Below the pieces are notes generated by a model. That model ran no database searches. It was not told where the DNA came from and worked only from the letters and a program-made list of their open reading frames with translations. Both the position numbers and the translations under genes were made by a program. Positions 1 through 39,697 of a DNA stretch of 39,697 nt are shown piece by piece. This stretch comes from a virus. How positions within the stretch are numbered: position 1 is the first letter of the stretch; every line of letters begins with the position of its first letter. Location: the IMG/VR virus record IMGVR_UViG_3300027138_000008, positions 1-39,697 of that record. One strand, written 5' to 3'.

Positions 1-92
1 TCTTTGTGCCCGCCCTACGCCCCTGCAGCACCAGAGCAAACACGGGTCAACCAAAGTCGACCAGGGTGCGGCGGTCGAAACGGTCGCAAGCC

Positions 93-107
93 ACCACCAA
101 TGGTGGT
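93..107. repeat. 15-nt palindrome ACCACCA-A-TGGTGGT
   Basis: Seven-base arms ACCACCA and TGGTGGT flank a single A. It lies in the noncoding leader. It could be an operator or simply one of several inverted repeats clustered at the two ends of the sequence; nothing in the sequence decides its role. Confidence 0.55.
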
Positions 108-170
108 AGGATGGGGGCAAGCCAATGGCCGATAGGCCGACGGCACCCACCACCACGGCAAAGCGACAGC

Positions 171-196
171 CCGCCAGGGCTGGCGGTTTGACCGCC
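171..196 (+). promoter_or_regulatory. overlapping alternative hairpins in the first leader
   Basis: CCGCCA (171-176) can pair with TGGCGG (181-186) around the loop GGGC, while GGCGGT (182-187) can instead pair with ACCGCC (191-196) around TTG. The two stems share GGCGG, so only one can form at a time. This sits 17 nt before the first start codon and has the layout of an attenuator or translational switch. The pairing is visible in the sequence; the regulatory role is inference. Confidence 0.4.
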
Positions 197-212
197 TACC
201 GCACCTAGACAG

Positions 213-479
213 ATGAACACTTGCGCAATGACTGCGGCCGAGAGGCTGCAGGCTGACTACGGCGTCACCGACCCCGACGCCCTAGCCCAAGAGCTGCAGG
301 ACAGCAAAGCGGCCATGCTCAGCTGGGCAGGTCGCAATGGCCGCTACACCGTCGACGACCTGGAGGCGGTGTTGCAAGGCCACGGCGAAACCCTGCGCAA
401 CTGGGCAGACGAGTGCGAGGCCCACGGCTTCCACAACGTCTACAGCGCCGAAGCGGTGCTGACCTGGCTTGGGTACTGA
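213..479 (+). CDS. small acidic early protein, unknown function
   Basis: An 88-residue reading frame beginning with ATG at 213; a second in-frame ATG at 228 would give an 83-residue form. The product is acidic and predicted to be mostly helical, with no cysteine pair, membrane segment or signal peptide. It is the first gene of the rightward arm and follows the structured leader, so it should be among the first proteins made after infection. Function not recognised. Its position fits host-takeover or anti-defence proteins of T7-like phages, but that is inference from position only. Confidence 0.7.
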   Translation: MNTCAMTAAERLQADYGVTDPDALAQELQDSKAAMLSWAGRNGRYTVDDLEAVLQGHGETLRNWADECEAHGFHNVYSAEAVLTWLGY

Positions 480-489
480 AGACAGCCCG

Positions 490-507
490 GAGGGGGCCAC
501 GGCCCTT
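490..507 (+). repeat. GC-rich hairpin before the second gene
   Basis: AGGGGGC and GCCCTTT pair around CACG (seven pairs, two of them G-U in RNA). It is the first of several GC-rich hairpins placed between early genes, each followed by an ACCCACCAC-like word and a start codon. It lacks a clean T-run after the stem, so it is a weak terminator at best. Confidence 0.4.
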
Positions 508-552
508 TCCCTGCTGCCCTCACCGGTAGCACCCACCACAGACCCACGAACC

Positions 553-894
553 ATGACAACCAAAGAACAGACGGAGCGGATCCCAGCAAACGAGGGGCAT
601 CCGACTGAGCGCCGCGGCCTGCTCACGGGCCCGGTGATCGTGACCCGATACCTCGGGCCCACTAATCACCGCGGCAGTCGTATCAAGGCCACGCACAAGC
701 GGGACTCTGAAGCGACCTGGCAGGCAACAGTGGCATGGGATCACAGCCTCAGCGCAGAGGCCAACCACCAGGCCGCAGCAGAACAGCTGCTGGGCCGGTG
801 GATCACCCGTGACGACCTGGTGATCATGGCCGCGGCCAATGATCACGACGCCTATTACTGGCTGGTCGTCGGTGCCTGGCAACTGGAGGCCTGA
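553..894 (+). CDS. small early protein with YLGPTN..GSRIKA motif
   Basis: A 113-residue protein from ATG 553. The frame is open from 469, but 553 is preferred because an ACCCACCAC word (531-539) precedes it and because the upstream part looks like noncoding leader. Residues near 35-50 read VTRYLGPTNHRGSRIKAT, a motif I have seen in small uncharacterised proteins of phages and bacterial mobile elements. The C-terminal half ends with alternating aromatic and hydrophobic residues (YYWLVVGAWQLEA). The molecular function is unknown; a compact mixed alpha/beta domain seems likely. It is followed after 3 nt by a tiny membrane protein gene. Confidence 0.8.
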   Translation: MTTKEQTERIPANEGHPTERRGLLTGPVIVTRYLGPTNHRGSRIKATHKRDSEATWQATVAWDHSLSAEANHQAAAEQLLGRWITRDDLVIMAAANDHDAYYWLVVGAWQLEA

Positions 895-897
895 CCC

Positions 898-1032
898 ATG
901 CGGTCCCTGCCCGTTGCCGCGGCCGTCACCCTGGGGACTGCAGCCCTCTGGCTGCTGGCCCTGGGGGAACTGGCCCGCCAGCCGGTCACCCATACCGGCA
1001 CCCAACCGCTCACCCACCACGTCGACCGATGA
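898..1032 (+). CDS. 44-residue single-span membrane protein
   Basis: ATG 898 opens a 44-codon frame ending in TGA at 1030-1032. Residues 5-26 (PVAAAVTLGTAALWLLALGE) are strongly hydrophobic, with Arg2 before and an Arg/His-rich tail after, so it looks like a one-pass inner-membrane peptide. The gene sits 3 nt after the previous stop, and its stop overlaps the next start as ATGA (1029-1032), so translation is probably coupled on both sides. It is short enough to escape ordinary gene callers. Function unknown; early membrane peptides in phages can act in superinfection exclusion or host shut-off, but nothing here proves that. Confidence 0.6.
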   Translation: MRSLPVAAAVTLGTAALWLLALGELARQPVTHTGTQPLTHHVDR

Positions 1033-1415
1033 CCGCAACCCTTTATCCCTGCGACTACAGCCACGTCCTGCACACCATCCCTACGGATGACAAGCACCGG
1101 GTGAGCGTCCGCCAGATCATTGATGCTGTCGACGCCTGGGCCCAGTTCAATCTCAGAACTGAGCATGGCCTGGCCATCAACGGCAATGAGATCTACTGGC
1201 TCGAATACGCCGAAGACCAAAACCACAAAGTGCTGGCCCACACCGGGCCACTGCTCCGGCTGGGGGTTCGGCCTGGCTCAAACGAGGGGTGGATCTTGCT
1301 GGCCTATGTGGACGGCAAGGAGACACCAATCCTGAGCGCCAAGCTTTGGACCCTTGACGCTGCGCAGCAGCTCATGGCCGCCCTGTCACGGGCCAGTGCC
1401 GACTGCATCGTTTGA
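1029..1415 (+). CDS. early protein, unknown function (128 aa)
   Basis: ATG 1029 overlaps the previous stop by four bases (ATGA), and a perfect ACCCACCAC word ends 8 nt upstream. The 128-residue product is predicted to be mixed alpha/beta, with no membrane segment and no recognisable catalytic motif. The middle (EIYWLEYAEDQNHKVLAHTG) alternates aromatic and acidic residues and the C-terminus is a helix. Not recognised. It belongs to the block of early genes that T7-like phages use against host functions. Confidence 0.75.
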   Translation: MTATLYPCDYSHVLHTIPTDDKHRVSVRQIIDAVDAWAQFNLRTEHGLAINGNEIYWLEYAEDQNHKVLAHTGPLLRLGVRPGSNEGWILLAYVDGKETPILSAKLWTLDAAQQLMAALSRASADCIV

Positions 1416-1419
1416 TTGC

Positions 1420-1445
1420 CACCAGGGCCCCAGCAATGGGGCCCA
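1420..1445 (+). repeat. intergenic hairpin repeat, copy 1
   Basis: A 26-nt unit whose core is GGGCCCC-AGCAAT-GGGGCCC, a perfect 7-bp GC stem with a six-base loop. The same unit recurs at 1627-1652 with one base changed, in the loop. It lies directly after a stop codon and is followed by ACCCACCAC (1448-1456) and the next ATG at 1460. No T-run follows, so it is more likely an RNA-stability or processing element than a strong terminator. Confidence 0.7.
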
Positions 1446-1459
1446 TTACCCACCACGCC

Positions 1460-1624
1460 ATGACCCACTACATCAACCGCCAATCCGGCCGGTATCACGA
1501 GACCGTCGACGAGTACAGCAGCAAAGGCGAGGCCCTTAAGGTCCTGCCCGAGTACCAGTACTCAGAACACGGCCGCGCCTACTACTACATCAGCGCAGTG
1601 CCCCGGCCTAACTGGAAAGACTGA
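1460..1624 (+). CDS. 54-residue early protein (EYQxSExGxxYYxS type)
   Basis: ATG 1460 lies 3 nt after an ACCCACCAC word; the frame is open from 1412, but that part is the hairpin leader. The product is 54 residues and reads EALKVLPEYQYSEHGRAYYY followed by ISAVPRPNWKD. A short helix, an EYxxSE..YYxS core and a closing Pro-x-x-Trp resemble a family of very small phage and plasmid proteins whose function is not established. The match is from memory and moderate. Confidence 0.7.
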   Translation: MTHYINRQSGRYHETVDEYSSKGEALKVLPEYQYSEHGRAYYYISAVPRPNWKD

Positions 1625-1626
1625 CC

Positions 1627-1652
1627 CACCAGGGCCCCAGCGATGGGGCCCA
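1627..1652 (+). repeat. intergenic hairpin repeat, copy 2
   Basis: Second copy of the 26-nt unit at 1420-1445 with a single difference (AGCGAT instead of AGCAAT in the loop); the 7-bp GGGCCCC/GGGGCCC stem is unchanged. It again follows a stop codon and is followed by a CCCACCAC word and a start codon. Conservation of the stem in both copies suggests that the RNA structure is what matters. Confidence 0.7.
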
Positions 1653-1674
1653 CCACATACCACCACTGCACACC

Positions 1675-1839
1675 ATGTACACCGTTTGGCAAACCCTGGC
1701 CGATGATGTTGACCAGTTCTGTTGCTACTGCCCCACCAAGCAGGACGCACAGGACGAGGTCGACCGAATTAACTCCGCCCTAGCGGAGCGGGGCATACCT
1801 GGATGGGTCAGTTCCGCCTACTGGGACTGGTTCAGGTAG
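1675..1839 (+). CDS. 54-residue early protein, unknown
   Basis: ATG 1675 to TAG 1837-1839 encodes 54 residues beginning MYTVWQTLADDVDQFCCYCP. Three cysteines cluster at residues 16-19 as CCYC, which might bind metal or form a disulphide. A short acidic helix follows and the protein ends with a Trp/Tyr-rich segment. It lies immediately after the second hairpin repeat and a GCCCACCAC word (1648-1656). It is shorter than most gene-calling limits and not recognised. The dense spacing with neighbours and the shared leader pattern support it as real. Confidence 0.6.
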   Translation: MYTVWQTLADDVDQFCCYCPTKQDAQDEVDRINSALAERGIPGWVSSAYWDWFR

Positions 1840-1941
1840 CCCACCTTTAAGAACAACAACAACGCCCCTACCACCACCGGCGGGGGCGCCATGCTGGCCC
1901 AGCCGCGGCCCCCAGGCCCGGCACCCACCCACCACAGCCCC

Positions 1942-2187
1942 ATGCACAAACACCTTGCGTTGGCCTTGGTCATTGCGTTGGCCCAGGCCCCAGCCCATGC
2001 CCAGCAAGCCGCCTGCTTCTCAACCATTGAGGGGTGGGGGTGCGTTGGTCCCAATGGCACCACTCAACTGCAACCCACCGTTGTCCCTGGCCAATGGGCC
2101 GTCAGTGGACAAACCAAAGACGGTGGTTTGTATGGGTGCCAGGCAACGACGACCCTCAGTGGGGACGTCGTATCCACCTGCCGATGA
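1942..2187 (+). CDS. secreted or periplasmic early protein with signal peptide
   Basis: ATG 1942 follows a perfect ACCCACCAC word by 6 nt and encodes 81 residues. Residues 1-20 (MHKHLALALVIALAQAPAHA) form a textbook Sec signal peptide: positive start, hydrophobic core and an AHA cleavage site before QQ. The mature part (about 61 residues) has four cysteines (in QQAACF, GWGCVG, LYGCQA and the final CR), consistent with two disulphides outside the cytoplasm, and is rich in Gly and Thr. The frame is open upstream to 1891, but that would bury the signal peptide. Function unknown; an early exported phage protein could change the cell surface or block superinfection. Its stop overlaps the next start (ATGA). 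Confidence 0.7.
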   Translation: MHKHLALALVIALAQAPAHAQQAACFSTIEGWGCVGPNGTTQLQPTVVPGQWAVSGQTKDGGLYGCQATTTLSGDVVSTCR

Positions 2188-2381
2188 ACAAGCCCCATGA
2201 ACTGCTGATCCAGGTATCAGCCCGCCTCTTTGCGGACGGTCATCAAGACCTTGCCTATGACGTCAGACAACTGGCCCTTAGGTGGACACCAGAAAGGGAA
2301 AAGCGGCTGATCCACGGACCAGAAGAGGACTACGGCTTTGACCCTGACTGCGACCCTCAACACCCACTACACGACACATGA
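2184..2381 (+). CDS. 65-residue early protein, unknown
   Basis: ATG 2184 overlaps the stop of the preceding gene (ATGA), and its own stop overlaps the next ATG at 2378. The product starts MNKPHELLIQVSARLFADGH, a likely amphipathic helix, and ends in an acidic, proline-rich tail with two aspartate clusters. No known domain is recognised. The frame continues upstream to 2034, but translational coupling argues for 2184. Confidence 0.65.
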   Translation: MNKPHELLIQVSARLFADGHQDLAYDVRQLALRWTPEREKRLIHGPEEDYGFDPDCDPQHPLHDT

Positions 2382-2533
2382 CTACTGAACCCACTGAATT
2401 GCAACTGATGGAGCTGTACCGGGACTGGTGGAAAGACAGTTACGGCGGCACCCCCAACAACCAGAACACGATCATCGCTGCTGCCTTTGCCCGCCATGTG
2501 TTGGCCACGTTTGGAGCAAAGTCCAATGGCTGA
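2378..2533 (+). CDS. 51-residue early protein, unknown
   Basis: ATG 2378 overlaps the previous stop (ATGA), and the end overlaps the next gene, which starts at 2526. The 51 residues begin MTTEPTELQLMELYRDWWKD and contain a short aromatic helix followed by a hydrophobic helix near AAAFARHVLATF. It is too short for most callers, but four-base and eight-base overlaps on both sides support it. Function not recognised. Confidence 0.6.
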   Translation: MTTEPTELQLMELYRDWWKDSYGGTPNNQNTIIAAAFARHVLATFGAKSNG

Positions 2534-2804
2534 CCTTTCCCCCGCAGCACAGGCAGTGCTGGATGCTGCCAACAATGTCAATTCCTACGGTCCAGATGAT
2601 TGCCTCAACGAATCTCGCTGGATTGCCGCCGCGGCCCTGCGAGCTGCTGCGGATCAGGTGGTGCCCTGGAAACCAGAACCAACAGAGGAGTCCGTTGGTT
2701 CAACAATTGACTTTGGTTACACATGGGCATTGTTTTCCAAAGCAAATGATGTGAGGCAAGAACTTCTTGCCATCGCCGACGAGCTGGAGGGTCTCGATGA
2801 CTGA
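2526..2804 (+). CDS. LSPAAQAVLDA-family small protein (copy 1)
   Basis: A 92-residue protein from ATG 2526, overlapping the previous gene by eight bases. The N-terminus MADLSPAAQAVLDAANNV, a central WIAAAALRAAADQV helix and a C-terminal LLAIADELE helix are characteristic of a small helical family I associate with picocyanobacteria and their phages; its biochemical role is unknown. A diverged paralogue lies on the opposite strand at 12037-12258. The frame extends upstream to 2487, but 2526 matches the family's N-terminus. Confidence 0.8.
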   Translation: MADLSPAAQAVLDAANNVNSYGPDDCLNESRWIAAAALRAAADQVVPWKPEPTEESVGSTIDFGYTWALFSKANDVRQELLAIADELEGLDD

Positions 2805-3096
2805 GTCACAGGTCATGGCACGGCTCAGGCACGAGATCCTGACCGTCCTCTACAAGATCTACCCACGGGTGCTGACCCACCCGCAGCTGGTCGCTGAGGT
2901 GCAGGTGCCCTTCCTCACCCGTGACAAGCAATGGCTGCAGGATGCAGTCAAGGAACAGATCCAGGTGCTGCAGCAGGCCAGCCTCCTGCGCCCCAGCCAG
3001 GGGGGTTACACCCTCACTGACCGTGGTCGTATGGACAGGCAGCAGGCAGCCAGGTTTCTAACCAAGAAGATCGACCCACCGAACGACGCAGCATGA
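2797..3096 (+). CDS. winged-helix-like early DNA-binding protein
   Basis: A 99-residue protein from ATG 2797, overlapping the previous gene by eight bases. The layout helix (MARLRHEILTVLYKIYPRVL), helix, recognition-like helix, then a short strand ending GGYTLTDRGRMDRQQ resembles a winged-helix fold; the phrase GGYTLTDRG is typical of the wing of such domains. It could be an early transcription regulator or an inhibitor of a host DNA-binding complex. The fold is inferred from sequence pattern and the target is unknown. Its stop overlaps the next start. Confidence 0.65.
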   Translation: MTESQVMARLRHEILTVLYKIYPRVLTHPQLVAEVQVPFLTRDKQWLQDAVKEQIQVLQQASLLRPSQGGYTLTDRGRMDRQQAARFLTKKIDPPNDAA

Positions 3097-3365
3097 GCAG
3101 GATCAATGAGTTCGACCGGCGAGCTGAGTCGATCACGCACGACAGGGCAGCGGACTACGGCGACCCACGGGTCAGCTTTGATCGCATTGCCCTGATGTGG
3201 TCAGCCATCACGGGGGCAGACATCACTGCCCACCAGGTGGCTCACATGATGATCTGCCTCAAGCTCAGCCGGCTACAAAACACACCCGATCACCTCGATT
3301 CCTATGTCGACATCGTCGGTTACGCAAGATGCGGCGTCCTCTGTGGCCCGCAAGAGCCCAGCTGA
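3093..3365 (+). CDS. DUF6378-like phage protein
   Basis: A 90-residue protein from ATG 3093 (ATGA overlap). It shows the pattern RAADYGDPRVSFDRIALMWS, then AHQVAHMMICLKLSRL, then HLDSYVDIVGYA. Conserved Tyr-Gly, Lys-Leu-Ser-Arg and Asp-Ser...Asp-Ile-x-Gly-Tyr features match a widespread phage domain that I believe is DUF6378. The family is helical and common in tailed phages; no activity has been established to my knowledge. The domain identification is fairly secure, the number less so. Confidence 0.85.
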   Translation: MSRINEFDRRAESITHDRAADYGDPRVSFDRIALMWSAITGADITAHQVAHMMICLKLSRLQNTPDHLDSYVDIVGYARCGVLCGPQEPS

Positions 3366-3582
3366 GATCAAGTTCGGTATTGACCTGGTCGGTCGCTGCA
3401 TGGCTGCCTACTGGCAAGACCGTGAAGCATTGATCGACGGGCACAGTCGGATGCAGGCAGTGATGACTGTCATTGCTGAAGAGGTGCGCACCTGGGCACC
3501 TGACCCAGGCCAAGCACGCATCTGCTACCTGGCCATCAACGAGGTGGCTGACCGCCTTATCCGTGATTCCCATGCCGTATGA
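3304..3582 (+). CDS. early protein, unknown (92 aa)
   Basis: The frame runs from ATG 3304, overlapping the previous gene by 62 nt; a GTG at 3343 would shorten the overlap to 23 nt and may be the real start (79 residues). The conserved-looking part begins at about SPAEIKFGIDLVGRCMAAYW and is helical throughout, ending INEVADRLIRDSHAV. No known family is recognised. It is followed by another overlapping gene. Confidence 0.65.
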   Translation: MSTSSVTQDAASSVARKSPAEIKFGIDLVGRCMAAYWQDREALIDGHSRMQAVMTVIAEEVRTWAPDPGQARICYLAINEVADRLIRDSHAV

Positions 3583-3730
3583 CCCCAGCTGGCGGAAGGA
3601 AGACGAGGCCCGAGTCGCACGACTTGAGCGCCTGTACTTCCTTGATGGCCGCAAACACCTGCCCTATGGGCACCCACTGCACGGCACCTACACCGGACTC
3701 CATGAGAAATACAAGGAGCACGGATGGTGA
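3572..3730 (+). CDS. 52-residue basic early protein, unknown
   Basis: ATG 3572 overlaps the previous stop by eleven bases. The product begins MPYDPSWRKEDEARVARLER, a charged helix, and continues with a His/Gly/Tyr-rich segment (LPYGHPLHGTYTGLHEKYKE). The frame is open upstream, but the chosen start gives an overlap typical of this operon. Function not recognised. Confidence 0.6.
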   Translation: MPYDPSWRKEDEARVARLERLYFLDGRKHLPYGHPLHGTYTGLHEKYKEHGW

Positions 3731-3996
3731 ACCGAGGCAGGGACCACAACTTCACCCTGTACTGGGGTGAGGACAACGCACCCAATCTTGGTGAAGGCAT
3801 CAGCCGTACCACCAAGCAGAACTCCAGTCTCTGGAGGATTGAGGTCAGCTTCGGCAACGGTCGCCCCATGCGGGAGTTGATCCGCGCCGTTAATCACAGC
3901 CAAGCACGGTACTTTGCGAAGAACCGTTACCCATCTGCCACTAACATCACACTCATCGGTAAAGCCAATGACTCAAACATCCAACCGTCTACCTGA
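3724..3996 (+). CDS. early protein, unknown (90 aa)
   Basis: ATG 3724 overlaps the preceding gene by seven bases. The 90 residues are predicted mostly beta: an opening DHNFTLYWGEDN, a strand LWRIEVSFGN, a helix MRELIRAVNHSQARYFAKNR and a closing strand ATNITLIGKA. This beta-beta-alpha-beta order suggests a small compact fold. The middle 'HSQARYFAKNRYPSAT' pattern recalls small phage proteins that couple a helix to an RYP turn, but I cannot name the family. Confidence 0.7.
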   Translation: MVNRGRDHNFTLYWGEDNAPNLGEGISRTTKQNSSLWRIEVSFGNGRPMRELIRAVNHSQARYFAKNRYPSATNITLIGKANDSNIQPST

Positions 3997-4294
3997 GAAC
4001 GTCTACGTCCTTAAGGAACAACCGCCAATCAAAGATGATGCTGATGCCAAAGGCAATGTGCTGTACTTCAAGCCAGGCTTTGGCTGGTACTCAGGCTACT
4101 GGCATTCGGCACACATGGATGGCACTACGCACTGGACGTTCCTGCCAGAGCGCCCGCCAGAACTGGAAAATACCAAGGTCAAAAGAGAGAAGGCATACCA
4201 GGCATGGATGAAACTTTTCCCTACTGAGTTTGATCCTGCTGCTGATGCTTTGATCCGCCTTGGTTTTAACGCCGGCTGGGAACGTGCGAACTGA
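3968..4294 (+). CDS. early protein, unknown (108 aa), upstream of RNA polymerase
   Basis: Read from ATG 3968, overlapping the previous gene by 29 nt; the open frame extends to 3914, but that start lies deeper in the neighbour. The product has an aromatic central part (KPGFGWYSGYWHSAHMDGTT) followed by THWTFLPERPPE and a C-terminal helix. The repeated Trp/His/Tyr pattern looks like a small beta-sheet ligand- or protein-binding domain. Not recognised. It is the last small gene before the RNA polymerase, whose start overlaps it. Confidence 0.7.
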   Translation: MTQTSNRLPENVYVLKEQPPIKDDADAKGNVLYFKPGFGWYSGYWHSAHMDGTTHWTFLPERPPELENTKVKREKAYQAWMKLFPTEFDPAADALIRLGFNAGWERAN

Positions 4295-6668
4295 AGAGGA
4301 CCAACTTCTTCTTGAACAGAAGGAGATGCTCATGCTCGGGGCAGATCGCTATGAACTGCTCCGCAACAACCGCATCGCCAAGAAGATGGAGTCCCTCTCC
4401 ACCTACGGCAATGCGTTGGTGACCATGGGTGTGGATGGTGTGGTCGCTGAGATCAGGCACCACCGCAAGCGGCTGCAGCAGGGCAAGGCAGGTGTCTATT
4501 ACAGGGACCTGCAACCCCTGCTTACCCTGGCCCCGCACAAGATCGCTGCCTGTGCATTGCGGGTGGTGGTCGACAGCATCAGCCAGCCCATGCGCCTGGC
4601 CCCTCTGGCCCTGTCAGTAGGGGAGAAGCTATGGGTCGAAGCCATGCTGGCCCGTGCCAGTAGGTGGGAGTTGGCCAACCACAAGCGCGTCCGTGGCCGC
4701 CTCGTTGAGAAGGTCAAGGACATCAAGCGGATGGCCAACAGCGAGACCTGGACGACAGAGCAGCGGTCGGCAACGGGTGCGTTCCTGGTGTCGGTCATTG
4801 CCCAGAAGACAGGGCTCATCAAGTTGGAGAAGGTGCGCATCGGCATCCGCACAATTACCTATGTGCGGGCAACGGCCGAGTGCTTCGACTTCATCGGCAA
4901 GGTCAACGAGACAGGGCAGTTCCTCTGCCCCTTCCAGTTGCCCATGCTGGTCAAGCCCAGGGACTGGAATGACCCAATCTCAGGCGGCTACCTCACTGAC
5001 ATACCCAACAGCACCCTGCTGAAGGACAACAGTGAGATGGTTGCCCAGCACTGCAGTGGCAGTGAGCCTTTTATCAAGGCCACCAACCACCAGCAGTCCG
5101 TCGCATGGCAGGTGAATCGGTGGGTGCTTGAGCATCTTGAACATGCGTGGGAAAAGAACATCTCAGTCGGCAAGCTGATGCCTCGGGAGGGGTGGCAGCC
5201 GCCGCCCTATCCGAAGCACCTGCCCGAGGGTCACCCAGACATCACCCAGTGGCGCTTCAACGCACGGCAGATCCACGAGAAGAACGACAAGACCAGGAAC
5301 AAACGCATCGCCCTGGCGAAGCAGTTGTGGCTGGCTCGTCGCTTTGCGGATGAGCAGGAGCTGTACTTCCCAATGCAGCTGGACTTCAGGGGGCGGTACT
5401 ACTACAGGCCGCCGTTCCTGAACCCGCAGACCAACGACGTCGGTCGTGCCCTGCTGCAGTTCGCCAACGGTCAGCCCATTGCCAATGAACAGGAGGCCGA
5501 ATGGCTTTGGGTTCATGGCGCCAACCTCTATGGGTACAGCAAGCACAGCTGGCGTACTCGGCTGGATTGGGCGCACCAGAACAAGGAAGCAATCTGTCGC
5601 TCCGGCATGGAGCCATGGCAGATGACTGAGTTCTGGGCACAGGCCGATGACCCGTGGCAGTTCCTTGCCTTCTGCCGTGCCGCATACCAGTACGTCGAAA
5701 AGCGTGGCGCCTATCGGTGCCAGCTACCTGTCGTCCTGGACTGCACCTGCTCTGGCATCCAGCACTACTCAGCCCTGCTCCGCAATGAGCAAATGGCTGA
5801 GCTGGTGAACCTGATGCCCAGCGACCATCCACAGGACATCTATTCCCGTGTGTTGGCTGCTGTCCTTGAGCACCTGCGGGCTGATGTGGACAACCCACAC
5901 GCCCGTTCCTGGCTGGAGCTGCAGCCTGACCGCTCCCTCACCAAGGCAGTGGTCATGACCATGCCGTACTCAGCCACCAGGCAGACAGTCTTCAAGCACT
6001 GCCAGGTCTGGTCGTTTGAGAGGACGCTGCAGCTGTACGGCACAGACGGATGGCACTTCAAAGACGGTGCCATCGCAGCCATGCATTACATGGCAACCCT
6101 GCTCAGCAATGAGACGGCCAACATGATCGGCCCCGCCAAGGCAGCAATGCACTGGTTTAAGCGGGTCGGGGCACTGGCTGGTGAGAGCAACACGCCTATG
6201 CAGTGGACCTCTCCATCAGGCCTGACCATCAGGCAGCAGTACCCCAACATGCGCCGTGTGCTGATCAAGCTGCACCATCTATCCCCTGTGCTCGGGCGCT
6301 TTGCCTTGAACATCGAGGAGCTTGGGCTCAACCCCAAGCGAATGGGCAACGGCCTCAGCCCGAACATCATCCACTCACTGGACGCCAGTCACATGGCGCT
6401 CACGACAGTCGATGCGTTCGCCAAGGGTGTAATCAATCTGGGTGGCATCCACGATTGCTTTGCCACCACACCAGCTGAGATGAGCAGGGTGCGGGACTCT
6501 GTCCGCAACACCTTTGCTGCCATGTACTCCGAGGACTGGTTCACCACCATCTCCTCTGAGCTGCTGGCCCAGCTGCCAGCTGAACTGCACAGCAAACTGC
6601 CCGAACTTCCCGCAGTTGGGAACTTCGACATCGACCTGGTCCGCAGGTCCAACTACTTCATTACCTGA
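4284..6668 (+). CDS. T7-type single-subunit DNA-directed RNA polymerase
   Basis: This enzyme transcribes phage middle and late genes from phage promoters. Numbering from GTG 4284 (794 residues), the catalytic set is complete: Asp486 in LDCTCSGIQHYSALLRNE, Lys554 in SLTKAVVMT, Tyr562 in MPYSAT and Asp724 in GGIHDCFA, matching T7 Asp537, Lys631, Tyr639 and Asp812. The Lys-to-Tyr spacing of eight is the same as in T7, and the NGLSPNIIHSLDASHM motif is also kept. Start choice is uncertain: TTG 4260, GTG 4284 and ATG 4326/4332 are all possible. AAGGAG at 4320-4325 is well placed for ATG 4332, but the segment EDQLLLEQKEMLMLGADRY aligns with the T7 N-terminus, so an upstream start is favoured. At about 794 residues it is shorter than the 883-residue T7 enzyme. 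Its gene is followed after 2 nt by the SSB gene. Confidence 0.96.
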   Translation: MRTEEDQLLLEQKEMLMLGADRYELLRNNRIAKKMESLSTYGNALVTMGVDGVVAEIRHHRKRLQQGKAGVYYRDLQPLLTLAPHKIAACALRVVVDSISQPMRLAPLALSVGEKLWVEAMLARASRWELANHKRVRGRLVEKVKDIKRMANSETWTTEQRSATGAFLVSVIAQKTGLIKLEKVRIGIRTITYVRATAECFDFIGKVNETGQFLCPFQLPMLVKPRDWNDPISGGYLTDIPNSTLLKDNSEMVAQHCSGSEPFIKATNHQQSVAWQVNRWVLEHLEHAWEKNISVGKLMPREGWQPPPYPKHLPEGHPDITQWRFNARQIHEKNDKTRNKRIALAKQLWLARRFADEQELYFPMQLDFRGRYYYRPPFLNPQTNDVGRALLQFANGQPIANEQEAEWLWVHGANLYGYSKHSWRTRLDWAHQNKEAICRSGMEPWQMTEFWAQADDPWQFLAFCRAAYQYVEKRGAYRCQLPVVLDCTCSGIQHYSALLRNEQMAELVNLMPSDHPQDIYSRVLAAVLEHLRADVDNPHARSWLELQPDRSLTKAVVMTMPYSATRQTVFKHCQVWSFERTLQLYGTDGWHFKDGAIAAMHYMATLLSNETANMIGPAKAAMHWFKRVGALAGESNTPMQWTSPSGLTIRQQYPNMRRVLIKLHHLSPVLGRFALNIEELGLNPKRMGNGLSPNIIHSLDASHMALTTVDAFAKGVINLGGIHDCFATTPAEMSRVRDSVRNTFAAMYSEDWFTTISSELLAQLPAELHSKLPELPAVGNFDIDLVRRSNYFIT

Positions 6669-6670
6669 CC

Positions 6671-7306
6671 ATGAACTACAACCTGATCGACAAGCTGAAG
6701 CTGACCACCCCTGTCGCCAAGCTGAAGTACCCCAAGCTCATCGAACCCGAAACCAAGTTCAACCCTGAGGGTGTCTACAAGGCGACGGCCATCATCGACT
6801 CAGCTGAGGCCGCGGCCCTGGCTGATGCGTTAGACGACCTGCTCACCCGCCACAAGGCATCACTCAAGCAGCAGGACCCCAGCAAGAAGGACTGGAAGCT
6901 GGCTGACCTGCCCTATGGGTACGAGGAGATCGACGGCAAGCCTTGCTTTGTCATCAAGACCAAGATGAAAGCCAAGGGCATTGACCGTGACGGTCGTGCC
7001 TGGTCCTCAGTGCCTGCCCTGTTTGATTCCAAGGGCCAGCCAGTCCGTGACCGTGAGTCGCTCAAGGGCATGTGGTCCGGCACCGTGGCCAAGGTGAACT
7101 TTGAGGCCTGCCCCTTCTATCAGGCAGCCCTTGGTGCCGGCATTACCCTCAGGTTGAAAGCCGTCCAGATCATTGACCTGGTCGAAGGTGGCGGCAGCGC
7201 AGAGAGCTTTGGCTTTGGCGAAGAAGACGGATGGACTGGCACCACGTCGGAGGCAACGCCGTTCGACAGCACGACGTCCGTCCCCTTCGACGAGTCGGAC
7301 TTCTGA
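6671..7306 (+). CDS. T7 gp2.5-like single-stranded-DNA-binding protein
   Basis: A 211-residue protein that coats single-stranded DNA and recruits replication enzymes. It begins MNYNLIDKLKLTTPVAKLKY, has the single OB-fold layout of gp2.5 proteins, and ends in an acidic tail closing with Phe (VPFDESDF). That tail is the hallmark of this class; in T7 it contacts the DNA polymerase and helicase. It is notable that the contact tail is kept although no phage DNA polymerase is present. The gene lies between RNA polymerase and endonuclease, as in T7. Its last 134 bases overlap the longest possible endonuclease frame. Confidence 0.93.
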   Translation: MNYNLIDKLKLTTPVAKLKYPKLIEPETKFNPEGVYKATAIIDSAEAAALADALDDLLTRHKASLKQQDPSKKDWKLADLPYGYEEIDGKPCFVIKTKMKAKGIDRDGRAWSSVPALFDSKGQPVRDRESLKGMWSGTVAKVNFEACPFYQAALGAGITLRLKAVQIIDLVEGGGSAESFGFGEEDGWTGTTSEATPFDSTTSVPFDESDF

Positions 7307-7679
7307 TTACCGCTCCAAGTTTGAGCAGCAAGTTGCTGGCTCATTGAACAAGCGGGGCTTGCCCTTCAACTACGAGGGGCAGGTCCTGCCTTACGTCATC
7401 CACGCCAAGTACACCCCTGACTTCATCCTGCCCAATGGGGTGATGGTTGAAACCAAGGGGCTACTGACACCAGAGGACCGGCGAAAGATGATCGCAGTCA
7501 AGGCCGCACACCCTGACAAGGACATCCGGTTCTGCTTCATGCGGGCTGACACCAAGCTGTCCCGTAGACCTGGCGCCCTGGCCTATTGGCAATGGGCTGA
7601 GCGCCACGGCTTCCTTTGGTGTGAAGGCCACATACCCACCACCTGGTACACCCATGCCATCCAAGTTCCTGAGGCATGA
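7173..7679 (+). CDS. T7 gp3-like endonuclease I (Holliday-junction resolvase), unusual start
   Basis: Cuts branched DNA and degrades host DNA in T7. All catalytic residues are present, numbered in the longest frame: Glu51 (SKFEQQV), Asp83 (YTPDFILPNG), Glu93 and Lys95 (VETKG), the PD-(D/E)xK set of T7 endonuclease I. The family part starts at about 7303 (DYRSKFEQQ), one or two codons from the SSB stop (7304-7306). In this frame there is no ATG before the catalytic Glu: only TTG 7173, GTG 7188 and TTGs at 7209 and 7215, all deep inside the SSB gene, which would add an Arg-rich tail of about 30-45 residues. Either a non-ATG start, a +1 frameshift from the SSB (TTC-T-GAT), or a sequence error must explain it. 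The 3' end overlaps the primase start. Confidence 0.88.
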   Translation: MTWSKVAAAQRALALAKKTDGLAPRRRQRRSTARRPSPSTSRTSDYRSKFEQQVAGSLNKRGLPFNYEGQVLPYVIHAKYTPDFILPNGVMVETKGLLTPEDRRKMIAVKAAHPDKDIRFCFMRADTKLSRRPGALAYWQWAERHGFLWCEGHIPTTWYTHAIQVPEA

Positions 7680-9264
7680 ACCATGCCCGGAGTGCAATAG
7701 CAAAGACAACCTGGCCCGCTACGACGACGGTCACGCCACCTGCTTTGGGTGCGGGTACCAGGAGCAGCCGGCCAAGCAAGAGAAGCTGGAACCTATCCAG
7801 CCCATGGCACCAGTGATCACACCCCTGCTGGACTTCGTCACCACCAAAGCCCTCGATAAGCGGGGGATTCAGGCAGATACCTGCAAGCTGTACGGCTACG
7901 GGTACAGCGTCCACAACGACGTGCCTGTGCAGGTCGCTACCTACCGCAACCAGCAAGGCAAGGAGGTGGCGCAGCACCTGCGTGATGCGAACAAGCGGTT
8001 CCGTTGGCTGGGTGACACCAGCAATATGCAGCTTTGGGGCCAGCACCTCTGGCGTCAAGGCATCGGTGGCAGTGGTGGTGCCTTTGTCGTTGTCACCGAG
8101 GGGGAGATCGACGCCATGTCGGTCAGCCAGGTGCAAGGCAACCGCTATCCCGTGGTGTCCCTACCCAATGGGGCACAGTCGGCCAAGAAGTACCTGGCTG
8201 CCAATGCTGCATGGCTCAGCCAGTTCCAGCGGATTGTGCTGTGCTTCGACAGCGATGAGCCTGGCCAGAAGGCAGCAGAAGATGCACTGACTGTCCTGCC
8301 CCTGGGCAAGGCAGCCATCTGCCGGCTGCCCCGCAAGGACGCCAACGACATGCTGCTGGCAGGCGAGGGTGACCTGCTGCGTGACCTGCTGTGGAAGGCC
8401 ACACCCTCCCGACCCGACGGCATCGTCAATGCCAGCGAACTATGGGAGGAACTGATCAAGCCGGGTGCTGTCTCCATCTGTCAGTACCCATGGCCTGTCC
8501 TCAACGCCATGACCCGTGGCTTCAGGAAAGGGGAGATGACCACCATCTGTGCTGGCAGTGGGGTGGGCAAGTCATCCGTCTGCCGGGAGATTGCCCATCA
8601 CTTCCTGCGGCAGGGCCTGCGTGTTGGCTACATCGCCCTTGAGGAGTCCACCAAGCGGACCATGCAGGGCATCGTTGGCATTGAACTCAACAAGCCCATC
8701 CACCTGGACCCCACCTTGGCCACCGAGGAGGAGCTGCGTGATGGCTTTGAGCGGGTGCTTGGCACCGGTCGCTGCTTCCTGTACGACCACTTTGGGTCCA
8801 TGGATCCCGAGCACCTCATCAACAAGATCAGGTACCTGGCCGATGCAGAGGGCGCAGACATGGTGATCCTTGACCACCTGACCATCGTGATCAGTGGCCT
8901 TGCTGACCTCGATGAACGGCGTGCCATCGACGTCACCTGCACCAAGCTGCGCCAAGTGGTCGAGCAGTCAGGCATTGGCCTGATCCTGGTGTCCCACCTC
9001 AAGCGACCAGAAGGGCGTGGCCATGAGGAAGGTGCTCAGACCTCCCTGTCGCAGCTGCGTGGCAGCCATGCCATTGCCCAGTTGTCGGACATGGTGATCG
9101 GCGCTGAACGCAACCAGCAAGGCGATGTGGCTGAGCGCAATGAACTGCAGCTAAGGGTCCTGAAGAACCGCTTCAGCGGGCAGACAGGACCCTGCGACAA
9201 GCTGCTTTACGACCAGGACACCGGTCGACTGGTCGTTCCTATGTCCCATTACTTCGGCACCTAA
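7654..9264 (+). CDS. T7 gp4-like primase-helicase
   Basis: A two-headed enzyme that makes RNA primers and unwinds DNA at the fork as a hexamer. Numbered from ATG 7654 (536 residues): zinc-binding Cys11, Cys14, Cys30 and Cys33 (CPEC...CFGC); TOPRIM motifs VVTEGEID (Glu149) and CFDSDEPG (Asp199); Walker A AGSGVGKSS at 300-308; Walker B-like MVILDHL and the LILVSHLKRPEGRG motif in the RecA-like helicase half. Length is close to the 566 residues of T7 gp4. An ACCCACCAC word (7634-7642) precedes the start, which overlaps the endonuclease gene by 26 nt. In T7 the DNA polymerase follows shortly after; here two small genes lie in its place. Confidence 0.95.
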   Translation: MPSKFLRHEPCPECNSKDNLARYDDGHATCFGCGYQEQPAKQEKLEPIQPMAPVITPLLDFVTTKALDKRGIQADTCKLYGYGYSVHNDVPVQVATYRNQQGKEVAQHLRDANKRFRWLGDTSNMQLWGQHLWRQGIGGSGGAFVVVTEGEIDAMSVSQVQGNRYPVVSLPNGAQSAKKYLAANAAWLSQFQRIVLCFDSDEPGQKAAEDALTVLPLGKAAICRLPRKDANDMLLAGEGDLLRDLLWKATPSRPDGIVNASELWEELIKPGAVSICQYPWPVLNAMTRGFRKGEMTTICAGSGVGKSSVCREIAHHFLRQGLRVGYIALEESTKRTMQGIVGIELNKPIHLDPTLATEEELRDGFERVLGTGRCFLYDHFGSMDPEHLINKIRYLADAEGADMVILDHLTIVISGLADLDERRAIDVTCTKLRQVVEQSGIGLILVSHLKRPEGRGHEEGAQTSLSQLRGSHAIAQLSDMVIGAERNQQGDVAERNELQLRVLKNRFSGQTGPCDKLLYDQDTGRLVVPMSHYFGT

Positions 9265-9270
9265 CCCACC

Positions 9271-9492
9271 ATGAACTGCCCCAAATGCAACTGCGACCTC
9301 ATCCGCACCACGATGAGCAGGCACTATCGAGGCGACGCCGTCATTCGCAGGAGGAAATGCACAAGCTGCAGCCATGCCTGGTACACGATGGAAACACGCA
9401 TCCCAACTGAAGCCATCACCCACGCCAGGACCTACGAAGGGATGTCCACCTTCAAGCTGCGCAAAGACTTTGAGGGCTTGGCTTACCGATGA
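9271..9492 (+). CDS. zinc-ribbon protein resembling the NrdR N-terminal domain
   Basis: A 73-residue protein starting MNCPKCNCDLIRTTMSRHYR. Two CxxC knuckles (CPKC and CTSC) are separated by an IRRRKC segment and followed by HAWYTMETRI. Order and spacing resemble the zinc ribbon of the ribonucleotide-reductase regulator NrdR, but the ATP-cone domain is missing, so it is not a full NrdR. It may bind DNA or a partner protein. It occupies, with the next gene, the place where T7 has its DNA polymerase gene. The start follows the primase stop by 6 nt. Confidence 0.8.
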   Translation: MNCPKCNCDLIRTTMSRHYRGDAVIRRRKCTSCSHAWYTMETRIPTEAITHARTYEGMSTFKLRKDFEGLAYR

Positions 9493-9713
9493 AAGACGAC
9501 TTCTTCTCTGCCCCTGGTCTGCGCATCCAGCGGCAGGTCGACAAATGGAATGGCCCCATGTACCTGGCATGGAAGCCCAACGCCTCCATGTGTTTCGGGG
9601 ATCGCAAGGCCCTGCTCAAGTTCTGCTCCTGGCCAATCAAGACACCGACAGGCGACCGCCTTCGGGAATGGCTGAACAGCTTTGACGAAACATCCACCAC
9701 ACCTGCACCCTGA
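9489..9713 (+). CDS. 74-residue protein between zinc ribbon and exonuclease
   Basis: ATG 9489 overlaps the zinc-ribbon stop (ATGA). The sequence opens MKDDFFSAPGLRIQRQVDKW and has several Trp and Lys residues but no catalytic motif that I know. The pattern MYLAWKPNASMCFGDRKALL and a final helix with a Thr/Pro tail suggest a small soluble protein. Coupling to the zinc ribbon and closeness to the exonuclease (3 nt) suggest a replication or recombination accessory. Not recognised. Confidence 0.7.
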   Translation: MKDDFFSAPGLRIQRQVDKWNGPMYLAWKPNASMCFGDRKALLKFCSWPIKTPTGDRLREWLNSFDETSTTPAP

Positions 9714-9716
9714 CCA

Positions 9717-10484
9717 ATGACCCTCCTCATCGACGCCGACTGGCTGCTCTACTCCGCCTGTGCTGCCAATGAATGTGACATCCGCTGGGATGAATGGACC
9801 CACACCCTTCACCTTGAGCAGGGCGACGTCAAGGACTACATCAGCAGCAGGCTGTCCTTCTGGCGGGACGTCACCTTCGACAACGACCTGATCCTCTGCT
9901 TCTCCGACTACCCCACCTTCCGCCACGAGATCCACCAGGAGTACAAGGCCAACCGCCTTGGCAAACGCAAGCCCCTTGGTATCAGGGACCTCCGCATCTG
10001 GATGGAGCAGACTTACCCAGCCCGTACCTACACAGGCCTGGAAGCTGACGACGTGCTCGGTCTGCTGGCTACCAATGGCACGCTGTCCAACCCCATCGTT
10101 ATCTCACCCGACAAGGACATGCGCACCGTGCCGTGCCAGATCCTGGTCAACGACCAGATCGAAGTGATCCACCCCGTCGATGCAAACCGTGCATGGATGA
10201 CCCAGGTTCTAACCGGTGACAGCACCGACAACTACCAAGGCCTCAAGGGCTTTGGCCCTGTCACTGCAGCCAAGACCCTGGCTGATGCCATCACTTTGCC
10301 TGAGCTATGGGACAAGGTGCTGGGTGCCTACAAGAAGGCTGGCCGTACCTACAGCGATGCAGTCCACATGGCCAGGCTTTCCCGCATCCTGCGCCACGGT
10401 GACTACGACTTCGACACCAGCACCATCAATCTATGGGAGCCAGACACCGACCCCCTCATGAAGGTCGACCAGGCATCCCAATAG
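9717..10484 (+). CDS. T7 gp6-like 5'-3' exonuclease (FEN/PIN family)
   Basis: Removes RNA primers and degrades host DNA in T7. Metal-binding acidic residues of the FEN family are in order: Asp6 (LLIDADWLLYS), Asp64 (FSDYPTFRHE), Glu109, Asp111 and Asp112 (GLEADDVLG), Asp132 and Asp134 (SPDKDM), Asp168 and Asp171 (TGDSTDNYQG), followed by the helix-hairpin-helix segment LKGFGPVTAAKTL. The arch segment EYKANRLGKRKPLG is also typical. Length (255) is in the range of phage members (T7 gp6 has about 300). It is the last rightward gene; its end overlaps the last leftward gene by 29 nt. Confidence 0.94.
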   Translation: MTLLIDADWLLYSACAANECDIRWDEWTHTLHLEQGDVKDYISSRLSFWRDVTFDNDLILCFSDYPTFRHEIHQEYKANRLGKRKPLGIRDLRIWMEQTYPARTYTGLEADDVLGLLATNGTLSNPIVISPDKDMRTVPCQILVNDQIEVIHPVDANRAWMTQVLTGDSTDNYQGLKGFGPVTAAKTLADAITLPELWDKVLGAYKKAGRTYSDAVHMARLSRILRHGDYDFDTSTINLWEPDTDPLMKVDQASQ

Positions 10485-10644
10485 TTTCGTAGATCTGCAT
10501 CAGGCGAGGGTCAGCCTGCACTGCCTTGCCTTGCTGCACATCTTCCTTTGCGATGCGTGATGCCGCCAAGGCCTCGGTCAGTCCCATGCCGAGGCCCTTG
10601 CCGACACCTGCGGCACCGCCACCAGTCATCGCAGGTGAGCACAT
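10456..10644 (-). CDS. small Gly-rich phage protein (MCSPAMTGGG), unknown
   Basis: A 62-residue protein beginning MCSPAMTGGGAAGVGKGLGM and ending ETIGMPGRPS. It shares the Met-Cys start and Gly-rich N-terminus with three other leftward proteins. No known domain. It is the last gene of the leftward arm; its start lies 1 nt beyond the stop of the preceding leftward gene, and its 3' end overlaps the exonuclease gene on the other strand by 29 nt. Confidence 0.65.
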   Translation of the reverse strand: MCSPAMTGGGAAGVGKGLGMGLTEALAASRIAKEDVQQGKAVQADPRLMQIYETIGMPGRPS

Positions 10645-10645
10645 G

Positions 10646-10801
10646 TCAGCGTCCGCGTCGCTTCTTTGCCATACCAGCTTCGCTCAACGCGATGGCCAGT
10701 GCCTGCCGTGGGTTCTTCACCACAGGGCCACCCTTGCCGCTATGCAGTTCGCCCTTCTTGTACTCACGAAGGACAGCAGCAACCTTCTTCTGGCCCTTCA
10801 C
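10646..10801 (-). CDS. 51-residue basic protein of the 'LHSG..GPVVKN..QAIAIALSEA' family
   Basis: A 51-codon frame starting with GTG whose first four bases overlap the preceding stop (GTGA). The product contains VLREYKKGELHSGKGGPVVK and then NPRQALAIALSEAGMAKK, an easily recognised small basic phage family that I believe corresponds to DUF6496. The function is not known; the C-terminus KKRRGR is strongly basic. It is too short for many gene callers. The family match and coupled start make it very likely real. Confidence 0.82.
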   Translation of the reverse strand: MKGQKKVAAVLREYKKGELHSGKGGPVVKNPRQALAIALSEAGMAKKRRGR

Positions 10802-10983
10802 TGCTTCACCTTTCTGGAGACGACACCAGCCAGGATCTCAATGACCCGATAAACACGGGCCACCAGGCGGCTGTACTTGTCCAGCTGTTGATTGTCCTTC
10901 GGGGTGGGGGTCATGTTCACCCACACCAATGCCGCCCCATGAATGGCCACAGCCAAGGCGACGTAGTCAGCAACCCGATCCAT
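10798..10983 (-). CDS. small membrane protein, holin candidate
   Basis: Read from ATG 10983 (61 residues); the frame extends to 11052, but the family-like part starts at MDRVADYVALAVAIHGAALV. Residues 5-24 form one hydrophobic helix, followed by VNMTPTPKDN and a C-terminal helix ending in SRKVKQ. I recall similar 'VNxTPTPKD' proteins near lysis or late genes in other phages, annotated only as membrane proteins. With one span and a basic tail it could be a class III-like holin, but no test in the sequence separates this from other small membrane proteins. The next gene starts within its stop. Confidence 0.65.
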   Translation of the reverse strand: MDRVADYVALAVAIHGAALVWVNMTPTPKDNQQLDKYSRLVARVYRVIEILAGVVSRKVKQ

Positions 10984-11212
10984 CGTGTTCCGGTCGGTGT
11001 ACCTTCCCAGCCTGCCAGGCCTCAGCCAGGTTGTCCCCTGCCTCCTTGGCAAACCACTTCGCTGCTGTCGATTGCTGGTGCCACAGCTGGTTCAGCAGCT
11101 CAGCTGCAGCCATCAGCCCATCCAGGTTCTTGTCGTCGTACAGGTCCTGCAGCAGACGCTGTGTCGCCTCTTTGCGGAGAGCCAGTTCCAGTGGCATCTC
11201 CAGGGCGTTCAT
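10967..11212 (-). CDS. small helical phage protein (81 aa), unknown
   Basis: ATG 11212 overlaps the stop of the preceding leftward gene (ATGA). The protein begins MNALEMPLELALRKEATQRL and is helical throughout, with LLQDLYDDKNLDGLMAAAEL and a Trp-rich second half (LWHQQ, AKWFAKEAGDNLAEAW). I recall such short all-helical proteins next to late genes in podoviruses of cyanobacteria, without known function. It overlaps the next gene by 17 nt. Confidence 0.7.
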   Translation of the reverse strand: MNALEMPLELALRKEATQRLLQDLYDDKNLDGLMAAAELLNQLWHQQSTAAKWFAKEAGDNLAEAWQAGKVHRPEHDGSGC

Positions 11213-11454
11213 TGGTGCGGCACCTCTAGCCTGGCCACCCTCTGTTCAATGTTGTTCAGCCGGCTGAAGGTCTCCTTGCGGTCAGCCTTGATGTCGACGT
11301 GCAGCTGCTCCAACCTGCTGGCCACGTTGTCCACACTGGCGGCCAGGCGGATCACGGCATCCCTGCCTTCACGGCCACGACTGCCCATGGTGCCGATGCC
11401 CATGGCACCGACCGTGATGGCTGCACCCACTACAGCTGCCGCTACCTCGATCAC
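11209..11454 (-). CDS. membrane-anchored coiled-coil protein, spanin- or holin-like
   Basis: Starts with GTG at 11454; 81 residues. Residues 1-23 form a hydrophobic span (MIEVAAAVVGAAITVGAMGI) followed by Arg-rich residues and a heptad-like helix (VDNVASRLEQLHVDIKADRK, then LNNIEQRVARLE). An N-terminal membrane anchor plus coiled coil is the layout of inner-membrane spanins (Rz-type, T7 gp18.5) and of some holin partners. No outer-membrane partner was found, so the lysis role is inference. The neighbouring small membrane protein supports a lysis cluster here. Confidence 0.65.
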   Translation of the reverse strand: MIEVAAAVVGAAITVGAMGIGTMGSRGREGRDAVIRLAASVDNVASRLEQLHVDIKADRKETFSRLNNIEQRVARLEVPHQ

Positions 11455-11506
11455 TGCCAGTCGTTAGCTACGACAGCAGCCTATCTCCTGCTGCCAAGGT
11501 CGCCAA

Positions 11507-11644
11507 TCAGCGACCCTGGCCCCGGCTCTTCTTGCGACCGGGTCTCGGCTTGCTCCTGACGGAGTTGCCGATGCTGGTCTTCTTGTACTTGGCCCGAGAT
11601 TTGAACTCGACCTTGGCAGTACCAGCCTTTGCTTTGACGGCCAT
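11507..11644 (-). CDS. 45-residue basic small phage protein
   Basis: ATG 11644 overlaps the preceding stop by one base (TGATG). The 45 residues run MAVKAKAGTAKVEFKSRAKY followed by KKTSIGNSV and end GRKKSRGQGR. Very basic tail proteins with 'KKTxIG...(Y/S)RGQG' endings recur in many podoviruses and myoviruses near late genes; their function is unknown, although nucleic-acid binding is plausible. It is too short for most callers. Family recall plus the coupled start give good support. Confidence 0.75.
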   Translation of the reverse strand: MAVKAKAGTAKVEFKSRAKYKKTSIGNSVRSKPRPGRKKSRGQGR

Positions 11645-11958
11645 CAGCTGGCCCAGGGCAAGCCGGAGGCCTTGCTAGGGGCACGCTGTTCATCGAGCTG
11701 GGCGAGCAGTGCCTGGCCGATTTCCAGCACCTTGTCGCTGCCAAGGGCTTCCTTGACCCAGCCGATCACCTGCTCTTCAGTCAGGTCAGCGAAGGGGATC
11801 AAAGTCTCAGGACGCTCAAAGCCAATGGAGCCATAGGCACCGGCGCGGTACACCTGGTCTTCCGACACGGCGTCGATGGTGTAATGGGCAGTGAAGACGT
11901 AGCCATCAGCGGTCTCCCGCTCCAGGTTGGCGATCTTCCAAGCAACAGAGACGGTCAT
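11644..11958 (-). CDS. phage protein of the 'WKIANLERE.ADGYV..AHY' family
   Basis: A 104-residue protein from ATG 11958. The pattern MTVSVAWKIANLERETADGY, then AYGSIGFERPETLIPFADLT, then EEQVIGWVKEALG is a recognisable small phage family (I believe catalogued as DUF7936; number not certain). Predicted beta-rich N-terminal half with helical C-terminus. Role unknown; I recall relatives near structural genes. It precedes the 45-residue gene with a one-base overlap. Confidence 0.8.
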   Translation of the reverse strand: MTVSVAWKIANLERETADGYVFTAHYTIDAVSEDQVYRAGAYGSIGFERPETLIPFADLTEEQVIGWVKEALGSDKVLEIGQALLAQLDEQRAPSKASGLPWAS

Positions 11959-12036
11959 TGGTGGTAGGTGGAATCGGTTGAATGATAAAGAGTGATGCCA
12001 CCTGTTAAAGGCCGGTGGCCCGCCTAGTGAAGGTGA

Positions 12037-12258
12037 CTACTGGGCTTCGGTTACAGGCTCACTGGCGTCGAGTTCTCTGGCAATTTCTTTGAGGTGTTCA
12101 GCGCAGCACATACCGTTCCAATCAAAATAAAATTGTTCTGCCACAGTACGAAGAGCGGCGGCAAGCATTTCAGCCTCTGTGACTTCGCAGTTATAAAGAT
12201 CGGCCAAAGTGCCGTAGGCGTCCCAGACAGCTTGCGCTTGGGGTGAAAGTTCAGACAT
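12037..12258 (-). CDS. LSPxAQAV-family small protein (copy 2)
   Basis: A 73-residue protein starting MSELSPQAQAVWDAYGTLAD, clearly related to the rightward protein at 2526-2804 (MADLSPAAQAVLDA), with the same following helix (AALRTVAEQF) and a C-terminal EIARELD helix. It is shorter and lacks part of the centre. The surrounding DNA is visibly more AT-rich than the neighbouring genes. Paralogues on both arms suggest separate capture or duplication followed by divergence. Confidence 0.75.
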   Translation of the reverse strand: MSELSPQAQAVWDAYGTLADLYNCEVTEAEMLAAALRTVAEQFYFDWNGMCCAEHLKEIARELDASEPVTEAQ

Positions 12259-12298
12259 AGTAGCGGGAATGACTAAAAGGCTTGAGGCAACGAGGAAA

Positions 12299-12625
12299 TT
12301 ATTTATTTCCTAGAGGTGGCAGTTGCTCTGGTAGTGAGACTGACTCAAGAATTTCTCTGTTTAAATCAAGAGCAGACCAAATAACAGGCATACGAGTATC
12401 AATAGCACTGTCGTATGTGCTAATAATGACAGACATTCGGTAACGAGGCGTGTTCTTCCTGATGTACTTAAGAGTTTCATCACTTTGTTCTAGCAGGGGC
12501 TGGGACAGGGCGGCTTGAGCGCGGGTCATTGCATCCGAGCAATGCCCCTCCTTCAACTCCCAGGATCTGTAGTGGCAACAAAGCTCTTGTAGCAATTCAG
12601 CGCACAGCGCTCGGAAGTTAGTCAT
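12299..12625 (-). CDS. ALCAELL-family small cyanophage protein
   Basis: A 108-residue protein from ATG 12625, which overlaps the stop of the 23-residue membrane peptide gene (ATGA); the frame is open to 12685 but that part belongs to the peptide gene in another frame. The N-terminus MTNFRALCAELLQELCCHYR and a central MTRAQAALSQPLLEQ recall a family of small proteins in picocyanobacteria and cyanophages. The C-terminal part (residues about 60-108) does not follow the family and may be a fusion or divergence. Function unknown. Confidence 0.65.
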   Translation of the reverse strand: MTNFRALCAELLQELCCHYRSWELKEGHCSDAMTRAQAALSQPLLEQSDETLKYIRKNTPRYRMSVIISTYDSAIDTRMPVIWSALDLNREILESVSLPEQLPPLGNK

Positions 12626-12693
12626 TTGAAGTACCAAGCAAAGATGAAAATAAGCAAGACGGCGGAAAGTAACGCGGACTGGCAATCAGTCAT
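12622..12693 (-). CDS. 23-residue transmembrane microprotein
   Basis: ATG 12693 overlaps the preceding gene's end by eight bases, and its TGA overlaps the next ATG (ATGA, 12622-12625). The peptide is MTDCQSALLSAVLLIFIFAW followed by YFK: a short polar start, a 15-residue hydrophobic span and an aromatic-basic end. A GGAG sequence lies seven bases before the ATG. It fills exactly the gap between two family-recognised genes and keeps translational coupling on both sides, which argues for a real gene. Possible roles include membrane disturbance or regulation of a host membrane protein; none is shown. Confidence 0.55.
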   Translation of the reverse strand: MTDCQSALLSAVLLIFIFAWYFK

Positions 12694-13027
12694 TAAGTTG
12701 CTCCAGTGCGCGTGCGATGGTGGCGAAATCGTCGTTGTTATGTGGATTCCAGTTGCGGTGCATGGCCTCCAATGCTCGCTCCTTCAAGCTCGGCACTTTC
12801 GGACGTCGCCCAGCGCGGAGTGACGGGATTAGATCCCGGTGTGTGGCCAGGTTCTGCCAATGAAGCCAATCACAGCACGCCTCTAGCTCCTTGTCGGCGC
12901 CCCATTGGGCGGCGCGGACAGCAACCCAGTTAATTGGACCACATGGGTCTTGTTTGGCTTGGTCGTACCACTGCTGCACCAGCTCCGGCGGCGGGGCAAT
13001 GGGATGCCTGTAATCTTGTTGGGTCAT
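12686..13027 (-). CDS. HPIAPPPELVQQW-family cyanophage protein
   Basis: A 113-residue protein from ATG 13027. The opening MTQQDYRHPIAPPPELVQQW and the later AVRAAQWGADKELEACCDWL identify a small family that I know from picocyanobacteria and their phages, of unknown function. It is the first gene of an accessory cassette of three such families (with 12299-12625 and 12037-12258). A 149-nt noncoding gap precedes it, the widest inside the leftward arm apart from that before the capsid gene, so the cassette may have its own promoter, though none was clear. Confidence 0.8.
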   Translation of the reverse strand: MTQQDYRHPIAPPPELVQQWYDQAKQDPCGPINWVAVRAAQWGADKELEACCDWLHWQNLATHRDLIPSLRAGRRPKVPSLKERALEAMHRNWNPHNNDDFATIARALEQLND

Positions 13028-13176
13028 GGTTTCTAGGGAATCGTGGCCAGGGGCAGGGTGTTGCAAGCACCGCTGCTCCACCAACATACCATGTGCTACA
13101 GTGCTGCGGCTGACAAGGCACCGCAACGGTTGTGATATTCCGTTGCATGGGGGCAGGGGTGAGATCCTGCCCCTTT
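13028..13176. other. noncoding gap with inverted repeats
   Basis: No gene on either strand. The + strand carries GCAACGG/CCGTTGC (13123-13146, ten-base loop) directly followed by the terminator at 13150-13178. A weak extended -10 sequence TGC-TACAGT lies at 13094-13102 without a good -35. This could be a short + strand RNA of about 70 nt, or simply a barrier to rightward transcription. Confidence 0.45.
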
Positions 13177-13178
13177 TT
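13150..13178 (+). terminator. rho-independent terminator on the + strand, antisense to the late arm
   Basis: GGGGCAGG (13150-13157) and CCTGCCCC (13166-13173) form a perfect 8-bp stem around GGTGAGAT, followed by TTTTT (13174-13178). Read on the minus strand no T-run follows the stem, so the direction is rightward. All annotated genes here run leftward, so the terminator would stop transcripts that run past the rightward arm (ending 10484), or end a small + strand RNA. Confidence 0.75.
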
Positions 13179-13320
13179 AACGCCGAGCAACACGGCGATA
13201 CTCCTCAAGGAAGTCCTCGCCCATCAACTCCACCAGTTGTTCACGGGTGACGTTGTTGATCAGGCGAAGACATTCCCTGAAGCGCCGCTCGTTTTCCTCC
13301 GGTGTGATTTCTTCAGGCAT
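13177..13320 (-). CDS. 47-residue charged protein, unknown
   Basis: ATG 13320 to TAA at 13177-13179 gives 47 residues beginning MPEEITPEENERRFRECLRL and ending EDFLEEYRRVARR. The composition is very rich in Glu and Arg, a single amphipathic helix pair. It follows the fibre gene by 17 nt, and its stop overlaps the T-run of the + strand terminator. Short but with normal codon use. Similar short charged proteins follow fibre genes in some cyanophages; no function is known. Confidence 0.6.
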   Translation of the reverse strand: MPEEITPEENERRFRECLRLINNVTREQLVELMGEDFLEEYRRVARR

Positions 13321-13337
13321 GGAAGTGAGTAGGACTA

Positions 13338-15344
13338 CTAGCGCACAAGCCACTCTTCAACGGAATCGCTGACATCGCGCATTTTGATCCAGCGTGCGCC
13401 AGTGACCTGACCTTTGCGGATTCGAAGTTTGCCCATTAGACCAACGCAGTCCCACTCGGGGCGATCTTCACGGTTGACGTACTGCTGATCGGGGTCGTAG
13501 GCGGGGTTGAGCTTGCGGCGCTGTTGGATAACAGTTTCGCCTTCATCGTTGACGACCTCGTAGTCCTCTTGGATGTAGGTGCCGTAGTCATCCCGCAGAT
13601 ATTTGCCGCTCCACTTGTTCCAAGCAGCATCACCAACCACGCTGGGGTTGCCGGAGATCACGCCAATGGGATCTTCGCCATCTGCAGCGGGGCGGATTTG
13701 GCTGCCGTCTAAAACGACACTGATGCCACGGCGATCTTCCTCATCAGGGTTGCCGTCGCTCCACTCAAAGTATTCGGCGTAGTCAGCACCGCCACCATTC
13801 CATGAACCATCGGCGTAAGCTTGGCCGTCTCCACGCAATGTAAACTCTCGGTCGTTAAAAGGATTTGTAGACCCGTCACCAGAATCTGCCGCAATAAAAT
13901 CAAAAAGATTACTTGCAGCTCGGTAAATACCTTGCTTAAACATTACGTTTGTAAAAGACGTATTGTTTTGGCGCTGCAGGATATTGACGGCGTTTACAGA
14001 ACTTACAAATTCATGGTATGTGCCAGCGTTATCGTTGTATGTGGCGTTATTTGATGCCTTTAAGAATCCTGCCTGAGTAATCCTCATCCGCTCCGTCGGG
14101 CTGCTCGCACCATTAGCGGTAGTGTAAAACTGAAGAGAAACAGGATGACTTGAACCAGAAGTCCAGGTTCCGCCGTCACGAACAGCAGCAATAGTTGCAG
14201 CCGTGTTGTGACTATTGTCTGAAAAATAAATGTTACCCAAACCGCCACCAGGGCTGCTGCTATCAGCGGCAAAGATGATCTCCGCTGTTTGACCTCCACC
14301 CGAATTTCCTTGGACAAGTACTCTGGTTTGTTTGGACGTAGAAGACGTGCCAACTAACAGACGTCCTGAACTATCAAATCGCCCACGCTCACTACCATTG
14401 GCGCCAAACCGTAAAGAGTCTGTCGAATGCTCGTAAATCAAGTAACCACGAAGACTGGTATTGTCTCCGTCGTTGAAGTTCAGGACTCCATCGTTTAACG
14501 TGCCGGTCAGAATTGTGATGCCATTATTTGCAGATGTATTGCCGACAACTAATGGAGTGGCAGTATTTTGAGCGCCAGGGTTAGTAGTGCCAATCCCTAC
14601 ACGCCCTGAGGAGTCAAGACGCATTTTCTCTGAGTTTCCACCGCCAGCATCAAGTACGAACGCTAGAGAGTTGCTGTTAGCTGCGGTGCTTCCATTGACC
14701 AGCCCCCAAGTATTACCATTGGCAGCCAGCATTAAGCCTGAATAGGCACTAGAGCTGGAGCTTTGATTGTCAATTCTTGACCAGGTATAAGCTGCTTGAT
14801 CAACACGGAGATGAATAGGTTGGCTAGGGCTACTAGTCCCCAGACCTAAGCGGCCACTGGAGTCCAGGCGCATCCGCTCACTTCCGCCATTACGGAAAGT
14901 CAATCCACCATCATTCAGCCGTGAAATAACAGCACCATTGCCGTCTACGGAAATGATGTTAAGGCCACCATTGGTTGCGTCAGTTAGTGCTTTTACAGCA
15001 AGAGAGCTAGTGCCGTCAGGTGTTGTGTTGATTCCAGTCCGACCATTAGCATCAACAAACAACCGCCCAGTGCCATTAGTTGAGATGGCTACTTGGTCAG
15101 CGCCAGGGGAGTAGATGCCAGTGTTGGTGTCCCCGGTGAACTTCAGAGAAGGGGTGCCAGCAGAACCAAGGGCAAGAGCTGAGTTGCTGCCGTTCTCCCG
15201 CATTTGGGGATAGCCGCCAGCGGTGGCTCCGTCGTGGACGACAACGACTTCCTTGTCGGTATCGACGGTCAGCTCACCATTGAGGCCAGTGAAGCTGGAG
15301 TGCTGTGCGGTAGTACCGCGACGGCGTTGGATAGCAGTAGACAT
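13338..15344 (-). CDS. tail fibre / receptor-binding protein with autoproteolytic C-terminal domain
   Basis: A 668-residue fibre. The N-terminal 50 residues (QRRRGTTAQHSSFTGLNGEL, VVVVHDG) match the trimerising attachment segment found in many phage side fibres. The middle has at least four repeats of the form ERMRLDSSGRLGIGT / GRFDSSGRLLVGT, typical of beta-helical shafts. The C-terminal about 150 residues (ADYAEYFEWSDGNPDEEDRR, GVISGNPSVVGD, GLMGKLRIRKGQ) resemble the Peptidase_G2 or intramolecular-chaperone autoprocessing domain that is cut off after trimer folding. DNA of the middle part (about 13850-14650) is more AT-rich than the rest, a sign of fibre exchange. The first codons overlap the end of the upstream fibre gene. 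Confidence 0.88.
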   Translation of the reverse strand: MSTAIQRRRGTTAQHSSFTGLNGELTVDTDKEVVVVHDGATAGGYPQMRENGSNSALALGSAGTPSLKFTGDTNTGIYSPGADQVAISTNGTGRLFVDANGRTGINTTPDGTSSLAVKALTDATNGGLNIISVDGNGAVISRLNDGGLTFRNGGSERMRLDSSGRLGLGTSSPSQPIHLRVDQAAYTWSRIDNQSSSSSAYSGLMLAANGNTWGLVNGSTAANSNSLAFVLDAGGGNSEKMRLDSSGRVGIGTTNPGAQNTATPLVVGNTSANNGITILTGTLNDGVLNFNDGDNTSLRGYLIYEHSTDSLRFGANGSERGRFDSSGRLLVGTSSTSKQTRVLVQGNSGGGQTAEIIFAADSSSPGGGLGNIYFSDNSHNTAATIAAVRDGGTWTSGSSHPVSLQFYTTANGASSPTERMRITQAGFLKASNNATYNDNAGTYHEFVSSVNAVNILQRQNNTSFTNVMFKQGIYRAASNLFDFIAADSGDGSTNPFNDREFTLRGDGQAYADGSWNGGGADYAEYFEWSDGNPDEEDRRGISVVLDGSQIRPAADGEDPIGVISGNPSVVGDAAWNKWSGKYLRDDYGTYIQEDYEVVNDEGETVIQQRRKLNPAYDPDQQYVNREDRPEWDCVGLMGKLRIRKGQVTGARWIKMRDVSDSVEEWLVR

Positions 15345-16930
15345 CAGAGGGCTCCGTAATCGGTTGAGGTGCCTGCGGCCTCAGTAATTAGGCCCCAGTT
15401 GAGCAGGTACGACAAGTTGTTGATGGTGTTCACCAAGCTTGCCGCAGTTGTGGCACTTCCGGCAGCAGCTGTTGCTGAACTAGCAGCATTGCTGGCTGAC
15501 GTGGCTGCAGCCGACGCACTGTTGGCAGCAGCCGTAGCACTACCAGCCGCGGCGGTAGCACTTGCAGCAGCCGCAGCAGCATTGCTGTCGACCTGCAGGA
15601 TCTCGGAGATGTTGTCCGAGATGGTCTGGGCGACACCGGAGGCCAGCGTCCACTTCACAAAGGTGTAGGTGTGAAGCGTCCCAGTCGACAGCAGCTGCAT
15701 ACCGCAACCACTGATGGGGCTGGTGCCCGTGATGCCAGTGATGGTGACCGCAGAGCCATTGGCCCTGGTGGCATTGGTCGACGTGCCCGATCCATTCCAG
15801 GTCAAGCCACTGGCATCGGTAACTTCAACCAAGACGTCGGCATCCGGCTGGCCAGCACCATCAATAATGCCGGCATTGGGGAATGTGACCTCGGTCGCTA
15901 CAACTACATAGCTGCCAACGTCATTGAGCAGATCAACGATCCTCCCGGTGACAGCAGCAGTAGTCGGGACATTGCTGTCGCCATTGACCCATGCCTCATT
16001 ACTGGCGATGGTGTCGGTCGTCTTGTTCCAGGCATAGCCATCGACATACGACTTACTGGCTGCGTCCGTGCCGTTGGTGGGCGTCGGAACAACAGGGCTT
16101 GAACTGAAGGTCTTTACCCCAGAAACGCTCTGGTTGCCGGTCAGGGCGATGTACTTGCCGTCTGCCTCGGTCTCGGTGTAGTACCGGTCATCAAGGTTGT
16201 AAGAGGTCACGTTGGTGACGTGGCCTTGGCTAGTAACCGTCACATTGCGGAGGACATTGCCATCTGCATTGGTGGTAGTGACGTTGGCCCCAGTGACGTT
16301 GTGGTTAATGGTGATCTGACCACTGGCTGGGCTGTTGTCAGTGATGGCCAGGTCAGTCCCTGCCACGACGTCTGTCGTCAGGGCTGTGTCGATCTTGCTG
16401 TCGATCCGCCCATCAATGGCGCCAGTGGTGGCGACATAGCTGTTGTTGCTTGTCCAGGTCTCACCACTGTCAATGGTTTCAGTGGTGTTGTTCCAGGTCG
16501 TGGTGTCAACGTAGTTCTTGGTGGCAGCATCCTGGGCATCAACAGGATCCAGCAGGTTCTTGATCCTTTGGTTGCTGGCAGTCAGGTTCCCGTTGGGGTC
16601 AACGTAGATGGCCTGCTTGAGCTGGTCGTCTTGCTCTTGGTCGGTGTAGACCTGCTGCAGGGCGTTGGTGTCCAGGTCAGCGGCCACCAGGGTGGAGCCA
16701 TCCGTGAAGTCCACCAGTGGCGCATTGACGGGCGTCACCCGTCGCACTTCAACCCGTGCGCCATTGGCAGGCGCAGAGGCCAGCTGGATCAAGCTGTTAT
16801 TGACCCAGGTGTACGACTGGTTGGTGTAGTTGACGGAGACATAAACGTGTTCCTTTCTGATGTATGCGAAAGGAACTGAGTACTGGGTGGTCGCACCGTT
16901 GCCGGTGGAGACGGCGTAGGAGTAAGGCAT
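15344..16930 (-). CDS. T7 gp17-like tail fibre, N-terminal attachment protein
   Basis: A 528-residue protein. Residues 1-110 (YAVSTGNGATTQYSVPFAYI, YTNQSYTWVNNSLIQLASAP, ADLDTNALQQVYTDQEQDDQ) match the T7 gp17 N-terminal domain that fixes fibres to the tail tube. Then come 'DAATKNYVD/DAASKSYVD' linker repeats and a beta-rich region. The last 100 residues include a low-complexity Ala/Ser/Thr segment (15455-15595) likely to form a coiled rod joined to the second fibre. It carries no obvious receptor-binding tip, so it is probably an adaptor and the next gene the tip. The start overlaps the stop of the giant virion protein. Confidence 0.9.
   Translation of the reverse strand: MPYSYAVSTGNGATTQYSVPFAYIRKEHVYVSVNYTNQSYTWVNNSLIQLASAPANGARVEVRRVTPVNAPLVDFTDGSTLVAADLDTNALQQVYTDQEQDDQLKQAIYVDPNGNLTASNQRIKNLLDPVDAQDAATKNYVDTTTWNNTTETIDSGETWTSNNSYVATTGAIDGRIDSKIDTALTTDVVAGTDLAITDNSPASGQITINHNVTGANVTTTNADGNVLRNVTVTSQGHVTNVTSYNLDDRYYTETEADGKYIALTGNQSVSGVKTFSSSPVVPTPTNGTDAASKSYVDGYAWNKTTDTIASNEAWVNGDSNVPTTAAVTGRIVDLLNDVGSYVVVATEVTFPNAGIIDGAGQPDADVLVEVTDASGLTWNGSGTSTNATRANGSAVTITGITGTSPISGCGMQLLSTGTLHTYTFVKWTLASGVAQTISDNISEILQVDSNAAAAAASATAAAGSATAAANSASAAATSASNAASSATAAAGSATTAASLVNTINNLSYLLNWGLITEAAGTSTDYGAL
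15455..15595 (-). repeat. Ala/Ser/Thr-rich low-complexity tract in fibre gene
   Basis: The DNA is a run of degenerate 21-nt-like units encoding variants of SATAAAGSATAAANSASAAA over about 47 residues. Phage fibres often use such tracts as a trimeric helical rod with variable length. Slippage or recombination between units could change rod length; only one version is visible here. Confidence 0.7.
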
Positions 16931-19900
16931 CAGGGCTTACCGGGGGTAATCGACCAGGATTGAACTCCAGGTTGTTCTGGAGTAGCTGTTCCTCCACCGT
17001 ACCGGCGCAGGTAATCCTTTTCACCTAGGTCGGCTTTGGTGGCATCTTGCTCCGCTTGGATCAGTTGACCCTTAGCGGTCGACACCTTGTAGACAGCCTT
17101 GGCCAATTCCTTGTGCTCTTGGATGAGCTGCTGGATGGCCGCGGCCCGCAGGCTCACCGTCTTCGACGGGGCCTCAATCGGCCACGACTGGTACTGCGGG
17201 GAATTGATCAGCTCAGTCGCTGCCTGCTCAAAGGTCTGACCAAACTGGTTCTTCACCGTGGCAAAGGTCAGCACATAATCCTCCAGTTCGCTGGGGGTCA
17301 GGCGCATCTCAGCACCAAAGTCAGCAGCACGAGGACCAGTGAAGCTGGTGCCTTTGCCGTGCAGCCTGGCCATCTCCTCATGGACAGGGCCTCGCGGCTG
17401 ACGACCCACCTGCATGGCGGACATGGGCGTGAACTGCATCAGGGCCTGCAGCCAGGGCCATTCAGCAGGGACCTGTTCAGCGCCCAGGATTCCAGTTGTG
17501 AGGATCGGTGCGCCGTTGATGAAGTCACGGCGGGCAGGCAGGTCGCTTGACCAGCCAGGCACTGCATTGCGCACCTCATCCAAAGTTTCTTGGAAGAAGC
17601 CCATCAGGCCACCAATGTCGCTGGGGTCAACGGACCGTGCGACAGGGTCGACTTCCCGGCGGCCTGCCCGCAGAGCGGAGCTGTAGGGCACCATGCTGGC
17701 CGCCAAGCGGGACAGGTAACGGGAGAAGGCATCGCGCTGGTTGGGGCCAGTGATCACCTTGCTGGGGTTGAAGGCTGCCTCATACAGCTCGTTAAAGCCT
17801 TGGAAGTAGCTCTTGCTCAGTACACCAGTCGTCGACATGCGAGCCAGGGTCAGCACCAAGGAGCCACCCAAGCGGTTGCGGTCTTCAGTCGACAGGCTGG
17901 CGGCGATGTCGGCGTAATCGCCAATGGCGCCGAACAAGGTGGTGAAGGGTTCAAAGGCTCGCAGTGAAATGGGCTCAACCCACTTGCCTTCCTCGTCACT
18001 CCAGTACTGGATGGAGTACGGCAGGCGTCCTTCGATCTGCGTCCACTTTTGACGAGCAGCGGGATCAATCGGGCCGCCACCGTTGAAGCGGATGTAGCCC
18101 ATTGCTGATGCCATGGTTGCCATGGCCAGCACAGCAGAGCCGGTTGCCATCTCACCCAGGGCCCGGTCGCGGGTAAAGGGGTCCTCGCTGCTGATGTCAC
18201 GCCAGAAGGTGTCGACAAAGGCAGCAGCAGGCGTGTTGCGAGCAGCGGACTTGATGATGTTGTTGGGGACCCGGATGAACGGCTGGATGAACTTGAACAC
18301 CGGGCCGGCGTAACGGGCATTGGCCAGGGTGTCCATGGCCTCACCGGGGATGGAAGCAGCCCGGCCGATGGGTTTCGACAGGAAGAAGTTGGCCATCTTG
18401 TTAATGGCCATGCCTTCGTCGACGTACTGCTTGGCAAAGCCCTGCAGCTCCTGGTCCTTCAGCCCACGGGCCAGGCCAAGGCGGACGCCCTCGCCGTAGG
18501 TGCGGGGCTCCAGCTCAGCCCAGATCTTGTCGGTGAAGTTCACCGAATCCATGAACTTCTGGGCGTGCGGACTGTCCATGTGAATGTCAGCCAGGTTCTT
18601 GCCGTTGATCACGGCGTCCTTGACCGTCTCCTGGGTCCTGGCGTCGGCGTATTGCTGCGCCCACTTCCAAGCCTCAGGGCTGTACTCCTTCATGCCACGC
18701 TCGACGGCCAGCTCCATGCCACGAGGCAGGTGGCGGACATGCTCAAAGGCATAGCCGGCCAGGGTGGAGTTGAAGGTGTCGATGCTCAGGGCAATGCGGG
18801 TGGCACCAGTACCAAGCACCCGCCACAGGTGGTTAGCCAGCTGCCCGACGGGCTTCTGGGCAAACTCCTCACCCATGTTCATGGTGTTGACCGTCCAGCC
18901 GGTCATCTGCTCAGGGCCCTGCATCAACTCGCCCTGGGCCTCTTCCTTGGCGACACGGGACAGGTAATCGACCGTGCTGCTCTCCATGTTGAAGAGGGAC
19001 TGGCCAGCCTTGAACGCATGACCTGCCGTGCGGACGGCATTGGTCAGGTTCATCCAGTACTGCTGGAACATCATCAGCGAGTACATCGACCGCTTGAACT
19101 CACCCTGCAGAGCGGCACCTGCTGCCTGCTGCAACGGCAGACGAGTCAGGTTGATCATGCCGTTCATGACGTTGGTCATGGTGGTGGCACCACCGCTGAT
19201 CAGGTTGTTGGTGCGCAGCATCAGCAACGCATTGGGCCCTTGGAACTCGGTCTCGTCCCAGTTGCGCCAGAACCTAGTGCGGGCCTTGGGATCAGCGCCG
19301 ATGGTCACCAACGACTGAGCCAGGGCATCGGCCGCGGCCTGCGCCTTGGGCGTGACCTCACCACCGTTGATGGCATCAGTCAGCTCAGGGTCGATCTTGT
19401 TGGTGATGGTGTCCTCAATGGGACGGGCCTGTTCGTTCTCCAGTTCAGCCTTGATCTCAGCGTCGACGTCGATCTCTTGGTCCGCAGTGCGCGGTGCATC
19501 AGGCTGGACCGGTGCCTCGGGGATCTCAGCGTCCTTGACATTCTGATTCGGCGGGATGTCGTAGTCCCTGGGTACCTGCATCTCCAGGCCCAGCTGACCC
19601 CACCGACGGGTCACGCGCATGATCGACTGGTGCGTCGCCCTGCTGGATTCAGCAGCAGTCACCAGGCGGGCCAGGCGCTCTGATTCATTGAGGCCATCAA
19701 TGTTGGCGCTGTTGAGCCACATGGCAGCCTCCTGGGCCGCCTCGATTTGCTTCTTGTCCGCATAGGCCATAGCCCGGTTGAGGGCGCCTTGCTGGTACTC
19801 ATCGAAGCCACGGGTCAAAGACTGAAGGCCAGCCATGATCGCCTCACCGTCTTCACCGTGGCGGGCAAACCAGTCCTGGTTGAAACGACGGATTTCCTCG

Positions 19901-22900
19901 GCATTGAAAGTGGGGATGCCGGACTGAGTGGCCCGATCAGGCAGCACCTTGGACATGGCATTCAGGCCATCGACCAGGTCTTCCCGTTGGGCGGTGTAGA
20001 CCGTCTGACCAGAGGGCGACTGCACCTTCTGGAAGTTGTTGGCCATGAGGTCTTCCATGGTGACCTCACCGTTCAGCAGGGCCTGGCGGTTGGCTTCCAG
20101 CTGCTTGGCGAAACGACGGACCCAGTCGTCGCTGTTCTCGGGGCCAGTGGGTGGGTCGACGGGGCGAGGGCCTTCGGGTTCTTCAGGTGCAATGCGGGCC
20201 CGGCCTGTCGCAATCCCTGCTTCTTGGGCGAAGACCGATTCGCCAGGAGTCCGGCCAGCCACCTCACCCCCATAGGCACGCTCAAAGACGTCATCCCAGG
20301 TCTGGAAGCCATTGCCCTTCGCCCAGTTCTTGGTGGCATCCAGAAGCTTCAGAAACTTGTCGAACAGAGCCTTAAGACCAGTGGTCGCCTTGATGGGCGT
20401 ACCGGCCTGGCGGGACAGGTTGTAGACCGCCGCGGCCTCGGCAATGATCTCCCAGTCGTCGGCGCCGGTCATGTCCTCGCCGCCACGAGCCGCAATCTTC
20501 TCCAGCTCAGGACGCGCTGCACGAAGCACAGCGTTCTCTTGCGGGGTGAAGATCTGATCGGTCAGGTAATGGACGGCCTCGTGGTAGCCAGTGCCACGCA
20601 GCTGATGGGGCGTCTTGCCGGCAAGGGCAATACGAACCAGGTTCAAGGTTGGGTCATACAAGCCAACGCCAGAGATTTGGCTGTCGGGCACCGAGTCAGG
20701 AATGCCCCAGTCCCGGCGGGTATTAGCGATCTCTTCAGCAGACAGTTCGATCCTGGGTTCAAAACTGATCTTGACCCCAGGCCCTGCGATGCGTTGCAGT
20801 TCAGTGCGTAGCTCATCAAGGATCTCAACTTGAACCGTGGTCCGACGACGCGACAGTGGCGTCACAAAATCGCTGATGGCACTACGCATCTCATTGGTGA
20901 GGCGTGCCACTTCTTGGCCTTCTGCTGCCTGGGCCTTACGGCTTAATTCCTCCAGGCGACGGACAAGGCGAGCACCTTCGCCGACCGACCCAAAGCTGGC
21001 CATGCCAACCCTGGCTCGGGTGCCGCCGCCAAAGCCCTGGTCGGGCAGTTCGATGACACCAGGCTGGGCATCTTTGGCTTGGGCCTTGATGGCAGCACGG
21101 ACCTTGTCGCCATGGCTAGCAATCTGAGCCAGGTCGTAGCCGGCCCGTTCAATGGCTTCACGAAACTTCGGTGCAGCCTTGGAGACGGTCTTGACGTCAT
21201 TGGCCAGGATGTAGGCAGCACGGTCCAGGTCGCTAGCAAAGCGCAGCTGGAATTGCTTAGAGCCGTAGCTGTAACGAGGGGCTGCCTTCTGCAGTTCATC
21301 GGGCAGACGGAAGGCCGTAGAACTGGGAATAAAGCGGGCCTCTCCTTCAGGCGGTGTCTCGACGCCACGCCTTTCCAGTCGGTCGCGCAGTTGCTGGGCA
21401 AGGCTTGTATTGCCGCTCTTTTCAGCCAGGCTCAGGCGAATCAGGTCTGGGTCGTTAGTGAGCTGTGCCTGAATCTCTGCCCGCTTGGCAGGAGGCAGGT
21501 TGGCCAGGGCCTTGTCCAGGATTGACTTGACCTCTGCGGCCCGCTCAGGCGGCACACGAGCAGGAGCAGGAGCGGCAGGAGCCTCGGGCTCGGGGGCTGC
21601 AGCAGCAGCAGGTTGCTCCAGTGGCAGCCGTGGCCCTTTGACCTCATCCTCAATGGCCTGGCGCAGTCGGTCGATGTTCTCGTTGACGACGACAGCAGCA
21701 GTGCGGCGGCCCTTCACCTGGCCTGCCATTTCATTCAGCAGGTCACGCACGGGACCCGTGTAACCGGTGACCCGGTTGAACACTTCGACAGCAGCAGCGG
21801 CCTGTTCCCTTGCGGCTTGGCTGCCAGCAACGTCGATCACGTTGCCAGCGGCCTCAAGGATTCCCTTGCGACCAGGGCGTGCAGCCGAGGTCAGGGCAAT
21901 CATTTCCTCCCGCAGGGCCTTGAAGGCCTCGGTGCGGATGTCCAGCAGCTGGGTGAAGTTGGTGGTCTTGAACAGGTCTTCCATGCCAGGCAGCACACCA
22001 CCGCCCTCGGGGCCAGAGGTCTGCGCGAACTTGGCTTCCTGCATGGCCTGCAGGATCTTCTCTGCCGACCACTTGCCCTTGCCAGCAGCAGCAGCGACGT
22101 CGCGGATGACGGCTTCATCCAGCGGCTCACTGCCCAGGGCAATGGCCTTGGCCATGTCCAGCTTGCCGGTAACACCCTTGTCGAAGATGTCCTGGGGCAG
22201 GCGGCTCAGGGGGATTGCCTTCTCAGCGACAGGGCCACGGACGTTGATGTTGCGCTGGGCCAGCTGGGTCGGGTCAATGCCCATGTCGCGCATGATCTTG
22301 GCGGCATCCCAAGGGGTGCCCATGCCTTCAGCCATGTTCTCCATGGCGCCAATGGCACGGGCTTGCTCGGCATTAGGGGCCTCGATCTCCCAAGTCAGGA
22401 TGTTCTGCCGACCAGAGCGTTGAGCCAGGGCCAGACGGTTGTGGCCATTGACCACATACAGCTGGTTGTTAGCCGGGTCACGCCAGACGCTGATGATTTT
22501 CCCGAACAGCGGGTCGTACTCAGCTGCTTCCTTCAATGAGCCAGAGGCACCGGTCTTGGTGAGGCGACCAGCCTCCTTGAACTGGAACCGCTGGGGGTCG
22601 GTAGCGATTTCTGTTACCGGAGTTTCCCGCACTTGGGAATAAGAAGGCAGCTCAGTGCCACGGGCCTCAGGTCGTACTGCACCGGCCACGTCGGGCACGG
22701 TGTTGGCGGCACGGGCAACGGCCACCTCAGCGCGGTCCTGGGCTTGGGCGTAGTCGGCCTCTGCCTTGGCAACAGACTCCCAGGGGTCAGGGATCATCTT
22801 GCCCTGCACCTCAACGCCCTTCTTCTCCCACATGGGAGTGCGGCGCTGGGCTTCATAGGCCTCGGTGACCTCAACGGCACGGGGCTTGCCCTTGGCCTTG

Positions 22901-23757
22901 CCAGGGGTCGCTACCTCTGCAGCAGGGGGCTCTGCAACAGCCTGGGCAGGGGTGTCGACGACCTGCTCAGCAGCGGGCTTGGCGGCCTGGTAGGCCTGCC
23001 ACCTGCTGACAGCAGCACGGGCCAGGTAGCCCAGGCTTTCGACAACAGCGTTGGCTGCCGGATCCAGAAACAGCAGGCCCTCAATGCCGGTCTTGAATCG
23101 GGCGTCAGACGCTGTGTCGCCGGGCTTGGAGCGGACCAGGTCGGTCAGCAAGTTGTGCAGAGGAGTGCCGCGCTGCTGCTCCACCCACCGCAGGGCATGG
23201 TCAGACAGTCGCTTCTCTTCTGGCTTGAAGGCGGCATAGCCGGTGACAAAACTTGCTGGCGCCTCAGTAACCGTGCGGGTGGCAACGCGAGCAGCAAAGC
23301 CACGAGCACCAGGAGCAGCACCGGCACGGGCTGCAGCGGCACGCAAAGGCTGAGCAGCCTCTGCCATGGCAGTGGAGCCAGGAATGGCACGGGCCGCACG
23401 GCCCAGGCCACGGCTGGCCAGCATGAAGCCAATGCCGCCCTGCACCACGCTGCTGAGCACGCTTTCCAGCGGGTTGGCCTCTACCTTCGGCAGTGGCGGG
23501 AGGATGCCCAGGATCGGGGCGTCAGGCGCACCAGGCTTGCGTGGCACACCACCTGCCACCCGCAGCTTGGACAGCTCATCAGCAGGCAGGTTGCCCAGCA
23601 GTTCCTGCGTCAGGTCACGGGCGCCCTTCAGCAACGTTCTGCCAGTGCTGAAAGCAATGGGCTTGTACCCCGTTTCAGGCTTCGGGAACTCCTTGGGAAC
23701 TTGCGTTTCGACTACCTGCTGGCCGGTTTTTGGGTCAGTGGTGATGTTGATGGGCAT
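16930..23757 (-). CDS. giant internal virion protein (gp16 position) with ParB-like and metallopeptidase motifs
   Basis: At 2275 residues it takes one sixth of the window, far longer than T7 gp16 (1318). It probably forms the ejectosome and enters the cell first. Visible parts: a low-complexity Ala/Pro-rich N-terminus (1-370); a ParB/Srx-like domain around residues 375-590, with VVNGHNRLALAQRSG (Gly438-His-Asn-Arg441) and ENMAEGMGTPWDAAKIMRDM; coiled and Pro/Ala segments; a zincin motif His1059-Glu-Ala-Val-His1063 in GYHEAVHYLTDQIF; and a C-terminal about 750 residues with long hydrophobic helices (ATGSAVLAMATMASAMGYIR) as in pore-forming core proteins. ParB-like plus peptidase domains are known from 'polyvalent' proteins injected by phages and conjugative elements. 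The T7 gp16 transglycosylase was not seen. Confidence 0.88.
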   Translation of the reverse strand: MPINITTDPKTGQQVVETQVPKEFPKPETGYKPIAFSTGRTLLKGARDLTQELLGNLPADELSKLRVAGGVPRKPGAPDAPILGILPPLPKVEANPLESVLSSVVQGGIGFMLASRGLGRAARAIPGSTAMAEAAQPLRAAAARAGAAPGARGFAARVATRTVTEAPASFVTGYAAFKPEEKRLSDHALRWVEQQRGTPLHNLLTDLVRSKPGDTASDARFKTGIEGLLFLDPAANAVVESLGYLARAAVSRWQAYQAAKPAAEQVVDTPAQAVAEPPAAEVATPGKAKGKPRAVEVTEAYEAQRRTPMWEKKGVEVQGKMIPDPWESVAKAEADYAQAQDRAEVAVARAANTVPDVAGAVRPEARGTELPSYSQVRETPVTEIATDPQRFQFKEAGRLTKTGASGSLKEAAEYDPLFGKIISVWRDPANNQLYVVNGHNRLALAQRSGRQNILTWEIEAPNAEQARAIGAMENMAEGMGTPWDAAKIMRDMGIDPTQLAQRNINVRGPVAEKAIPLSRLPQDIFDKGVTGKLDMAKAIALGSEPLDEAVIRDVAAAAGKGKWSAEKILQAMQEAKFAQTSGPEGGGVLPGMEDLFKTTNFTQLLDIRTEAFKALREEMIALTSAARPGRKGILEAAGNVIDVAGSQAAREQAAAAVEVFNRVTGYTGPVRDLLNEMAGQVKGRRTAAVVVNENIDRLRQAIEDEVKGPRLPLEQPAAAAAPEPEAPAAPAPARVPPERAAEVKSILDKALANLPPAKRAEIQAQLTNDPDLIRLSLAEKSGNTSLAQQLRDRLERRGVETPPEGEARFIPSSTAFRLPDELQKAAPRYSYGSKQFQLRFASDLDRAAYILANDVKTVSKAAPKFREAIERAGYDLAQIASHGDKVRAAIKAQAKDAQPGVIELPDQGFGGGTRARVGMASFGSVGEGARLVRRLEELSRKAQAAEGQEVARLTNEMRSAISDFVTPLSRRRTTVQVEILDELRTELQRIAGPGVKISFEPRIELSAEEIANTRRDWGIPDSVPDSQISGVGLYDPTLNLVRIALAGKTPHQLRGTGYHEAVHYLTDQIFTPQENAVLRAARPELEKIAARGGEDMTGADDWEIIAEAAAVYNLSRQAGTPIKATTGLKALFDKFLKLLDATKNWAKGNGFQTWDDVFERAYGGEVAGRTPGESVFAQEAGIATGRARIAPEEPEGPRPVDPPTGPENSDDWVRRFAKQLEANRQALLNGEVTMEDLMANNFQKVQSPSGQTVYTAQREDLVDGLNAMSKVLPDRATQSGIPTFNAEEIRRFNQDWFARHGEDGEAIMAGLQSLTRGFDEYQQGALNRAMAYADKKQIEAAQEAAMWLNSANIDGLNESERLARLVTAAESSRATHQSIMRVTRRWGQLGLEMQVPRDYDIPPNQNVKDAEIPEAPVQPDAPRTADQEIDVDAEIKAELENEQARPIEDTITNKIDPELTDAINGGEVTPKAQAAADALAQSLVTIGADPKARTRFWRNWDETEFQGPNALLMLRTNNLISGGATTMTNVMNGMINLTRLPLQQAAGAALQGEFKRSMYSLMMFQQYWMNLTNAVRTAGHAFKAGQSLFNMESSTVDYLSRVAKEEAQGELMQGPEQMTGWTVNTMNMGEEFAQKPVGQLANHLWRVLGTGATRIALSIDTFNSTLAGYAFEHVRHLPRGMELAVERGMKEYSPEAWKWAQQYADARTQETVKDAVINGKNLADIHMDSPHAQKFMDSVNFTDKIWAELEPRTYGEGVRLGLARGLKDQELQGFAKQYVDEGMAINKMANFFLSKPIGRAASIPGEAMDTLANARYAGPVFKFIQPFIRVPNNIIKSAARNTPAAAFVDTFWRDISSEDPFTRDRALGEMATGSAVLAMATMASAMGYIRFNGGGPIDPAARQKWTQIEGRLPYSIQYWSDEEGKWVEPISLRAFEPFTTLFGAIGDYADIAASLSTEDRNRLGGSLVLTLARMSTTGVLSKSYFQGFNELYEAAFNPSKVITGPNQRDAFSRYLSRLAASMVPYSSALRAGRREVDPVARSVDPSDIGGLMGFFQETLDEVRNAVPGWSSDLPARRDFINGAPILTTGILGAEQVPAEWPWLQALMQFTPMSAMQVGRQPRGPVHEEMARLHGKGTSFTGPRAADFGAEMRLTPSELEDYVLTFATVKNQFGQTFEQAATELINSPQYQSWPIEAPSKTVSLRAAAIQQLIQEHKELAKAVYKVSTAKGQLIQAEQDATKADLGEKDYLRRYGGGTATPEQPGVQSWSITPGKP

Positions 23758-23760
23758 TGA

Positions 23761-26526
23761 TCAAATCCCCTGCCGCAGCAGTCTTCTGAGCTGATCGTAT
23801 CGGCTGCCAAAGATTCGTCTTCCCTCCGCTGCACTTACGACCTGCTGTCGGGTGTACCCAAAGACGCCCTCGTATTGGCCAGGAGCCTTGGCAATGTCGA
23901 CGATTGGCTTGTTGCCAGCAATGGCAGAGCGGTTGATCAGGTTGGCTGCCACCTCCAACTTGCCCCGTGCAGTCGGGCCAGCTTCGGTCAATGCAGTAAA
24001 TGCAAGGGCATTAAGGTCCTGTTCGCTCAGGCGACGAGCCCTGGCAACGGCCCGAGGAACAATCTGCGGGTTGAAGTCGAAGAACCAGTTTTCCCGTGGA
24101 TCGCTTTGGTAATCCCCAGCTCGCTTGTTCCTGATCAGGCTGACCCCACGGAACTGGTTGGCCCCACGCATTTCACGAATCACGCCAAGCAGGCTGGTGG
24201 ACCCCAGGTTCATCGGGCCAAGGCTGGCCATTTGCATCTCTCTGCCATAGGCAGCAGGGGCCACGACATTCAGCGCCGTCTCAGCCGCACGACGCACCGT
24301 CTGGCTGAGTCGCATGGCCAGCTGGGCATTGGGGTTGATCATCGCCAGGCCCATCGACCCGCCACCAGATGGGACATCAGCAGGCTGGTTGAAGCTGATC
24401 TTCAGACCATTCAACTGCTGGACCCGGCCCTCGTACTCCTTGGGGAACGGGACGCCTGGGTAGACGTTCTTCCATTGATCCAAGAAGAACTGGGCTGGCT
24501 TGTTCTGGTACCCAGCACGCTTGATCATCAGGCGCATTGGATCGCTCAGCTCACCCTTGTCCAAGAAACGGTTGAGGTTATCCAGGTAGACATTGGTTGG
24601 GAACAGGATCCCGGACTTCACCTGCTGCTGTAGCTGGTAGTTGGCAGCCCGGTTGCCAGGGCCCATGCGACCCATCGCCCCAAGGGTGTTCGACCAGGTC
24701 TCGGGTGATTCGTAGCTGGGCTTGACCGCGGTCTGAGTAGCGGGGTTGGCCTTGGTGCGTTTGAACTCGTTGTCGACAAACTGATTGAGCTTGGTACGCA
24801 GTTCGGGTCCAGAGATGCCGGTTGCCAGGCCGCTACGACGGATGCCCTCGATGCTGGTGTCGATCTCTGCCGACCGTGTTGCCAGGCGGCGTCGCTCGGC
24901 CTGGGTCAACGTTGCACCACCTTCAGAGCCTGGCCGCTTCATAGCTGCCATCTCCTCTTCCATCAGCAGCTTCTTGGCCTCCCTGGCTGCATTGACGTAA
25001 GGCTTCATGTCAGCCGACTGCAGCTGGCGGTAGTTCTCCAGCAGCCGCCGGCCTACCTGCGGATCCATGTAACCGCTGCGCACCAGGCCCTCGATGCGAG
25101 AAATCTCAGTGGCTGGGTCTTTGTCGTAGCTGAAAAAGTTCTGCCGCTCGGTCTGATCTTGCTGGACCTTGGTGATGAAGCGGGCAGACTCCGATGCGCT
25201 TCTCACAGCTGACACCGCACCAGGCCTTTGGTCGACCGGCAACTGAGTGGCTTCTGCCATTGCCATGGCGCTATTCTGCTCCTGCTCAGCAGGGGACAGC
25301 GTCGGGTCATTCAGGCGGTACTTGGCAACAAGTCCTGCGCCAACGTCTTCGCCCTTCTCCTTGTCGAAGTACTCAGCCTTTTCGTTGAAGCCTTGGTAGG
25401 CCCCCATCAGCTTTTGGGTGAAGTCAAGCTGAGCAGCTGCACCAGTCTTGTCCTTCAGTGAATTAACCAGCAGCTCACCGTTGGGCCCCGCTTGGATGGA
25501 GCTGTAGATGACATTGGCCTCACCAGCCAGGTACTGGAACCGCTTGAGGTCCAACTTGCCGTCGGCGCCAATGCTGCCAGCCATAACAGCAGCAATCAGT
25601 CGATCACCAGCGTTGCTTTTCCACCGCTCATAGCCGTCGATGCCAAGGTCACGACGAGCCGCTGTTGCCTGGTTGGACAGGTCGGCAATGGCTTGGCCCC
25701 GGTTCACCTGTTGTGCAGTGAACAGGCTGGTCATGGCGTTCTGACTGGCCGTCGATGCGTTGCGCTCCTTGTAAGCCAGGTGGTCAGCGGTCTGCTGACG
25801 GTTCATCTCCGCGTACTTGGCCTCAATCTGCGGGGCCATCTCCGCATACAGGACCGGGTCGTTGGGGATGCGGAACAGGCTGACCTGCGCTGCCTGCAAC
25901 CGCGGATCACCCAATGGGATCTGGTCCCGAGGGGTGCCGCCGATGTCGCCCATCTGGTTAAAACGACCAGCGGCGGTGTTGATGTCGCTCTGCAGCAGAG
26001 CTTTGTTGTTGTACCGGTTGGCGTAGGCCAGCTGCAGCGGGCTCAGTGCTTGGACCTTGGCGTAGGCCTCAGCCGCGGCCTGATCGCCGCTTTGAGCCTT
26101 GACGTACAGCTGGTCGCGCAGTTGAGCCAACTGTTGGCCAGGGAACTTGGCCTGCAGGTCAACAGCAAACTGCTGGCCGACCAGCTTGGCCCGTGCGTCA
26201 TCGAGCTTGACCTTCTCGACGTACTGCTCGCCAAAGGTCTGCAGGACTGGGTTGAAGCTGCCCAGGGCCTTGGCCAGGTTGGCCATGTCCTGACTGGCAG
26301 CAGGCAGCTCAGGCGGGGCAAAGATCTTCGGCGGGCCACCGACCGTCGGTGCTCCTACCTGCTGGTACAGATTGACCGGCTCGGCCTGGGGCTGGATAGC
26401 TGGTTGGCTGAGCGTCGACTGCGCCAGCATCCCTGGCGTTGCCATTTGCTCGGCGGCGCCAATGGTCCGTGGCGACGTGACCCGGCCGGTTTCACCGAAG
26501 GTCTGACCAGTGGAGATGCGTGCCAT
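23761..26526 (-). CDS. internal virion protein (gp15 position) with C-terminal SleB-like cell-wall hydrolase
   Basis: A 921-residue protein. The long helical, Gln-rich body (PELPAASQDMANLAKALGSF, QYVEKVKLDDARAKLVGQQF) is typical of T7-like internal core proteins. The last about 85 residues, LNALAFTALTEAGPTARGKL then EVAANLINRSAIAGNKPIVD and PGQYEGVFGYTRQQV, match the cell-wall hydrolase family (SleB/Hydrolase_2) with the likely catalytic Glu in LTEAG. It would thin the peptidoglycan for DNA entry. In T7 this activity sits in gp16; here it has moved to the neighbouring protein. Gap of 3 nt to the giant protein. Confidence 0.87.
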   Translation of the reverse strand: MARISTGQTFGETGRVTSPRTIGAAEQMATPGMLAQSTLSQPAIQPQAEPVNLYQQVGAPTVGGPPKIFAPPELPAASQDMANLAKALGSFNPVLQTFGEQYVEKVKLDDARAKLVGQQFAVDLQAKFPGQQLAQLRDQLYVKAQSGDQAAAEAYAKVQALSPLQLAYANRYNNKALLQSDINTAAGRFNQMGDIGGTPRDQIPLGDPRLQAAQVSLFRIPNDPVLYAEMAPQIEAKYAEMNRQQTADHLAYKERNASTASQNAMTSLFTAQQVNRGQAIADLSNQATAARRDLGIDGYERWKSNAGDRLIAAVMAGSIGADGKLDLKRFQYLAGEANVIYSSIQAGPNGELLVNSLKDKTGAAAQLDFTQKLMGAYQGFNEKAEYFDKEKGEDVGAGLVAKYRLNDPTLSPAEQEQNSAMAMAEATQLPVDQRPGAVSAVRSASESARFITKVQQDQTERQNFFSYDKDPATEISRIEGLVRSGYMDPQVGRRLLENYRQLQSADMKPYVNAAREAKKLLMEEEMAAMKRPGSEGGATLTQAERRRLATRSAEIDTSIEGIRRSGLATGISGPELRTKLNQFVDNEFKRTKANPATQTAVKPSYESPETWSNTLGAMGRMGPGNRAANYQLQQQVKSGILFPTNVYLDNLNRFLDKGELSDPMRLMIKRAGYQNKPAQFFLDQWKNVYPGVPFPKEYEGRVQQLNGLKISFNQPADVPSGGGSMGLAMINPNAQLAMRLSQTVRRAAETALNVVAPAAYGREMQMASLGPMNLGSTSLLGVIREMRGANQFRGVSLIRNKRAGDYQSDPRENWFFDFNPQIVPRAVARARRLSEQDLNALAFTALTEAGPTARGKLEVAANLINRSAIAGNKPIVDIAKAPGQYEGVFGYTRQQVVSAAEGRRIFGSRYDQLRRLLRQGI

Positions 26527-26532
26527 GGCGCC

Positions 26533-27306
26533 TTAGTAGAACTTGGGAATGTTGGCCCCGTAGGCCCAGTCAGTGATTCCGGCGCCCTTGCCGGTCGGTA
26601 TGTCGGTGAGCTTGGGCAGGCCTGGCGGCTGAGCCGCCTTGAGTTTGCCAATAGCGCCAGCGGTGCTGATACCCGTCTGCACGCCACTAAGGGCAGCAGC
26701 AGCGCCCTGCAGGATGTACGGGGTGCTGCTGGGTGCCGACTGGTAGATCGGCTCAATCGGCTCAATAACAGGCTGCTGCAGGTACGGCTGCTGACTGGCC
26801 AGCCGACTGCCACGTTGGGCCGCGGCGCCCATCTTCTGCTGCTGCACCTGAGCCGTCGTAAAGGCCAGGTTCCGCTCTGATGCGTAATCAAAGGCCGCCT
26901 GCTGCCGGTAGTAGTCAGCGATGAGGTTGTCGACCGTGGCGCCAAGGCGGCCAGTGGCCCTGATCTCACCCCTTGCCTGTGCTCCCTGCAGGGCCGTTTG
27001 CCTTGCCTTCTGGGCCACGGCTTCCTGCTCCTGCATCAACCGCAGGTTTAGCTGGGAGATGTCGTTCTCGTAAGCCCGATCAGCCAGGAAGCGGTTTTGC
27101 TCCATGATTGCTTCCTGCTGCTGAGCCCTCAGCTGTTCAAAAGCACGGGCAGAACCAGCCTGAATCTGCTGGAAGTTGTAAGCCTGCTGGGCCTGAGCGT
27201 TGGCAGTTTCGACGTTCTGTGTGGCCTGCTGATAGGACGCAACGCTCTGAGCAATGCCAAGACCAGCCGTTAGAACACCAAGGGTGATCGAGACGGGTTC
27301 ACACAT
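26533..27306 (-). CDS. T7 gp14-like internal virion protein B
   Basis: A 257-residue protein starting MCEPVSITLGVLTAGLGIAQ, the short hydrophobic start typical of gp14-like proteins, followed by a long Gln/Ala-rich coiled region (YNFQQIQAGSARAFEQLRAQ, LNLRLMQEQEAVAQKARQTA). In T7, gp14 forms the outer-membrane part of the ejection channel. Its start overlaps the gp13-like gene by 8 nt. Identification rests on position, size and N-terminal pattern. Confidence 0.87.
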   Translation of the reverse strand: MCEPVSITLGVLTAGLGIAQSVASYQQATQNVETANAQAQQAYNFQQIQAGSARAFEQLRAQQQEAIMEQNRFLADRAYENDISQLNLRLMQEQEAVAQKARQTALQGAQARGEIRATGRLGATVDNLIADYYRQQAAFDYASERNLAFTTAQVQQQKMGAAAQRGSRLASQQPYLQQPVIEPIEPIYQSAPSSTPYILQGAAAALSGVQTGISTAGAIGKLKAAQPPGLPKLTDIPTGKGAGITDWAYGANIPKFY

Positions 27307-27772
27307 GGCTCATCCTCACGAACTCCAGAAACGTCCGACCTTCATGCCCATAGTTTGAATGTTTTGCGATGAAGGTAAAGCCCATCCACCGAAGCCACTT
27401 GAGGTGGACCTCGTTGCGGGCATCGGCGTAATTGAACAGTACGTCGTACCGCTCAAGCATGGCCTTAAGCCATGGCTTTGCCTGCCGTAAGAACTGGATG
27501 CTGTTGGGCTTGTCGGTGACCAGCTCGTCAGTGGCCAGCAGCCAGATGCGACCCAAACCATCGCCCTGGTCAACCACGCCCCACATGCCCACTGGCTTGC
27601 CGCTACGGCCCAGCATTGTCATGCACGGAGAACCTTTGAAGTAACAGAACAGCAAGGCCTCGGCTGGGGTCTGACCGCAGCCGGCCATGACCTCAGCCTG
27701 ATCTTCTGTCCGCATAGCGGTGGCAACGGGCAGGATGTCCGCGACGACCGATGGCCTGGTGTGGCCAGTCAC
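27299..27772 (-). CDS. gp13-like internal virion protein A, acetyltransferase-like fold
   Basis: Read from GTG 27772, whose first bases overlap the tail-tube stop (GTGA); the frame extends to 27808 inside the previous gene. The 157-residue product has the order MRTEDQAEVMAGCGQTPAEA, then a strand PVGMWGVVDQG, then FNYADARNEVHLKWLRWMGF, which resembles the GNAT fold of T7 gp13-type proteins in which a helix follows the acetyl-CoA-like loop. The activity is probably lost or structural, and T7 gp13 is needed for virion assembly. It sits between tail tube B and the gp14-like protein, as in T7. Confidence 0.78.
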   Translation of the reverse strand: MTGHTRPSVVADILPVATAMRTEDQAEVMAGCGQTPAEALLFCYFKGSPCMTMLGRSGKPVGMWGVVDQGDGLGRIWLLATDELVTDKPNSIQFLRQAKPWLKAMLERYDVLFNYADARNEVHLKWLRWMGFTFIAKHSNYGHEGRTFLEFVRMSHV

Positions 27773-30411
27773 ATGCGTCCTGCCCTGGTGTGATACCACC
27801 CTTCCCATTCGGCTGACTGCAACCTGCAGGGTAGGGCGCTGCTGCTGGCGATCTGAATCTTGGCGTCGATGTTCTGCGTCATCACAGGCACGCGGAACTT
27901 GCTGGTGGAAATGCCGGGCGTTCCAAGTAGATCACCGTCGCCAGGGTGGACGCCGTTGTACGGATAGGTGTAAGTGGTGCGGCCACGAGGCGTGATCTTG
28001 ATCTCAAAGTGGGAGGTCTGATCGAAGATCATCGTCCAGGTCCGCAGCTGCAGCTTGGGACCACCCACCACAGCGATGCCACCGCCAGGCGGCTGTTCCT
28101 TCAGGTACTGGGTGCTGAACTCATAAAGCATGTCGTACAGCTCACCCACATAGAACTTGGCGTTGGTGAGGTTGCCGCGGACCACCAGGGTGCCGTTGCC
28201 ACCAGTGCCACCAGTCAAGGTCTGACTGATGGGAACGATGACCTGGCCATGCTGGACGGTGTTGCCAGCAAAGTAGCGACCGACGACCACCATCGTGCTG
28301 TTGGCCGCAATCGGGTACGGCAGGGTGATGGTGCTCTGGACGTCCAGGCCTGCAGGATTAGTAAGGGCCACCGAGCAGCTGGCCTCAGTCGTCTTGCGGT
28401 CCAGCAAGATCTCGATGCTGGTGCCGGTGTCGACGTTTTCAGGGCGCAGGATCACCTTTTCCAGGTACACGCCGTCGCTGTATTGGACAACCAGATACAG
28501 GTCGCTGTCGATCAGGTCGGCGCCAATGATCGATTTGTCGCCCTTCACTTCCCAGTAGGACCAAGCGGATTGGAGCTTGGTGTCGCTCTGGAAGAAGAAC
28601 TTGTAGAGATAGACGCGCTTGGGCTGGTCCTTGCTGATGGCCAGGATCGTCTCCTCAGACGTGGTGGCGATCAGGTTGCAAAGGTTTTGCGGGACAAACC
28701 GCGGCACCGAGGACGTCACCTCTTCCGACGTAGGAATAGGGCCGCTGGCATCAGGCAGGAAGAACTCCCGCAGGCCGGTGAAGTCACCCTTGGGCACTGA
28801 GAAGTAGATCGTCCGGCCAACCCCCACGGGGTCGACGTCGTCGGTCATCTCAAAGGTGGTGATCGGCGTGATGGTGGCCGACTTGGGGGTCAAAGCCAGG
28901 GCGGACGTGGTGCCGCTATCCAAGCGGAACTGGCCGTGGCGGCTGAACAGCAGCAGCACGTTGGCAAAGGCCAAGCTGCTGACCAGGAAGTTGATCTCCC
29001 GGCCGCCAGTCGTCAGGTCAATAGGGTCACTATCGACCACCGTCTGGACGCTTTCAGGCCAGAAGCGGTCGTAGCTGTCAGCTGCAGACAGGATGACGTT
29101 CTCATCCGCCAAGAAGGCCAGGCGGTTACGGAACAGGTTGACGTTCTGGATCTTGCTGCCGACAAAAGTGGGCTCTGGCGCCGTGGTGGCATCACCGGCA
29201 ATACGGGCAGACCAGTCGAACTTCTTGAAGGTGAAGGTGCCGTTGCTTTCACGGACCAGCACATGGGGCATGGTCGTGGCATCGAACTTGTAGACGATGC
29301 CTGGGGCTACGGCCTCCCTCCAGACACCAGGACCAAAGCCACTGCCGGCCGCGGCCTCAAACTTCACGTAGTAGTCGTCGGCGCCAGTGGTCTTGCTGCC
29401 TTGGATTTTGACCGTGAACCCATGCTCGGCAATGGTTGGCAGCTTGGTGATGTCGTTGATGGTGCCCTTGATGGCGCTGGTCGCCTCAGATGTTTTGGTG
29501 TCGCTGCTGGAAAGGGTGTAGGCGCCACCGTCGGCCTTTTCAATCCGAACGATGTACTCGGACGCAACGATGACGTAATTGGCCGTCCTGAACGTAATGG
29601 CAATGTTGTTCTGGATGTTGGCCGAGGCCGCGGGCGAGAAAGTCACCGTGGTCGACGTGACCGCAGTGACACGGGCCCCTTTGGGAATGGAGCCAGCAGC
29701 ATCAGTCAGGTACTGGCCAACGACCACACCCGTGGTGCTGGCAAAGTTGATGCTGGTGGTGCTGTGGCCCGACGAAGAAGACGTCAAGGTCGTGGCCACC
29801 GGATTCAGCGACGTAGCAGTAGCCAAGAGGCCCGCCAGCTGGCTTGCGATGGTGATGGTGTCTGGAGTGCCGCTACCCACTGCAGGGGTCGTGTAGCTGG
29901 CCTCGGTGCCGTTGACGTTGATTCTGTAGGTGGTGCTGTAATCCGCCGCCTTGATGAACACCATGGACTTGGTGCCCCAGTCGGGAGACAAGTCGGCCGC
30001 CATGGCCACCGTCTTTTCCCGGTTCACGATGAAGGTGTAGTCCGCCACCGAGGCAACGCGAAACACGTTGCTGGGTTCACCCGTAATGTCCAGATAGCTG
30101 GTGCCATCAGGCGTGGCAACAGTTTTGACCGACCCATCCATGCCAAACACCTTGATGGCGTTGTCTTGGATGATCACCAGGTACTGGATCGTGCCGTCCC
30201 GGTCAACGATGGTGGTGAAAGGACGGTTGGCCCCGGCACTACCAGCGAACAACTTGCCGATGTTGTAGGCCGGAGGCCGCTTCTTCAGCCCTTCAACAGG
30301 GCTCGGCATACAGTTGACGACCTGCTCAGCCTGAGAAGCCAGGCGCAAGGCAGCCGGCTGCTGACTGATCCCATTGATCAGGTTGGGGATGGAGCTGCTG
30401 ACAAGAGGCAT
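27769..30411 (-). CDS. tail tubular protein B (T7 gp12-like nozzle)
   Basis: An 880-residue beta-propeller-type nozzle protein that closes the tail. The opening SSSIPNLINGISQQPAALRL and VVNCMPSPVEGLKKRPP are diagnostic of the gp12 family; later parts such as FRNRLAFLADENVILSAADS and SQHGQ/FSRHGQFRLDSG are also conserved. T7 gp12 has 794 residues, so this one is slightly longer. It lies 3 nt after tail tube A, whose partner it is. Confidence 0.95.
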   Translation of the reverse strand: MPLVSSSIPNLINGISQQPAALRLASQAEQVVNCMPSPVEGLKKRPPAYNIGKLFAGSAGANRPFTTIVDRDGTIQYLVIIQDNAIKVFGMDGSVKTVATPDGTSYLDITGEPSNVFRVASVADYTFIVNREKTVAMAADLSPDWGTKSMVFIKAADYSTTYRINVNGTEASYTTPAVGSGTPDTITIASQLAGLLATATSLNPVATTLTSSSSGHSTTSINFASTTGVVVGQYLTDAAGSIPKGARVTAVTSTTVTFSPAASANIQNNIAITFRTANYVIVASEYIVRIEKADGGAYTLSSSDTKTSEATSAIKGTINDITKLPTIAEHGFTVKIQGSKTTGADDYYVKFEAAAGSGFGPGVWREAVAPGIVYKFDATTMPHVLVRESNGTFTFKKFDWSARIAGDATTAPEPTFVGSKIQNVNLFRNRLAFLADENVILSAADSYDRFWPESVQTVVDSDPIDLTTGGREINFLVSSLAFANVLLLFSRHGQFRLDSGTTSALALTPKSATITPITTFEMTDDVDPVGVGRTIYFSVPKGDFTGLREFFLPDASGPIPTSEEVTSSVPRFVPQNLCNLIATTSEETILAISKDQPKRVYLYKFFFQSDTKLQSAWSYWEVKGDKSIIGADLIDSDLYLVVQYSDGVYLEKVILRPENVDTGTSIEILLDRKTTEASCSVALTNPAGLDVQSTITLPYPIAANSTMVVVGRYFAGNTVQHGQVIVPISQTLTGGTGGNGTLVVRGNLTNAKFYVGELYDMLYEFSTQYLKEQPPGGGIAVVGGPKLQLRTWTMIFDQTSHFEIKITPRGRTTYTYPYNGVHPGDGDLLGTPGISTSKFRVPVMTQNIDAKIQIASSSALPCRLQSAEWEGWYHTRAGRM

Positions 30412-30414
30412 GGC

Positions 30415-31023
30415 TCAACGCTGCAGGGCCCGGCTGGGCATGTAGGTCATAAATACGCCGGTGTGGTTCGGATTGCCACGGAGCATATTGTTCTGACTCA
30501 CGTAGGTCTCCTCTTCCAGGAACAGAGCCCGTGCCTCGGCCTCAATGCCCATGTTGATCCGGGTCAGGTCTGCGCTGCCCAGGATGGATTCCTGCAGGTG
30601 CCGGCCAGCCTTAACGGCGATGTACTGGCGGGCGTGCTCAGGCAGCTCCTCCCACTCCAGCATGTAGGTGATGTCAGCCTTGAACTTGTCCGTGAACTGG
30701 TAGCTGTTGGCCCGGCGGTCGTAGAGCTTGCTGCCGCGCTGCACCACGTCCAGTGACGGGTAGCTGTAGGGATCGACCACAACCCGGCTGACGTTGGCTC
30801 CAACTGCCACCTCCTTGGTGACAGTGTCAGGAACCAGCTCCCGTTCGTAGTCGGTGTTGAAGGACCAGCCGTCGCTTTGCACCTTGCGGCTGACGTCCTT
30901 GAGCATTTCTTCGGCCTGTTGACCAAGGCCGTATTGGCCGTTGAGGCTGTTGATGGGTGCCTCTCCCATCATCTGGAGGATGCGGTTGATCGCTTCCAGG
31001 TAGGTGGTACGAGCCAGTGCCAT
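30415..31023 (-). CDS. tail tubular protein A (T7 gp11-like adaptor)
   Basis: A 202-residue adaptor that attaches the nozzle to the portal. The start TTYLEAINRILQMMGEAPIN and GWSFNTDYERELVPD, YPSLDVVQRGSKLYDRRA and ARQYIAVKAGRHLQES follow the gp11 family closely, and size matches (T7 gp11 196 residues). It follows the capsid gene after a terminator-like hairpin (31044-31063). Confidence 0.95.
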   Translation of the reverse strand: MALARTTYLEAINRILQMMGEAPINSLNGQYGLGQQAEEMLKDVSRKVQSDGWSFNTDYERELVPDTVTKEVAVGANVSRVVVDPYSYPSLDVVQRGSKLYDRRANSYQFTDKFKADITYMLEWEELPEHARQYIAVKAGRHLQESILGSADLTRINMGIEAEARALFLEEETYVSQNNMLRGNPNHTGVFMTYMPSRALQR

Positions 31024-31043
31024 CGGTCAACTCAGAAAGGGGA

Positions 31044-31063
31044 AGGGGCCCCGAAGGGCCCCC
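31044..31063 (-). terminator. hairpin downstream of the capsid gene
   Basis: On the minus strand, GGGGGCCC and GGGCCCCT pair around a UUCG tetraloop closed by C-G, an exceptionally stable loop. It begins 11 nt after the capsid stop. The following bases are TTCCCCTTT, a poor T-run, so it is likely a partial terminator or mRNA stabiliser. T7 has its main terminator at the same place, after gene 10. Confidence 0.65.
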
Positions 31064-31074
31064 GGTAGAACCGC

Positions 31075-32058
31075 TCAGCTGGTAGCGGTGTAGATCTCCA
31101 CGGCGCAGTCGGGGCGCAGGATGTTGGTACCCAGAGCCATCGAAGCAACCATGAAGGTGCCCTGCCAGAGGGCGTGGACGTCAGAGCCGGTCTGCTCCAT
31201 CTTCAGATCCATCAGCTTCACGGTACCCACTGCCATCTTGTTGAAGGCAAGGGCGACAGAGTCGGTGAAGTTGGCGGTGTAGTCGTTCTGCTCACCGGTG
31301 GTGCTGGTCCGGTTGGTGGTGGGCAGGTGGTTCGACTTGAGGATGGTGATGCCAGCCACGCGCAGCACGGTGCCGTCGGCATAAGCGCCAGCACCGCCCC
31401 AGTCACGGTTGATCACGTTGGTCTCTTGGACGAGCTTGTAGTACTCGGCCGGAGCGAGCACGCAATAGCGGTCGTTCTCGGGGAGGTTGTTCTCGTCCAT
31501 CTTCTGGGCTGCGCTGAACAGCGCAGTGGCCAGCTGAGCACCGGTGATCGCGGACTTGGAGGCAGCCACGATCTTGATGCGGGTGCCACCAGGCAGGTCG
31601 GTGTTGAAGTTGGTGGCAGTACGAGCGGCCTTGGCAACCATCGCAGCCACGTTCTTGTCAAACGTGTAGGCGAGAGCGTTGCCCATCTCGGTGGAGTAGG
31701 GGGCGCGCACGTCGTAGTGGTTCTTGGCCTCGTCGATGTCGGCCACGAACACGTTGGAGACCAGCTTGTCGTCGATCTTGATGACAGCCTCAGCGTGCTT
31801 GACCTGAGTACCCGTCAGCATGGTGCCGGGGGTGTGGTAGGCAGCGCTGTTGAGGCCAATCAGGGGGAAGCTGGCACTTTTGCCGGACGAAATGGTCCGC
31901 ACGGTGTGCAGAGATTCAAAGATGGTCGCCTTACGGAAGGCAGTCAGAACCTCGCCAGCGAACACCTGGAGGAACATGGCGTTATCGCCAGCCCAGGTGC
32001 CGCCACCGGCGTTGTTAATGAGGCCAAGACGCGAAGCGTCAAAATTAGGGGCAGCCAT
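31075..32058 (-). CDS. major capsid protein (T7 gp10-like, HK97 fold)
   Basis: A 327-residue shell protein. The start FDASRLGLINNAGGGTWAGD, then MFLQVFAGEVLTAFRKATIF and FPLIGLNSAAYHTPGTML are typical of T7-like capsids, and the C-terminus NILRPDCAVEI is also shared with cyanophage capsids. AGGAG lies seven bases before the ATG (32066-32070), one of the few clear Shine-Dalgarno sites in this window. A terminator precedes and a hairpin follows the gene, so it may be a separate transcription unit. Confidence 0.96.
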   Translation of the reverse strand: MAAPNFDASRLGLINNAGGGTWAGDNAMFLQVFAGEVLTAFRKATIFESLHTVRTISSGKSASFPLIGLNSAAYHTPGTMLTGTQVKHAEAVIKIDDKLVSNVFVADIDEAKNHYDVRAPYSTEMGNALAYTFDKNVAAMVAKAARTATNFNTDLPGGTRIKIVAASKSAITGAQLATALFSAAQKMDENNLPENDRYCVLAPAEYYKLVQETNVINRDWGGAGAYADGTVLRVAGITILKSNHLPTTNRTSTTGEQNDYTANFTDSVALAFNKMAVGTVKLMDLKMEQTGSDVHALWQGTFMVASMALGTNILRPDCAVEIYTATS

Positions 32059-32065
32059 TGCTGTA

Positions 32066-32070
32066 CTCCT
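32066..32070 (-). promoter_or_regulatory. strong ribosome-binding site of the capsid gene
   Basis: AGGAG on the minus strand, seven bases before ATG 32058. It stands out because most genes here lack such a site or rely on overlap with the previous gene. It fits the need for very high capsid output. Confidence 0.75.
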
Positions 32071-32189
32071 AGAGAAGTTGGGTTGTTACCCCGACCTCGC
32101 CTCCTTCCACTGGGGGTGTCCTCCGCAGAGGGCCGTCGTTTCCGTGAGAAGGTCTAGGTGACTGAAGTGTAGACACAAGGCAAGGCAAT

Positions 32190-32211
32190 AAAAAAGGCCC
32201 CTTGCGGGGCC
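32190..32211 (-). terminator. rho-independent terminator between scaffold and capsid genes
   Basis: On the minus strand GGCCCC and GGGGCC form a perfect 6-bp stem around GCAA, followed by TTTTTT. It starts 17 nt after the scaffold stop. It would cut transcription of packaging and assembly genes before the capsid gene, so a promoter for the capsid unit is expected at 32059-32189. I could not identify one with confidence. Confidence 0.85.
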
Positions 32212-32227
32212 CGGGCTTTCCTCTCAA

Positions 32228-33061
32228 TCAAAAGATAGAAGACCTGGCAAGACGTGCCTCAATCTTCCGTCTGTATGCAGGATCTGCCGCATAACGGGGA
32301 TCCTTCATCGCTTCAACCAGCTGAGCCGTCGACTCAAACTTCTCAGCACTGCTCTTGGGAGCACGACCACCAATCAGCTTGGGTTCGACACCAGTCTTGG
32401 AGATGTACTTGGCGTGCAGGCCAGAGACGGCCATGCGCACAGCAGACAGGGTGCTGTTGCCAGTGACAATCTCGTTAAAACCGGCGACCTCTTCCTCGGA
32501 AAGGTTGTCTGCAGCCCAGGCCAGCATCTCGTTGTACCCCTTCTCGCCGCCGTATTCCTGCTTGAGAGCAGAAACCTGCTGCATGGTCAGGGCATTGTCC
32601 TGAACAGCCTTGTACTGGAGACCAGAGAGGTAGGCATCCACCATCTCCTTGGTAAAACCAGCGCCTTCCAGCTGTTCGTAGTCGTCTCCGGTTAGTTCAC
32701 CCGTCTGTTGCCAGCGGGAGTTCATGTCGGAGAAGTCGATGCCAGCTTCATCAAGGCGGGAGCCGATGAACTCGCCGTAGATCTCCTTGGCATCGCCGGA
32801 CTGAGGCTTCTCCTCCTCGGAGTCATCGGCTTGATCAGCCTCTTCCTCAGTCTCTTCGGCCTGACCACGTTGACTCAGCTTGCGCTGGGCCTCTTGGTAG
32901 GCCTTTTCCAGGTCCTCGACGGACTTGTACTTACCGGCCAGCAGCTGTTCACCCTGTTCTTCCTGCTCTTCACCCTCCGACTGGAGAGCTTTGAGCATTT
33001 CTTCGTTTTCTGGGGACAGTGCTGGGGCTTGCTGTTCGGTGATTGTGATGGGTTCAGGCAT
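32228..33061 (-). CDS. scaffolding protein (T7 gp9-like)
   Basis: A 277-residue acidic protein that guides capsid assembly and is then released. It is rich in Glu, Gln and Asp (EEQEEQGEQLLAGKYKSVED, EETEEEADQADDSEEEKPQ) and mostly helical; the phrase LLAGKYKSVEDLEKAYQEAQ is typical of phage scaffolds. The helix-turn-rich C-terminus (AADPAYRRKIEARLARSSIF) is the expected capsid-binding end. Position between portal and capsid matches T7. Confidence 0.92.
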   Translation of the reverse strand: MPEPITITEQQAPALSPENEEMLKALQSEGEEQEEQGEQLLAGKYKSVEDLEKAYQEAQRKLSQRGQAEETEEEADQADDSEEEKPQSGDAKEIYGEFIGSRLDEAGIDFSDMNSRWQQTGELTGDDYEQLEGAGFTKEMVDAYLSGLQYKAVQDNALTMQQVSALKQEYGGEKGYNEMLAWAADNLSEEEVAGFNEIVTGNSTLSAVRMAVSGLHAKYISKTGVEPKLIGGRAPKSSAEKFESTAQLVEAMKDPRYAADPAYRRKIEARLARSSIF

Positions 33062-33069
33062 GAATGGTC

Positions 33070-33303
33070 TCAGATAATGGTGATCGAGCCGTCGTCGCCG
33101 TATTCGACGACAGGGGTCGGGGCAGGTTCAGCAACAGGCTTGGCCTTCACTTCGCCAATCACGATCTCTTCAGTGGGGCCGTACTGAGGGACGTCAGCCG
33201 GCGGGCCCTGAAGGGACACCGGGTTGGTTTTGGGCTGCTGGGAGGGCGTTGGGGACGGCTCCTGGGGCGGTTGGGTCGCTTCCTTCTGGGTACTGCGGGC
33301 CAT
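33070..33303 (-). CDS. proline-rich small protein between portal and scaffold
   Basis: A 77-residue protein from ATG 33303, overlapping the portal gene end by 110 nt in another frame. It starts MARSTQKEATQPPQEPSPTP and ends VVEYGDDGSITII. The Pro/Gln-rich first half could be a by-product of the overlap, but the C-terminal half extends beyond the portal and stops 8 nt before the scaffold, and no later start exists, so the overlap is needed. Similar small genes occur at this place in cyanopodoviruses. Function unknown. Confidence 0.6.
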   Translation of the reverse strand: MARSTQKEATQPPQEPSPTPSQQPKTNPVSLQGPPADVPQYGPTEEIVIGEVKAKPVAEPAPTPVVEYGDDGSITII

Positions 33304-34942
33304 AGGGGGCTCCTGGTTGGGTGTAGTTGGCGGCCACCTGTCCCAATGCAGGGGACTTGAGGCCGGTCATCAGGAGTTCACGCTGCAGATCCTGCTGACG
33401 CAGGTTGTTTGCAGCTTGGCTCTCCTGATCCAGCTGTTCTGCGGTCTTCACCAAGTTAGTGGTGTCGATGGATTCAGCCGCCGCAAGTCTGCGGAGAGCT
33501 TCATCCAGGTTCAAGTACTTCTGAGCGATCTCAGGACCCAAAGTCTGGGCAGCAGTCGTGATGAACTGCACCAGCTTGTTGCGATCATCGCCGCGGCCAA
33601 TGGCTTCAAGGCCAGTCACAGGCTTGGGATTGACCAGTGCCTGACCGTTCTGCCCCTTAGGGAAGGGCGACAGCTTGCGCTGACGGCGCAGGATGTGCAT
33701 CAGGCGCCGCACCAGGGGCAGTTGCAACTCCTGGGTGAGGATGGAATACAGGCCCCCGATGCCGGCTTCCAGCTCCTGTGACATGTAGCGAATCTCTTCG
33801 GCGGTCACTCGTTCCCCAGGGCGCTGGATGGCGGTGTTCAGCAAGAAGGCGAACTGCAAGCGACCTTCGATTCGGTCGATGGTGTTCTGCGCAATGCCCA
33901 GGTCCTGGCTCTTTTGGCTCTGAATGACCGACACATCAGCCGCATTGCCTTGGACGATGGCGCCATTGGGGGCATTGGCCAAGGTCCGAGGCCTGGTCGT
34001 GCCGTTGGGATTGACCAGGAACAGGATCTTAGCCGCGGCAGCAGCACCTTCCAGGACCGACTGATACAGGGACTCAAGGGCCAGCAGGTCGCCGTAGTAC
34101 TCCTCGATGTAGGAGCGGCCGTACTCCTCGCCGTCGACACGGTTGAAGCGCAAGGGAATCCATGGAGCGACCTCCTGATCGCACATGCCATGGGTGCCGG
34201 GGATCTCCTTGTTCCTGGCCTCCTGCCACCAGTGGCACTTGCCCTGCTCAAACTCGACGTGGGTGTAAATCTTGACGGTCTTCTTGCTGCTGCGGCCGCT
34301 GGTGTATTCGCCCTGGTCCTCTTCGGGGTCCAGCTCCTCGTACATGGAGGCTGGCAAGGCGTCAGGGTAGACCTCCTCTTCAACCACGATCTCAGTCAGG
34401 TTCCCCATGGGGTCCCTGCAGACCACGAACTGGTTGAAGTGGATGACGCGCAGGCCCTCTTCACCGATGTAAAGGAGAACGTTGCCGCCCACCAGCAGGT
34501 GCTTGAAGGCTTCGTGCATGGCAGCACGGCCGCCTGATGTCTCAAAGACGGACATGACAGCCCGCTCAACCTGCACCAGGGCGGTGTCCAGCTCGGTCTT
34601 GATCTCAGGGCCAGCCTCTGCAACACGCAGGGCCAGGTCGTCGATCTCCAGCTTGAAGAAACTGGAGTTGGGCGGGAACAGGCTGATCAGCAGCTTGCTG
34701 GCCAGATAGTTCACGCCCCTGGCACCCAGGGATTGATAGGGGGTCTTGAGCCTGCCGCGGTCGTTGAAGCCAGCGTCAGGGATCAGGCCAGGGATTGTGA
34801 CCTTGCTGCAGTCCCTGGCACGCTCTAAAAAGGCATCCCGATTACTGACCAGCTGGTGGTAGCGGGCAGCAGCAGTGCCCACCTCCTCCTCGTTGTAGGC
34901 CTGGCGTTGGCGGTCAACGCTACCGGTCAGGTTCAAGTCCAT
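33194..34942 (-). CDS. portal / head-tail connector (T7 gp8-like)
   Basis: A 582-residue portal forming the DNA entry ring. Features: SRDAFLERARDCSKVTIPGL-like stem start (seen as SNRDAFLERARDCSKVTIPG), YQSLGARGVNYLASKLLISL, FPPNSSFFKLEIDD, and the 'QRPGERVTAEEIRYMSQELE' and 'LGGIYSIL'-type (here GIGGLYSIL) motifs of the gp8 family, with a Gln/Pro-rich end (NALPAAQNQPGVPSG). T7 gp8 has 536 residues. Followed by the proline-rich gene and scaffold as in other cyanopodoviruses. Confidence 0.95.
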   Translation of the reverse strand: MDLNLTGSVDRQRQAYNEEEVGTAAARYHQLVSNRDAFLERARDCSKVTIPGLIPDAGFNDRGRLKTPYQSLGARGVNYLASKLLISLFPPNSSFFKLEIDDLALRVAEAGPEIKTELDTALVQVERAVMSVFETSGGRAAMHEAFKHLLVGGNVLLYIGEEGLRVIHFNQFVVCRDPMGNLTEIVVEEEVYPDALPASMYEELDPEEDQGEYTSGRSSKKTVKIYTHVEFEQGKCHWWQEARNKEIPGTHGMCDQEVAPWIPLRFNRVDGEEYGRSYIEEYYGDLLALESLYQSVLEGAAAAAKILFLVNPNGTTRPRTLANAPNGAIVQGNAADVSVIQSQKSQDLGIAQNTIDRIEGRLQFAFLLNTAIQRPGERVTAEEIRYMSQELEAGIGGLYSILTQELQLPLVRRLMHILRRQRKLSPFPKGQNGQALVNPKPVTGLEAIGRGDDRNKLVQFITTAAQTLGPEIAQKYLNLDEALRRLAAAESIDTTNLVKTAEQLDQESQAANNLRQQDLQRELLMTGLKSPALGQVAANYTQPGAPYGPQYPEGSDPTAPGAVPNALPAAQNQPGVPSGPAG

Positions 34943-34946
34943 TGCC

Positions 34947-35273
34947 TTATGTGGTGGGAATGTTTAAGCCGCCAGTTGAACCAGTCCCTGGCACGACAAG
35001 CCCGCCTCGTGTCTTGCGAGCGACTGCAGGGCTGTTGGCAACCAGGCCGCCAGCTGCCACAGATTCAGATGGCAGGCCTTCGGCTGCTGGAACAACCCTC
35101 ACTGAAGTTTTGGGCATTGCCATTAGCTGATTGCGGGCACGAGCCTGCTCGTAGCGAGCGTTGTACTCAGCAATCTTTTGGCGACCATCTGCCAGCTGCT
35201 GCTGCCTGGCCTGCTCCTCCTGGTGCTGTTCAAGAACAATTCGACCTATCCCGCCGCCCATGCACATGGTCAT
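34947..35273 (-). CDS. small virion/assembly protein (MCMGGG type)
   Basis: A 108-residue protein starting MTMCMGGGIGRIVLEQHQEE; ATG 35267 (MCMGGG) is an alternative start that gives the same Met-Cys-Gly pattern as its neighbour. A Gln/Arg-rich coiled segment follows, then a tail ending RGGLVVPGTG...GGLNIPTT. That tail resembles the end of the 116-residue neighbour (GLRTDIAGGVGGLTIPGA), so the two are probably paralogues. It is immediately upstream of the portal gene. Function not known. Confidence 0.65.
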   Translation of the reverse strand: MTMCMGGGIGRIVLEQHQEEQARQQQLADGRQKIAEYNARYEQARARNQLMAMPKTSVRVVPAAEGLPSESVAAGGLVANSPAVARKTRGGLVVPGTGSTGGLNIPTT

Positions 35274-35620
35274 GCACCCGGAATGGTCAAGCCACCCACG
35301 CCACCGGCAATATCAGTGCGAAGACCGCGACGGCCAAGGCCACGGCGCATCGGAATTGCCATTGCAGCGCCAGTTGCAGTGGCAGCAGGTGTAGGCAGCT
35401 CGGCTGCAGATGCTGCCACTGTGGCCGTTTCTTGCGGGGCAGGCGGCGGAGGAGCTTCAGCAATGCGCTTCTGCTCTTCAGCTTGAGCTTTCTGCAGAGC
35501 CATCTGCTGCTCAAACTGAATGCGCTGCTGCTCCATCTGTTCACGAGCAATGCGCTCTTGCCGTCTGGATGCTTCAGCGGCTGCTGCACCGCCGTCACCA
35601 CCGCCACCACCGCCGCACAT
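35270..35620 (-). CDS. small virion/assembly protein (MCGGGGGGDGG type)
   Basis: A 116-residue protein. The Gly-rich Met-Cys start is followed by a long coiled coil (ASRRQERIAREQMEQQRIQF and EQQMALQKAQAEEQKRIAEA), a Pro/Ala linker and a Gly-rich end GGVGGLTIPGA. Similar proteins occur just before the portal gene in cyanopodoviruses and may be assembly factors or minor virion proteins; this is not established. The stop overlaps the next start (ATGA). Confidence 0.7.
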   Translation of the reverse strand: MCGGGGGGDGGAAAAEASRRQERIAREQMEQQRIQFEQQMALQKAQAEEQKRIAEAPPPPAPQETATVAASAAELPTPAATATGAAMAIPMRRGLGRRGLRTDIAGGVGGLTIPGA

Positions 35621-35623
35621 AGG

Positions 35624-35806
35624 TCAAGCCTCGTCTTGTTGCTCAAGATAAACGGCCCGCAACATGCGAACCACCTGCCGTTGACCGGCATACATCCAGA
35701 TTGCACGATCTGAGTCGCCAATGTCAGGGCATTGCTCAGGGATGGCTTCTTCCAGCCGTTTGATCAAGGCCTCGTCGATTGGCGGCCAAAGGTCTTCGTC
35801 GTTCAC
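35624..35806 (-). CDS. 60-residue phage protein (DLWPPI...CPDIGDSDRAIW)
   Basis: Starts with GTG at 35806, overlapping the previous stop (GTGA). The sequence NDEDLWPPIDEALIKRLEEA, then IPEQCPDIGDSDRAIWMYAG and QRQVVRMLRAVYLEQ, matches a small helical family common in T7-like phages upstream of the portal. No activity is known; its conservation next to assembly genes points to a structural or morphogenetic role. Confidence 0.82.
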   Translation of the reverse strand: MNDEDLWPPIDEALIKRLEEAIPEQCPDIGDSDRAIWMYAGQRQVVRMLRAVYLEQQDEA

Positions 35807-35973
35807 TTGTTCTTTTTCTTGGCGGTTTTGGCGGTTTTGGCGGAATCCTTGAAGGCCTTGGCGGTAGGGGCTCCCTTCTCGCCAGGTTTGCGCATCCGCT
35901 CGCCGGAACCAGCTTCGATGCGCTCCCGCTTGCGGTGGATGTTGATGTAGAGCCCGTCTCTGGGGTTGGCCAT
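35803..35973 (-). CDS. 56-residue basic phage protein (GLYINIHRKRERI)
   Basis: Read from ATG 35973, which overlaps the stop of the tiny 16-residue gene (TGATG). The product reads MANPRDGLYINIHRKRERIE then AGSGERMRKPGEKGAPTAKA and ends in Lys-rich KTAKKKNK. This is a well-known small basic family of phages, with the same 'GLYxNIHxKRxRIxxGSGExMRKPG' core. Role unknown; DNA- or protein-binding in assembly is plausible. The frame is open upstream to 36126, but that part is the neighbour. Confidence 0.85.
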   Translation of the reverse strand: MANPRDGLYINIHRKRERIEAGSGERMRKPGEKGAPTAKAFKDSAKTAKTAKKKNK

Positions 35974-36023
35974 CAATACCCCTTCTTGCCGCCGCCCTTG
36001 CCGCCTTTTCCGCCTTTTTTCAT
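35973..36023 (-). CDS. 16-residue Gly/Lys microprotein
   Basis: ATG 36021-36023 opens MKKGGKGGKGGGKKGY, ended by TGA at 35973-35975, whose last base starts the next ATG (TGATG). It fills the space between the endolysin stop (36036) and the following gene. Glycine and lysine make up 14 of 16 residues. Short Gly/Lys peptides of this kind are occasionally annotated upstream of the same basic family in other phages. The coupling supports translation; function unknown. Confidence 0.5.
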   Translation of the reverse strand: MKKGGKGGKGGGKKGY

Positions 36024-36035
36024 GGGTCTGAGAAA

Positions 36036-36605
36036 TCAGTAGTCCCAGCGTATCCGCGGTCGGCCAGGCCTGACACCCACATGAATAAACCCACGCGGCG
36101 CGCCGTAGCCCAAAGAATAGGGCCATGCCTTGTCGGCCCAGTCCTGCAGCGCCTTGACCGACATGCCATCCAGGTAAAAGTCGATGGCACCGGTGTCGGG
36201 GCTGTTGAACAGGTGTTCGCTCATGGTGGCCCCACCGACCTGGGCGTTGATTTTGGGAGGGCGGTAGCCGGATGTGATGATTACAGGCTTGCCGAAGTGG
36301 TCACGAGCCTTTTGAGCGAACTGACAGAGCAACGTGGCCGTGTCGCACTGGTATTGAGCGGTGAAGCGCCGTGCCTCCGACTGCAAGGCCAGCTCGCCGT
36401 AGGTGATGTTGGGTGTAATGCGGAGCGAAAAGGGGGACTGTGGCTGGAAATTGGCGGCCTTGGTCTCCGGGGCAGCGCGGTACAGCTCCGCGAAGTCATG
36501 CAACTGTGCCGGCGTGAGGGTCTGCTGCAGGGCGTTCCATGCAGCCAGCTGATGGCTGAGGCCCTTGAAGTGCTTGGCGGCATCAACGAGTCGAATGGTT
36601 GCCAT
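36036..36605 (-). CDS. endolysin, M15 D-Ala-D-Ala carboxypeptidase family
   Basis: A 189-residue peptidoglycan hydrolase. The M15 metal site is present as His131 (MSEHLF), Asp142 (GAIDFYLDG) and His175 (FIHVGVRPG), with the preceding IITSGYRPP loop. The N-terminal 70 residues (DAAKHFKGLSHQLAAWNALQ, LHDFAELYRAAP) are a segment often paired with this domain in cyanophage endolysins and may bind the cell wall. T7 uses an amidase instead. It overlaps the preceding gene by 23 nt. No signal peptide, so a holin should be needed for export. Confidence 0.93.
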   Translation of the reverse strand: MATIRLVDAAKHFKGLSHQLAAWNALQQTLTPAQLHDFAELYRAAPETKAANFQPQSPFSLRITPNITYGELALQSEARRFTAQYQCDTATLLCQFAQKARDHFGKPVIITSGYRPPKINAQVGGATMSEHLFNSPDTGAIDFYLDGMSVKALQDWADKAWPYSLGYGAPRGFIHVGVRPGRPRIRWDY

Positions 36606-36843
36606 GGCTCAAGGGGTCCTTTGGAAAGATTTGAACGTCCTTGACCTCAAAGGGCAACTGCTCCCAGATGTCGCAGCCCATAGCGATCTCCCACGCCATG
36701 TTCTCGGACGTGGCGACGACAACGGTCTGGAATGACCCTCCCAACTTGTTGCCACTGGGGGCAACGAAGACACCAGGCAGTCGAATAACCCAGGCCCTAG
36801 GCCGCCGTGGTGGGTCGAGCAGGTAGCCAGGTTGCTTTGCCAT
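36583..36843 (-). CDS. 86-residue protein between terminase and endolysin, unknown
   Basis: Read from ATG 36843 (MAKQPGYLLDPPRRPRAWVI); the frame continues upstream inside the terminase gene, but the start used gives a moderate 47-nt overlap. Beta-rich with GVFVAPSGNKLGGSFQTVVV and a following helix (SENMAWEIAMGCDIWEQLPF). Compact single domain; the family is not recognised. It overlaps the endolysin start by 23 nt. Confidence 0.6.
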   Translation of the reverse strand: MAKQPGYLLDPPRRPRAWVIRLPGVFVAPSGNKLGGSFQTVVVATSENMAWEIAMGCDIWEQLPFEVKDVQIFPKDPLSHGNHSTR

Positions 36844-38548
36844 TGGCTTTGGGGAGGTCCGCCAGAGCAACCCCAAGAAACTGCGCGTCAAGAGCCCCAT
36901 CAATATTCCCCATAAAAGCTTCCAGTTCGAGGTCCCAGAGTTCCGACTTTCTTTCTGCGATGGCACGGTCTTCGTCAATGGCAAGCGACTCGTTCCAATA
37001 CTGAATGGCACCAGCGACAGCGTCGAGCCGGTCATCGTGCTGTAGACAGTTCTTATCGACGGTGATGTGGGTCAGCTGGTGGAACAGCTGGTAGCTGAGC
37101 TTGACCTCCACGGCATCTGTATCGCGGCCGCGGCTGTCGTTTTCAACGACTGAGCGGTTCACGATCAGGCGGTGCTGGTTCAGGACCGGCTCCAGGGCAC
37201 TGATGATCCGCCGTTCCTTCTGCACGTTGGAGCGCGAGGTCTCAATGGTGCAGGGATGGTGGACCTGCAGGTGCGGCTTGAGGAGGGACTCCAGCATCCC
37301 CTGGCCAAACTGGTCCTCCAGGACGATCAGGTTGACCTTATGGCGCTTGGCGGCTTGGGCCATGCCCTCCAGGACCGGGTCGGTGTAGCCCTCGCGGTAG
37401 GCACCGACCTCCAGCAGGAACAGGTTGCCGTTGAGGTGGGCAACGATGGCAAATGCGGTCTCGTCAGCACCCCGACCAGAGGGGTCAATGAACATGACCA
37501 CCCCGTCAAAGGGCAGCCAATCGCCGTGGATGAAGGCTGGGCGGTGGTAGTAGTCGCCACTGAAGCCAACAGCGGGCAGGTCAGTGATGCGGTATTCCGC
37601 TCCAGACGACCACACCAGCTTCTCGGGGGCATGGTCACCGACTTCCATGACCATGAGGTCGGACAGACGCAGCGGGAACCGCTCCAGGTCCGACAGGGTG
37701 GTATCCAGCTGGAACTGCAAGGCAAAAGCTGAACGCCCGTAGCTGACCTCCCGCTCCAGGAGGTCCATGTCAGAGAAGCGACCGGGGTCAACGGGCTTGC
37801 CTTTGAATTCAATGCACCCTTCTTGGACGATGGGGGCCAGCAGATCGCCGTACTTCTCCGGCTTCTCGGGGTACCTGGCTGGCCAGATGCGGGATGAGAA
37901 GCCCTTGTGGAGCAGCTTGTTGTAGATCGACTCCTCGGTCTGCGGTGTACCGAGGTACAGCACCTCCCCACCTGGCTTGAGGATGGCGTTGTATTCACCG
38001 ACAGCTGAGAGCAGCTTCTCTCTCATGCCGACAGACCACGACGTCGTCGGTGTTTCGATGTCATCCGGGATGATCAGGTCCGCACGGGAACCAGTGATCT
38101 GACCAAAGATGCCCACCGACTTCACTGATGGGCTCTTGTCGGGCTTGGCGGGCCCTACGTCAAAGGCATGGACAGCAGCCCGCTGTTCTTCACGACGTGG
38201 CTCCAGGCACCTGAGCACCTGCATGTCACGGATCAACTGCAGACAGAAGGTGGTGAAGTTCTTGGCTTCTGCCCCAGAGGCAGAGTTGACCATGATCTTC
38301 TGCTGTGGATCCAGCCGTAGACGCCACAGGACAAAGGCCGCGGCCATCCATGACTTACCAACACCCCTGTAGCCCTCAATAATTCGCCGCTTGGGGCCGT
38401 GCTGCATGTAAGCAGCAATGTCCAGCTGGATGGGTGTGGGATCCGGTAGGCCCAGGTGCTTCCAGACGATGCAAAGGAAGTACCTGAAATCAGAGCAGTA
38501 GGGCTCAGGTAGGTCGTGCCAGGTCGTTGCCCGTTGGACCGTTGCCAT
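36797..38548 (-). CDS. terminase large subunit (T7 gp19-like)
   Basis: A 583-residue packaging motor. ATPase motifs: Walker A at 59-66 (EGYRGVGKSW), Walker B LIIPDD at 158-163. Nuclease motifs: Asp355 (FIDPSGRG), Glu411 and Asp412 (VLEDQFGQG), and Asp505/Asp506/Asp509 (LQHDDRLDA). Length close to T7 gp19 (586). It cuts concatemers and pumps DNA into the head. The start shares one base with the small-subunit stop (TAATG). Confidence 0.96.
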   Translation of the reverse strand: MATVQRATTWHDLPEPYCSDFRYFLCIVWKHLGLPDPTPIQLDIAAYMQHGPKRRIIEGYRGVGKSWMAAAFVLWRLRLDPQQKIMVNSASGAEAKNFTTFCLQLIRDMQVLRCLEPRREEQRAAVHAFDVGPAKPDKSPSVKSVGIFGQITGSRADLIIPDDIETPTTSWSVGMREKLLSAVGEYNAILKPGGEVLYLGTPQTEESIYNKLLHKGFSSRIWPARYPEKPEKYGDLLAPIVQEGCIEFKGKPVDPGRFSDMDLLEREVSYGRSAFALQFQLDTTLSDLERFPLRLSDLMVMEVGDHAPEKLVWSSGAEYRITDLPAVGFSGDYYHRPAFIHGDWLPFDGVVMFIDPSGRGADETAFAIVAHLNGNLFLLEVGAYREGYTDPVLEGMAQAAKRHKVNLIVLEDQFGQGMLESLLKPHLQVHHPCTIETSRSNVQKERRIISALEPVLNQHRLIVNRSVVENDSRGRDTDAVEVKLSYQLFHQLTHITVDKNCLQHDDRLDAVAGAIQYWNESLAIDEDRAIAERKSELWDLELEAFMGNIDGALDAQFLGVALADLPKANGKATWLPARPTTAA

Positions 38549-38793
38549 TAGGCAAACTTCCGCACTGGCATCTGGATCACCTTGTCCAGGTCACCAACAG
38601 AAGCAACCAAATCCCCAAACGGCGTCCCTTCAACGGGCTGAGCACTGATCTGGTTGTCCTTGAGGAACTGCCGGAGGACATTCAACTCTGAACTGTTGAT
38701 GGTGCCGTCTTGCAGCTTCTCCTTCAACAGCAATGCCAACCCCATGTGCAGGTCAGCCAGCTGCTCATGGATGTCGTTGGTGCGCTTGGTCAT
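38548..38793 (-). CDS. terminase small subunit (T7 gp18-like)
   Basis: An 81-residue helical protein with MTKRTNDIHEQLADLHMGLA, LLLKEKLQDGTINSSELNVL and RQFLKDNQISA, the pattern of T7-like small terminases (T7 gp18 89 residues), which bind the packaging site. It is followed by the large subunit with a one-base overlap. A strong hairpin (38818-38843) precedes it. Confidence 0.9.
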   Translation of the reverse strand: MTKRTNDIHEQLADLHMGLALLLKEKLQDGTINSSELNVLRQFLKDNQISAQPVEGTPFGDLVASVGDLDKVIQMPVRKFA

Positions 38794-38817
38794 GTGACGA
38801 CCTCTCCAGAAAGCTGA

Positions 38818-38843
38818 AGAGAGGGGAGCGACTACCCCTCTCT
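38818..38843 (-). promoter_or_regulatory. perfect 9-bp hairpin before the small terminase gene
   Basis: AGAGAGGGG and CCCCTCTCT pair around an eight-base loop. It starts in the stop codon of the winged-helix gene and ends 24 nt before the small terminase start. No T-run follows on either strand, so it is more likely an mRNA processing, stability or protein-binding site than a terminator. Confidence 0.6.
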
Positions 38844-39279
38844 AACAGGCACCCACCACAGATGCACAGTCCCACTGTAGGTCACTCCCTTCGTAATCCA
38901 CATACCTGTACCGGCTAGCTGCCTTTGCCCTCTCACTGGCCGGTCCAAGGACCTCCAAGGCCGCTCTCTGCGCTTCCAGGTGGTCAGGGTGCGTAACCCG
39001 ATAACGACGCTTGTGGCTGCCCTGCCTTGTCGGCACCAGATGCAAGAACTGAATCAGCCCGTCATCCAGCAACAAGTCGATGGCCTTGATCACCGTTCCA
39101 TTCGACATGTGGCACAGGTCAGCCAAGGCCTTATGCGACAGCACTGTCGTCCCACCACAATTCTTCCTCTGGTCATGCCATGCCGCTTCCCACATCACCC
39201 CATACACAGCCCCGCAAGCCTGACTCAGTGCCATCGCCTCCCTCATCAATGGACAGGCCCCAACCAGCAGTACCGACAT
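38842..39279 (-). CDS. winged-helix DNA-binding protein, possible regulator
   Basis: 145 residues from ATG 39279; a TTG codon lies directly before it. The central segment LSHKALADLCHMSNGTVIKA followed by LDDGLIQFLHLVP and HKRRYRVTHPDH has the helix-turn-helix plus wing pattern of MarR/replication-initiator-type domains. The N-terminal half is hydrophobic and helical (MREAMALSQACGAVYGVMWE). It is the first gene of the leftward arm, next to the repeat-rich noncoding end, so it may control the divergent region. The repeats at 39287-39351 just upstream could be its operator. Family not identified. Confidence 0.7.
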   Translation of the reverse strand: MSVLLVGACPLMREAMALSQACGAVYGVMWEAAWHDQRKNCGGTTVLSHKALADLCHMSNGTVIKAIDLLLDDGLIQFLHLVPTRQGSHKRRYRVTHPDHLEAQRAALEVLGPASERAKAASRYRYVDYEGSDLQWDCASVVGAC

Positions 39280-39286
39280 CAAGGGT

Positions 39287-39351
39287 TCTCAGGAGTAGGC
39301 AGATATTAGATCCCAAGGCTTCCCAGGAGTAGGCAGACATAGATCCCAAGG
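39287..39351. repeat. two tandem direct repeats upstream of the winged-helix gene
   Basis: Copy 1 at 39287-39318 and copy 2 at 39321-39351 share CAGGAGTAGGCAGA and AGATCCCAAGG, differing at a few positions in between; start-to-start spacing is 34 nt. They lie 8-72 nt upstream of the winged-helix gene. Spacing close to three DNA turns suits cooperative binding of a regulator or a phage promoter. Confidence 0.65.
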
Positions 39352-39352
39352 T

Positions 39353-39362
39353 CCACCTAGGT
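39353..39362. repeat. CCACCTAGGT word, copy 1
   Basis: Contains the 8-bp palindrome ACCTAGGT. An identical 10-mer is at 39472-39481. The nine-base word CACCTAGAC, related to it, also lies just before the first early gene (202-210, + strand) and before the capsid gene (32152-32160, minus strand). It is a candidate core of a phage promoter or operator; the link is only suggestive. Confidence 0.4.
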
Positions 39363-39391
39363 TGCCCAACCACATGGGTACCTGGTTCGAC

Positions 39392-39434
39392 CGTTGGCCG
39401 CTAACCACATAGCCACCATGGCTAGACGGCAACG
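39392..39434. repeat. bulged stem-loop in the right-end noncoding region
   Basis: CGTTG-G-CCG at 39392-39400 pairs with CGG-CAACG at 39427-39434 with one bulged base. Inside it TAGCC (39410-39414) pairs with GGCTA (39420-39424) around ACCAT. Two nested stems in a noncoding region suggest an RNA or DNA structure with a function, which is not identified. Confidence 0.45.
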
Positions 39435-39471
39435 ATCCTCCCACCTTCCCCACACCCGTTTGGATACAAGA

Positions 39472-39481
39472 CCACCTAGGT
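39472..39481. repeat. CCACCTAGGT word, copy 2
   Basis: Second exact copy of the 10-mer at 39353-39362, 119 bases apart. Both copies are in noncoding DNA between the putative minus-strand promoter and the winged-helix gene. Confidence 0.4.
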
Positions 39482-39512
39482 CACCTGCTTTTTGTTCGGA
39501 AAATCCGAGGGG

Positions 39513-39541
39513 CTTATGCCTAGTGCGGACGGCGTCGTCAC
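39513..39541 (-). promoter_or_regulatory. possible sigma70-type promoter for the leftward arm
   Basis: On the minus strand GTGACG (39541-39536) and CATAAG (39518-39513) are separated by 17 bases; each matches four of six consensus positions. It points toward the winged-helix and terminase genes. The -35 overlaps the 16-bp palindrome at 39540-39555. With only moderate matches in GC-rich DNA, chance is a real alternative. Confidence 0.3.
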
Positions 39542-39555
39542 CCCCCATGGGGGGT
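39540..39555. repeat. 16-bp perfect palindrome ACCCCCCATGGGGGGT
   Basis: A perfect palindrome in noncoding DNA, next to the possible leftward promoter. A dimeric protein could bind it, or it could form a cruciform. It is the second longest inverted repeat in the right end. Confidence 0.6.
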
Positions 39556-39640
39556 CACCGCCGGCCACCTGAGGGGCACCCTGGGGTACTTGGACAGGCT
39601 GGGGCACCCGCTGGACAGCGGGCAGCCCAGGCACCCCAAG

Positions 39641-39697
39641 GTGTCTTGTGTGTCCGCGTACCTGCAGTGAGGACAGGTGCGCGGACACACAAGACAC
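39641..39697. repeat. 24-bp terminal inverted repeat ending exactly at the last base
   Basis: The left arm (39641-39664, starting GTGTCTTGTGTGTCCGCG) and right arm (39674-39697, ending CGCGGACACACAAGACAC) are complementary over 24 bases with a single T/G mismatch, around the loop CAGTGAGGA. The sequence ends with the last base of the right arm. Either this is a real structure (hairpin end, or part of a region cut when a circular assembly was opened) or it is a fold-back artefact at a contig end. No copy of this sequence exists at the left end. Confidence 0.8.

Follow-up and report, generated by a model that had tools for sequence, protein, structure and literature searches.

A T7-like phage replication module lacking both a DNA polymerase gene and the polymerase-docking end of the helicase

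The DNA analysed here (the window) is the whole 39,697-nucleotide IMG/VR record IMGVR_UViG_3300027138_000008, which that database classes as linear and without a terminal repeat. At its right end (39640-39697) the sequence forms an imperfect inverted repeat (CTTGTGTGTCCGCG...CGCGGACACACAAG), which may be genuine or may have arisen in assembly. The following genes were considered:

3914-4294 (likely start ATG 3968), plus strand: DUF551-like protein of 126 aa upstream of the RNA polymerase gene, from locus comparison
4260-6668, plus strand: T7-type single-subunit RNA polymerase (RNAP; PF00940, E=5e-86; phrog_414, E=1e-184)
6671-7306, plus strand: gp2.5-like SSB with an acidic tail ending DESDF (phrog_112, E=1e-28)
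7173-7679, plus strand: endonuclease I of the T7 gene 3 type (PF05367, E=1e-33)
7621-9264, plus strand: primase-helicase of the T7 gene 4 type (phrog_239, E=1e-181)
9271-9492, plus strand: zinc-ribbon protein of 73 aa, of the NrdR N-terminal type without the ATP-cone domain (PF22811, E=8e-9)
9489-9713, plus strand: protein of 74 aa, a C-terminally truncated copy of a cyanophage family of about 105 aa (phrog_37139, E=1e-22)
9717-10484, plus strand: 5'-3' exonuclease of the T7 gene 6 type (PF02739, E=5e-12; phrog_107, E=4e-54)
38842-39282, minus strand: winged-helix protein weakly matching the N-terminal part of lambda O-like initiators (phrog_391, E=2e-5)

For the primase-helicase, a start at ATG 7654 (residue 12) is likelier, as homologous matches begin at residues 11-14. 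Based on ORFs and family matches, the genes for RNAP, SSB, endonuclease I, primase-helicase and exonuclease follow the T7 order, and a T7-type replisome set was present, comprising a gp4-like primase-helicase, a gp2.5-like SSB, a gp6-like exonuclease and the T7-type RNAP. The place of T7 gene 5 was occupied only by the zinc ribbon and the 74-aa protein, as the preliminary description of a T7-ordered module without gene 5 had it.

The family A polymerase profile PF00476 gave no match in any of the six frames of the window, and the same search matched in the positive controls P-SSP7 and Rhizobium phage Pasto. None of 30 IMG/VR relatives matched PF00476, nor did P-SCSP1u. The profiles PF00136 (PolB) and PF07733 (PolIII-alpha) were likewise silent in the window while their controls worked, so that the A, B and PolC/DnaE-type profiles proposed as a check all came out negative there; a PF03175 search was uninformative since no control gave a match. 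When four T7-like polymerase sequences were compared to the window by tblastn, only noise was obtained (best E = 0.096). Pfam or synteny assigned the remaining long ORFs to RNAP, the virion or packaging, and the earlier observation that no other long frame resembles a family A polymerase was thus confirmed by profile, tblastn and ORF assignment alike.

The polymerase-less T7-like plan is not new. It was published in 2022 for the MPP-C cyanopodoviruses P-SCSP1a-u and P-SCSP2, which were isolated on Prochlorococcus MED4 and reported without a DNA polymerase, and eighteen MPP-C isolates can be grown although no polymerase gene is identifiable in them (Cai et al. 2022, PMC9860041). Literature searches for further polymerase-less T7-like phages returned nothing besides the MPP-C papers. 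The window and P-SCSP1/2 share a T7-like gene set without DNA polymerase and a small genome; the window primase-helicase is 59% identical to that of P-SCSP1, its RNAP also finds its best matches there (48% identity, vs about 30% to the other phages compared), and the helicase lacks an acidic aromatic end in both. The P-SCSP phages differ in lacking the zinc ribbon/74-aa pair at the gene 5 position; in P-SCSP1u the primase-helicase and exonuclease genes overlap by 4 bp with nothing between them. MPP-A/B phages such as P-SSP7 also share the order RNAP, SSB, endonuclease, primase-helicase, exonuclease, but they encode a family A polymerase between the last two genes, in two pieces in the case of P-SSP7, and the helicase ends ...NPSTDF. 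A further difference from MPP-C lies in the structural block of the window (portal to fibres, 13338-34942, minus strand, about 21.6 kb), which lies in the opposite orientation to the replication module (1-10484, plus strand). The same inversion was seen in six near relatives (L003, L007, L011, L013, L015 and L022), whereas in 48 other loci of the lineage, P-SCSP1 included, the portal follows the exonuclease on the same strand.

A maximum-likelihood tree built from primase-helicase sequences, in which P-SCSP2 was not included, placed all sampled polymerase-less sequences in one group (support 100/100), and P-SCSP1 was nested within a wider polymerase-less lineage that holds the window. The sister group of this clade is uncertain, as some polymerase-bearing rows lie on long branches. 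Judged from its relatives only, the window phage probably infects a picocyanobacterium. A search for the primase-helicase in genome contigs gave no close match; what it found were remote phages with a polymerase, located in alphaproteobacterial MAGs, and two such contigs (L107 and L108) encode T7-like modules with a polymerase, an acidic helicase tail and a primase-helicase 46-48% identical to that of the window. No auxiliary metabolic genes were found among the window proteins scanned, which included some of the small ORFs.

Since the record is linear and without end repeats, the window alone is no proof that the polymerase gene is absent, and it had to be considered that the gene lies on a part missing from the record through contig truncation or misassembly. 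Relatives with differently placed ends argue strongly against this. Eight metagenomic contigs of 38.7-43.1 kb, with primase-helicases 78-81% identical to that of the window, end at different genes, and several of them span the terminase-to-RNAP junction that corresponds to the window's ends, where only small early genes were found. No polymerase was detected in any of the eight, and the circular gene order closes without one. In 95 loci of the lineage including P-SCSP2, moreover, the gene order passes from primase-helicase to exonuclease without an intervening polymerase, an arrangement (94 lineage loci in another count) that speaks against a missing part as well. Truncation was accordingly rejected, the preliminary description having rightly called it unlikely, and we regard a gene on a missing part as scarcely credible. 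It is also very improbable that one of the uncharacterised proteins is a polymerase of highly divergent sequence. Many small early proteins belong to no family, and Cai et al. were unable to exclude such a gene (PMC9860041), but the early unknowns are small, reaching about 140 aa at most, family or synteny accounts for the large ORFs as above, few of the early unknowns are common to P-SCSP1u, and none was found in P-SCSP2. We conclude that a DNA polymerase gene is truly absent from the window phage.

The end of the helicase was compared in an alignment that took in T7, P-SSP7, Pasto and P-SCSP1u. T7 gp4 has acidic C-terminal tails which, along with the phenylalanine at their tip, attach to basic patches on gp5 (PMC12593628, PMC12230644). 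Escherichia phage T7 has the same replication enzymes as the window except gene 5; it encodes gp5, and its gp4 keeps this acidic, Phe-ended tail. The window primase-helicase ends ...TGRLVVPMSHYFGT (DTGRLVVPMSHYFGT), without an acidic aromatic-ended tail, and the T7 arrangement of a family A polymerase docked on such a tail was thus not found in the window. Across 316 loci, the helicase ended in an aromatic residue in 210 of 221 polymerase-bearing loci and in 0 of 95 polymerase-less ones; when only distinct tails were counted, the numbers were 74/78 and 0/29, respectively. The median net charge of the tail was -3 to -8, depending on the group, in polymerase-bearing loci vs 0 to -2 in polymerase-less loci. 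Exceptions include one group (L144-L148) with a polymerase and a non-aromatic helicase end. Tail length does not discriminate, as pelagiphage tails have 11 residues; the discriminating features are the terminal aromatic residue and the negative charge. Because the tail and the polymerase were lost on one branch, the association amounts to a single evolutionary event, which makes it suggestive and not an independent statistical proof, and a different cause for the change in the tail is conceivable. Cai et al. (PMC9860041), when searched for the helicase C-terminus and acidic residues, mention neither. The absence of the polymerase-docking helicase end is what is new here and, as read from the aligned sequences, would be a specific sign of replisome rewiring.

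The SSB of the window ends ...VPFDESDF, and its tail is acidic and Phe-ended throughout the relatives too. The acidic tail noted earlier is therefore present, but it is not diagnostic of a retained polymerase partner, as the helicase's own docking end has been lost.

The two small proteins at the gene 5 position had been put forward as candidate recruiters of a host polymerase, or as processivity factors, replacing gene 5. Besides their position, the distribution of the zinc ribbon is in line with such a role: 54 of the 71 window-like loci carry it but none of the 92 polymerase-bearing ones does, and P-SCSP2 encodes one at another place, in the early region, with none between primase-helicase and exonuclease. 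However, no P-SCSP1-like locus (0/23) carries it, the 74-aa protein was found in only 16 of the 71 window-like loci, and both are missing from P-SCSP1u and from G021 and G022, which are likewise polymerase-less. The gap between primase-helicase and exonuclease is 70 bp or less in 34 loci of the lineage (23 P-SCSP1 and 11 window-like), so the gene pair is not a general feature of relatives at this place; its absence from these polymerase-less loci and from P-SCSP2 led us to reject it as required recruiters, and the growth of P-SCSP1 without both argues against a general role. The 74-aa family also has homologues in uvMED S28-C3, whose annotation includes a DNA polymerase, in uvMED S39-C11 and in the siphophage S-CBS3. 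Homologues of the protein keep a conserved C-terminus (...GFGPECH...NTRT-I) that is lost in the window copy; in three loci with primase-helicases 97-100% identical to that of the window (L002, L006 and L007) the C-terminus is kept, and the exonuclease gene lies some 170 bp further from the primase-helicase gene than it does in the window. A recruiting role for the pair is thus very doubtful, and the two genes are accessory and no general replacement of gene 5.

Two other early or terminal genes were compared across the lineage. The DUF551-like protein was found in all 40 suitable lineage loci and in 0 of 92 polymerase-bearing loci, and tblastn against 50,697 phage records gave matches only in P-SCSP1 phages. 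It is lineage-specific and nearly universal in the polymerase-less clade; as it was not found in P-SCSP2 and its predicted fold had no significant PDB match, it was rejected as a universal recruiter and is kept as a candidate. The winged-helix protein is sporadic, occurring in the window and in one relative (G027) only, and was rejected.

Taken together, the window very likely represents a near-complete genome of a T7-like phage, probably one of a picocyanobacterium, from a clade that lost the family A polymerase, kept the other T7 enzymes and has its DNA synthesised by a host polymerase. In many clade members the primase-helicase directly adjoins the exonuclease. The loss of the polymerase-holding tip of the helicase, together with the lack of a polymerase gene, makes it very likely that the phage borrows the host enzyme, and the earlier proposal that it might recruit a host polymerase remains the best explanation and a plausible one. 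In the proposed mechanism, transcripts of the phage RNAP and the phage primase would start DNA synthesis, the phage helicase would open the fork, and a host polymerase, recruited through a contact other than a T7-type helicase tail, would synthesise DNA, after which the phage exonuclease would remove primers and make recombination ends. The universal RNAP, SSB, primase-helicase and exonuclease are better candidates for the recruiting contact than the patchy small proteins. A scan of the phage proteins for beta-clamp-binding motifs found no conserved motif standing out at a terminus; two conserved matches both lay inside the helicase sequence and were not convincing.

Pol III with its clamp would be the likelier host enzyme, as it is the replicative polymerase of the host. 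That DNA polymerase I is borrowed instead is conceivable, if the less probable choice. T7-type initiation relies on transcripts and short RNA primers, which counts in favour of Pol I. T7 gp5 and Pol I are also both of family A, but the main task of host Pol I is repair, and both host enzymes are raised as candidates by Cai et al. (PMC9860041). On balance, and with some reservation, we favour a T7 replisome rewired in a widespread clade, in which one branch saw the loss of both the polymerase and the helicase docking end, and the phage helicase may now work with a replicative polymerase of the host by way of another contact, as a hybrid replisome of a type not yet described.

The T7 plan without a polymerase, so far described for 18 marine isolates, belongs to a larger clade: one query led to 492 related IMG/VR stretches, of which the best 80 were examined. 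Two attractive recruiter candidates, the zinc ribbon and the 74-aa protein, have been removed, and the missing polymerase-docking helicase end offers a specific, testable sign of what may be a rewired replisome. Surveys that use DNA polymerase as a marker miss such phages.
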